IMG/VR virus record: IMGVR_UViG_3300030450_001075 | Location: 1 to 33,932 of that record | Reading direction: 5' to 3' (one strand) | Source: a virus | Length of the DNA stretch: 33,932 nt | Part shown: positions 1 through 33,932 of the stretch, in pieces | Numbering within the stretch: position 1 is the stretch's first letter | Layout of the letters: every line of letters starts with the position of its first letter | Translations under genes and position numbers: made by a program | The notes under the pieces: model-generated | The model's database searches: none | What the model was told of the DNA's origin: nothing | Seen by the model: only the letters and a program-made list of their open reading frames with translations

Positions 1-132
1 CTCAGGCAAATATTGTTGCGCGAAATCTGCGAAGTTAGCGGCCCCGTTGTTAGTCCATTGTAGATAGTTTGAAGCCAAAATCTCTTGAGATTGACTAGGT
101 ACTATCGTACCGAATTGTGGGGTTAAAGCCAT
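1..132 (-). CDS. probable major capsid protein, N-terminal fragment
   Basis: Only the first 44 codons lie in the window; the gene runs off the left edge. It starts MALTPQFGTIVPSQ and reaches QQYLPE. The assignment rests mainly on position: it follows the portal gene and a scaffold-like gene in the same direction, the usual portal-scaffold-capsid order of tailed phages. The N-terminus, polar and ending in a FAQQYLPE-like segment, is compatible with phage capsid proteins that begin with a flexible arm, but there are too few residues for a family call. The start follows an A/T-rich leader with no Shine-Dalgarno sequence, and the gap to the upstream gene is 11 bases. Another head protein, such as a decoration protein, is possible. 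Confidence 0.55.
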   Translation of the reverse strand, partial: MALTPQFGTIVPSQSQEILASNYLQWTNNGAANFADFAQQYLPE

Positions 133-143
133 TATTTCTAATT

Positions 144-1367
144 TTAATTATTAAATGTTCGTTTTTTGATTTTTAATTTTGATGAATCGGCTCCACTAAT
201 TGACTTAACTTTTATTCCTCCTACAAAAACATCCCCACTGGCAACTTGCCTCGGTGTTTCTTTAGATGGGTTCTTGGATTTTTGTACGATGTCTTTAACA
301 CCATCAGCTTTTCCTTGTTCATAAAAATGTTGAACTAGTTTATCTGTGTTCATCGCAGCATAAAGAGCTTTGTGATAACCCGCATGATCTATTAAATTAC
401 CATCTTTATCAGTAAACTTACCTATAAAGTTGTTTATATCAGTTTGCGAATTAGCTACCTTTGAAGGCTCATTTACTTTATATCTAAACTTCTTCTCTCC
501 TACTGAATAATCAAAACCTTTGAATTCATCACTAAAATGAGTGTTAGTTTTATTTACAAAATCTTGTTGAGCTTTCTTGGCCTCTTCCTGCTGTTTATTG
601 TAACGGTTGAAAAAATCTACTGCTTTTTGTTGCTCTTGATTAACACCTGGACGCTGTTTTATATCAGCGTAATACTTAGTTTTTAAAGTTTCTAAGTCTT
701 TTTTAGCGGTAGCAACAGCTTCTTTATAAGCTAGTTTTTTTCTACGTATATCTTTTGTTTCGTCTAAATCCTCATCTACCTGAAAATTATCTTCAATCAA
801 AAAAGATATTTCTTCTGATGATAAATGTGGTTTAGTTTGATTATAATACTCTCTTAGTAATGAATCATCATCTAGATTACTATAATCTCTATTAAGTTTT
901 ACATAATCTTCTACTGTACCTCCAGTTTCGTCCATAAACTTTACTAGTTTATCTACATTTTCTGGTAACTTAGGTTGTTCTACAATAGATTCATGTACTT
1001 CTTTTTGAATTTCTTCAATTTTTTCTGGTGTAGATTCTACAATTTCTTCAATAGGAGTGTCTACTTTTTGTTCGGTTTCCCGTACTTCTTCAACCAATCC
1101 TTTGCTGTCTTCACTGTCTTTTTGTTCTTCGATAGGAGCATCGCCCACATCTGTCTTTGGTGTTTGAACGGCATCTGTTTCTGTTTCTTTTGTTAAATCC
1201 AGTTTTACCACATCAGGAACTACTTCTCCTTGTGCTTCTGGTTTTGTGAAATCTACTTTTACAAGTTCATCACTTGATTTTCCTAAATTTTTAGCTTTAC
1301 GCTTAGGTGTTTTTATTTTAAAATCACCTTCTTGTTTGACCTCTACGGCCGCTTTTTGTTCTGCCAT
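144..1367 (-). CDS. scaffold-like acidic coiled-coil protein
   Basis: The product is 407 aa. The first 140 or so residues are low-complexity and acidic (Glu, Val, Thr, Lys rich), followed by charged helical stretches with coiled-coil character at about residues 200-280 and a compact C-terminal part ending KLKIKKRTFNN. Lying between the portal and the probable capsid gene, with a charged helical composition and a basic C-terminal tail, it fits an internal scaffolding protein that guides procapsid assembly. The basic tail resembles the capsid-binding end of known scaffolds. No protease active site is visible. The function is inferred from synteny and composition, not from a recognised domain. 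Confidence 0.6.
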   Translation of the reverse strand: MAEQKAAVEVKQEGDFKIKTPKRKAKNLGKSSDELVKVDFTKPEAQGEVVPDVVKLDLTKETETDAVQTPKTDVGDAPIEEQKDSEDSKGLVEEVRETEQKVDTPIEEIVESTPEKIEEIQKEVHESIVEQPKLPENVDKLVKFMDETGGTVEDYVKLNRDYSNLDDDSLLREYYNQTKPHLSSEEISFLIEDNFQVDEDLDETKDIRRKKLAYKEAVATAKKDLETLKTKYYADIKQRPGVNQEQQKAVDFFNRYNKQQEEAKKAQQDFVNKTNTHFSDEFKGFDYSVGEKKFRYKVNEPSKVANSQTDINNFIGKFTDKDGNLIDHAGYHKALYAAMNTDKLVQHFYEQGKADGVKDIVQKSKNPSKETPRQVASGDVFVGGIKVKSISGADSSKLKIKKRTFNN

Positions 1368-1390
1368 AATATAATATAATTAAATAGTTA

Positions 1391-3817
1391 TTAAATACTT
1401 GGTTGTTGTTGTTGTTGCTCTGCTTGTTCACTTATTAAACCAGGTAACAACGGTTGTTGTGGTTGTTCAAAATCTACAGGTAATAGATTATTTTGTCTTT
1501 GATCTATCATTTCACTTTGTTGAGTGCCCTGCATTTGAATTCTTTTATCTTTTCTATCTTCTATTTCTTTTTCTTTTTCTTGCTCTGCTTGCATTTTCAT
1601 TTGCTCTAATTGCATTTGATAATTAAACTCTTCAGCCATAAGCTGTCTTTTAATTTCTGCTTCAGTTTGCATTCTTTGTATTTCAAATTGAGATTTACCT
1701 TGTTCAATTTGTAATTCTTTTTCAGCTAGAGCTTGTTGTTTTTGTACTTCAGCTTCCGCTGCTTGTTGAGCTGCTTTAGCATTAGCTTCAGCTTGCAATT
1801 GAATTTGACGCTCTTGCATAGCTTGTTCTCTTTGCTGCTTTTGTTTACGCTTTAATTTTAGCATTTGATTAGCTAACTTTATATTACGTACTTGTCTAAT
1901 ATCTATCGCGTCTTCTAAATCAATTCCTCCACTAGCTAAAGCTACTTGAATGTTTTGTTCTAACATCTGCTTATCTTCTTCATCTGGCTCTAAATCTAAG
2001 AAAATGCCAAAATCATGAAGGTTTAATTGATCTATTTCTCTTAATGTCTCTGTATCAAATATAGATATACTATTTCTTAACGCGTTAGCAGTAAGAGGGA
2101 AATCAATTAAATCACCTATTTTTTTAGATATGTTTTCACAGATTCTTAAAGTTATATAAAGACTAGCATTGTTTATATGTTTAGTAGCAATATTAGATTG
2201 TTGTGCAGCTAATTTTTGTACTCCGACTAAAGTATCTTTATCTGGTAAACTACCATCTCTAGCTTCATTTAATCCGGTTACATCTCTTATCATTTGCATA
2301 TAATAATTATATGTTTGAATAAGAGCAGCTATTTTAGCCTGCGATGCTGAGGTTTGTAATTCTTGAACTGGTATCTTACCTCTATTTAGTTCACCATCTT
2401 GTGTTAATGATCTACCTACTACAGAACCAGTTTGAAAATACATGTTTAATGCTTCAGCTGGGTTATAGTTAGTACCATTACCTAGATCAACTTCTGCAAG
2501 CCCATCCATATCTAAGAACACTCCATCTGGAACCATTCTAGCTAATACTTGTTGTAACTTTAAATGAGTTAATTGGATCATATCTGCAAACCCAGTTATT
2601 CTACCCACTGTAGAATCAATACGACCTTTATACATACGAGGAGCACATATAGCATAATTCATTTCTACTTTAGTAGTATCTGCAGCTGGTCTAGTCATAT
2701 TCTCAGCTAACTTCCACTCTAACATTGTGTTTGTTCCTAACACTTTAGCTCCTTTATATAAAACTTCTATAGTTCTTCCTACTCTCTCAAAATTATCATT
2801 TGAAGGTGGGTTAAAAGTATCAGGTTTTTCTAGAGCTTTTAATAATCCATTAGGAGTTTCTTTTATTTTAAAAACTTGATCACTATATGTTTTATATTCG
2901 AAATAAAGTACTTGTACAGTATTTTCATCGAAATCTCCATATCCATAAAGATAATTTCTATTACCTTTATTAGCTTGTATTTTCTTTAATTCTTCAGGTG
3001 GGATACCAGGGAATTGTTTTGCTAATTCTGGAATAGTAATTGCTTTTATTTCTCCAACATAATATACATCTTCAAAATTTGGATCTTCTGTATAAGAATA
3101 TACAATGTGCGCTGGATCTACATAGTCAACAGTTATTCCTTCTGCTAAATTAAAATTGGTTTTAACTGCACCAATACCACAAGTTACTAAATCATAATTA
3201 ACTCTACGTTTAACTAAGTCGTATTTGTTTTGTTTTAATACTTGATCAATAGCTTCTTCTTCAGCTATTTCTATATTTTGTTTATAACTCAACTGCATAT
3301 GAAGTTCTAATTCCTCCATAGTTTGAGGTAATTCATTTTCAGGTATTTGAGTTTGAGCTAAATCAATTCCTAATTGAGAATTAATTTTATTCATACTTTC
3401 TCTTGCAAACATATCTGTTGCAATAGCTTTAGCATAATTAGTTCTTTTGTTTAAAGATTGAGGATCAATTGCAAAAGCGTTTATATCATATTCTTTATTT
3501 GATATACCGTTAACTAATATGTCTACAAATTTAGAAATAATAGGTACTGGTTTCCAGTCTAAGTTAAGATAAGATAAATCTCCATTAATAGATAATTCAT
3601 CTTTATATTTTTGAGTAGGTTGTTCACCTCTCGCGTATAATCTTAATCGATTATAATTATTCCATGTAGTTAAGTATCTATTACCATTTGTTCTACCTTG
3701 AGCAAACCATTCACTTTCAATAGCACGAGCAACTTTCTCTCCATACTCTATGCTAGATTTCTCTGCATCACTAACTACTTGGCTAGGAAATATACTATTA
3801 TTATAATTTATATTCAT
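1391..3817 (-). CDS. portal protein
   Basis: The 808-aa product has the size and layout of the portals of crAss-like and related Bacteroidota podoviruses. It has an N-terminal region with RYLTTWNNYNRLRLYARGEQ and WKPVPIISKFVDILVNGIS, a central alpha/beta body, and a long Gln/Glu/Ala-rich helical C-terminus (about residues 690-790) that probably forms a coiled coil, ending in a poly-Gln tail. Portals form the dodecameric ring at the capsid vertex through which DNA is packaged and ejected. It lies directly after the large terminase: the terminase stop and this start are one base apart. The Gln run is encoded by a CAA/GTT-type microsatellite at 1399-1420, which may vary in length. Confidence 0.88.
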   Translation of the reverse strand: MNINYNNSIFPSQVVSDAEKSSIEYGEKVARAIESEWFAQGRTNGNRYLTTWNNYNRLRLYARGEQPTQKYKDELSINGDLSYLNLDWKPVPIISKFVDILVNGISNKEYDINAFAIDPQSLNKRTNYAKAIATDMFARESMNKINSQLGIDLAQTQIPENELPQTMEELELHMQLSYKQNIEIAEEEAIDQVLKQNKYDLVKRRVNYDLVTCGIGAVKTNFNLAEGITVDYVDPAHIVYSYTEDPNFEDVYYVGEIKAITIPELAKQFPGIPPEELKKIQANKGNRNYLYGYGDFDENTVQVLYFEYKTYSDQVFKIKETPNGLLKALEKPDTFNPPSNDNFERVGRTIEVLYKGAKVLGTNTMLEWKLAENMTRPAADTTKVEMNYAICAPRMYKGRIDSTVGRITGFADMIQLTHLKLQQVLARMVPDGVFLDMDGLAEVDLGNGTNYNPAEALNMYFQTGSVVGRSLTQDGELNRGKIPVQELQTSASQAKIAALIQTYNYYMQMIRDVTGLNEARDGSLPDKDTLVGVQKLAAQQSNIATKHINNASLYITLRICENISKKIGDLIDFPLTANALRNSISIFDTETLREIDQLNLHDFGIFLDLEPDEEDKQMLEQNIQVALASGGIDLEDAIDIRQVRNIKLANQMLKLKRKQKQQREQAMQERQIQLQAEANAKAAQQAAEAEVQKQQALAEKELQIEQGKSQFEIQRMQTEAEIKRQLMAEEFNYQMQLEQMKMQAEQEKEKEIEDRKDKRIQMQGTQQSEMIDQRQNNLLPVDFEQPQQPLLPGLISEQAEQQQQQPSI

Positions 3818-6034
3818 TTAGTTTATAATTTTTGATAAAGAACCTCTGTTATCATATTTTTTTATTCCTAAATCATATTGTTGTCTAATAAGTTTTGGAA
3901 CGGGTCTATATTTATTTTTATTGCATGCCATTAGAGCTAAACCAGAACTAATAGAAGCATCATGTGATGTTCTATTATTTATATTAAATTTTGCCCAGTC
4001 ATCTAAGGTTCTTTGAAAGTATGTATCTCCATAAGAACCATTTTCTAATAAACCAACACAACCGTCTATATATGATTCAATAGCAGCCGCGTGAGCTTGT
4101 TTAATATCTTCACTTGAATTAGGTATTCCACCTATTTCTCTCTCTGTTACAGATAATTTATTATATATTTTATCTGGTCTATTCATTGCAAAACCTCTAT
4201 AACCTCTTCTTTTAAAATAATATAAAAGTCTAGGTTTGTTATTTTCTGCAAGTATTGGCATCCCGTAAAATATGCATGCCATTAAAACATCTTCAAAAAA
4301 TGTCTCTGCTGTTTGTGGTCTAGCTATATATTCTAAAAAGAAATGATTAGGAGGAACATCCTCCATACTAAATTTAGTTAAACCATGTAAAGAACCATTA
4401 GATCCTCTACCATCTACGGTACCTGAAATATCATAAGGGTCACAACCAAATGCCCCTAAACTTTCATTACCTGGATATTTTTTACCTAATTTCAATATAA
4501 CATTGTTTTGTAATCTTGATGGTGGTACCCATGTAACATAGAATCTACCACTCTTATTAGGTACAAATCTTACTTCTGTATCTTGTATTCCTCCGACCCA
4601 TTGAAATGATCCTTGAGTAATAACATTAGAGTTAGATATATCAGAATTCCAATCTATTTGTTGGTATATCTTAGTTAAATTAAATAAAGAATTTTTAGAT
4701 TCATCTCTGAACGCGTGTTTAGTTGTTCTAGGGAATTGTCTATAAAATTCATTTAAAGCATCTTGATCATCCGCTAAACCATCTACTTCATTTTTCCAAT
4801 AATCTAAAACCCCAAGTTTTATTTTTTGACCATGGGGATCTTCTTTTGGTTCAGCTGGGGTTTCGAATACAGGTACGCCATAAGAATCAATGTATCCTTC
4901 GTAATTCCATTCCATAGGTATGAACAAACTATATAATCCTGAGCGAGTCTGTCCATTGGCGTTTCTTTTTGTAACGTCTGAGCTTTCATATAATTTCTTA
5001 AAATTATCACCACCTTTATCTAAGGCGTTTGAAGTGCTACCCATCATACATTTACCAATAATTCTACTACCTAATCGTAAACATGTTTTAGTAACTCTCC
5101 AGTTATTTAATATATTATTGGGTCTTTCCCATTTACCTGATTCATCGTGTACTAATAGTTTTAATTTTTCACCATCATAACTATTATCTCCTGTATTTTT
5201 CCAATCAATAGTGGTATCAAGACCTTGTAACTCTTCTGCTACTTCACCTGTTATAATCTTTCTTCTAGTAAATTTAGAAGCTGGTACTCTATATGCTAGC
5301 TCTGTTTTAGGTCGATCCATACCATCTTGAATCGGTTTAAAAAAGAACGGATAATTAACTGAGATTGGTACAACCTTGTCAGTAAACATAGTCTTAGCAT
5401 CTGGACCAGTTTTAGATAATATTCCATATCGTGAATCACTTGATATTGTAGCTAAATTAACAACTTCACCTGACGCCATGAAAGAGAATCCAGATCTACG
5501 GTTTTTAAGATAACACATCCCGTAACATCTTGTATCTGCTTTACATGCTTCCCAGAATATAAAGAATAGTCTATTGGCTTCTCTAAAATCTGGTGGTCCA
5601 ACATCAATCTTGCTCCATTGTAAATACATGTAATGAGTGCCTGTAAGATAAGTAGGTTTACCTTTATTATAAAACCAAAAGCCTTCTTCACGTCTTCTAA
5701 ATTCCTCATCAATAAAATCATACCACTTTTCTTTAAAATCTTCAGGATATTTATCCCACTCGAAAACACTTTTAATTTTATTTAAAACCTTAGGTAGTTG
5801 AGTTCTTTCCCATCTATTAGAATCAAATTTATAAACTTCTTTTGATTCTTTAGGTAACGCTATCTTTAAACCTTGTATTTCATAAACATCACCAATCATT
5901 CCAGATTTACTGATAACTATAAAATCGTGTTCTTCATTGTAACCATACTCCCATTTTTTATACCTATTATTCTTTTTTAGAATTTTAGATTTAACATAGT
6001 TGGGTAAAATCTTATATAAATTTTGCTCGTACAT
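3818..6034 (-). CDS. terL: terminase large subunit
   Basis: This 738-aa protein is the ATP-driven DNA packaging motor with headful-cutting nuclease. The ATPase part shows KNRRSGFSFMASGE (about 177-190) in the Walker A position, hydrophobic LLVHDESGKW (about 293-302) as Walker B with the catalytic Asp-Glu, and GSTSN (about 332-336) as coupling motif. The RuvC-like nuclease has FGCDPYD (about 529-535), FFLEYIARP (about 565-573) and a late HDAS. The Walker A lacks the usual GK(S/T) and has an Arg-Arg-Ser-Gly instead; this kind of divergent P-loop occurs in crAss-like terminases and probably does not mean loss of function. It sits between a 92-aa gene and the portal. The fold and role are clear; the lineage is an inference. 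Confidence 0.95.
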   Translation of the reverse strand: MYEQNLYKILPNYVKSKILKKNNRYKKWEYGYNEEHDFIVISKSGMIGDVYEIQGLKIALPKESKEVYKFDSNRWERTQLPKVLNKIKSVFEWDKYPEDFKEKWYDFIDEEFRRREEGFWFYNKGKPTYLTGTHYMYLQWSKIDVGPPDFREANRLFFIFWEACKADTRCYGMCYLKNRRSGFSFMASGEVVNLATISSDSRYGILSKTGPDAKTMFTDKVVPISVNYPFFFKPIQDGMDRPKTELAYRVPASKFTRRKIITGEVAEELQGLDTTIDWKNTGDNSYDGEKLKLLVHDESGKWERPNNILNNWRVTKTCLRLGSRIIGKCMMGSTSNALDKGGDNFKKLYESSDVTKRNANGQTRSGLYSLFIPMEWNYEGYIDSYGVPVFETPAEPKEDPHGQKIKLGVLDYWKNEVDGLADDQDALNEFYRQFPRTTKHAFRDESKNSLFNLTKIYQQIDWNSDISNSNVITQGSFQWVGGIQDTEVRFVPNKSGRFYVTWVPPSRLQNNVILKLGKKYPGNESLGAFGCDPYDISGTVDGRGSNGSLHGLTKFSMEDVPPNHFFLEYIARPQTAETFFEDVLMACIFYGMPILAENNKPRLLYYFKRRGYRGFAMNRPDKIYNKLSVTEREIGGIPNSSEDIKQAHAAAIESYIDGCVGLLENGSYGDTYFQRTLDDWAKFNINNRTSHDASISSGLALMACNKNKYRPVPKLIRQQYDLGIKKYDNRGSLSKIIN

Positions 6035-6312
6035 TACTTAGATCTTCTTTCTGCAAATCCTTTAAACTTAGATTCTTTTTTTTCTTCTACTTTTGGTTTA
6101 TCTTCTAATAGATTTTTTTCTTCTTCTAATCTATTTAGTATTTCAAAAGCATCAAATATAGCTAGCTTTTTTGTCGCTGCAGCGTTCTTTAGTCTGTCTG
6201 CTGAAATGTCTGGTCCATAATCTATGATGGGTTCTTTAGCAACTTTGATTAACTCTTTTACTGCTATCTGCCCAGCTTGGATTATATTCTTCTTCGTTTC
6301 CTTTGTACTCAT
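6034..6312 (-). CDS. small acidic/helical protein upstream of terL
   Basis: The product is 92 aa, almost entirely helical and charged, with a central segment DISADRLKNAAATKKLAIFD and a Lys/Glu-rich tail. It ends at the first base of terL, so the two are probably translationally coupled. Its position directly before terL makes a small terminase subunit or packaging accessory plausible, but no DNA-binding helix-turn-helix is obvious. The first 77 bases overlap the end of the 208-aa gene in another frame, which is long for this tightly packed phage. There is no later Met, so the start at 6312 is the only ATG choice. Function not recognised. Confidence 0.6.
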   Translation of the reverse strand: MSTKETKKNIIQAGQIAVKELIKVAKEPIIDYGPDISADRLKNAAATKKLAIFDAFEILNRLEEEKNLLEDKPKVEEKKESKFKGFAERRSK

Positions 6313-6862
6313 ACTTTATAACAATATCATTTGATTTCATACAATATAAACGCTCTTCATCTATAATAAACTCCCATTCTCCTCCGGGTTTAAATCCTAT
6401 CTTATCCCCTGGATTAATATTAAGTGCATCTAATGTAGTATTACCTACTTTTAGTATCCCAATATTAGGTTGTTCTTTTATGATGCTTAGAGCATTTGTG
6501 TTTTTTAAAGGTTTTATAAAACATCTTTCATTAATAGACACCCATTCATTGTTATTTTTATAAAAATAAATTTGATCTACTGACGCAAAATACATGTTAT
6601 CTTTAAAATATGAACGGCTATTTTTCTGTTTACCTTTCGTATCGTAAAATCTTCTAAATATATTTTGATGTATTATTATTATATCACCTTTTTTAATAGG
6701 AGTAGTAAAAGCAATAGGTGTTTCTATTACTTTTGCTAACCTATTTACAAATTGAAAAGTTTCTATTTTAGTGTTTAAAACTAAATCTTCATTTCCAATC
6801 TTAATCTTATTCGCATATCTATCACCCAAAGGTTCTACTATAAAATCGTATAAGCTTTTCAT
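6236..6862 (-). CDS. double GroES-like protein
   Basis: The product is 208 aa. Residues 9-100 follow the GroES pattern: a PLGDR start (11-15), NRLAKVIETP in the place of the GEVLAVG strand, then IKKGDIIIIH (56-65). A second GroES-like half follows: INPGDKIGF (149-157), an Asp-Glu turn, and LYCMKSNDIVIKYEY (172-186), which corresponds to the GroES C-terminal strand. Two tandem GroES-like folds suggest a co-chaperonin-like role, like T4 gp31 in function, or a beta-barrel scaffold used for something else. The hydrophobic mobile-loop tripeptide of true GroES is not evident. It sits just before the terL cluster, far from the groEL-groES pair at 14.6-16.4 kb. Similarity was judged by eye. Confidence 0.55.
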   Translation of the reverse strand: MKSLYDFIVEPLGDRYANKIKIGNEDLVLNTKIETFQFVNRLAKVIETPIAFTTPIKKGDIIIIHQNIFRRFYDTKGKQKNSRSYFKDNMYFASVDQIYFYKNNNEWVSINERCFIKPLKNTNALSIIKEQPNIGILKVGNTTLDALNINPGDKIGFKPGGEWEFIIDEERLYCMKSNDIVIKYEYKGNEEEYNPSWADSSKRVNQSC

Positions 6863-7089
6863 TAATATTCTAAATCATATTCAATAGATATAGCCATGTT
6901 CGAATTAAACTTTTTCCATGGTAATACCTCATTGTCTTTTTTTATATGAATATTATAAGAATTATCTTCAGAGTCTAATAGTATATGAGATATAATATGT
7001 CCTCCATACACTTGTTGACCCACAGAATAATGCATAGCGTCGTTTTTATAATCAGAACCAATGCTGATCTTACGTATTACATTATCCAT
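6862..7089 (-). CDS. unrecognised small protein
   Basis: A 75-aa product with alternating hydrophobic and polar residues suggesting a beta-rich fold (GQQVYGGHIISHILL, MAISIEYDLEY). Its stop overlaps the start of the double GroES-like gene by one base, so the two are probably cotranslated. It has no Cys pairs, membrane segment or signal peptide. Function not recognised. Confidence 0.6.
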   Translation of the reverse strand: MDNVIRKISIGSDYKNDAMHYSVGQQVYGGHIISHILLDSEDNSYNIHIKKDNEVLPWKKFNSNMAISIEYDLEY

Positions 7090-7090
7090 T

Positions 7091-7363
7091 TTATTTTTCC
7101 TCTTTCTTGTCTTCTTTTATTTCTTCAAAAGATCCATCATGTAAGTTAATGTTAATAGATCCATATTTTTCTTCTAAATCACCTTTAAGCTTTTCTTGAT
7201 CTGTTCTTAAGCCAGCTAAGGTATGTAATAACTCATGTTTATCACTTTCAAGCATTCCTATTTGTTGAATAGTTCTACCAATAGAATCTTGAGATTTTAA
7301 TATGTTATCTAATTCTTGTTCTTCTAACTTGTTAACTACTTTTTCTACTTTCTTTTTTGCCAT
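7091..7363 (-). CDS. coiled-coil protein
   Basis: The 90-aa product begins with a basic stretch (MAKKKVEKV) and continues as a long heptad-like helix (about residues 10-70, with Leu/Ile spacing through LEEQELDNILKSQDSIGRTI), then a short acidic tail ending EEIKEDKKEEK. Small coiled-coil proteins of this kind are common in phage head-tail gene blocks and may be chaperone or connector accessories, but nothing specific is recognisable. It begins 10 bases after the stop of the secreted-protein gene. Confidence 0.6.
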   Translation of the reverse strand: MAKKKVEKVVNKLEEQELDNILKSQDSIGRTIQQIGMLESDKHELLHTLAGLRTDQEKLKGDLEEKYGSININLHDGSFEEIKEDKKEEK

Positions 7364-7373
7364 TTTATTTAAT

Positions 7374-7733
7374 TTAATTTGTTAATAAATAATATCTTTT
7401 ATAAATATTTGTTTGATTAGTGCTACCGGTAAATTCACATTTAATAGTGTTTTTATTTACTTGGGTATAAACAACTGTTACTTTCCAATCTGTTGTTGGA
7501 TTTTCTATACTTGTTGTTACAGATGTATCTGTTACTTTTAGTACAGTTTCTTTTAAAGTTAGATTTGATACCCAAGATACATTAGTAAAATTTAATCCTG
7601 AGGTTTCATTTCCTGTTACCATTACGTAAAAACTACTTTCAGGAGATTTCCAAACACCTCTTAGGTCTTTAGATATCTGACTATAAGTAGTCATACTAAA
7701 TAGCATTATAATACTTAATACTAAGTTTTTCAT
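7374..7733 (-). CDS. secreted protein with Bacteroidota-type signal peptide
   Basis: A 119-aa product. Residues 1-18 form a clear Sec signal peptide: MKN, a hydrophobic core LVLSIIMLFSM, then TTYSQ with likely cleavage before Gln, the pattern typical of flavobacterial secreted proteins. No lipobox Cys is present. The mature part (about 100 aa) is Thr/Ser/Val rich and beta-strand-like, beginning SKDLRGVWKSPESSFYV, resembling small lipocalin-like or stress-response domains of Bacteroidota. It lies next to the holin-like gene. It may be a lysis accessory, a superinfection-exclusion factor or a gene acquired from the host. Export is well supported; the role is not known. Confidence 0.7.
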   Translation of the reverse strand: MKNLVLSIIMLFSMTTYSQISKDLRGVWKSPESSFYVMVTGNETSGLNFTNVSWVSNLTLKETVLKVTDTSVTTSIENPTTDWKVTVVYTQVNKNTIKCEFTGSTNQTNIYKRYYLLTN

Positions 7734-7736
7734 AAT

Positions 7737-7766
7737 AATTTAATTTAATTTAATTTAATTTAATAT
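7737..7766. repeat. TTTAA short tandem repeat
   Basis: At least five consecutive copies of a 5-bp unit (AATTT) fill the leader upstream of the secreted-protein gene. The repeat lies between a possible weak promoter and the start codon and could change length by slippage. Confidence 0.85.
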
Positions 7767-7803
7767 TCTTTAATAATAATCACCTATTTTTAAGGTTTTT
7801 TAC
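7766..7803 (-). promoter_or_regulatory. weak candidate late promoter
   Basis: Read on the minus strand, GTAAAAA is followed at the same offset as in the copy at 16774-16813 by ATAGGTGAT (the latter has ATAAGTGAT), but the terminal TAATAATATAC is replaced by a diverged A/T stretch. It lies at the end of the holin-like gene and before the secreted-protein gene. A/T-rich coincidence cannot be excluded. Confidence 0.25.
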
Positions 7804-8255
7804 TTTTTAAATATACTTGTTACCTTTTCTCCACTACGTCCACCAAAATAAGCTAAAACAACAGCCATCATAACTTTTTCAAAGGTATCGTTCCATGTAG
7901 CATTTATGTGAAATGGTATAGTTTCAACACTGTCTAATATACCGGCAAAAGAAAAAACAACAATACACCATACTAATACTAGTGGGCGTACATTCTTACT
8001 CATCCAAGAATCAGACATAGAATCTGCCTCCCATCTTGAAGTGATAGCTTGTATTTCTTTATTCTGTTGTTCGTATATTATTTGTTGGAGTTTTATTTTA
8101 TCTTCTGCTGGAGCATTTGATTTTGTTATAGCCTCAATAGCCTCTTTAGGTGAAGTAACACCTTGTAATACATTTCCTAATGTAGGGTTTATTACTGATG
8201 CAGCTCCAAAAAGAAGTTGTCCAACGGTTGTATCTTTAAATTTCTTTTTTGCCAT
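7800..8255 (-). CDS. holin-like membrane protein (GTA/3TM holin type)
   Basis: The 151-aa product has a mildly hydrophobic N-terminal segment (about 11-32), a polar helical middle rich in Gln and Glu, then two strong membrane segments at about 91-108 (PLVLVWCIVVFSFAGILDS) and 124-138, with the motif AYFGGRSGEKV at the C-terminal side. The SWMSKNVRPLVLVW block followed later by YFGGRS..EKV is the pattern of the three-TM holin family found in gene transfer agents and phages. Holins make the inner-membrane lesions that time lysis. No endolysin is visible beside it, so the partner would lie outside the window or be unrecognised. Confidence 0.75.
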   Translation of the reverse strand: MAKKKFKDTTVGQLLFGAASVINPTLGNVLQGVTSPKEAIEAITKSNAPAEDKIKLQQIIYEQQNKEIQAITSRWEADSMSDSWMSKNVRPLVLVWCIVVFSFAGILDSVETIPFHINATWNDTFEKVMMAVVLAYFGGRSGEKVTSIFKK

Positions 8256-9898
8256 TATCCGCTTCTTCTACCTAATAATACATTTATTAACCCAGCAGAT
8301 TTACAACTTCCACATTTACTTTTAGCAGCTCTTAATTGAGGAAGACTCATCATTTCTAATTGAGGAAGAGTAAATTCAAATCCTTTACCTTTTAGTGATC
8401 CTCCACTTAAACCAAATGGATTAGGATTATATTCTTCTTCTTCAATTATTTCTTCCTCTATATAAGGTTCTCTTAAATTTGTTATATATTGATCTGATAA
8501 AACTTCATTTGTTGGAACTTCTGTTGGAGGAAGTGTTATTCCCATTCTTTCATTAAAACCTTGACACCTTGGATCGGTAGGATTTTCTAAACAGAAATTT
8601 GTCCAATTTTGATCTAATACTTCTTGTGGTAAATTATCAGGATTAGGATTAACTGGAGTTCCTCCTGGTGTTCCTGGTTCATATATTCCTGGAACTTCTT
8701 CTACTCCTGGAACATTCATTGTTCCACTATAAGTGGTTGGAGTATTCCAATATTTTTCTCCAGTAACTGGATCTGTTACTAAAACTTTTTCTCCTATTTC
8801 ACTAGTATAATCGTATCCTGGTAATGCTTCACCCACTCTTGGATCTACTTGATTTAATGGTGATGATTTAGATGATCTTCTATAAAAAGGTTCTTCTTTA
8901 CTAGATTTTCTAGAAGGTCCACGTTGTCTTGCCGCTAGTATGTCTGCAATATTCTTAGGTTCTTCTTCAACTACTTCCTCATTTACTATAAATCTTTCAT
9001 CACCCTCATCAGCTAATGTATAACCTGTAGGTAAATACATATTAGGATCTTGGTCACCATAATCCCATTGATAATGACTTCCTTGACCAATTGGTGTCGT
9101 ATCGTAAGTATCTCTAATACCACGATTAGAAAAATCACCTTTTGGTTTACCAGCAGCTTCCCAAGCATCTGCACCTGCTACTCTTGAATCCCAAGCTGAT
9201 CCTTGAATAATATTACCGTCAATATCAGTTGGAGGTGAAAATGCTAAACTAGAATATTCATCATGCAAAGCTTGATTAGGATTACCAGCAGCCCAACCGC
9301 CTTCACCTAGACTTATTAATCCACCACCTTGCAACATCATATCATAAAGTTGATCTCCTGTAAATTGAGTTTCTGGTGCAACCCATTGACTTGGATCATC
9401 AACCATGTTTAAGTTAAAATGTTGTCCTGATAAACCTTCAGAACCACCTCTTACACTTTTATAACGTGGAGTTACTTTAACTTTACCACCTTTTATAGAT
9501 AATTTAGAAGGTCTTTTATAAAAATCTTCTGCTAAAAAGTTACCACCAGTTAATTGACCAGTATTATACATATCTGCTAGTGTATTAGCATAATCTCTTG
9601 CATAATTAGCTTCTGTTGCTCTTTCGCCAGTTGTTAATCTTTTAGTTCCAGTAGTATCATCTACAACCGCTCTGTTAGGTCTAACACCAAAATTAGAACT
9701 TCCTTTTATTATTTTTGGTGAATGCGCGTACCCACTAACATATTGACTTAGGTCAACATCTGGATTTTTTTTACTCCAATATTGTCCTGGTTCTACTTGT
9801 CCATGATCATGTGGCCATACTCCTCCTCTTGGATCTAGCACATTATGTTTTAATGGAGAGGATTTTCTACTTAATGGATTGTTTTGTTTATAAGCCAT
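8255..9898 (-). CDS. virion-block protein with R-K-S-S-P-L motif
   Basis: A 547-aa product starting MAYKQNNPLS at 9898. An in-frame ATG at 9970 was rejected because it would overlap the previous gene by 71 bases, whereas 9898 gives a one-base gap and an N-terminus matching its neighbours. The motif RKSSPLK is at residues 11-17 and RRSSKSSPLN at about 340-349. The middle is Gly/Asp/Pro rich (KTPIGQG, YDYTS), the region around 400-520 is acidic and proline rich, and the end has CGSCKSAG, a Cys-x-x-Cys pair. No enzyme domain is recognised. It is probably a virion or assembly protein. The Cys pair recalls the CGCG of the 50-aa protein at 10513-10665. Confidence 0.7.
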   Translation of the reverse strand: MAYKQNNPLSRKSSPLKHNVLDPRGGVWPHDHGQVEPGQYWSKKNPDVDLSQYVSGYAHSPKIIKGSSNFGVRPNRAVVDDTTGTKRLTTGERATEANYARDYANTLADMYNTGQLTGGNFLAEDFYKRPSKLSIKGGKVKVTPRYKSVRGGSEGLSGQHFNLNMVDDPSQWVAPETQFTGDQLYDMMLQGGGLISLGEGGWAAGNPNQALHDEYSSLAFSPPTDIDGNIIQGSAWDSRVAGADAWEAAGKPKGDFSNRGIRDTYDTTPIGQGSHYQWDYGDQDPNMYLPTGYTLADEGDERFIVNEEVVEEEPKNIADILAARQRGPSRKSSKEEPFYRRSSKSSPLNQVDPRVGEALPGYDYTSEIGEKVLVTDPVTGEKYWNTPTTYSGTMNVPGVEEVPGIYEPGTPGGTPVNPNPDNLPQEVLDQNWTNFCLENPTDPRCQGFNERMGITLPPTEVPTNEVLSDQYITNLREPYIEEEIIEEEEYNPNPFGLSGGSLKGKGFEFTLPQLEMMSLPQLRAAKSKCGSCKSAGLINVLLGRRSG

Positions 9899-9899
9899 T

Positions 9900-10175
9900 T
9901 TATTTGTCTTTTTTAAGTTCCGGGTATTTTCTATACACACAAGATTTAATACCTTCTGGGTCTGGTGCATTATGAGCTAATTTAATAGCAGATTTAGCTC
10001 TTTCTACTGTATTGACTGGATAAGTTCCCTCTGCAGCTCCACCGGCTGGACCACAAAATGATTTAACATCTGGATATTTACCAGCATTAGAACTACCAGG
10101 TTTTTCTCTAATTTCTTCTAATTTTTTTCCTTTTGGTAATCTTGAAAATGGATTACCACCTTGATTATATCCCAT
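9900..10175 (-). CDS. small protein with YPV-type C-terminal domain
   Basis: A 91-aa product. The N-terminus MGYNQGGNPFSRLPKGKK matches the start of the 169-aa protein at 12342-12851 (MGYNQSNNPFSRKASPLNQ) but breaks off before the S-P-L-N part. Residues 50-88 (TYPVNTVERAKSAIKLAHNA and then Y..YPEL) resemble the short helical YPxxTxxRAxxAL...KYP domain seen in many phage and bacterial small proteins, often beside capsid or protease genes (DUF6582-like by eye). Function unknown. Confidence 0.6.
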   Translation of the reverse strand: MGYNQGGNPFSRLPKGKKLEEIREKPGSSNAGKYPDVKSFCGPAGGAAEGTYPVNTVERAKSAIKLAHNAPDPEGIKSCVYRKYPELKKDK

Positions 10176-10186
10176 AATTTTATTTT

Positions 10187-10513
10187 TTATAACGCTTCAA
10201 ATGGATCAGTACGATCATACGCTTCTTTTTCCCAAGGCAAATCTGGATGTCCTTCATCCATTTCACCTCTTTTATAACACTTACCTTTCCAATAAACACA
10301 TTCGTCATCATAATCTAAATCACCGCGTTTTATTTGTTCTATATGAACTTTCTCGTGATCTACAATGCTTTGTTCATCATCTGGATGTAATTCATCTGAT
10401 ACTAGAATAGTACCGTTTTTATTACCCTTACCAAGCGCACCATCTTCAATTGGAGCCCTATAAACAGGTGTCCAATCTAAATCAAATGGAGCTGGTCTCA
10501 TTTTAAAAGCCAT
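10187..10513 (-). CDS. small zincin-like protein (HExxH)
   Basis: A 108-aa product with DHEKVHIEQIKRGDLDYD at about residues 52-69, in which HEKVH fits the HExxH zinc-binding helix of metallopeptidases, and a downstream Glu-rich WEKEAYDR (about 94-101) that could supply the third ligand Glu as in gluzincin/DUF4157-like minimal domains. If active it would be a very small metallopeptidase acting in the virion or during assembly. It could also be an inactive structural domain. The start codon overlaps the stop of the 50-aa gene by one base. Confidence 0.55.
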   Translation of the reverse strand: MAFKMRPAPFDLDWTPVYRAPIEDGALGKGNKNGTILVSDELHPDDEQSIVDHEKVHIEQIKRGDLDYDDECVYWKGKCYKRGEMDEGHPDLPWEKEAYDRTDPFEAL

Positions 10514-10665
10514 TACTTAAAAGGAAAATATTTGTTTAATAATGTTTTTCTCTTTCCACAACCACAATCAGTACCAACAGCGGTAGAAATAGTATCTACC
10601 GCTTTCTTGATACCTGTTGCTTTTGTGAAAGACTCTACTGCATCACCTAAGCCAGTTGCTTTCAT
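10513..10665 (-). CDS. 50-aa Cys-containing small protein
   Basis: This gene starts MKATGLGDAVESFTKATGIK and ends CGCGKRKTLLNKYFPFK. It fills exactly the space between two neighbours: the upstream stop is the adjacent base, and its own stop shares one base with the next ATG. Small proteins with the pattern FTKATGI...D-C-G-C-x-x-R-K-x-x-L-N are, from memory, common in marine phage structural blocks, which supports a real gene. The paired Cys could bind metal or form a disulfide. Function unknown. Confidence 0.75.
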   Translation of the reverse strand: MKATGLGDAVESFTKATGIKKAVDTISTAVGTDCGCGKRKTLLNKYFPFK

Positions 10666-11166
10666 TTACGAAGCAGCTGGTGCTGGAGATGTGTTAGCAA
10701 TCGCGAATGAGTTCCAGTACATTTGACTGTCTGTTCCTCTTACACCACCACCGTCAAGTCCTAATTGAGCTGTAGCTACTACACCACCTGGGTTAGCAGA
10801 CATAGCTTTTCTAACTGCTACTGAAGGCATGTTACCTTCTACGGTAATTGCACCTGGATCAGCACTGTTAGCACCTGCAGCAATTGTTACATCAGTTTGT
10901 ACTAATAAAGTAATTACTCTAGCACTCATTTCAGAAGTAACTGCAAGAATTCCTTGAGCAGCATCTGCACCGTAGTTTACGTTGTTAGCAGACTGTATAC
11001 CAGCTCCAGTTAATCCTTTAAGGACTATTTGGACTGCATATCCAGGACCACCACCAATTACGTCAGTTACGCTTTCAATGTCATCAACATTAACGTATCT
11101 AGCTCCAGAAGTAGCATCTACTCCATTACCAGAATTACGAATGTCAAATTTAATAAACTTTGCCAT
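10666..11166 (-). CDS. probable virion structural protein
   Basis: A 166-aa product rich in Ala, Gly, Val and Thr with predicted beta structure, no membrane segment and no signal. It starts MAKFIKFDIRNSGNGVDA and has a C-terminal Pro/Ala tail (NTSPAPAAS). Its codon use has more GC than neighbouring genes, typical of a highly expressed virion protein. A 64-base leader with a repeated TTATTG precedes it. It may be a decoration, minor capsid or tail protein. Confidence 0.65.
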   Translation of the reverse strand: MAKFIKFDIRNSGNGVDATSGARYVNVDDIESVTDVIGGGPGYAVQIVLKGLTGAGIQSANNVNYGADAAQGILAVTSEMSARVITLLVQTDVTIAAGANSADPGAITVEGNMPSVAVRKAMSANPGGVVATAQLGLDGGGVRGTDSQMYWNSFAIANTSPAPAAS

Positions 11167-11230
11167 TTTGTTTGTGTTTTGTTATTGTTATTGTTATTGT
11201 TTGACCGAGTTTTATACAGTTCTCATACTG
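11167..11230 (-). promoter_or_regulatory. leader with TTATTG repeats, possible promoter
   Basis: The leader of the 166-aa structural gene. On the plus strand it has GTTATTGTTATTGTTATTG, a sixfold unit repeated three times. On the minus strand it has CTGTATAAAA about 20 nt before the repeats, faintly resembling CTGTAAAAA of the strong late motif. Low-confidence promoter candidate. Confidence 0.25.
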
Positions 11231-11731
11231 TTATTTTATGTTACACGCACCCATCACCCATAAACCTCCTCTAGCATTACATTTTTCTTGTGTATCTTCT
11301 GCTGGATCTTTTGGATTTAAACTAACTTCTTGAGGTTCAAATTCTAATTCATGTGTAATACCATATGTTTTAACATCTTTTAAATCTTTTTTAAACTTTT
11401 CATCGCTAGCTTTTTTAGCTTTCTTTTTTTCAATAAAATGTCCTGCCATTTTAGCAGTACTACCTATTATATCAGCTATATTAGATATTTTATTAACCTC
11501 AGCATTAATAACCTTACCAGTAGGATCTGGATCAAAATCACTAGGTTCCCAATTTACAGTAGGAATTGATGCTGTCCAGTCTTTAGAATATTTACTACCC
11601 TTAATAGAATAAGCATTTAAGGGACTAGATTTTCTACCTAATGGATTTGGAGTTCTATTATTAAATCCTATTTTAAATGTAGTAGTAGGATTTTGTAATG
11701 TTGTTCTAATTTTACCTAAAACATTTCCCAT
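11231..11731 (-). CDS. virion-block protein with one R-K-S-S-P-L-N motif
   Basis: A 166-aa product starting MGNVLGKIRTT. The motif RKSSPLN is at residues 33-39, in the context NPLGRKSSPLNAYS. It is followed by a basic helical region (about 100-125, rich in Lys) and a C-terminal segment with CNARGGLWVMGACN, two Cys spaced as a possible disulfide-linked loop. A comparable Cys-bounded loop (CPPGWIRNKNGDC) occurs in the 169-aa neighbour. Stop and start gaps are short on both sides. Function unknown; probably an internal virion or assembly protein. Confidence 0.65.
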   Translation of the reverse strand: MGNVLGKIRTTLQNPTTTFKIGFNNRTPNPLGRKSSPLNAYSIKGSKYSKDWTASIPTVNWEPSDFDPDPTGKVINAEVNKISNIADIIGSTAKMAGHFIEKKKAKKASDEKFKKDLKDVKTYGITHELEFEPQEVSLNPKDPAEDTQEKCNARGGLWVMGACNIK

Positions 11732-11734
11732 TAT

Positions 11735-12340
11735 TTATTTATTCTCCCACTTTTTTTTATCATCTTCCCAGATGTCTTCTTTAGCATGTTTAATTTTAAT
11801 CCTTAGTTCAGCCATGTCTTTATCATAATCTGCATTTAAAGGAGATGATTTTCTAGAAACACCTCTTTTATGAGCGTCGCGATTTTTTAAATGACCTGCT
11901 AAATTTTCCGGAGATTTTTCACTCATTTGTGCATGAGTAAGTCCGCCAGCCATATCGTTTAAAGGAGATGATTTACGAGATAGCGGAACCAAATTCTTCT
12001 CCATGTGCATTCTATAAGGAGTAACGGTGTCATCCGACGCCCAACCTCTTGCTTGATATTCGTCCCATCTTTCTTGTGAATGATGTGGTAAATCTTGCAT
12101 TATTGGTCTACTCTCTCTATTAGATTCGTCATATACTGGATCTTTTACCACCTTTTTCTTTTCAATTTTTTCCAGTTTTTTATGCATACTTTGATTTAAA
12201 GGTGATGCTTTTCTATAAGCTGGTGATCCCTCGTGAGCTTGAGCAGTTTCATCTGCTATATCTCCTGCGTATTTTATTTCAGGAGATTTCATTAACTTGG
12301 TATTATTACCAGTATATTCTCCTATATGTCCTTTTTCCAT
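11735..12340 (-). CDS. virion-block protein with three R-K-x-S-P-L-N motifs
   Basis: A 201-aa hydrophilic protein carrying the motif three times: RKASPLN at 43-49, RKSSPLN at 122-128 and RKSSPLN at 163-169. Between copies are charged, His/Lys/Glu-rich segments (LPHHSQERWDEYQ). The C-terminal 30 residues are a charged helix. No domain is recognised. The even spread of the motif suggests a substrate or binding tether with repeated docking sites. It lies four bases upstream of the 11231-11731 gene. Confidence 0.65.
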   Translation of the reverse strand: MEKGHIGEYTGNNTKLMKSPEIKYAGDIADETAQAHEGSPAYRKASPLNQSMHKKLEKIEKKKVVKDPVYDESNRESRPIMQDLPHHSQERWDEYQARGWASDDTVTPYRMHMEKNLVPLSRKSSPLNDMAGGLTHAQMSEKSPENLAGHLKNRDAHKRGVSRKSSPLNADYDKDMAELRIKIKHAKEDIWEDDKKKWENK

Positions 12341-12341
12341 G

Positions 12342-12851
12342 TTATAAGTTTTTTAATTGTTTTTTAGTTTTTAAATATTTATCAAATTTCCTATCCGCTT
12401 TCTGGCTTATAGTATCAGGAGTTTTTTCAAACATTATTCTATGGCCAATATCCTTCATATCTTGCTTAATTCTTTCTAATTTTCTGGTTTTCCTTCCTTT
12501 TTTTCCTCTTATTTTACCACCATATTCATCGTATCCAGGTTTCTCATAAGACTCTTGTTCAAGATAATTTTCACCAGACCTTGTATCTTCATATATTTCA
12601 TCATGACCTAATTCGTGTTCATAAACTTGTTCTTCAACTTGATTTAATGGTGAAGAAGATCTTCTTGATGGTCTAGGATCTGGTTCTGCCTGTGGTTCAG
12701 GTTTGCCTTTTTTAGGTGGGGCACAATCACCATTTTTATTTCTTATCCACCCTGGTGGACATTCTGCTTTCTTTTTTTTCTTAGGTGTCTCACTTTGATT
12801 CAATGGTGAAGCTTTTCTTGAAAACGGGTTGTTTGATTGATTATATCCCAT
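12342..12851 (-). CDS. HELGH-containing protein with two R-K-x-S-P-L-N motifs
   Basis: A 169-aa product starting MGYNQSNNPFSRKASPLN (motif at residues 12-18), with a second motif RRSSSPLN at 63-70. A Cys-bounded loop CPPGWIRNKNGDC lies at 31-43, and YEHELGHDEIYED at 77-89 contains HELGH, a HExxH zincin-type motif. The C-terminal half is basic and helical (KKGRKTRKLERIKQDMKD). If the HELGH is functional this could be a small metallopeptidase, but the surrounding fold is not recognised, so coincidence is possible. The next gene (201 aa) starts two bases after it. Confidence 0.6.
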   Translation of the reverse strand: MGYNQSNNPFSRKASPLNQSETPKKKKKAECPPGWIRNKNGDCAPPKKGKPEPQAEPDPRPSRRSSSPLNQVEEQVYEHELGHDEIYEDTRSGENYLEQESYEKPGYDEYGGKIRGKKGRKTRKLERIKQDMKDIGHRIMFEKTPDTISQKADRKFDKYLKTKKQLKNL

Positions 12852-12868
12852 GATATTGTTTTAAATTA

Positions 12869-13384
12869 TTAAGCTTGTTGTAAAGCTACTATATTAGATA
12901 CTCCACTTGTATCAGTAGAATAAACTCTAACTATTTGTAAATCGTATACAGTATTCGCTTCTATACCTTCTAAAATAGTAGTATTTCCATTAATATCTAA
13001 TACTTTAATTTTCTTATCTCCTGTTGAAGTTCCTACATAAAAAGAGTAACCATTAGTTCCTCCTAAATTACCTTTATATATTTCGTAAGCATCTGTTGCT
13101 CCTTGAAATGTATTTGTACTTATATCTAAAGTTGTAGCATTTTGTACTGATGTTATTTGTGCTATTGTAGAATCTGTAGTATTATATACTACATCACCAC
13201 CACTAATATTATATCCATCTGGGGACGCAGCATTAGTTGTTGCGTTTGTCCAATCTGCTCCTGTATCTTCTAACTCACCAGCGCCAGCACCAGCCGTGCT
13301 TGTTCCACTGTCTAGAACACCAGGTTGAGGGATATTAATAGTGTCACTTGGGACTACACTAATTGATGCTATATATGTGCTCAT
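12869..13384 (-). CDS. probable beta-rich virion protein
   Basis: A 171-aa protein, Thr/Asn/Gly/Ser rich, with alternating strands and no Cys, membrane segment or charged tail. It starts MSTYIASISVVPSDTINIPQ. The composition is typical of a small tail, neck or decoration subunit. No family recognised. Confidence 0.6.
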   Translation of the reverse strand: MSTYIASISVVPSDTINIPQPGVLDSGTSTAGAGAGELEDTGADWTNATTNAASPDGYNISGGDVVYNTTDSTIAQITSVQNATTLDISTNTFQGATDAYEIYKGNLGGTNGYSFYVGTSTGDKKIKVLDINGNTTILEGIEANTVYDLQIVRVYSTDTSGVSNIVALQQA

Positions 13385-13395
13385 GTTTATTTTTT

Positions 13396-13617
13396 TTATT
13401 TATTATATACTTTAGCACATTCAGTTATAGGCATTCCTTTGTAAGATACTGGTGCTTTCAGTACTGACATTCCTGTTATCCCAGAACTTGACCCACTTCC
13501 ATGAGGTCTTCCAGCTTGATCTAGAGGCCCATCCCATATATGAGATTCACCTACTATACCAACCTTTGTTCCTGGTTTTAATTTTTCCATTGCTGGATCA
13601 TATTTTTTATTGTGCAT
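13396..13617 (-). CDS. unrecognised small protein
   Basis: A 73-aa product starting MHNKKYDPAMEKLKPGTKVG. A glycine/serine-rich central loop (PHGSGSSSGITGM) and a short YKGMPITECAKVY end suggest a small folded domain. It lies between two structural genes in the same direction. Function not recognised. Confidence 0.5.
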   Translation of the reverse strand: MHNKKYDPAMEKLKPGTKVGIVGESHIWDGPLDQAGRPHGSGSSSGITGMSVLKAPVSYKGMPITECAKVYNK

Positions 13618-13629
13618 GATTTTTTTATT

Positions 13630-14169
13630 TTAAATTAATCCTTTTAATCTTAAGTTTTTATTTTGCATTCTTCTAGCTGGATCTAATGTTTCAGTATTTA
13701 ATACATCTGTACCGACAGAAGCTTGTCTTTGTTGTTCATTTCCATATATACCACCCATTGCATTTTGAGTACCTACATTAAAGTTAACTTCAGGCATGGT
13801 TGAAAAACCACCTATACCACCCATAGGAGGAGGAGCTCCATAAGTATTAGCAACACCACCTACACCTGTAGCTCCAGTATTAGTGCCAAATCCTTCTGCT
13901 GTTACGTTATTAGGGTCGCCCTGTGCTATAGCTGCATTTGCACCTACATTTGAGCTTCCAGTACCATACATACCACCAGGATTATTATTAATTTGTTGCA
14001 TAGTGTCCCCTGGATTAGTGAGAAGATTGTGGAAAAATCCTGGCGTCTGGGTTAAATTTGGGCCATATAGATTTAAACCTGCGCCCATCGGGCCTGATCC
14101 TAAAAGTTGATTTTGCGGTTGATTACCCGTTGCCGCTGCTCCCGCCGCTGATGCTGATGCTGCACTCAT
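13630..14169 (-). CDS. Gly/Asn/Gln-rich protein
   Basis: A 179-aa low-complexity protein rich in Gly, Asn, Ala and Pro (for example GNQPQNQLLGSGPMGAGLNL and NNPGGMYGTGSSNVGAN), ending in a short basic tail (DPARRMQNKNLRLKGLI). It is probably disordered. Such proteins occur among virion internal or tail accessory genes. Composition differs strongly from neighbours. Confidence 0.6.
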   Translation of the reverse strand: MSAASASAAGAAATGNQPQNQLLGSGPMGAGLNLYGPNLTQTPGFFHNLLTNPGDTMQQINNNPGGMYGTGSSNVGANAAIAQGDPNNVTAEGFGTNTGATGVGGVANTYGAPPPMGGIGGFSTMPEVNFNVGTQNAMGGIYGNEQQRQASVGTDVLNTETLDPARRMQNKNLRLKGLI

Positions 14170-14171
14170 AA

Positions 14172-14618
14172 TTATCTTTCTTTATCGTTATTAACATATT
14201 TTATTGAAGTTTGTAAAACTCTATCCATATAGGTTTCACCCTTCATTATTTTATTTCTTCTTACGCTACTAGGAATATCTTCCTCTCCAAGCATAATTCT
14301 ATATATTCTACTAATTAATTGTTGACCTTTAAATGAAACTTTATAAATATTAAACTTTTGGGTTGTTCTATTTCTGTGTCTCCACACTACAATCCAATCA
14401 TTTTTAATTAATCTATTCCATCTTCTATTATCCCAACTATAAGAATATACTCCTTTTTCAAAATCATGCTTAGTAAAGAGACCTATGCAGTCTAGATATA
14501 TTAATAATTCTAGATCCGCATCTCTTAAGTCGTTATTTCTGGAAGCCCATCTGCGTATTATACGGTAATGTTTTAACAAGTTCATATTTTTAATATCCCT
14601 TGCTTCTAGCTTTTTCAT
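14172..14618 (-). CDS. winged-helix (MarR-like) protein
   Basis: The 148-aa product has a plausible winged helix: helix at about 31-42 (LRDADLELLIYL), a recognition-helix candidate around 61-79 (SWDNRRWNRLIKNDWIVVW), then a wing and strand at 81-102. It may be a transcription factor of the late block, or a virion-block DNA-binding protein. Its start overlaps the end of the GroES gene by four bases, suggesting cotranslation. Fold assignment is by eye. Confidence 0.5.
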   Translation of the reverse strand: MKKLEARDIKNMNLLKHYRIIRRWASRNNDLRDADLELLIYLDCIGLFTKHDFEKGVYSYSWDNRRWNRLIKNDWIVVWRHRNRTTQKFNIYKVSFKGQQLISRIYRIMLGEEDIPSSVRRNKIMKGETYMDRVLQTSIKYVNNDKER

Positions 14619-14875
14619 AAAACAACGACGACGTCTTGCGCCTTTATAACATGATATATTTTTTCATCTATTTCAATCTGATGACCAGCATGTCTATCGT
14701 AAAATATCTTATCATTTTTTGTTAAACCTGGTACTTCTTCTCCAACAGATACTATATCGGCTTCTATATATCTAATATCATTTCTATCATGTTTAGATAA
14801 ATATAAACCACCTTCTGTTTGAGTAGTTATTTCTTCTGCTTTTTGTATAATTAAATTTCTACCTACTGCTTTCAT
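14615..14875 (-). CDS. groES: co-chaperonin GroES
   Basis: The 86-aa product follows GroES throughout: an N-terminal strand, a mobile loop with the hydrophobic motif GGLYL (22-26, replacing the bacterial GGIVL), a central GD-type turn (NDKIFYDRHAG), and a C-terminal IYHVIKAQDVVVVL. It is slightly shorter than bacterial GroES (about 97 aa). It caps the GroEL cage during folding. The gene overlaps the end of groEL by 17 bases, so the order is groEL then groES, the reverse of the usual bacterial operon. Confidence 0.88.
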   Translation of the reverse strand: MKAVGRNLIIQKAEEITTQTEGGLYLSKHDRNDIRYIEADIVSVGEEVPGLTKNDKIFYDRHAGHQIEIDEKIYHVIKAQDVVVVL

Positions 14876-16406
14876 CGATCCTCACATTATTGATTACACA
14901 ATCAGTTGATAAAATAGTAGCTGCTACAGAAGCTGCGTTAGTTAAAGCACTTTTAGTTACTAATAATGGATCAATAATACCATGCTCTATCATATTTACC
15001 ATATTTCCCGTAACCACATCAATACCCACGCCTTGTTCTGCGGCTATTGTTATTTTGTCTAATCCAGCATTATCTAATATTGATCTATAAGGAGTAATTA
15101 TTGCTCTACTTAAAATTTCCTCTCCTCTATTATCTTCATCTACATTCATCGCGGCATTAAGTAATGCAACACCACCTCCAGAAACTATACCTTCTTTAAT
15201 CGCAGCTTTTGTAGCACATATAGCATCTTCAATTCTATCTTGTTTTTCTTTTAATTCAACATCTGAATTAGCTCCTACTTTAACAACCGCTACTTTAGCA
15301 CTTAATCTAGCTAATCTTTGTTCTAACCCTATTACTTCATGTGGTTTTAATTTTTTAGTTAAATCTTTTTTGATTTTACTTATAATTTTTTCCACTTCAG
15401 GATTTGCTCCTTCTATTTGTAATATTGTTTGATCGTTATTTGTAGTTGCTTTTAAACATGTACCTAAATAATCTAGTTGTATAGTGTTTAAATCATCACC
15501 TAAATCCTCATTGACTATTTGGGCATTTGTTAATAATGCTAAATCTTCTAATATTTCTTTACGTCTTAAACCAAATACTGGTGGTTCTAAAACGTTTACT
15601 TTAATATTTCCTTTAATTTTATTCATTACTAAAGCAGATAGAACTTGAGGTTCTAATTCTCCTATAATTAACAAAGGTTGTTTGTTTTTAATAACATGTT
15701 CTAAAGTAGATTGTATCTGTCTTACAGAATCTATTTTAGAATCAATTATTAATACTAAAGGATTTTCTAGTTCACAAATGTTTTTCTCTTTGTCTGTTAT
15801 TAGATTTGGATTTAATATTCCTTTATTATACTCTACACCTTCTACTATCTCTACTTCTGTTTCTCCAAGACTTGAAGGTTCCATTATAACCACACCTGTT
15901 TCTCCTACCTCTCTAAATGCATCTCCTATTAAACTACCTAGTTCTGCATCATTATTAGTAGATATAGTAGCTATTTGATCAATCATATTTCCAGATACAG
16001 GTACAGCTACTTGTTCTAAGTATTTTATTATTTTTTTAACTCCAGATAAAATCCCTTCTTTTATTTCTCTTGTATTTGTTTTATCTAGAACTTTATAAGC
16101 TTCTTCCAATATAGCATGTGCTAATACTGTGGCAGTGGTGGTACCATCACCAGCTTCTCTTACTGTTTTACGTGCTGCTTCTTTTAAAAGAGTTGCACCC
16201 ATGTTTTCTACAGGATCTAAAAGTATAATTGAATCTGCAACAGTTACTCCATCTTTTGTTATAATTGGATTTCCCTGTCCATCTTCTAGTATAACACACT
16301 TGCCGCTAGCCCCTAATGTGGAGCTAACAGCTTTAGTGAGTTTTTCTATACCTTTAAATACCTTGTTTTTAGCATCACTGCCAAAATTAAGATTTTTTAC
16401 AATCAT
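14859..16406 (-). CDS. groEL: chaperonin GroEL
   Basis: The 515-aa product is a full-length group I chaperonin subunit: TKDGVTVADSI (about 50-60) with the ATP-site Asp, AGDGTTTATVLA (about 85-96), the apical domain in the middle, and RIEDAICATKAA followed by GIVSGGGVALLNAAM (about 380-410) with the ATPase Asp. The C-terminus ends NVRIDESSR, without the Gly-Gly-Met tail of bacterial GroEL and about 30 residues shorter overall. Phage-encoded chaperonins (for example in Pseudomonas phage EL) fold phage proteins, often capsid proteins. Transcription probably starts at the candidate late promoter at 16774-16813, through the 97-aa gene. Confidence 0.95.
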   Translation of the reverse strand: MIVKNLNFGSDAKNKVFKGIEKLTKAVSSTLGASGKCVILEDGQGNPIITKDGVTVADSIILLDPVENMGATLLKEAARKTVREAGDGTTTATVLAHAILEEAYKVLDKTNTREIKEGILSGVKKIIKYLEQVAVPVSGNMIDQIATISTNNDAELGSLIGDAFREVGETGVVIMEPSSLGETEVEIVEGVEYNKGILNPNLITDKEKNICELENPLVLIIDSKIDSVRQIQSTLEHVIKNKQPLLIIGELEPQVLSALVMNKIKGNIKVNVLEPPVFGLRRKEILEDLALLTNAQIVNEDLGDDLNTIQLDYLGTCLKATTNNDQTILQIEGANPEVEKIISKIKKDLTKKLKPHEVIGLEQRLARLSAKVAVVKVGANSDVELKEKQDRIEDAICATKAAIKEGIVSGGGVALLNAAMNVDEDNRGEEILSRAIITPYRSILDNAGLDKITIAAEQGVGIDVVTGNMVNMIEHGIIDPLLVTKSALTNAASVAATILSTDCVINNVRIDESSR

Positions 16407-16430
16407 AGTATTTAATTTAATTTAATTAGA

Positions 16431-16724
16431 TTATTTAAAGGTTTTCACGATTTTAGGACCGCTAATATATTCTAGTTTCTTAGAATAATGTTCAATTGAA
16501 GCATCAATAGCCTGTTCAGCCCCTTCAATTGTTTCGCGTCTTGTAACATCGTGCCAAGTATCTTCCTTATTTAGGTCTTGGTACTCGGTTTGATAAAAAC
16601 CATTAGGTAGTTGAACTATCCTCCAGTTTTCTTTGTTTGCTATGTGTTTCCATAGCTTTTTGGTTTCCTCGGAAACTTGTGGTTGACTATTCCACGATCT
16701 AGTCGCTGTGTAATAAAATGTCAT
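16431..16724 (-). CDS. conserved phage protein of unknown function
   Basis: A 97-aa product starting MTFYYTATRSWNSQPQVSEE. A helix-rich centre contains WHDVTRRETIEGAEQAIDAS and ends KKLEYISGPKIVKTF. Small phage proteins with the pattern DVTRRET-x-x-xAE-x-AIDASIEH are, from memory, common in aquatic phages. It is the first gene after the 16774-16813 promoter and precedes groEL by 24 bases. No enzymatic motif is visible. Confidence 0.7.
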   Translation of the reverse strand: MTFYYTATRSWNSQPQVSEETKKLWKHIANKENWRIVQLPNGFYQTEYQDLNKEDTWHDVTRRETIEGAEQAIDASIEHYSKKLEYISGPKIVKTFK

Positions 16725-16773
16725 TGGTTTTGGTTTTAATTAAACATTTTGGTTAATGCTCTGCCCGAGCCGG

Positions 16774-16813
16774 GTATATTATTATTATCACTTATTTATA
16801 GTGATTTTTACAG
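16774..16813 (-). promoter_or_regulatory. candidate late promoter 2
   Basis: On the minus strand it reads CTGTAAAAA, 20 nt, then TAATAATATAC, ending about 50 nt before the ATG of the 97-aa gene that starts the groEL operon. The same two blocks with exactly the same spacing occur at 23125-23164. A hairpin (TCACT / AGTGA) lies in the spacer. It is not a Bacteroidota housekeeping promoter (TTTG and TAnnTTTG boxes absent), so a phage-specific sigma is inferred. Confidence 0.55.
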
Positions 16814-16814
16814 G

Positions 16815-17261
16815 TTAAGCGTATATTCTTATTTCTAAAGGACCGTTTGATATTCTATCATCTTCCCCATTAGTATTTACTGTTATAATAGTTGCACTTG
16901 TTCTAGTCCAGTTCAATTGTGTATAAATATGATTAGACTCAAAAAATACAATAGTTTTATTCTCTGTAAAAATTGCAGAATCTGCTGTAACTGTGTAAAG
17001 TCCAGCACTGGTTCTAGCCCAAGTTAATGTTGCGCCTGTACTGTTTTGTAATACATTTGCTGTAGGATTAGATCCACCTACTTGTGTTACTAAAGCTGTG
17101 TATACTGAATATCCTAAATTATAAGAATTTATAAACGCCGCTACATGTCTCGCCTTAATAGATTTTGTTGGTGTAGTAGCTGAACTTACATCTGAAACTA
17201 CAAATAAATCATTTGCGTGTAAATTATTTCCTAATAAAGGATATGAATATATTATTGCCAT
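16815..17261 (-). CDS. tail-fibre-associated protein, MAIIYSYPL family
   Basis: A 148-aa product starting MAIIYSYPLLGNNLHANDLF. The first 45 or so residues match the N-terminal module of two other window proteins (22271-22816 and 22818-23099). Residues 55-125 contain YTALVTQVGGSNPTANVLQN, a beta-rich repeat common in phage tail fibres. It is probably a fibre or baseplate-associated small subunit. The shared N-terminus may anchor it to a common adaptor. Confidence 0.6.
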   Translation of the reverse strand: MAIIYSYPLLGNNLHANDLFVVSDVSSATTPTKSIKARHVAAFINSYNLGYSVYTALVTQVGGSNPTANVLQNSTGATLTWARTSAGLYTVTADSAIFTENKTIVFFESNHIYTQLNWTRTSATIITVNTNGEDDRISNGPLEIRIYA

Positions 17262-17271
17262 ATTTTTGTTT

Positions 17272-17985
17272 TTAATCTACTCCTATTACTTCATCTATAT
17301 TTGCAACTGGTACTGGAAAAACTCTTTGAATATTAGAATTAACCACTCCATTAATATCATTTTCCCACCCAGTAGCTACAGCATCAAATTCTATAAAAGG
17401 TACATAACCAGAACTTCCTGCAGAAAAGTTAGCGTATGCTGCTTGTTGCATATTTGATGTACTAGTCGTATCACTATAATCATTACCGTATTGTACCATA
17501 ACTACTTTTAATAAACCTGTACCAAAATCAGTTATTGCTGTAGCATTTAAACTAACTGAAGTATCACCAGCTAATGTAGATAGGTTAAAATTAGAACTAT
17601 AAGCTGTACTATAAACCACGCTTGAATAATAATCACTAACTGCTAGATTAGTATCAGCGCTTCCTTGAGCTGTAGACTTTACAAATATAAAAGTAGGAAA
17701 ACATATAGTTGGACTACATGTAGTACTTCCTGTATTTCTATAATTAAATGTTAGGTTTGATATTGTATATCCACTAGAATAACTCGATGTATCAAATGCA
17801 CAGAAAAATCTATAAAACCTCCATGTTCTAGAACCTTTTCCTGCATTTGTATGAAACTCTGCCACTTTTGTATTAGCACTTACTGGTTGACTTGTAGCAG
17901 ATGCCCCAGTTTCTCTTGAGGTAGTAAAGTTAGTATAATTAGCTGAACCAATATACCCGTATTTTCCCGCATCTATTTTTGGCAT
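17272..17985 (-). CDS. probable tail fibre/adhesin-like protein
   Basis: A 237-aa Ser/Thr/Asn/Tyr-rich beta-type protein with several Cys (TTCSPTICFP) and no signal peptide. It starts MPKIDAGKYGYIGSANYTNF. Lying between two fibre-type genes, it is probably a tail fibre or receptor-binding accessory. No catalytic motif (for example depolymerase) is recognised. Confidence 0.55.
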   Translation of the reverse strand: MPKIDAGKYGYIGSANYTNFTTSRETGASATSQPVSANTKVAEFHTNAGKGSRTWRFYRFFCAFDTSSYSSGYTISNLTFNYRNTGSTTCSPTICFPTFIFVKSTAQGSADTNLAVSDYYSSVVYSTAYSSNFNLSTLAGDTSVSLNATAITDFGTGLLKVVMVQYGNDYSDTTSTSNMQQAAYANFSAGSSGYVPFIEFDAVATGWENDINGVVNSNIQRVFPVPVANIDEVIGVD

Positions 17986-17988
17986 AAC

Positions 17989-19560
17989 TTAATCGATTTT
18001 TACCCATGTGTTATCTGGACAGAAATATATATGACTAGAATCAATTGCGTATCCTAATACTCTAGCGTAATAGTTACTTGTAGTAGGAACAGTAGTTGTA
18101 AAATCACCATCACTACTAGCTAAATAAAGAGGTGCGCCTACTGTAAAACCATGTGATGATTTATAAAGTATACCGCTTAATAACATACCATTTGATGTAG
18201 CGCTTGTTCCTATAGATACCGCAAGCATATCCACTGCATGAGAATCAGTTTGGTTAACTGCTTGCCAAGTTGTAGTTCCCATTGTTGCATATAAAGCATA
18301 AATCTTACCAGCTGTTAATATACCACTACCATATTTTACTATAGTTCCTGAAGCTTGGCCAGATCCTAAAGTATGATCAAGGATAATATGAGCACCAGTA
18401 TCTAATGTAATGTCGTTACCCGCCATTGCGATATCTGCGGTCATATTTAAACCAGCACAGTCTGAAGAAGCACTAGTAGTAAACCCTCCACTTATATCAA
18501 TCCCTGTATTAGTAGTTTCAATTTTCTTTGAATTATCGTAATATAAATCTACTGAACCATTGTCTGTAGCTTCTATATATGTTTCCCCAGCTCCATTGTT
18601 TTTAACTAGAAAACTATCAGTTTCTATTTGAACAGCTCCACCAGCACTATCGTTTTGAATATAAAAAGTATCTCCTGTAAATGCAAACAAACTTGTTGTT
18701 CCAGCACCACCAGTTCCTATTTGTAAAACATCATTATCACCAGCAAGTCCCAACACTGTACCATTAAATGTAAAATTACTGTCATATGTTAATGCAGAAC
18801 TACTTGACCAATACGCTACTTTGTTTGCAGCACCACTACCAGTTACTGTACCATCACCTGTTCCAGCACCTATATATGATCTTAAGTTGGCTCCCGTTAC
18901 ATAGGCAACTTCGCCTGAATCAGACATAAGGAATTTATCTGTATCGCTACCAACTGCGGCTATAGTAGATATTGTTAGACCTCCAGTAATTCCAACTGAG
19001 TTAATAAACTGTGCAGCACCAGTATCTCTATCTATTGTGAACCTGTCTATTGTTGCAGCGCTACCTGTTTTTGTTGCAACTGAGAATAAATTATTAGTTG
19101 CATCATAATAAATATAAGCCCCATTTTGAGTAGGAGTAGCATCTGCTCCTTCAGACATATAAATACCACTATTTGCAGCAACGGCATTAGAATTTAATAT
19201 AATATTCGCACCACTAGTATCTACAATATGAAGTTTTTCATCAGGTGTATCTGTCCCGATTCCTAAGCGGCTATTTGTGTTGTCCCAATATAAATCTCCA
19301 CTACTACTTAAAGCACTACTTGATGACCAAAAAGCTACTCTAGTTGCAGTACCACTACCAGTTACTGTACCATCTCCAGTACCTGCCCCAATATCACTAC
19401 GTACTTGTGCCCCAGTTCGGTATTTAACAGCACCACTATCACTTACTAAAAATTTATCTGTATCACCGCTAGCATTTGCTATTGTTGATAATGTTGTGGT
19501 GTCTGCTACGGATAACGTACCGGAAATCGATTGATTTGCAATTACTTCAACTCCTGCCAT
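17989..19560 (-). CDS. tail fibre protein with two internal repeats
   Basis: A 523-aa Gly/Ser/Thr-rich protein. Two internal repeats of about 80 aa are obvious: DTDKFLVSDSGAVKYRTGAQ (about 33-52) and DTDKFLMSDSGEVAYVTGAN (about 206-225), each followed by GTGDGTVTGSG. A segment LGIGTDTPDEKLHI (about 98-111) matches a motif common to fibre shafts and chaperone-linked head domains. The C-terminal 150 residues are different and may form the tip that binds the host. Fibres trimerise; no C-terminal autoprotease is apparent. Confidence 0.75.
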   Translation of the reverse strand: MAGVEVIANQSISGTLSVADTTTLSTIANASGDTDKFLVSDSGAVKYRTGAQVRSDIGAGTGDGTVTGSGTATRVAFWSSSSALSSSGDLYWDNTNSRLGIGTDTPDEKLHIVDTSGANIILNSNAVAANSGIYMSEGADATPTQNGAYIYYDATNNLFSVATKTGSAATIDRFTIDRDTGAAQFINSVGITGGLTISTIAAVGSDTDKFLMSDSGEVAYVTGANLRSYIGAGTGDGTVTGSGAANKVAYWSSSSALTYDSNFTFNGTVLGLAGDNDVLQIGTGGAGTTSLFAFTGDTFYIQNDSAGGAVQIETDSFLVKNNGAGETYIEATDNGSVDLYYDNSKKIETTNTGIDISGGFTTSASSDCAGLNMTADIAMAGNDITLDTGAHIILDHTLGSGQASGTIVKYGSGILTAGKIYALYATMGTTTWQAVNQTDSHAVDMLAVSIGTSATSNGMLLSGILYKSSHGFTVGAPLYLASSDGDFTTTVPTTSNYYARVLGYAIDSSHIYFCPDNTWVKID

Positions 19561-19583
19561 ATTATGGGGTTTATTTTATTTAA

Positions 19584-22262
19584 TTATACTACTCTGTTCA
19601 GAATTACAGCATATGTTCCTTGAGATATACTACTTCCTACAAAGTTAACTGTTATTTCATCACCAGATCTTTCTACACTGGTAATAACTGTGTGACCGTC
19701 AGAAACTCTTACAACTTCACAGCTTACATATAATGCATCTGAAGCTCCAAGAATAGTTCCTGTATCAACCACCCAACCTTCAGTTCCAGCTGGTGGACCT
19801 GATTGTTGAGATACACCCGTTGTAGATGTATTTAATGTCGCGTAAGCTCCATTAGTTGCTGATTGTAATAAATTTTCAACTGTAATAGATTTATTAACAT
19901 CACCATCATTGTCATAAAGTAATAATTCATCATCACTAGCAGGTACAGCACCTAAGTTTGTAGCTCCTTTAATATCAATACCAACTTTCACTGCTCCCGT
20001 TGTAGGAGATACAATAGCTCCAAGTTCATCATTATTAGACGATGCAGCCACTGAAGTTACTGCTCCAGTTGTATCTGTCCAAGGAACGTTAACTACTAGT
20101 TGGCAACTACCATTCTCAGTAACACCGTATGTTCTATTAGCAGTAGTTGTTTGAGCTTCTGCCGCTGGGGTAGCTCCTTGAGAATATCTTAATTTACCTA
20201 AACCTAAAGCCGATGTAGTCATACAACTGTAAGTTGTGTCTGTATCAGTCCAAGGTACGTTAACAACAGCTTGATCACTAGAGTTGAACTGTATTCCGTA
20301 TGTTCTACTAGCAGTTGAACTCACAGCGTTTGCTGCTACTGATTGCTCAGTGTCATCTTCTAACTTCATTAATCCTAAAGCAGAAGAGGTTGCAGCACTA
20401 TATGTAGTATTTGTGTCTGTCCACGGTACATTTACTACAGCTTGGTCGCTAGAATTAAATTGTATACCATATGTTCTATTTGCAGTAGCAGTTACTGATT
20501 CAGCAGCGGTATCTTGTTGTGTGTCCGAAGCTAGTTTCATTAATCCTAAAGCGGAAGAAGTTGCTGCGCTATAAGTAGTATCTGTAGTATAGGATGGAAC
20601 ATCCCATGTATTATCTTTACTTAAGAATCTTGTTCCTGTAGTTGAAGTACCATCTACTGCAGATAAATCTATTGTACCAACTGTAACTGCTCCTGTAGCA
20701 CCAGTGTTTACAGTACTAGCAGAAACATATGTTCCATTAGCATTTGTAAATGTGGTAACACCTTCGTTAGATTCTACTATTGACCAGTTAGCACATGTAG
20801 ATGCTGTTGCACTAGCTGCAGTAACACCAATTATTGAATCACCAACTGTTATTGGTCTTGTAGGAGAACAAGTACCTGTTCCACCGTCACCGTAAAAATC
20901 ACCACCAGCAGTTGCACATACATAATAATCTCCAACTTCAACCGCAACTCTTGTGGCAGATGGATCAAATGCACTACCTGTTAATTGATATATATAAGTA
21001 GAACCACCACCAAGAATTAAACCAGTATCAGCTCTAAATGTTCCTTTAAATTGTAAACCACCAGTTACTAAACCATCAACATATCCTTTTGTTGTTAATG
21101 TAGCATCAGCATCACCCGCTGTAGTAGCAGCAGTTTGTGCTTTACCAGAAGTCATTTTTAATGCATCAACAGCAGATCCGTCTATATCTAAAGATGTAGT
21201 TATTGTTACTTCTGCAGGTAAACCAATTGTAATATCACCACCATCTCCAGTAGCAGGAGTTGTAATTTCTATTTCATCAGTAGTACCTGAGAATTTAGCA
21301 GTAGTAGTACTACCACCTCCACCACCAGTTAATGATAATGTAGATTCATTAGAAGATACAGCTCCTACACTTAAAGCATAAGTATAGTTAGTATCTGTAT
21401 CAGTCCATGGTACATTTATTACACCTTGATTAGAACTATTTAATTGTAAACCATAAGTTCTCGATGCTGTAGTTGTAACTGCATTAGCAGCTGTTGTCTG
21501 TGTCGTGTCATCTTCAAGTTTAATTAGACCAAGTGCAGAAGAAGTTGCTACACTGTAAGTGGTATCAGTATCCGTCCACGGCACATTAACCACTAATTGA
21601 TTTGAAGAGTTAAATTGAATTCCGTAAGTTCTACTTGCTGTAGTAGTAACCGCGTTAGCCGCAGTTGTTTGTGTAGTATCATCCTCTAACTTACCTAATC
21701 CTAGAGCAGACGATGTCATCGCGCTGTAGGTTGTATCTGTATCGGTCCAAGGTACATTTACTACCGCTTGTTCTGAACTATTAAGCTGAATACCATAAGT
21801 ACGACTAGCTGTTGCAGAAACCGCGTTAGCAGCTACACTTTGCTCTGTATCGTCTTCTAGTTTTACAAGTCCTAATGCAGAAGCTGTTGCTACGCTATAT
21901 GTAGTATCAGTATCTGGAGATGTAATAGTCATTACAAATGGATCACCAGTAGTACCTGTTCCTGTTACGTTTGTTCCTAATGTACCTGTAGCGGCTACAA
22001 ATTTTACAAATAAGCCGTCACTTACTGTTTTGTCATCACCGTCATCATCTCTTAGTTTCCAGTCTGACATTGTACCTGCTGAGCCATCCATTGATTTCCA
22101 TGCAGATCCATTCCAGTAATACATTGTTTTATCACCACCAGTACTATCAAAGTACATTTGCCCTTCTACAGGTGCTCCTGGTGCCGTAGCTAGTGATTCT
22201 ATCGCTGGTGCTACTATTTGATTTTGATTAAAATCTACCGAATTTAAAAATTCTATTGCCAT
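19584..22262 (-). CDS. large repetitive tail fibre
   Basis: An 892-aa protein with six full repeats of about 57 aa, each built as TDTTYS..T.SALGL.KL..DT, a stretch with TA/SRTYG, then NSS.Q.VVNVPWT. Three tandem copies cover about residues 117-290 and three more about 555-730, separated by a different domain (about 300-550). The N-terminus MAIEFLNSVDFNQNQIVAPA includes YFDSTGGDKTMYYWNGSAWK, a pattern of phage fibres. It is probably the long tail fibre or spike shaft. Its length makes it the largest gene in the window. Confidence 0.82.
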   Translation of the reverse strand: MAIEFLNSVDFNQNQIVAPAIESLATAPGAPVEGQMYFDSTGGDKTMYYWNGSAWKSMDGSAGTMSDWKLRDDDGDDKTVSDGLFVKFVAATGTLGTNVTGTGTTGDPFVMTITSPDTDTTYSVATASALGLVKLEDDTEQSVAANAVSATASRTYGIQLNSSEQAVVNVPWTDTDTTYSAMTSSALGLGKLEDDTTQTTAANAVTTTASRTYGIQFNSSNQLVVNVPWTDTDTTYSVATSSALGLIKLEDDTTQTTAANAVTTTASRTYGLQLNSSNQGVINVPWTDTDTNYTYALSVGAVSSNESTLSLTGGGGGSTTTAKFSGTTDEIEITTPATGDGGDITIGLPAEVTITTSLDIDGSAVDALKMTSGKAQTAATTAGDADATLTTKGYVDGLVTGGLQFKGTFRADTGLILGGGSTYIYQLTGSAFDPSATRVAVEVGDYYVCATAGGDFYGDGGTGTCSPTRPITVGDSIIGVTAASATASTCANWSIVESNEGVTTFTNANGTYVSASTVNTGATGAVTVGTIDLSAVDGTSTTGTRFLSKDNTWDVPSYTTDTTYSAATSSALGLMKLASDTQQDTAAESVTATANRTYGIQFNSSDQAVVNVPWTDTNTTYSAATSSALGLMKLEDDTEQSVAANAVSSTASRTYGIQFNSSDQAVVNVPWTDTDTTYSCMTTSALGLGKLRYSQGATPAAEAQTTTANRTYGVTENGSCQLVVNVPWTDTTGAVTSVAASSNNDELGAIVSPTTGAVKVGIDIKGATNLGAVPASDDELLLYDNDGDVNKSITVENLLQSATNGAYATLNTSTTGVSQQSGPPAGTEGWVVDTGTILGASDALYVSCEVVRVSDGHTVITSVERSGDEITVNFVGSSISQGTYAVILNRVV
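20070..20595. repeat. three tandem 171-bp repeats in the large fibre gene
   Basis: Three consecutive copies of a unit of about 171 bp encode repeats 4-6 of the fibre. Boundaries recur about every 170 bases, with GTCCAAGG or GTCCACGG at each junction. Copies are similar but not identical, enough to allow recombination. Confidence 0.75.
21400..21915. repeat. three tandem 171-bp repeats in the large fibre gene
   Basis: The first three copies of the same unit (repeats 1-3 of the fibre). They share the peptide patterns SALGL and NVPW with the copies at 20070-20595; DNA divergence between copies is moderate. Confidence 0.75.
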
Positions 22263-22270
22263 GTTTATTT

Positions 22271-22816
22271 TTAGTTTAAGTATGCTTTCCCAGCAAATGC
22301 ACCGGAAAATGTGACTGTTAATTGATTAGCGCTATCATATACTACAGCACCAAATCCTGAAGTATTAGCTGTGTCTACCACCGATACCGATGGAAATTTA
22401 TTTAAGTTGTGGACAATGACCCAAGTAGCAGCTGGAACACCTTGAGTAAAAGTAAATGTTGCTCCTGCAGCATTTGCCCACTCTGTTCCTGTTACTGTGC
22501 TAGTAAGTACTTGTCCTGCGGTTCCTGGAGCTCCAGTGCTATCCTGAATTGCTTCAACAACCTTTAATTTTTTGTTTACTGTTATTAAATTAGTAGACTC
22601 TACCATGTATGAATCTACATATTTCTGTTGTATGGTATCCCATTTTGGGATATAATTATTAGTAATCCCTCCGTCCCAGATATATTCTCGTAAAGTAGCT
22701 ACCGTCCAAGTTACGGTCGGTTTTTGATTATCTGGCACACCTGTTACTTTGGTTCCCGTTATTAAATCTGATCCGTCTATAGATGATTCTAACGGATATG
22801 AGTAAAGTATTGCCAT
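22271..22816 (-). CDS. tail-fibre subunit with MAILYSYPL start and HNLNK domain
   Basis: A 181-aa product. The N-terminal 45 residues (MAILYSYPLESSIDGSDLIT and on to TVATLREYI) are the MAI(I/L)YSYPL module. The C-terminal 55 residues, with WVIVHNLNKFPSVSVVD (about 132-148) and ending FSGAFAGKAYLN, form the known phage fibre C-terminal fold with W-x-I-x-HNLN and GKAYLN. It is probably a fibre tip or attachment protein assembled with the larger fibre. Confidence 0.75.
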   Translation of the reverse strand: MAILYSYPLESSIDGSDLITGTKVTGVPDNQKPTVTWTVATLREYIWDGGITNNYIPKWDTIQQKYVDSYMVESTNLITVNKKLKVVEAIQDSTGAPGTAGQVLTSTVTGTEWANAAGATFTFTQGVPAATWVIVHNLNKFPSVSVVDTANTSGFGAVVYDSANQLTVTFSGAFAGKAYLN

Positions 22817-22817
22817 A

Positions 22818-23099
22818 TTATTGTACTACCATTAGAATGCCTGCTGCGTTAAGCGGTGCGGCACCTGCTCCTGTTGTTTGATATATATCTCCTGCGGCTA
22901 ACCCTCCTGCTAACGCTGCTGCATTGTCATCATATTTGGGTTTACCTGCTAATTCTGTTAACGTGTAATTTTTAAGAGTACTTATTCTCCAACATACCGT
23001 TGGATTTTTGCTAGTAACTACAGCGTCTGACTTAGTTCCTGTTATTATATCATCTCCAACTGCTGTTGACTGTAAAGGATAGCTGTAAATTATTGCCAT
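22818..23099 (-). CDS. small MAIIYSYPL protein, first late gene
   Basis: A 93-aa product starting MAIIYSYPLQSTAVGDDIIT, closely matching the start of the 181-aa neighbour, and ending in an Ala/Gly-rich segment with LAAGDIYQTTGAG and LMVVQ. It is the first gene transcribed from the candidate late promoter at 23125-23164, so it may be the most strongly expressed fibre-block gene. Role: tail-fibre adaptor, inferred from the shared module. Confidence 0.7.
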   Translation of the reverse strand: MAIIYSYPLQSTAVGDDIITGTKSDAVVTSKNPTVCWRISTLKNYTLTELAGKPKYDDNAAALAGGLAAGDIYQTTGAGAAPLNAAGILMVVQ

Positions 23100-23124
23100 T
23101 TTTTAGATTTCTTTAAAATTAAGT

Positions 23125-23164
23125 GTATATTATTATACTTACAGGTTATTTCTCGTTTTTACAG
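23125..23164 (-). promoter_or_regulatory. candidate late promoter 1
   Basis: On the minus strand: CTGTAAAAA, 20 nt, then TAATAATATAC, ending 26 nt before the ATG at 23099. Spacing and both blocks are identical to 16774-16813. It begins the whole late block. Because it is not of the Bacteroidota host type, the sigma-70-like protein encoded at 30979-31734 is a candidate for recognising it. Confidence 0.55.
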
Positions 23165-23533
23165 ATTATTTTTCCCCCTTATAAGGTATATATAGGGTAT
23201 ATAGTATATATATTACTCCTATCTAGATAATATACGTAGTATATTATCATTAAGGGAGAGAGAAAAACAGGTACTTTCCCATAAATGTACTGGTACCTTC
23301 TGAATTTCAAAAAGTTGTTACATATAGAGAAGTATGGTGTTCCCCCTCTCTTTTTTTTCCTTTTTTTTTTAAGCAAAATCGATTTTTAAACGGCGGCCTC
23401 CCCAATTTTTCAGACAAACGTCCCCATATATTCGGATTTATCCTCCATTATACCTCCACGTTTTAGGCTTTTTCCTCCCCTCCCTACTATCTAATCTAGT
23501 TCTATCTTAGTTCGAACGTAGTTCATTTCATTT
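23165..23533. other. divergent intergenic region, pyrimidine-rich
   Basis: About 370 bases without a convincing gene between the two divergent blocks. It contains a run of T (about 23361-23371), C/T-rich stretches on the plus strand (23340-23500, with TCCTCC repeats), and inverted repeats, notably at 23226-23248 and AGGTAC/GTACCT at about 23270-23299. A minus-strand open frame of 65 codons at 23179-23376 is low-complexity and unlikely. It may be a control or replication region; no origin signature is certain. Confidence 0.5.
23226..23248. repeat. perfect inverted repeat, 10-bp arms
   Basis: GATAATATAC, GTA, GTATATTATC: a perfect 10-bp inverted repeat with a 3-base centre. Each arm also carries the ATAATATAC end of the late promoter motif. 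It may be an operator or a cruciform-forming site. Confidence 0.8.
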
Positions 23534-23570
23534 CGAATTATAATACGAGATGAAGAAGATAATATAATAA
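23534..23570 (+). promoter_or_regulatory. early promoter motif copy 1
   Basis: CGAATTATAATAC at 23534-23546 and AGATAATATAATAA at 23557-23570, the two blocks separated by 10 bases (23 from start to start), as in four other copies. It ends 7 bases before the first plus-strand gene start at 23578, so the leader would be very short. Confidence 0.6.
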
Positions 23571-23577
23571 AATCACA

Positions 23578-23775
23578 ATGAAATATAACTATATAAAAAT
23601 AATTAAATCAAATAAAATAATAATATATAATTTATTATTTAATTCTAATAAATTAAATTATTCCTTTAATATAATAAATAATATATTAATAATTAATAAT
23701 AAAGATTTGGACAATGTTATTAAACTATTATCCAAATCATATTACACTCAATCAACATTTAAATTAATAAAATAA
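23578..23775 (+). CDS. unrecognised small protein, first early gene
   Basis: A 65-aa product, Asn/Ile/Lys/Tyr rich (KYNYIKIIKSNKIIIYN). It is a low-complexity but uninterrupted frame directly downstream of promoter copy 1, with a second short gene five bases later. No domain recognised. The composition partly reflects A/T bias, so existence is moderately supported. Confidence 0.5.
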   Translation: MKYNYIKIIKSNKIIIYNLLFNSNKLNYSFNIINNILIINNKDLDNVIKLLSKSYYTQSTFKLIK

Positions 23776-23780
23776 TAACT

Positions 23781-23933
23781 ATGAATTACGAATTTACATT
23801 CAATTTTAAAAACGATGATCCTCTATATATTACTCATGAGACTAATATATTAGATAATGAATTATTACAATTTCTTATTGAAATTGATATTGATTTTAAA
23901 AATATAACTTCTTTTAAAGTTGATAAACTATAA
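23781..23933 (+). CDS. unrecognised 50-aa protein
   Basis: Starts MNYEFTFNFKNDDPLYITHE, acidic. It begins five bases after the preceding stop and ends at 23933, directly before the operator-like repeats. No domain recognised. Confidence 0.5.
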   Translation: MNYEFTFNFKNDDPLYITHETNILDNELLQFLIEIDIDFKNITSFKVDKL

Positions 23934-23989
23934 TATGACAAGTTGTCACACTATGACACTTTGTCGTATACCTATGACACTTTGTCACA
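23934..23989. promoter_or_regulatory. three operator-like repeats with GACA/TGTC half-sites
   Basis: Three near-palindromes follow each other: TATGACAAGTTGTCACA (23934-23950), TATGACACTTTGTCGTA (23952-23968) and TATGACACTTTGTCACA (23973-23989), spaced 18 and 21 bases apart, close to two helix turns. GACA and TGTC half-sites are separated by 3-4 bases. They lie 30 bases before promoter copy 2, so a regulator or replication-initiator binding array is likely. No protein in the window is an obvious partner. Confidence 0.65.
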
Positions 23990-24018
23990 ATATAAACAAA
24001 TATACACTTTTACAATTA

Positions 24019-24051
24019 CGAATTATAATACTAATTGTATTAGATAATATA
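24019..24051 (+). promoter_or_regulatory. early promoter motif copy 2
   Basis: CGAATTATAATAC at 24019-24031 and AGATAATATA at 24042-24051, start-to-start 23 bases. The transcript would have an A/T-rich leader of about 75 bases before the gene at 24128. The GACA/TGTC repeats lie just upstream. Confidence 0.65.
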
Positions 24052-24127
24052 AATGTAACTAATTAATAACTAATTAATTAAATAAAAATAAATAAAATAA
24101 ATAATAACTAAATTAAAATTAAAAATT

Positions 24128-24358
24128 ATGACTCAATTAAATTTAAAAAGATTTGTGATAAGAAAATCATTAATCGGTAAGAACACAACTATAAATGTTG
24201 AATTCAAAAATGGTAAAAAAGTAACTTATAATCATGATGAAGTATATGAAATTATGAAAGATAAGTTAAACACTCTACCTTGTTTTGTAAAGTATAATTC
24301 TTATACTTCTTCAACTAATGTACCAGTTGTAGTAAGAGATGTTGTCGAAGTACAGTAA
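24128..24358 (+). CDS. unrecognised early protein
   Basis: A 76-aa product starting MTQLNLKRFVIRKSLIGKNT, basic, with a likely beta-hairpin (NVEFKNGKKVTYNHDEVYE). It is the first gene after promoter copy 2 and is followed by a tRNA-like element. No domain recognised. Confidence 0.6.
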   Translation: MTQLNLKRFVIRKSLIGKNTTINVEFKNGKKVTYNHDEVYEIMKDKLNTLPCFVKYNSYTSSTNVPVVVRDVVEVQ

Positions 24359-24373
24359 ACAACACTCTTAAAT

Positions 24374-24416
24374 TAATATTTTGGAACCAGGAAGAGTTCG
24401 ATTCTCTTCATATTAA
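24374..24416 (+). ncRNA. mini tRNA-like element 1 (acceptor + T arm)
   Basis: An acceptor-like 5' strand TAATATT (24374-24380) pairs with CATATTA (24409-24415), six Watson-Crick pairs with a mismatch at the inner end. A T arm AAGAG-TTCGATT-CTCTT (24392-24408) has the conserved TTCGATT loop. Only 11 bases lie where the D and anticodon arms belong. The discriminator A and the trailer CTAAC follow. Acceptor stem plus T arm is the minimal RNase P substrate shape. The next start codon is 20 bases downstream. A decayed tRNA is the alternative. Confidence 0.5.
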
Positions 24417-24436
24417 CTAACTCTAAATAAATAATT

Positions 24437-24559
24437 ATGACTAAATGGATAAATAATGAACTTATTGAAATAAAATATAATAAGTTAGATTACTGGATAA
24501 TGTATCTCGATGGAGATTTATCTTTCGAAGAATTAAAGAAATTTGTAAAAAATAAATAA
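24437..24559 (+). CDS. unrecognised 40-aa protein
   Basis: Starts MTKWINNELIEIKYNKLDYW, mixed charge with a possible C-terminal helix (SFEELKKFVKNK). It follows the mini tRNA-like element and precedes the next gene by two bases. No domain recognised. Confidence 0.5.
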   Translation: MTKWINNELIEIKYNKLDYWIMYLDGDLSFEELKKFVKNK

Positions 24560-24561
24560 AT

Positions 24562-24705
24562 ATGAAATATGACCAATTAATTCATTCTTTATTAATAAAA
24601 GAAATAAAAGAGAAGTTTCCATTTAATGAAGAAACTGACTGTAAAGAGAAATATAATGAAATCATACAAGATTACTTATATGAAATGATAATAAATAAAT
24701 TATAA
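24562..24705 (+). CDS. unrecognised 47-aa protein
   Basis: Starts MKYDQLIHSLLIKEIKEKFP and ends YEMIINKL, mostly helical. It starts two bases after the previous stop and ends two bases before the next start, typical of these compact early genes. Confidence 0.5.
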   Translation: MKYDQLIHSLLIKEIKEKFPFNEETDCKEKYNEIIQDYLYEMIINKL

Positions 24706-24707
24706 AT

Positions 24708-24932
24708 ATGAAAGATTTACACGAACAAGCGATAGAACTCATGGATGAAATTATTGAGAAATATAATAAAGATGAGTATTATGATTGGAGAAATAAACAT
24801 TTAAAACACTTAAATAAGAACCGTCAAATGTTAGAACAAATGTCACTAGATGAATTCTTATATGAGTATTGTTATATTTTAACCGAAGATGAAATAAACG
24901 AAATAACTAACTTAATAAATAAATTTGAATAA
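24708..24932 (+). CDS. unrecognised acidic helical protein
   Basis: A 74-aa product starting MKDLHEQAIELMDEIIEKYN. It is acidic and helical, with a Met-Ser-Leu-Asp-Glu turn and a helix ending NLINKFE. No domain recognised; small acidic early proteins often bind and inhibit host enzymes, but that is only a possibility here. Confidence 0.6.
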   Translation: MKDLHEQAIELMDEIIEKYNKDEYYDWRNKHLKHLNKNRQMLEQMSLDEFLYEYCYILTEDEINEITNLINKFE

Positions 24933-24933
24933 A

Positions 24934-25095
24934 ATGAATAAAAGAAAATTTGTACACTATGTTTTAATAAAACTAGGAGAATACACAGTGAAAACTGTAC
25001 TAATCGGACTTACTACACTATTTGTCACTGGGTGGACAATGGTAGTATATCACTTAATGTTTAACAATCCAACTATAACTTTCGGAGGTTGGTAA
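24934..25095 (+). CDS. small membrane protein
   Basis: A 53-aa product starting MNKRKFVHYVLIKLGEYTVK, with one membrane segment (about residues 22-40, VLIGLTTLFVTGWTMVVYH). A basic N-terminus suggests an inside-in topology. It may act at the host membrane, for example in exclusion; no family match. Confidence 0.55.
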   Translation: MNKRKFVHYVLIKLGEYTVKTVLIGLTTLFVTGWTMVVYHLMFNNPTITFGGW

Positions 25096-25107
25096 AATAA
25101 TAATAAA

Positions 25108-25338
25108 ATGAGTAGAATAATAGAATATACAAATCCTTGTTTTCCCAACAAGAAATGGTTTAGATGTAATATAAAGAATGAAACTTATTCATCTCCGATA
25201 CGTGAAAACGTAGAAGTATGGAGAGATGATAAGATGATAAACTCTGAATATTATAAAGAATTAGAAGAATTACAGCATAATTCTATTGCAGAATACTATG
25301 CGAGTAAGAGTAGATGGGATAATTATACTGGAGATTAA
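25108..25338 (+). CDS. unrecognised early protein
   Basis: A 76-aa product starting MSRIIEYTNPCFPNKKWFRC, with two Cys near the N-terminus and an acidic helical C-terminus (YYKELEELQHNSIAEYYASK). Its stop is followed immediately by promoter copy 3. No domain recognised. Confidence 0.55.
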   Translation: MSRIIEYTNPCFPNKKWFRCNIKNETYSSPIRENVEVWRDDKMINSEYYKELEELQHNSIAEYYASKSRWDNYTGD

Positions 25339-25339
25339 T

Positions 25340-25376
25340 CGAATTATAATACGATTAAAGCTAGATAATATAATAA
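25340..25376 (+). promoter_or_regulatory. early promoter motif copy 3
   Basis: CGAATTATAATAC at 25340-25352, then AGATAATATAATAA at 25363-25376, again 23 bases start to start. It lies directly after a stop codon and precedes the gene at 25405 by about 30 bases. Confidence 0.65.
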
Positions 25377-25404
25377 ACTCAATATAAATATAAATAAATA
25401 AATT

Positions 25405-25581
25405 ATGAGTGTAACTAAAGAAATAGATAGAATTTCAAATGAAGTTCATGATCAGGTGAATACAGCGATGAATTTTATAATCCAAAAAGAATTAGAATAT
25501 AGTGATTTAGGTGATATAAATAGTAGTGAACTGTATGAAGATATAAAAAATAAAGTAATAAATAAATTTATACAAAAATAG
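25405..25581 (+). CDS. unrecognised 58-aa protein
   Basis: Starts MSVTKEIDRISNEVHDQVNT, helical with heptad-like spacing. It is the first gene after promoter copy 3. No domain recognised. Confidence 0.55.
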   Translation: MSVTKEIDRISNEVHDQVNTAMNFIIQKELEYSDLGDINSSELYEDIKNKVINKFIQK

Positions 25582-25583
25582 AT

Positions 25584-25793
25584 ATGAATAGAATTAAATT
25601 TACAAGTAAAACAACTCTTAAATTAGAGAATCAACATGGTTATCAAGTTAAATACAAAGGATATTTAATTGGTGATTTACCTCCAAGATTTGGATTTAAA
25701 TATAAAGACGAAAAAGAAGGTATTTATCAATGGTTTAACTATAAAGGTTTAACTTGGGTAATAGATAAAGACCATTGGAGCAAAGGATTATGA
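25584..25793 (+). CDS. unrecognised early protein
   Basis: A 69-aa product starting MNRIKFTSKTTLKLENQHGY. Beta-strand pattern with aromatic residues (YQVKYKGYLIGDLPPRFGFK). Its stop overlaps the start of the following membrane-protein gene in an ATGA arrangement. Confidence 0.55.
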   Translation: MNRIKFTSKTTLKLENQHGYQVKYKGYLIGDLPPRFGFKYKDEKEGIYQWFNYKGLTWVIDKDHWSKGL

Positions 25794-26014
25794 AACAAAT
25801 TGATATAGAAAGATTATTTTATAGTTTTATGATAGCAGGATTTAGTTTCTTTTGTGGTGTATTCTTTACATTTTACAAAATAGACCAGAGATTGTGGGAT
25901 GAAAATATAAATAAAGCTTGGGATATAGAGGCTCGAGCACTAAATTTTCCAAAGAAATCTTGTTATAATTGGCAAGATATTGAGATAATTATCTTTGGAG
26001 AAATACAAGAATAA
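25790..26014 (+). CDS. small single-pass membrane protein
   Basis: 74 aa from the ATGA start at 25790 (an earlier in-frame ATG at 25775 would overlap the upstream gene by 19 bases). Begins MKQIDIERLFYSFMIAGFSF, with a membrane segment at about 9-30 (FYSFMIAGFSFFCGVFFTF). The soluble C-terminal part has charged helices. No family recognised. Confidence 0.55.
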   Translation: MKQIDIERLFYSFMIAGFSFFCGVFFTFYKIDQRLWDENINKAWDIEARALNFPKKSCYNWQDIEIIIFGEIQE

Positions 26015-26086
26015 GTTAATTAGAATTGCTATCACTCACGGAAATTCACTGACAATCATATAACTTATAGGTCTATATAGACAACA

Positions 26087-26133
26087 GAGCATACTACGGT
26101 ACTAAGGCGCGGGTTCGACTCCCGCTATGCTCT
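26087..26133 (+). ncRNA. mini tRNA-like element 2 (acceptor + T arm)
   Basis: GAGCATA (26087-26093) pairs with TATGCTC (26126-26132), extended by an eighth A-T pair (26086/26133); the T arm is GCGGG-TTCGACT-CCCGC (26109-26125). Only 15 bases connect the acceptor strand to the T arm, so there is no room for D or anticodon arms. The discriminator T is followed by CTAAA. The 71 bases upstream (26015-26085) have no gene and contain short complementary segments (GTCTATATAGAC), so a longer RNA is possible. The next start codon is 15 bases away. Every base pair here is clear; the function is not. Confidence 0.55.
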
Positions 26134-26148
26134 CTAAATTAATAAATT

Positions 26149-26541
26149 ATGAATTGGAGACAAGAACAAGAAGCATTAGAGAATGCTTACGCAAGAAGAT
26201 TACTAATCGAATATGGTATTCGAGAAGTAACTACGCAAAGACAGGCTAAGAATGGTACAAGGGAATTTGAATTTCCTGTATCTGCTCATAAGAAATGGAA
26301 GAAGAAAGATAGATTGAGATTAGCAGTATTTAAAACAGGATATGTAAGAAATCAAAACTCTTGCTCATCTAACTATCAACTAAATCCTCAATATAAAAGA
26401 ACAAAGAAATGGGTTTTCTTAACTGATAAAGGATTAGAAACTAAAACATATATAACAATCTCAAGAGCTAAGATCTATTCAGGATTAGCTAGATTAAATT
26501 ATATGCTAGAATTTTATAAACGAAACTACTTAAATAAATAA
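26149..26541 (+). CDS. unrecognised basic protein
   Basis: A 130-aa product starting MNWRQEQEALENAYARRLLI. It is strongly basic (KKWKKKDRLRLAVF) with an aromatic-rich end, suggesting nucleic-acid binding. No domain recognised. It follows the mini tRNA-like element. Confidence 0.6.
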   Translation: MNWRQEQEALENAYARRLLIEYGIREVTTQRQAKNGTREFEFPVSAHKKWKKKDRLRLAVFKTGYVRNQNSCSSNYQLNPQYKRTKKWVFLTDKGLETKTYITISRAKIYSGLARLNYMLEFYKRNYLNK

Positions 26542-26542
26542 A

Positions 26543-26845
26543 ATGGATTCAAGAAAAAAATATGACCAAATGGTGGAAGACGGAGAAATAAAACCTACAA
26601 TAGCTAAATACATATGGGTATTAGATTTTGGAGATGGTAAGATATATAGATATAAGATTAGTGGGAATCACTTTGAAACATACCCTCATGATTGGAATCC
26701 TGACCATGAAGCGTGTGAAGAGTTCTTAACTGAATCAGGACATAACTTAAAAAATTGTGAATGGATGGTAACATCAGAAGATAAACCTATTAATAATAAT
26801 TTAATAAATTATAAATCGAATTATAATACGAATAAAGACAGATAA
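26543..26845 (+). CDS. unrecognised early protein
   Basis: A 100-aa product starting MDSRKKYDQMVEDGEIKPTI. Its C-terminus NYKSNYNTNKDR is encoded by promoter copy 4, whose sequence lies inside the gene; the NYNTN string recurs at the end of the protein at 29490-29687 for the same reason. No domain recognised. Confidence 0.6.
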   Translation: MDSRKKYDQMVEDGEIKPTIAKYIWVLDFGDGKIYRYKISGNHFETYPHDWNPDHEACEEFLTESGHNLKNCEWMVTSEDKPINNNLINYKSNYNTNKDR

Positions 26846-26850
26846 TAAAA
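26817..26850 (+). promoter_or_regulatory. early promoter motif copy 4
   Basis: CGAATTATAATAC at 26817-26829 and AGATAATAAAA at 26840-26850, start-to-start 23 bases. The first block lies in the last codons of the upstream gene and the promoter feeds the gene starting at 26859. Confidence 0.65.
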
Positions 26851-26858
26851 ATAAACAA

Positions 26859-27089
26859 ATGACAACATTACTAGAACAATTAAAACCAGAAATCGTTGAA
26901 GCTCTAGAAAATAATAGAGATAAATACGATTTAAGTATCACTGATTTATATAATGAATTAGATAATAAGCATTTATACAGTGAATTAAGTATTGGAACTA
27001 TGCGAGATTTAACTCTATGGGCTGATATTAACTATTATAAGTGGGATAGTACTGATTGGAGATTTGGAACTAAACTATTTAATAATTAA
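26859..27089 (+). CDS. unrecognised early protein
   Basis: A 76-aa acidic helical product starting MTTLLEQLKPEIVEALENNR and ending LTLWADINYYKWDSTDWRFG plus a few residues. It begins nine bases after promoter copy 4. No domain recognised. Confidence 0.55.
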   Translation: MTTLLEQLKPEIVEALENNRDKYDLSITDLYNELDNKHLYSELSIGTMRDLTLWADINYYKWDSTDWRFGTKLFNN

Positions 27090-27093
27090 TAAA

Positions 27094-27543
27094 ATGAAAG
27101 AAAAAATATTAACAGAGGATTTAATTCTTAAAAAATTAAATGAAAAAGGTATTGCATACCCAGGAGAAATCGAAGTTGAGGAGATGCAAAAGATAATACT
27201 AAAGTATTTTGATTCTGAGATTAGACATGATTGGGGATATGCGAATATGTATTTCACTGTTATGAGTACAGCTGATGGATATGAAGTCTATATGGCCACT
27301 GAAGATGAACAAAAGCCTTATTTTGAACAAGATGTATACTATTACGAATCAGATTGGTTTGAAAAACTACCTGATTGTATTAGAGATGGTTTAACTATTC
27401 ATATAGATGAACATTATATGGACGAATATAACTATCAAGACGCGATAACTGAAGTATATGAAGATTATTGGAATGACCAAAAAGAAGAAATTGAAAACGA
27501 ATTAATAAATGAAGGATATGAGTGGGAAACAGACGAAGAATAA
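27094..27543 (+). CDS. unrecognised acidic protein
   Basis: A 149-aa product starting MKEKILTEDLILKKLNEKGI, with the start at 27094 four bases after the previous stop in preference to an in-frame ATG at 27064. It is very acidic, especially in the C-terminal 40 residues (YEDYWNDQKEEIENE). It could mimic nucleic acid or inhibit a host enzyme; no domain recognised. Confidence 0.6.
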   Translation: MKEKILTEDLILKKLNEKGIAYPGEIEVEEMQKIILKYFDSEIRHDWGYANMYFTVMSTADGYEVYMATEDEQKPYFEQDVYYYESDWFEKLPDCIRDGLTIHIDEHYMDEYNYQDAITEVYEDYWNDQKEEIENELINEGYEWETDEE

Positions 27544-27781
27544 ACTACCTAAATGGTTTAAAGGAACTATCTATGAAATAGGAGATATTGTAACAAATCC
27601 ATTTAGTGGAGAAAGATATGAATTAAATGCAGAAGAACTATCTATGTATGATTTAATAATGGGTATTACTATTATGGGTGATATAAAAGGGTGGAATGAT
27701 GAGTATATTGATTTACATCAAAAAGGATTAAGTTGGTTTAGAGAACATAACTCTAAAGCATATATGGTATTATTAGATTAA
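27509..27781 (+). CDS. unrecognised protein overlapping its neighbour
   Basis: A 90-aa product; starts at 27509 (MKDMSGKQTKNKLPKWFKGT) or at the internal Met at 27518. It overlaps the previous gene by 35 or 26 bases. The C-terminal half is helical (MYDLIMGITIMGD). Its stop is the last base before the structured RNA region. Confidence 0.55.
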   Translation: MKDMSGKQTKNKLPKWFKGTIYEIGDIVTNPFSGERYELNAEELSMYDLIMGITIMGDIKGWNDEYIDLHQKGLSWFREHNSKAYMVLLD

Positions 27782-27911
27782 TACCACCACCGGAGGCACA
27801 CCGCTATCTGACGAACTTGAAATAGAGTGACCGGACGATATGAGTGACCCGAGGTTGGTAGGTTGTGGTTGAATCAGTAAACGTTTTCACGAGCTGATTA
27901 CTACAACCGAT

Positions 27912-28023
27912 AACTAGGTTTGGATATTGGAGAAGGCATAAGACTCGGCGGGAGTATTCCTCAGAGCGCTGATTATCCCAATAACTACTGACGAGTAAAG
28001 AGGTTCGATTCCTCTTCTAGTTA
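27912..28023 (+). ncRNA. D-armless tRNA-like element 3 (112 nt)
   Basis: A 7-bp acceptor AACTAGG (27912-27918)/TCTAGTT (28016-28022) with one G-T wobble; T arm AGAGG-TTCGATT-CCTCT (27999-28015); discriminator A and trailer CTAAA. In place of the anticodon stem a helix TATTGG/CCAATA (27925-27930/27978-27983) encloses 47 bases. A small hairpin TACT-GACG-AGTA (27986-27997) precedes the T arm. No D arm is visible. An alternative 5' strand at 27983-27988 would give a mini form. Layout matches element 4. Confidence 0.45.
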
Positions 28024-28030
28024 CTAAATA

Positions 28031-28153
28031 GAGACAGTGGCATACAGGTCACGTTAGGCGATTACCGGGGCATTAGAATCGATCGGGGTGCGTCAAAACA
28101 GAAAACGGTATAAATGATAATTCTAGAAACTACCTGTTCCGAAACACTGTCTC
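28031..28153 (+). ncRNA. nested-stem RNA domain
   Basis: A perfect 9-bp stem GAGACAGTG (28031-28039)/CACTGTCTC (28145-28153) encloses ACAGGT (28044-28049)/ACCTGT (28132-28137) and TAGAAT (28074-28079)/ATTCTA (28120-28125). Three stems in strict nesting over 120 bases form one of the clearest structured parts of the region. It starts right after the trailer of tRNA-like element 3. Confidence 0.6.
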
Positions 28154-28179
28154 ATATGGGCGTGATAAGGTATTGACCG

Positions 28180-28288
28180 AGACGTGGTAACAGTAAGTGT
28201 ATGTGTGTCCTTTTTAGGCATTACGGAAGTGTATTACACTGAATCCAACCGAGTCATGGTAACGCAGGTTCGAATCCTGCCACGTCCA
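28180..28288 (+). ncRNA. D-armless tRNA-like element 4 (109 nt)
   Basis: Acceptor 5' strand AGACGTG (28180-28186) pairs with CACGTCC (28281-28287) through six pairs, the outermost being A-C. T arm GCAGG-TTCGAAT-CCTGC (28264-28280). A helix AGTGTA/TACACT (28196-28201/28235-28240) encloses 33 bases. A small hairpin ACC-GAGTCAT-GGT (28248-28260) sits before the T arm. No D arm. Discriminator A, trailer CTAAA. Same architecture as element 3. Confidence 0.45.
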
Positions 28289-28795
28289 CTAAACTAGGTA
28301 GTAAGAATAACAGTATTGAAATGAACTGGTGAGGGATCGTTATGAACTCAGGAATTTTCAATGAAGCAATCTTACACCTTACCGATTACCTAACAGATAA
28401 GTCGACGTCTTGGCTTCCTTGAGGTATCAATTGTACAAAGCCAGTCGCAGTGACAGTAGTCGGTAAAATATATAGGTGTGGGCACGCGTGCGGTGCCGTT
28501 ACTCGACCTGAGACAAGACGTACGAGCACACCTAAAATATAAGAGGCATTGATGCACCTACATGGTTCAAAGCAGATGTAAGTCCTCATGGGTTAAAACA
28601 CGAAGGACGGAATAGTGTAGTAGTTACTAAACGGATACGCGGAAAACTACAAATTTCTCAACCTGGTAAATATGAGTCAGGTTAATGAGTTAGACACTAG
28701 ACCCCAATTGTGACTTTGCGTTCTGAGCTTAGGCAAGATGTTCACTTAGTACAATTATGAAAGCGTGGATACGTGCACAGTATCACCCAAAATAT

Positions 28796-28869
28796 TGCGG
28801 GATAGAGCAGTTGGTCAGCTCGCGAGCCTCATAAGCTCGAGGTCGTAGGTTCGAATCCTACTCCCGCGT
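28796..28869 (+). tRNA. tRNA-Met (CAU)
   Basis: A canonical cloverleaf: acceptor TGCGGGA/TCCCGCG (first pair T-G), D stem GAGC/GCTC with loop AGTTGGTCA, anticodon stem CGAGC/GCTCG with loop CTCATAA (anticodon CAT), variable loop AGGTC, T arm GTAGG-TTCGAAT-CCTAC, discriminator T. The anticodon stem lacks three consecutive G-C pairs, so it is elongator-like, not initiator. No CCA is encoded; the trailer is CTAAA as in the four tRNA-like elements. Confidence 0.93.
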
Positions 28870-28883
28870 CTAAATTAAATAAA

Positions 28884-28979
28884 ATGAGTGTAGAATTAGA
28901 AGCAGTCTTTGTTTTAGGTATGTTTGCTATGTTTTGTATAGCGATCATTATTATCTTTAACGATGGCTTAGAAAAATAA
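28884..28979 (+). CDS. 31-aa membrane peptide
   Basis: Starts MSVELEAVFVLGMFAMFCIA and continues IIIIFNDGLEK, one membrane segment. It begins 15 bases after the tRNA with an A/T-rich leader, and four bases before the next gene. Small single-pass peptides are common in phages; no family recognised. Confidence 0.5.
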   Translation: MSVELEAVFVLGMFAMFCIAIIIIFNDGLEK

Positions 28980-28983
28980 AATT

Positions 28984-29427
28984 ATGGGAACAAGAAGTTT
29001 AACAAGAGTTATACCTAGACAAGAAGGTATAGCATATAACAAAGGACATGAACATTATGAAGATGCGTGGGTAACTATATATCGTCACTATGATGGTTAT
29101 CCTGATGGACATGGATTAGAATTAGCACATTACTTAAAAGATTTTAAAATTATAAATGGATTAGGTGGACTACCTAAAATGGGTATTCATGCTAATGGTA
29201 CAGGATGTCTAGCTGCACAACTAGTAGGACATTTTAAAGATAATGTGGGAGATATATATTTACGTCCTCATGAAGGAGGAGGAGGAGATGAAGATTATAT
29301 TTATACTATATTTCCTAAAGAAGGAAAACCTGTATATATAGCTATTTATAAGGTATATACTAAGAAGTGTATATTTGTAGGGACACCACAGGAACTCATA
29401 GATAAATATACTCCCAAAGAATCATAG
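28984..29427 (+). CDS. conserved phage protein MGTRSLTR family
   Basis: A 147-aa product starting MGTRSLTRVIPRQEGIAYNK, with IYRHYDGYPDGHGLELAHYL at about 32-51. The pattern MGTRSLT...Y-R-x-x-D-G-Y-P-x-G-H-G is known from many phages and some bacteria as a protein of unknown function. Conserved Tyr/Asp/His residues suggest a small enzyme or binding fold, but the role is not established. Ends YTPKES. Confidence 0.8.
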   Translation: MGTRSLTRVIPRQEGIAYNKGHEHYEDAWVTIYRHYDGYPDGHGLELAHYLKDFKIINGLGGLPKMGIHANGTGCLAAQLVGHFKDNVGDIYLRPHEGGGGDEDYIYTIFPKEGKPVYIAIYKVYTKKCIFVGTPQELIDKYTPKES

Positions 29428-29446
29428 ATAAATATTTCATATTTAT
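29428..29446. other. A/T-only hairpin
   Basis: ATAAATAT, TTC, ATATTTAT: an 8-bp perfect inverted repeat just after a stop codon. It has no GC pairs and no U tract, so it is not a convincing intrinsic terminator. It may help process the transcript. Confidence 0.35.
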
Positions 29447-29489
29447 AATGAATATAATTATATAATCACATGTTTAAAAAAGAAATTAC

Positions 29490-29687
29490 ATGAGAAAATT
29501 TATAAAATTTACGCTGATATGGATAAGTCAGCAATTAGCTATCCCATTTTGGATAGTAGGACACATCCACTTATCAATACATAATTTTCATGACTTATAC
29601 GAGATCTTAAGTAGTATAGGCATGAATATTATTGTAGCGATAGGTTTTTACATAGATTATAAACAAACGAATTATAATACTAATTAA
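29490..29687 (+). CDS. small membrane protein
   Basis: A 65-aa product starting MRKFIKFTLIWISQQLAIPF, with two hydrophobic segments (about 5-24 and 40-57) and His-rich middle (GHIHLSIHNFHDLYE). Its C-terminus NYNTN is encoded by promoter copy 5. No family recognised. Confidence 0.55.
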   Translation: MRKFIKFTLIWISQQLAIPFWIVGHIHLSIHNFHDLYEILSSIGMNIIVAIGFYIDYKQTNYNTN

Positions 29688-29700
29688 AACAGATAATATG
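29668..29700 (+). promoter_or_regulatory. early promoter motif copy 5
   Basis: CGAATTATAATAC at 29668-29680 and AGATAATATG at 29691-29700, start-to-start 23 bases. The ATG of the next gene (29698) lies inside the second block, so any transcript start would be very close to, or inside, that gene, or the element acts differently. It begins the ligase/sigma/recombination operon. Confidence 0.6.
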
Positions 29701-29931
29701 ACTGATGACGAAATAAACAAACTAGCAGAAAGAGTCGCTAGTATACTATTAGACTCGTTTATTGTACAATCTAATCCTTTTCAACCTGATGAAACAGAAG
29801 AAGAATTATTAGCTGAATTAGCTAGATTAATGACTCTTTTGAGTTCTTATTTAGAAAAGGAGCAGTATGAGAAATGTGCAATAATTAAAAATAAAATAAA
29901 TAGAATAGAAACTAAATTAGGGAAATTATGA
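29698..29931 (+). CDS. UVR-motif-like helical protein
   Basis: A 77-aa product starting MTDDEINKLAERVASILLDS. The C-terminal part, LEKEQYEKCAIIKNKINRI (about 52-70), resembles the UvrB/UvrC UVR motif (YEKAAxIRDxI), a protein-interaction hairpin. It overlaps the ligase start by four bases. It may tether the ligase or a repair factor; speculative. Confidence 0.5.
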   Translation: MTDDEINKLAERVASILLDSFIVQSNPFQPDETEEELLAELARLMTLLSSYLEKEQYEKCAIIKNKINRIETKLGKL

Positions 29932-30782
29932 AGATAAAACCAATGCTAGCTCATAAGCTAGATAAGGATAGAATAAATTGGAATGAACCTGTTTGGATGC
30001 AACCAAAACTAGATGGCGTACGTTGTCTATTTACAAAAGATGGAGCATTTTCTAGAACAGGAAAACAATTTATGAATGTCCAACATATAGAAAAACAACT
30101 AAAACCTTTATTCAAGACTAGTCCTTGGATGGTATTAGATGGTGAACTATATAATCACGAATTAAAAAATGACTTTGAAAAGATAATATCACTAGTCAGA
30201 AAACAGAAACCAACAAAAGAGCATAGAAAAGAAGCTGCTAAAAAAATACAGTTTCACGTTTATGATTATTTAGATGGTACAAGCAAAAAACAAAGAGCTG
30301 CTAAACCATACCAAGTAAGAATAGACAACTTATGTACTTCAAATATATATTCTGAAACTATTAAATATGTATATACTCTAAAAGTTAATGACTTTGGAGA
30401 AGCTATGAATATTCATGAAAGAAATGTAAATGAATGGGGATATGAAGGATCTATATTAAGAACTAATACACCATATAAACATGGAAGATCTTGGGGATTA
30501 ATGAAGTTTAAAGATTTTAGTGATTCTGAAGCTTTAATCATAGGATATGATGTTGGTAAAGGAAAACGTAAAGGAACTCTTGGTAAATTTATTATGCAAG
30601 ATGATGAAGGTATAGAATTTGGATGTCCTCCTGGTAAAGGATATACATACAAAGACCTTAAAGATATATTAAAAAATATAGATAAATATATTGGAGAGAG
30701 AGCTACATTTACTTATTTCGAAAGAACTAAAGCTGGAAGTTATAGACATCCACAATTTAAATGTTTAAGAAATTATGAGTAA
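29928..30782 (+). CDS. ATP-dependent DNA ligase
   Basis: The 284-aa product has the nucleotidyltransferase fold of the ATP-dependent ligases: PMLA near the N-terminus, motif I KLDGVR (27-32, the Lys forms the ligase-AMP adduct), SRTGK (42-46), motif III LDGEL (70-74), motif IV EGSILR (173-178) and motif V LMKFK (191-195), then an OB-fold domain (from about 200). It seals nicks during phage DNA replication and repair. The length matches small viral ligases. It starts in an overlap with the UVR-like gene and is followed by overlapping small genes. Confidence 0.93.
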   Translation: MKIKPMLAHKLDKDRINWNEPVWMQPKLDGVRCLFTKDGAFSRTGKQFMNVQHIEKQLKPLFKTSPWMVLDGELYNHELKNDFEKIISLVRKQKPTKEHRKEAAKKIQFHVYDYLDGTSKKQRAAKPYQVRIDNLCTSNIYSETIKYVYTLKVNDFGEAMNIHERNVNEWGYEGSILRTNTPYKHGRSWGLMKFKDFSDSEALIIGYDVGKGKRKGTLGKFIMQDDEGIEFGCPPGKGYTYKDLKDILKNIDKYIGERATFTYFERTKAGSYRHPQFKCLRNYE

Positions 30783-30885
30783 ATTAATATGGCAACTATA
30801 TCACGACAATATGATCAGCGAAGAGGTGGCGGGGATCTTATTAGACAAACTTTATGACCGTCTCAATAATAAAAGATATAAATGA
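30775..30885 (+). CDS. unrecognised 36-aa protein
   Basis: Starts MSKLIWQLYHDNMISEEVAG within the last codons of the ligase (overlap eight bases) and ends LYDRLNNKRYK. Amphipathic helix. Its stop overlaps the next start (ATGA). Likely real because it closes the gap without loss. Confidence 0.55.
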   Translation: MSKLIWQLYHDNMISEEVAGILLDKLYDRLNNKRYK

Positions 30886-30992
30886 CACAAAGAAAATTAT
30901 ATAATCATTTAATGTATACTGATTTCATGGGTATACGAACTAAAATAAAAGAGTTTAAAAAACAAAAAAAGAGAAGAAATGAAAAAATATAG
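30882..30992 (+). CDS. unrecognised 36-aa basic protein
   Basis: Starts MTQRKLYNHLMYTDFMGIRT and ends in a strongly basic tail (KKQKKRRNEKI). It overlaps the sigma-like gene by 14 bases. Possibly a nucleic-acid-binding peptide; no domain recognised. Confidence 0.5.
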   Translation: MTQRKLYNHLMYTDFMGIRTKIKEFKKQKKRRNEKI

Positions 30993-31734
30993 TGTATTAA
31001 ACTATATCAGGTATAAAGAAGATTTAAAAGAATCTTTAAAGAATTTACCTGATCATGGAACTGATTATCATAAATATACTAGAGATGAACTTATAGTTAA
31101 GTTTTCTCCTTTAGTAGAAACTATGGGTCGTAAGTTTTCAACTAGCGATCAAGCATCAGGTATTTTAACTATAATGGATTTGTTACAAGAAGGAGGAGCT
31201 GGTTTAACTAGAGCAGTAGATAAACTAGATTGGGAAACTCTTAATAAATCAGAGGATAAAGAAAAAACATTAAAATCATTCTTTAGTAAAAGAATTAAAG
31301 GAGCAATTAGAAGAAAGATTGATGCATTAAGAGGTAATATAAGAATACCTGAGCATAAATTAAATGAAATAAGAAACACTAAAGATAAAAAAATGGTTTC
31401 AATGTTTTTTAACTCTATATTCTTAAGCATAGATGCTCAATTTAATGACGACAATATGTTTAATGAGATACCAGATAAATCTGAGCCATATAATATTCAT
31501 CTTATGAACGCGTATTTAAAAAGTTTAATGCTTAAGCATTTAGATACTAATGAATATGAAGTATTAAGATTAAGTTATGGATTAGATTGTGATAAGCATT
31601 CTGCTAAAGAAATTGCAGCCGCATTAAAGATTGATGGAGTAGGTAGTTACGTTAGAGTTTCAGAGCTAAAAAGACAAGCTGTACAGAAACTTATAAATAA
31701 TGTAGACCACTCCCAAGTGCTTGATTATCTTTAG
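30979..31734 (+). CDS. sigma-70-family factor
   Basis: The 251-aa product shows sigma region 2 at about 36-120 (DELIVKFSPLV, then DLLQEGGAGLTRAVDKLDWE at 67-86, and FFSKRIKGAIRRKID) and region 4 at about 188-238 (LDTNEYEVLRLSYGLD, HSAKEIAAALKID, VRVSELKRQAVQKL) with a helix-turn-helix for the -35 element. The region 3-4 linker is short. It lies in the early block, before the recombination genes. Inferred role: redirecting host RNA polymerase to phage promoters, most simply the late motif. The alternative is a virulence-type middle sigma. Confidence 0.78.
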   Translation: MKKYSVLNYIRYKEDLKESLKNLPDHGTDYHKYTRDELIVKFSPLVETMGRKFSTSDQASGILTIMDLLQEGGAGLTRAVDKLDWETLNKSEDKEKTLKSFFSKRIKGAIRRKIDALRGNIRIPEHKLNEIRNTKDKKMVSMFFNSIFLSIDAQFNDDNMFNEIPDKSEPYNIHLMNAYLKSLMLKHLDTNEYEVLRLSYGLDCDKHSAKEIAAALKIDGVGSYVRVSELKRQAVQKLINNVDHSQVLDYL

Positions 31735-31777
31735 GTTAGATATGTAAATTAATTAAATAATATGTAATTATAATAAT

Positions 31778-32293
31778 ATGACCATTAACGAAAAATTATC
31801 ACAAATTCAGACAAAGTTTAAATCGAAGAAAAGTAGATTTAACTCATTCGGTAAGTATTACTTCCGGTCAGCCGAAGACATTCTCGAAGCAACAAAACCC
31901 TTTCTATTAGAGTTAGGAGTATCAGTAGTTATTAATGAGGAACTTATAGAAGATATAGGTTTACCTGTTATTAAAACTACAGCTACTATCACTGATGGTA
32001 AAGAAACAATTAATGCTACAGCAGTAGTAGGAGTTGACTTAGATCAGAAAGGCATGCAAATGCCTCAACGATTTGGTGCTGCATCGAGTTACGGGAAGAA
32101 ATACGCATTAGGAAATTTATTCCTAATTGATGATACTCAAGATAGTGATGCTACTAATACCCATGGTAAGAAAATGACTAATGTAGAAATACAGAAGGCA
32201 AAAGATTACGTTAAATCGGGCGGTAAGATAGAAGCTATCAAAAAGAAGTATCAATTAACTCCTGCATTAGAACAGGAACTAAAAACTCTCTAA
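31778..32293 (+). CDS. erf: ERF-family single-strand annealing protein
   Basis: The 171-aa product carries the ERF signature: YYFRSAEDILEATKPFL (27-43) and PQRFGAASSYGKKYALGNLF (96-115) followed by LIDDTQDSDA. ERF proteins (P22 Erf type) anneal complementary single strands during phage recombination. The length is usual for the family core. The C-terminal 45 residues are a basic helical extension. It is cotranslated with the exonuclease (ATGA overlap), a typical phage exonuclease/annealase pair. Confidence 0.9.
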   Translation: MTINEKLSQIQTKFKSKKSRFNSFGKYYFRSAEDILEATKPFLLELGVSVVINEELIEDIGLPVIKTTATITDGKETINATAVVGVDLDQKGMQMPQRFGAASSYGKKYALGNLFLIDDTQDSDATNTHGKKMTNVEIQKAKDYVKSGGKIEAIKKKYQLTPALEQELKTL

Positions 32294-33024
32294 TGAAAAA
32301 AGAAGATGTAATTAAGAAGTTACGAGATGATAAGCATTATTATGGAGACTTTGGTAAGAAGTATCTTAGTAATTCAGACATTTCAACTTTACTTACAAAT
32401 CCTTTAGCTTTAGGAAAGGCCTCTGAACAGAGACCTGCATTCTTAGTTGGCGGATACTTTCATACCGCTATACTAGAACCAGATAAACTGAAAAAGTACA
32501 AGGTTATACCTTCGTCAACTAGGAATACTAAAGTTTATAAAGAGATGTCTGGTGGAGAATTATGTTTATTACAACACGAAGTAGATTCAATAGAACTTAT
32601 GACTGACAAAATGTTAGATAATAAAGTATGTGAAGCAATGATTCGAGATAGTAATACAGAATATGAAACACCAGAGATTAAAGTAATTGAGGGCGAAGTT
32701 TGGAAAGGTAAAGCAGATATTGTAAATCATAATGAAAAACTAGTAATTGATTTAAAGACTACTAGTGATATTCAAAAATTTAAATGGTCTGCTTCTAAAT
32801 TTAACTACGATTCTCAAGCTTATATTTATAGTGAATTATTTGGTTATGAAATGATTTTTATTGTAATAGATAAAAATACTCATCAACTAGGTATATTCGA
32901 TTGCTCACCAGAATTTTATGCTAAAGGTCAAGACAAAGTCCAACGAGCAGTGGAAGCTTATAGATTATTTTATAAGCAAGAAGGTTTCGATCCAAAGCAA
33001 TATTTTATTAATAAAACCTTATAA
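32293..33024 (+). CDS. RecE-like PD-(D/E)XK exonuclease
   Basis: The 243-aa product has the PD-(D/E)XK layout: an N-terminal helical part with GGYFHTAILE (about 53-62), GKAD (139-142), VIDLKTT (151-157) with the catalytic Asp and Lys, and QAYIY (175-179), the RecB-family Q-x-x-x-Y motif. This matches the DUF3799/RecE C-terminal nuclease family, which makes 3' overhangs for annealing. It is paired with the ERF protein by an ATGA overlap (start 32293). Confidence 0.88.
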   Translation: MKKEDVIKKLRDDKHYYGDFGKKYLSNSDISTLLTNPLALGKASEQRPAFLVGGYFHTAILEPDKLKKYKVIPSSTRNTKVYKEMSGGELCLLQHEVDSIELMTDKMLDNKVCEAMIRDSNTEYETPEIKVIEGEVWKGKADIVNHNEKLVIDLKTTSDIQKFKWSASKFNYDSQAYIYSELFGYEMIFIVIDKNTHQLGIFDCSPEFYAKGQDKVQRAVEAYRLFYKQEGFDPKQYFINKTL

Positions 33025-33025
33025 T

Positions 33026-33205
33026 ATGGCAAGAACCAGAAAAAACCAAACAAAAATTTGTAGTGTAACAGGATTAGAAACTAGTGTAAATAATTTTTAT
33101 ACAAACCAGAATCATGTTAAAGCAGTAGATAATATAAGAAGAACTACTAATGCTACAAAAGAGCAGTTAGCAAGAATGTTTAACCAAATTAATCAATACG
33201 TATAA
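33026..33205 (+). CDS. unrecognised 59-aa basic protein
   Basis: Starts MARTRKNQTKICSVTGLETS. The start at 33026 follows the previous stop by one base; a longer in-frame open region back to 32918 was rejected because it would lie inside the exonuclease gene. Rich in Asn, Thr and Arg, with a single Cys. It is one base from the SSB-like gene. It may be a small nucleic-acid accessory; no domain recognised. Confidence 0.65.
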   Translation: MARTRKNQTKICSVTGLETSVNNFYTNQNHVKAVDNIRRTTNATKEQLARMFNQINQYV

Positions 33206-33206
33206 T

Positions 33207-33515
33207 ATGGCAGGAATAGTAAAAGGAAGTATTAACCTTAATATGATACCTAAAGATAAGATTATCCAAGGTAAAAAAGGTAAATACATACCAATATCAA
33301 TAACTGTTAACGATGAAGAAGACCAATTCGGAAACTTTGGACCTATTATCGTTGACCAAACTAAAGAAGAAAGAGAAGCTAAAGTTGCTAAGACTTATTT
33401 AGGTAATGTTAGAGTTGTATGGAGTAATGGAACATTTCCTTCTCCAGGAAGCTTTGACCAAGCTAAATCAGCGCCTAAAGCAGCACCAGTAGCTAACGAT
33501 GATTTACCATTTTAA
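33207..33515 (+). CDS. SSB-like single-strand DNA-binding protein
   Basis: The 102-aa product starts MAGIVKGSINLNMIPKDKII and ends NDDLPF. The acidic-aromatic C-terminal tip D-D-L-P-F is the interaction tail of bacterial SSB proteins. Before it is a Pro/Ala linker (about 80-95) and an N-terminal beta-rich part compatible with a small OB fold (YIPISITVND and further strands). It probably coats ssDNA in the replication/recombination operon. The OB fold itself is judged only by pattern. Confidence 0.7.
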   Translation: MAGIVKGSINLNMIPKDKIIQGKKGKYIPISITVNDEEDQFGNFGPIIVDQTKEEREAKVAKTYLGNVRVVWSNGTFPSPGSFDQAKSAPKAAPVANDDLPF

Positions 33516-33525
33516 ATTAAATTAA

Positions 33526-33932
33526 ATGCAGACAACAGAGATTAATGGATTCACGATTGATATATTCAATCAATATAGTCTAGAAGCAGGGAAAAAACAA
33601 GGGATATGTCCTTTGTGCTCGCACACTAGAAAACCCAAAAATAAGAAACTTAAATGTGCTTCTTATGATTGGGAACGTGGTCTCGGAACTTGTCATAATT
33701 GTAACTCATCTTTTCAACTACACACCTTTCAGCGTAAAGGTAGTAGTAACAAAGACTATATTAAACCACCATTAACAAAATATTCTCCAATTAAGGATAA
33801 AGTTGAGAAATGGTTTAATGATAGAGGTATAACTCAAGGGACTTTGGACGATCTTAAAGTCGGTCAAGGTCCTGAGTATATGCCACAAACTGGCAAGCAA
33901 GAGAATACTATCCAATTTAATTATGTAATGGG
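33526..33932 (+). CDS. primase/helicase, N-terminal fragment with zinc finger
   Basis: The gene begins MQTTEINGFTIDIFNQYSLE and runs off the right edge after 135 codons. Residues 29-57 carry CPLC...C...CHNC, a four-Cys zinc ribbon as in T7 gp4-type and DnaG-type primases, followed by a polar region and the segment EKWFNDRGI. TOPRIM and helicase motifs would lie beyond the window. Likely role: primer synthesis and unwinding at the fork. Confidence 0.8.
   Translation, partial: MQTTEINGFTIDIFNQYSLEAGKKQGICPLCSHTRKPKNKKLKCASYDWERGLGTCHNCNSSFQLHTFQRKGSSNKDYIKPPLTKYSPIKDKVEKWFNDRGITQGTLDDLKVGQGPEYMPQTGKQENTIQFNYVM

Follow-up and report, generated by a model that had tools for sequence, protein, structure and literature searches.

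A conserved array of TGACA dyads ahead of an early promoter in uncultured podoviruses: candidate binding sites for a dimeric protein

Introduction

What is the role of three short near-palindromes packed together just ahead of an early promoter in a virus genome? The DNA analyzed here (the window) is the whole of IMG/VR record IMGVR_UViG_3300030450_001075, 33,932 bases; it is a fragment from a podovirus akin to the elemoviruses of Flavobacterium. A preliminary description of the locus proposed that the repeats bind a repressor or an initiator. Our literature search found no report of early transcription control, promoters or a replication origin for this podovirus clade, and a review describes the replication mode of the related Crassvirales as unknown (PMC10136315).

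The window encodes a portal protein, terminase, GroEL, ligase, a sigma-like factor, Erf and an exonuclease. Its leftward virion genes end at 22818-23099 and its rightward early genes start at 23578; the array lies near this divergence point and near the minimum of GC skew. Elsewhere in the window, non-ORF stretches (24383-24420, 26080-26135 and 27790-28790) are partly GC-richer and hold pieces resembling tRNA 3' ends (GGTTCGAnTCC), and ARAGORN and Rfam call just one tRNA, at 28796-28870. Small proteins encoded at 33207-33515 and in a relative (L195:9125-9442) form one family, phrog_24909, and the C-terminal DVDLPF of the L195 member resembles an SSB tail.

Results

The array in the window

Direct reading of the sequence gives three sites of the form TGACA-N3-TGTCA, starting at 23936, 23954 and 23975, the second of them with its last base altered, in the following setting:

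23534..23565, plus strand: early promoter copy 1, a motif match without dyads
23781..23933, plus strand: 50-residue open reading frame, its stop two bases ahead of the array
23936..23948, no strand: dyad 1, TGACAAGTTGTCA
23954..23966, within a feature at 23954..23971 (plus strand): dyad 2, TGACACTTTGTCG, inside element B, TGACACTTTGTCGTATAC
23975..23987, no strand: dyad 3, TGACACTTTGTCA
23993..24010, plus strand: block C, TAAACAAATATACACTTT, also found in relatives that lack the array
24019..24050, plus strand: early promoter copy 2, CGAATTATAATAC-N11-GATAATAT, with AATAC at 24027 and GATAAT at 24043
24128..24358, plus strand: 76-residue gene downstream of the array promoter; its counterparts in relatives are 52-92% identical

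The start-to-start spacings are 18 and 21 bp, and about 30 bases separate the array from CGAATTATAATAC, which starts at 24019 and forms the upstream portion of promoter copy 2. The 17-base near-palindrome TATGACA CTT TGTCGTA is an extended form of dyad 2. The cluster is not due to chance, since none of 2000 dinucleotide shuffles reproduced three sites within 60 bp; sites with at most one mismatch averaged 0.1 per 4 kb shuffle. The window holds a single further match at this stringency, at 32604, with one mismatch and inside the exonuclease gene. The array itself is non-coding. Thus the three near-palindromes, their spacings and their distance from promoter copy 2 are all as first described.

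The promoter belongs to a recurrent motif, AATAC-N11-GATAAT with CGAA upstream, which occurs five times in the window, always on the plus strand, and about 5 to 8 times in each relative, on the early strand. From its place, repetition and strand we infer that it is a promoter.

Half-sites are conserved in relatives while spacers drift

A search with the triple pattern returned one true relative (L112), with its array at the equivalent place. Between this array, shared with L156, and that of the window, 0 of 30 half-site bases and 4 of 9 spacer bases are changed; the 50-residue reading frame is missing there and the array is retained. Dyad 1 is likewise kept, with an altered spacer, in L156, L161 and L154. 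A search with the 76-residue gene returned 29 contigs, most of which carry arrays within about 250 bp upstream of it or of a small gene preceding it. The array is found at the same place in most of some 30 related contigs, where it comprises about 4 to 9 half-sites ahead of the first well-conserved early gene; throughout, the half-sites are conserved and the spacers drift. Perfect sites number 1 to 3 in 16 of 18 relative records (0-3 overall), nearly all of them at the array locus.

Across 21 loci the conserved unit is TGWCA-N3-TGWCA, mostly preceded by A. The 47 dyads at these loci comprise 25 direct and 21 inverted arrangements and one TGTCA-N3-TGTCA, with the half-sites always 8 bp apart. 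TGWCA is self-complementary at all but its central base, so direct and inverted orders would offer nearly equal contacts to a two-fold symmetric protein. Dyad-to-dyad spacing is far less constant, mostly 14 to 47 bp in relatives, so a fixed phasing is not conserved: the "two helix turns" first suggested hold for the 21-bp interval of the window, less well for the 18-bp one, and not for the relatives.

The mixture of orientations bears on whether the sites could act as N4-like hairpin promoters for a virion RNA polymerase, each with a 5-bp stem and a 3-base loop. All three window sites do fold in this way when single-stranded, at about -2 to -3 kcal/mol, and a carried virion RNA polymerase serves the early genes of crAss-like phages (PMC10136315). 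However, direct repeats make up half of the units in relatives, and their hairpins have a central mismatch and are much weaker; a distinct early promoter motif is present in 5 to 8 hairpin-free copies; and no RNA polymerase signature was found in the giant proteins examined. We regard this explanation as very improbable. An intrinsic terminator or RNA element was also rejected: the stems are too weak, direct-repeat forms occur, and there is no Rfam match at this locus.

Two further repeats were seen in the course of the comparison. In MW202828 (L184), the palindrome GTGTCGTTAACGACAC occurs several times in the early region at 43745-44830, twice with the same downstream AAAAATCAACACTATCATGG. 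In L261, L262 and L263, an inverted repeat TGACAnTAG...CTAnTGTCA encloses about 40 bp between the late and early genes, some 330-500 bp before the 76-residue gene.

The dyads accompany a rigid B-C element

In a wider panel, many relatives without TGACA dyads retain the 76-residue gene, the promoter, block C, and element B at the place of the array. Such genomes (among them L160/G019, L261, L314, L318, L326, L327, L329 and L350) indicate that the dyads are not required for the promoter in every lineage. Absence of the array from relatives that keep the promoter would speak against the preliminary description; it is in fact common, yet most of the approximately 30 contigs carrying the 76-residue gene do have arrays.

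Comparison of distinct loci reveals what is held constant. The consensus of element B is about TGASACAGTGCGSAATAC, and block C follows the pattern TAAACAAA...ACTTT; the consensus used for matching was drawn by eye from the panel, so that match scores lean toward it, while the offset between B and C was not imposed. In 29 of 40 distinct loci, whether dyads are present or not, the start of B lies precisely 39 bp ahead of C, whereas the distance from C to the promoter varies, mostly between 19 and 34 bp. In the window, dyad 2, with its last base off the palindrome, forms part of B. Since B, C and the promoter also occur without TGACA arrays, the presence of the array is lineage-dependent, and the dyads look like an addition to a rigid B-C unit. 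A host-type promoter in block C (TAnnTTTG, minus strand) was considered and set aside: by eye, just some relatives have the pattern.

A second placement ahead of another early promoter

Six genomes carry a recurrent extra site, TGACAAAATGTCA, ahead of another early promoter located behind tRNA genes. The distance from this site to AATAC or its equivalent is 21 bp in four of them (G001, G002, L192 and L166), 24 bp in L190 and about 27 bp in L191; in a single-site promoter, about 9 bp separate the end of the dyad from AATAC. This second early promoter is followed by small genes with no assigned function. It is mainly because this second site also precedes an early promoter that we prefer transcription control as the role of the dyads, although the second-site promoters are homologous to each other and so represent few independent events.

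Candidate binding proteins

No gene for a DNA-binding protein was found adjoining the array. A search of the rest of the window for a binder, as first proposed, did yield a winged-helix protein (P0001, MarR/PadR-like; 14172-14618, minus strand). In a first panel of 23 genomes its recognition helix appeared to follow the array, NNRRW accompanying arrays and DKNRW their absence. The larger panel includes DKNRW genomes with arrays (L305, L315, L322, L325 and L341); the helix thus fails to track the array, and we rejected the co-variation as evidence that P0001 is its binder. One genome of the comparison (G019, comprising L271 and L258) is a clean late/early mosaic with its junction between 13225 and 13826: late genes by the junction are 82-90% identical to those of G017, and early genes are mostly 81-92% identical to those of the window or G001.

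The proteins of the second-site operon carry no DNA-binding signature and were discarded as regulators. The 76-residue protein has a predicted small beta-beta-beta-alpha-alpha-beta fold; this modelled fold matched no solved structure, and the protein was set aside as a regulator binding the array. Its residues 17-60 resemble the C-terminal region of PorX, a bacteroidete response regulator (NCBIfam E 5e-4, far under the family cut-off), a likeness that possibly reflects mimicry of a host regulator, or chance.

Simple 13-bp dyads are common among the sites of host regulators. Together with our finding no cognate phage protein, this is compatible with the phage sensing or titrating a host regulator through these sites, an explanation we consider unlikely.

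Could the locus be a replication origin?

The alternative that deserves most discussion is that the dyads are iterons to which an initiator of the phage binds, that unwinding takes place in the AT-rich B-C stretch, and that the single site elsewhere would serve as an autoregulatory operator. Several observations favor it. Repeated words of initiator size stand at one locus per genome; in the window, G001 and G006, cumulative GC skew reaches its minimum no more than about 200 bp from the array; and the B-C spacing is fixed at 39 bp while the distance to the promoter drifts. In addition, unrelated viral contigs contain triple arrays of 13-bp palindromes of similar shape, often inside genes, some of them adjoining DnaB/DnaC-like genes as in lambda O origins, and 39 of 55 scanned array-bearing reading frames of such contigs match HTH_36 (E ≤ 0.01).

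Other observations speak against it. The skew switch coincides with the divergent gene orientation and is not independent support for an origin, and in G003 the minimum lies 1.2 kb from the array. A control palindrome also yields arrays (28 contigs, compared with 71), so the word itself is not diagnostic. The single dyad sites stand at an early promoter. Finally, the array of the window lies outside genes, and no HTH_36 or O-like initiator gene was found to contain or flank it: in 13 records no HTH_36 match rose above the cut-off, and sub-threshold matches in G004 and G014 were rejected. We therefore view iterons as possible but rather unlikely. The broader proposal, that B-C with lineage-specific TGWCA dyads forms the replication origin in a large, uncultured clade of bacteroidete-type podoviruses, served by an initiator of an undescribed family, seems to us doubtful.

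Iteron-like TGACANNNTGTCA arrays were observed within the coding sequence of initiator-like phage genes (HTH_36 or weak Phage_rep_O) in L086, L091, L097, L103, L108 and others.

Discussion

The conservation of half-sites and of position supports well the presence of protein-binding repeats before the early promoter, and in all likelihood the dyads do bind some protein. We propose, with a probability of roughly 0.5, that they are binding sites of a dimeric, sequence-specific protein controlling early transcription. In this mechanism, a dimer encoded by phage or host would bind the TGWCA-N3-TGWCA dyads; neighboring dyads would be occupied together, perhaps cooperatively; and from its position upstream of the promoter the bound protein could either raise or lower early transcription of the 76-residue gene and its operon. 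Several dyads of one word near a promoter are what such control sites would present. The proposal is weakened because the sites do not overlap the core promoter (at array promoters at least about 30 bp separate the nearest dyad from AATAC), because the C-to-promoter distance varies, and because the promoter is retained in many relatives that lack the array. It is weakened further because the unique location and the strand-bias switch fit an origin equally well. Of the idea that repressor or initiator binding is involved, the conserved repeats of protein-binding type beside an early promoter are upheld; the regular two-turn spacing is not.

The array is a commonplace type of element in a phage clade that has received little study. 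Its value is that it sharply defines a control element (dyads, B, C and early promoter) in a large group of uncultured podoviruses akin to Flavobacterium phages; we found no description of this composite layout in the literature that could be searched.

It is instructive to compare the locus with known systems. Terminase comparison places MW202828 (Manatee Spring; 63%) and the Flavobacterium elemo phages (43%) nearest among named phages; a TGACA array of the window form was not detected in the parts of these genomes examined, and no named phage was found to carry the array or the 76-residue gene. With N4 early hairpin promoters the window sites share stem and loop size, but the stem is not conserved in relatives and a distinct promoter motif exists. 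The lambda-type origin, whose iterons lie within the gene for the O initiator, and iteron plasmids are similar in having clustered copies of a short word, an AT-rich neighbor and one locus per genome; in contrast, the array here is non-coding, its 13-bp dyads are direct or inverted and irregularly spaced, and it has no identified initiator gene. Operator arrays of the lambda OR/OL type differ in overlapping the core promoter and adjoining a repressor gene, and resemble the present array in placing two to four dyads about 15-23 bp apart beside an early promoter.

What the first reader, a model, noticed from the sequence alone, without database searches (positions are those of the whole stretch)
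27782..28795. A ~1-kb structured RNA domain next to tRNA-Met, possibly a GOLLD/ROOL-like giant phage RNA
The region has no convincing gene in an otherwise tightly packed genome, is richer in GC than its flanks, and contains many perfect complementary pairs in nested order (e.g. 28031-28039/28145-28153, 28379-28389/28456-28466, 28473-28480/28527-28534, 28613-28618/28694-28699). This density of nested stems is hard to get by chance. Phage giant RNAs such as GOLLD and ROOL often lie beside tRNAs. Observation: stems; known: those RNA families; inference: this region is one or is a new class.
Basis: partly seen in the sequence, partly recalled or inferred. Interest (0 to 1): 0.85.

Follow-up and report, generated by a model that had tools for sequence, protein, structure and literature searches.

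The report
Phage tRNA-like RNAs carrying swappable hairpins
This 1-kb stretch of a Flavobacterium-type phage genome is a row of small tRNA-like and hairpin RNAs whose anticodon arms are replaced by hairpins swapped between related phages, a combinatorial RNA kit of unknown purpose.

Summary
The gap is real, but no evidence makes it one giant RNA, and it is not GOLLD or ROOL. It is a one-strand array of separable structured RNAs ending at tRNA-Met. Two are tRNA-like scaffolds without an anticodon: TLD-A (27911-28026) with a variable-arm hairpin, and TLD-B (28158-28291), a tmRNA tRNA-like domain with no tag frame and a G3.U70 pair. Hairpins replace the anticodon arm. Virus contigs hold relatives (28, 73 and 86 matches for patterns of a hairpin cap, TLD-A and a third scaffold E) with other hairpins: 51 of 182 distinct inserts share a hairpin with another scaffold type, 0 with shuffled inserts. 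Arm-closing helices covary in register (z 10.9 for B, 13.2 for E). Elements lie on one strand in 66 of 66 loci with two or more. Carriers form one phage clade (terminase relative in 49 of 50), distantly related to Elemovirus. Most likely the transcript is cut like pre-tRNA into RNAs that display swappable ligand-like hairpins; partners unknown. tmRNA mimicry is the main rival.

The parts
27782..27860 (+). 5' structured element (closed by UACCA/UGGUA)
   Evidence: fold together with the cap2 hairpin z -3.58; a relative in one locus only, L190, 73%
27861..27908 (+). hairpin with 'cap2' GUAAACGUUUUCACGAGC, here on a plain stem
   Evidence: cap2 in 14 distinct flank contexts; flanks pair in register 0, 4.43/6 vs 3.11 shuffled, z 5.9; in relatives it sits on TLD-A arms
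27911..28026 (+). TLD-A: tRNA-like scaffold without anticodon (AACUAG/CUAGUU acceptor, GUUUGG D-loop remnant, variable-arm hairpin UACU-GACG-AGUA, T arm, 3' CUA)
   Evidence: 52 distinct elements: variable arm z 7.5, T stem z 8.9; alignment A2; own fold z -0.05
27938..27967 (+). 30-nt module in the loop of the TLD-A arm
   Evidence: L167 has the same arm with GUAA in place of this module; 29 nt of it recur at 93% inside element C of L002 and L033
28030..28154 (+). element C (stem 28031-28039/28145-28153)
   Evidence: L032 carries C positions 8-118 at 98% with closing stem GAGGUGGUG/CACCACCUC instead of GAGACAGUG/CACUGUCUC; part of C recurs on TLD-A arms of L015 and L159; hits in 7 loci
28158..28291 (+). 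TLD-B: tmRNA-like tRNA-like domain, no tag frame, acceptor GGGCGUG/CACGUCC with G3.U70, A73, then CUA
   Evidence: Rfam tmRNA 34.6 bits, gathering 47; pair counts on 25 relatives; my model R1 takes only the 3' part, 28225-28291, 43.1 bits
28196..28240 (+). payload hairpin of TLD-B (AGUGUAUG...UUACGGAAGUGUAUUACACU)
   Evidence: L065, L112, L144 carry the same sub-scaffold with other payloads, L038 with almost none, L032 with the same one; a similar UACGGAAGUGUAUUACA hairpin in scaffold E inserts, likeness to the window read by eye
28296..28378 (+). hairpin bearing 'cap1' GGUGAGGGAUCGUUAUGAACUC (28328-28349)
   Evidence: cap1 in 28 viral stretches, 12 distinct flank contexts, z 4.5; on TLD-B in L006 and L014, TLD-A in L020, scaffold E in L004
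28379..28466 (+). element D
   Evidence: hits in 13 loci; on a TLD-B arm in L177
28472..28535 (+). element F
   Evidence: BLAST hit in one locus: 94% in L095, where it lies after I instead of before G
28543..28588 (+). element G
   Evidence: BLAST hit in one locus: 98% in L032; own fold z -0.32
28590..28705 (+). element H
   Evidence: 99% in L032, 88% in L095, 21-nt fragment in L132; own fold z -0.49
28706..28790 (+). element I
   Evidence: 100% in L032, parts in L095, L057, L132; own fold z +0.80
28796..28870 (+). ordinary tRNA-Met (CAU) closing the array, followed by CTA
   Evidence: ARAGORN; Rfam 64.8 bits
26087..26136 (+). outlying tRNA minihelix (acceptor + T arm, 15-nt linker, 3' UCUA) between genes
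   Evidence: R1 27.3 bits; 6 distinct minihelices in the loci, 0 in mononucleotide-shuffled loci
24373..24419 (+). candidate second minihelix (UUAAUAU/AUAUUAA, 6-bp T stem, 3' CUA)
   Evidence: inside the R1 match 24330-24419, 18.6 bits, E 0.006; pairing read by eye; not found by the stricter minihelix search

Best explanation
Shown by sequence comparison: the region is an array of separable structured RNAs in one phage clade. Two are tRNA-like scaffolds that keep the acceptor stem, T arm and a GG D-loop remnant but have a variable hairpin where the anticodon arm would be, and some of the hairpins are shared among scaffolds A, B and E and plain stems. Inferred: the array is transcribed with its neighbours, the tRNA-like ends are cut by host RNase P and 3' tRNA-processing enzymes as for pre-tRNA and tmRNA, and the products are stable small RNAs that display the hairpins, a natural counterpart of the laboratory 'tRNA scaffold'. 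Inferred with less certainty: the hairpins are ligand-like RNAs (decoys or inhibitors) for host or rival factors, exchanged by recombination in an arms race. My confidence: array of covarying modular RNAs about 0.9; processed display scaffolds about 0.55; host-directed ligands about 0.35.
For: Covariation in register: cap2 stems z 5.9; TLD-B arm helix z 9.7 on 45 of 62 distinct inserts, next best register z 3.3, and z 10.9 on 56 of 74, those not ending in AAC left out; scaffold E insert helix z 10.5 on 37 and 13.2 on 55 of 56, 38 fully paired; TLD-B covariation score 0.479 vs 0.132 shuffled and 0.068-0.153 slid. Payload exchange: 51 of 182 distinct inserts share a payload with another scaffold type, 0 with shuffled inserts. 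Clean swaps: L167 vs window loop; one TLD-B sub-scaffold with different payloads; the core of C kept while its closing stem changes on both sides. Between window and L032 four of five shared RNA stretches are 95.8-99.3% identical (the fifth 89.6% over 48 nt) while the longest shared gene stretch is 78.8% over 4.3 kb. One strand in 66 of 66 multi-element loci; 0.6% of element bases in ORFs of 100 aa or more vs 56.5% of all bases. The engineered tRNA scaffold puts a desired RNA in place of the anticodon stem-loop (PMC3753655, passages).
Against: No transcript, processing or binding data. Sharing across scaffolds is mainly B with E (25 and 24 inserts); only 2 of 52 TLD-A inserts take part. A fixed-register closing helix for TLD-A arms is weak (best z 4.1). 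In one search two of five measures do not exceed shuffles: pairs with a change on both sides (9 vs 8.7, 360 of 500) and pair types (22 vs 26.9, 499 of 500). TLD-A, G, H and I do not fold better than shuffles; F and G have one BLAST relative each, H three, I four. Not every carrier has a strong TLD-B: 36 of 57 loci have a match over 50 bits, and the full contigs of L020 and L167 have none. Against L002 the shared RNA stretches (79.6-100%) are not clearly better kept than genes. Scaffolds keep a common order E-A-B-Met with few exceptions, so arrangement is not free. Named relatives (MW202828, Elemovirus elemoA, Calle_1, phi13:2, phi18:3) show only weak TLD-B matches (19.6-25.9 bits) or none. No cellular target of two payload motifs was found.
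Confidence: 0.45

Rival explanations
1. tmRNA/tRNA-Ala mimicry is the point. TLD-B is charged with alanine, binds EF-Tu and perhaps SmpB, and either blocks trans-translation or frees stalled ribosomes without a tag; the arm is only a stable filler.
For: Elements of 66-82 nt match Rfam tmRNA above threshold in L007 (66.1 bits), L046 (65), L086 (64.9), L045 (63.4), L096 (54.3), L094 (53.1). With pair 3-70 left free, 44 of 46 distinct elements have G3.U70, 2 A-U, none G-C, while pair 4-69 varies C-G 28, A-U 11, G-C 6, G-U 1. In tmRNA the third acceptor pair is completely conserved as G-U and is an AlaRS determinant (PMC3985003, passages).
Against: Does not explain TLD-A, scaffold E, minihelices or the shared payloads. 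The 3' end is ACUA, not ACCA, so charging would need 3' processing and CCA addition. The window's own TLD-B and 8 of the 14 short tmRNA matches are below the Rfam threshold. Some loci had been fetched with a pattern that fixes U70.
Confidence: 0.22
2. tRNA punctuation: the tRNA-like elements are mainly cutting signals that separate messages and RNAs of a long phage transcript.
For: Acceptor plus T-arm minihelices, one of them between genes at 26087-26136; 3' ends followed by CAA, CTA or rarely CGA in TLD-A and by CTA in the others; tmRNA is processed by RNase P (PMC3985003, passages).
Against: Cutting signals alone do not need long, conserved, exchanged arm hairpins; elements C, D and F-I are not tRNA-like.
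Confidence: 0.15
3. One giant self-assembling RNA, like GOLLD or ROOL, with the elements as domains.
For: Dense array beside tRNA-Met; GOLLD and ROOL often lie near tRNA islands and GOLLD env-38 lay downstream of a Met-tRNA (PMC12286853, passages).
Against: No Rfam match; composition and order differ between relatives; whole-region fold z -0.09.
Confidence: 0.07
4. Decayed tRNA genes and recombination debris without function.
For: Mosaic make-up; no anticodons in the TLDs.
Against: Stems are kept by paired changes over many contigs with terminases 66-90% identical to the window's; decay would not keep pairing.
Confidence: 0.04

Closest known systems
tmRNA (SsrA, RF00023), its tRNA-like domain
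   Same: TLD-B: acceptor with G3.U70, A73, T arm, D-loop without D stem
   Different: 62-142 nt in all; no tag reading frame or pseudoknots; in the window an exchangeable hairpin stands in for about 300 model positions
GOLLD and ROOL giant phage RNAs
   Same: structured non-coding RNA next to a tRNA gene in a phage
   Different: no model match; separable pieces in varying combinations rather than one conserved architecture
Engineered 'tRNA scaffold' (PMC3753655, passages read)
   Same: RNA of choice inserted in place of the anticodon stem-loop
   Different: natural, several scaffold types, no D stem seen in types A and B
Bacterial Y RNA YrlA with tRNA-like module (recalled, not tested)
   Same: non-decoding tRNA-like RNA
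   Different: no array or payload exchange recalled

Membership tests
GOLLD / ROOL | match to the Rfam covariance model | tested here: not met
   no match at gathering on the window or at E up to 5 on 27700-28900
GOLLD / ROOL | one conserved architecture of several hundred nt | tested here: not met
   elements separable and differently combined in relatives
tmRNA | tRNA-like domain with G3.U70 and no anticodon | tested here: met
   28158-28291; 44 of 46 distinct relatives G.U, 2 A-U
tmRNA | tag-peptide reading frame and pseudoknots | tested here: not met
   about 300 model positions replaced by 61 nt; ARAGORN calls no tmRNA in the window or in the 30 loci scanned
tmRNA | Rfam gathering score | tested here: not met
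   window 34.6 against 47 bits; met by six short elements of other loci, missed by eight
tRNA | cloverleaf with D stem, anticodon arm and anticodon | tested here: not met
   ARAGORN finds only tRNA-Met in the window; the TLD-A arm is 16-68 nt of varied sequence
RNase P / tRNA 3'-processing substrate | cleavage at the acceptor ends | not testable with these tools
   needs an assay or transcript ends
Alanine-accepting RNA | charged by AlaRS | not testable with these tools
   G3.U70 present, but ACUA 3' end

The most novel reading that the evidence does not exclude
Phages of this clade carry a natural combinatorial RNA display system. A shared pool of aptamer-like hairpins is recombined onto a few processed scaffolds (tmRNA-like, tRNA-like, and scaffold E), giving each phage its own set of RNA effectors against host or rival factors.
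Probability: 0.35. Interest if true: 0.95.

Novelty: categorically new. Interest (0 to 1): 0.85.

Why it matters
It would be a natural use of tRNA scaffolds to present exchangeable RNAs, evolving by shuffling of modules rather than by point change alone, and a large unexamined set of phage RNA effectors in an environmental phage clade. It also shows tmRNA tRNA-like domains living without their message part, a few of them beside GOLLD, which gives a handle on what the giant phage RNAs do. Each hairpin is a ready bait for pull-down of its partner.

Tried and rejected
Folding of the whole region, stem counts and a repeat search gave no support. Rfam GOLLD/ROOL rejected. BLAST of 27600-28980 against known phages matched 444 records; the 20 listed match at the tRNA-Met end, H1 also with a second piece. 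Without tRNA-Met and most of the TLD-B 3' end, 34 and 4 records matched, none better than E 0.5. In elemoA the gap 10175-10649 and in MW202828 the gap 50117-50708 were read and held none of these modules by eye; a further MW202828 gap at 36014-36457 was not read (script 34 failed). A cellular origin of the hairpins was sought: cap1 0 matches; TACGGAAGTGTATTACA 21 matches in 257 Gb, where I estimate about 30 by chance, and none of those 21 loci has a TLD-B match up to E 1. Five of 64 TLD-A matches were dropped in parsing and duplicates collapsed to 52, one of which (L081) was parsed with an empty arm. First counts of the TLD-B acceptor were off by one and the letter index for position 70 was wrong; one search is the corrected count, on 128 loci that hold A, E or cap1. 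Its output label 'found without the TLD-B pattern' is too strong, since some of these loci were fetched with that pattern.

Literature: searches listed no paper whose title or abstract start describes such arrays. Several listings were capped (20 of 25, 20 of 1,318, 20 of 35, 20 of 41, 9 of 10, 6 of 7 and 12 of 217 shown). PMC9004378, PMC12286853, PMC8776804, PMC11590407, PMC3753655 and PMC3985003 were seen in passages only. The library lacks most subscription papers.

Full report
What the region is. Between the gene ending at 27781 and the gene starting at 28984 there is no ORF of 70 aa or more and GC is 0.436 against 0.280 and 0.292 in the flanks. ARAGORN and Rfam see only tRNA-Met at 28796-28870. 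A permissive Rfam scan of the region shows no GOLLD or ROOL, but a tmRNA match at 28158-28291 (34.6 bits, gathering 47, E 5.7e-12), in which 300 unshown model positions stand against 61 nt.

Three of four quoted stems are perfect. Perfect stems of 8 bp or more number 3 against 1.47 expected (86 of 500 shuffles reach 3), and the whole fold is no better than shuffles (z -0.09). Six single pieces have z between -1.86 and -3.58, four do not stand out. So the original argument does not hold; the structure is shown by comparison instead.

Relatives. The neighbouring gene 28984-29427 led to L002, where the same pieces occur in another order and nesting. The motif GTGAGGGATCGTTATGAACTC matched 28 viral stretches (L005 and L009 are two ends of one contig) and, with one position free, nothing in the bacterial and archaeal genome collection. 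The window's terminase has a relative in 49 of 50 carrier contigs tested, best matches 66-90% identical, a few of them partial; the one without is a 6-kb fragment. Named relatives are MW202828 (62.6%), Elemovirus of Flavobacterium (43%) and Cellulophaga phages phi13:2, phi18:3, phi19:3 and Calle_1 (36-38%). TLD-B model matches there are weak in MW202828, elemoA and Calle_1 (19.6-25.9 bits) and absent in phi13:2 and phi18:3; phi19:3 was not tested. In the same of 13 IMG/VR contigs had a match over 50 bits and L020 and L167 none; among 57 loci 36 had one over 50 bits.

Scaffolds. TLD-A: AACUAG/CUAGUU acceptor (partly fixed by the search pattern; AACUAA/UUAGUU in L032), GUAUGG (27 of 52) or GUCAGG (15 of 52), an arm of 16-68 nt, a hairpin UACY-GACG-RGUA (52 of 52 paired, z 7.5), a T arm (51 of 52 paired, z 8.9), then CAA (33), CTA (17) or CGA (2). 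TLD-B: GGGNRUG/CAYNUCC in nearly all, a GG-bearing D loop, an arm, a T arm and ACUA. On 25 sequences 91.5% of cells pair, against 72.1% in shuffles; covariation 0.479 against 0.132, and 0.068-0.153 when slid; two measures, pairs with double changes (9 vs 8.7) and pair types (22 vs 26.9), do not exceed shuffles, and the arm helix is 71.2% paired because a second subfamily is out of register. Its arm-closing helix pairs in one register: 4.18 of 6 against 2.37, z 9.7, 45 of 62 inserts; 4.09 against 2.33, z 10.9, 56 of 74. With pair 3-70 left free, 44 of 46 distinct elements are G.U and 2 A-U. An earlier count, with U70 imposed by the pattern and some starts misassigned, gave 69 of 75 G.U. Scaffold E (GACGAGTARSTTAATTAG ... 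CATAASTGAAT): insert helix 4.27 of 5 against 2.55, z 10.5, 37 inserts; 4.38 against 2.55, z 13.2, 55 of 56 inserts. tRNA minihelices: 6 distinct, none in mononucleotide-shuffled loci, one at window 26087-26132 before its UCUA tail.

Exchange of payloads. Of 182 distinct inserts in the final set (74 B, 56 E, 52 A) 51 share a payload with another scaffold type (25 B, 24 E, 2 A); shuffled inserts give 0. An earlier, looser count that also admits plain contexts gave 55 of 114, but some 'free' contexts there were unrecognised TLDs. Cap1 sits on TLD-B in L006 and L014, TLD-A in L020, E in L004 and a plain hairpin in the window. Element D sits on a TLD-B arm in L177. The window's TLD-A differs from L167's by a 30-nt module in place of a GUAA loop. 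The window's TLD-B sub-scaffold carries other payloads in L065, L112 and L144, almost none in L038, and the same one in L032. Element C of L032 keeps its core (98% over positions 8-118) with a closing stem changed on both sides. Window and L032 share one 4.3-kb gene stretch at 78.8% and shorter ones at 67-100%; their five shared RNA stretches are 99.3, 98.5, 95.8, 96.7 and 89.6% identical; against L002 RNA stretches are 79.6-100% and the two long gene stretches 77 and 84%. All elements lie on one strand in 66 of 66 loci with two or more; the common order is E-A-B-Met, with exceptions such as BA in 2 loci and BEA in 1; 0.6% of element bases lie in ORFs of 100 aa or more against 56.5% of all bases.

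How it may work. Shown: modular, covarying, separable RNA elements on one strand. Inferred: processing as for tRNA and tmRNA, stable display of the hairpins, and host-directed binding. tmRNA is processed by RNase P, charged with alanine, binds EF-Tu, and has a completely conserved third acceptor pair G-U (PMC3985003, passages); TLD-B keeps that pair. Laboratories replace the anticodon stem-loop of a tRNA by an RNA of choice (PMC3753655, passages); these phages appear to do the same. What the hairpins bind is unknown.

Limits. No expression data; U70 was imposed in part of the sampling; F and G rest on one BLAST relative each, H on three and I on four loci; R-scape was not available; the host is inferred from terminase relatives only.

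Noticed in passing
L077:8895-9431, L109:2970-3506, L056:845-1882, L129:656-1660: In four contigs an ~80-nt tmRNA-like domain without message part lies beside a GOLLD match: 14 nt after it in L077 and L109 (near-identical domain sequence), about 540-555 nt upstream of the Rfam GOLLD part in L056 and L129. GOLLD scores are 142.7, 142.7, 168.4 and 171.8 bits, gathering 150. No GOLLD was seen in the stretches held of L045, L046, L096, L117, L141. Kinship of these contigs was not tested.
   Followed up: partly
window 26828-26846 and, by eye, upstream of genes in relatives: Promoter-like ACGAAT...GATAAT before genes; one exact match to the pattern in the window, expected 0.06, 6 of 100 shuffles have one. 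The phage has a sigma-factor-like protein at 30979-31734.
   Followed up: no
window 26015-26068: Sequence resembling scaffold E (GTTAATTAG ... CATATAACTT) just before the minihelix at 26087, read by eye.
   Followed up: no
L011, about 533-596 and 1220-1283: A ~64-nt element (GGAGTGTCCGGCTTAAATGC...CACTCC) occurs twice in one array, nearly identical, read by eye.
   Followed up: no
contigs of L016 and L018 (G012, G013): The terminase match holds in-frame stops (4 TAA in G012; 2 TGA, 2 TAG, 3 TAA in G013), so these two contigs may have assembly or sequencing errors.
   Followed up: no
window 14859-16406, minus strand: Phage GroEL-like chaperonin, PHROG 5725, E 3.1e-138.
   Followed up: no
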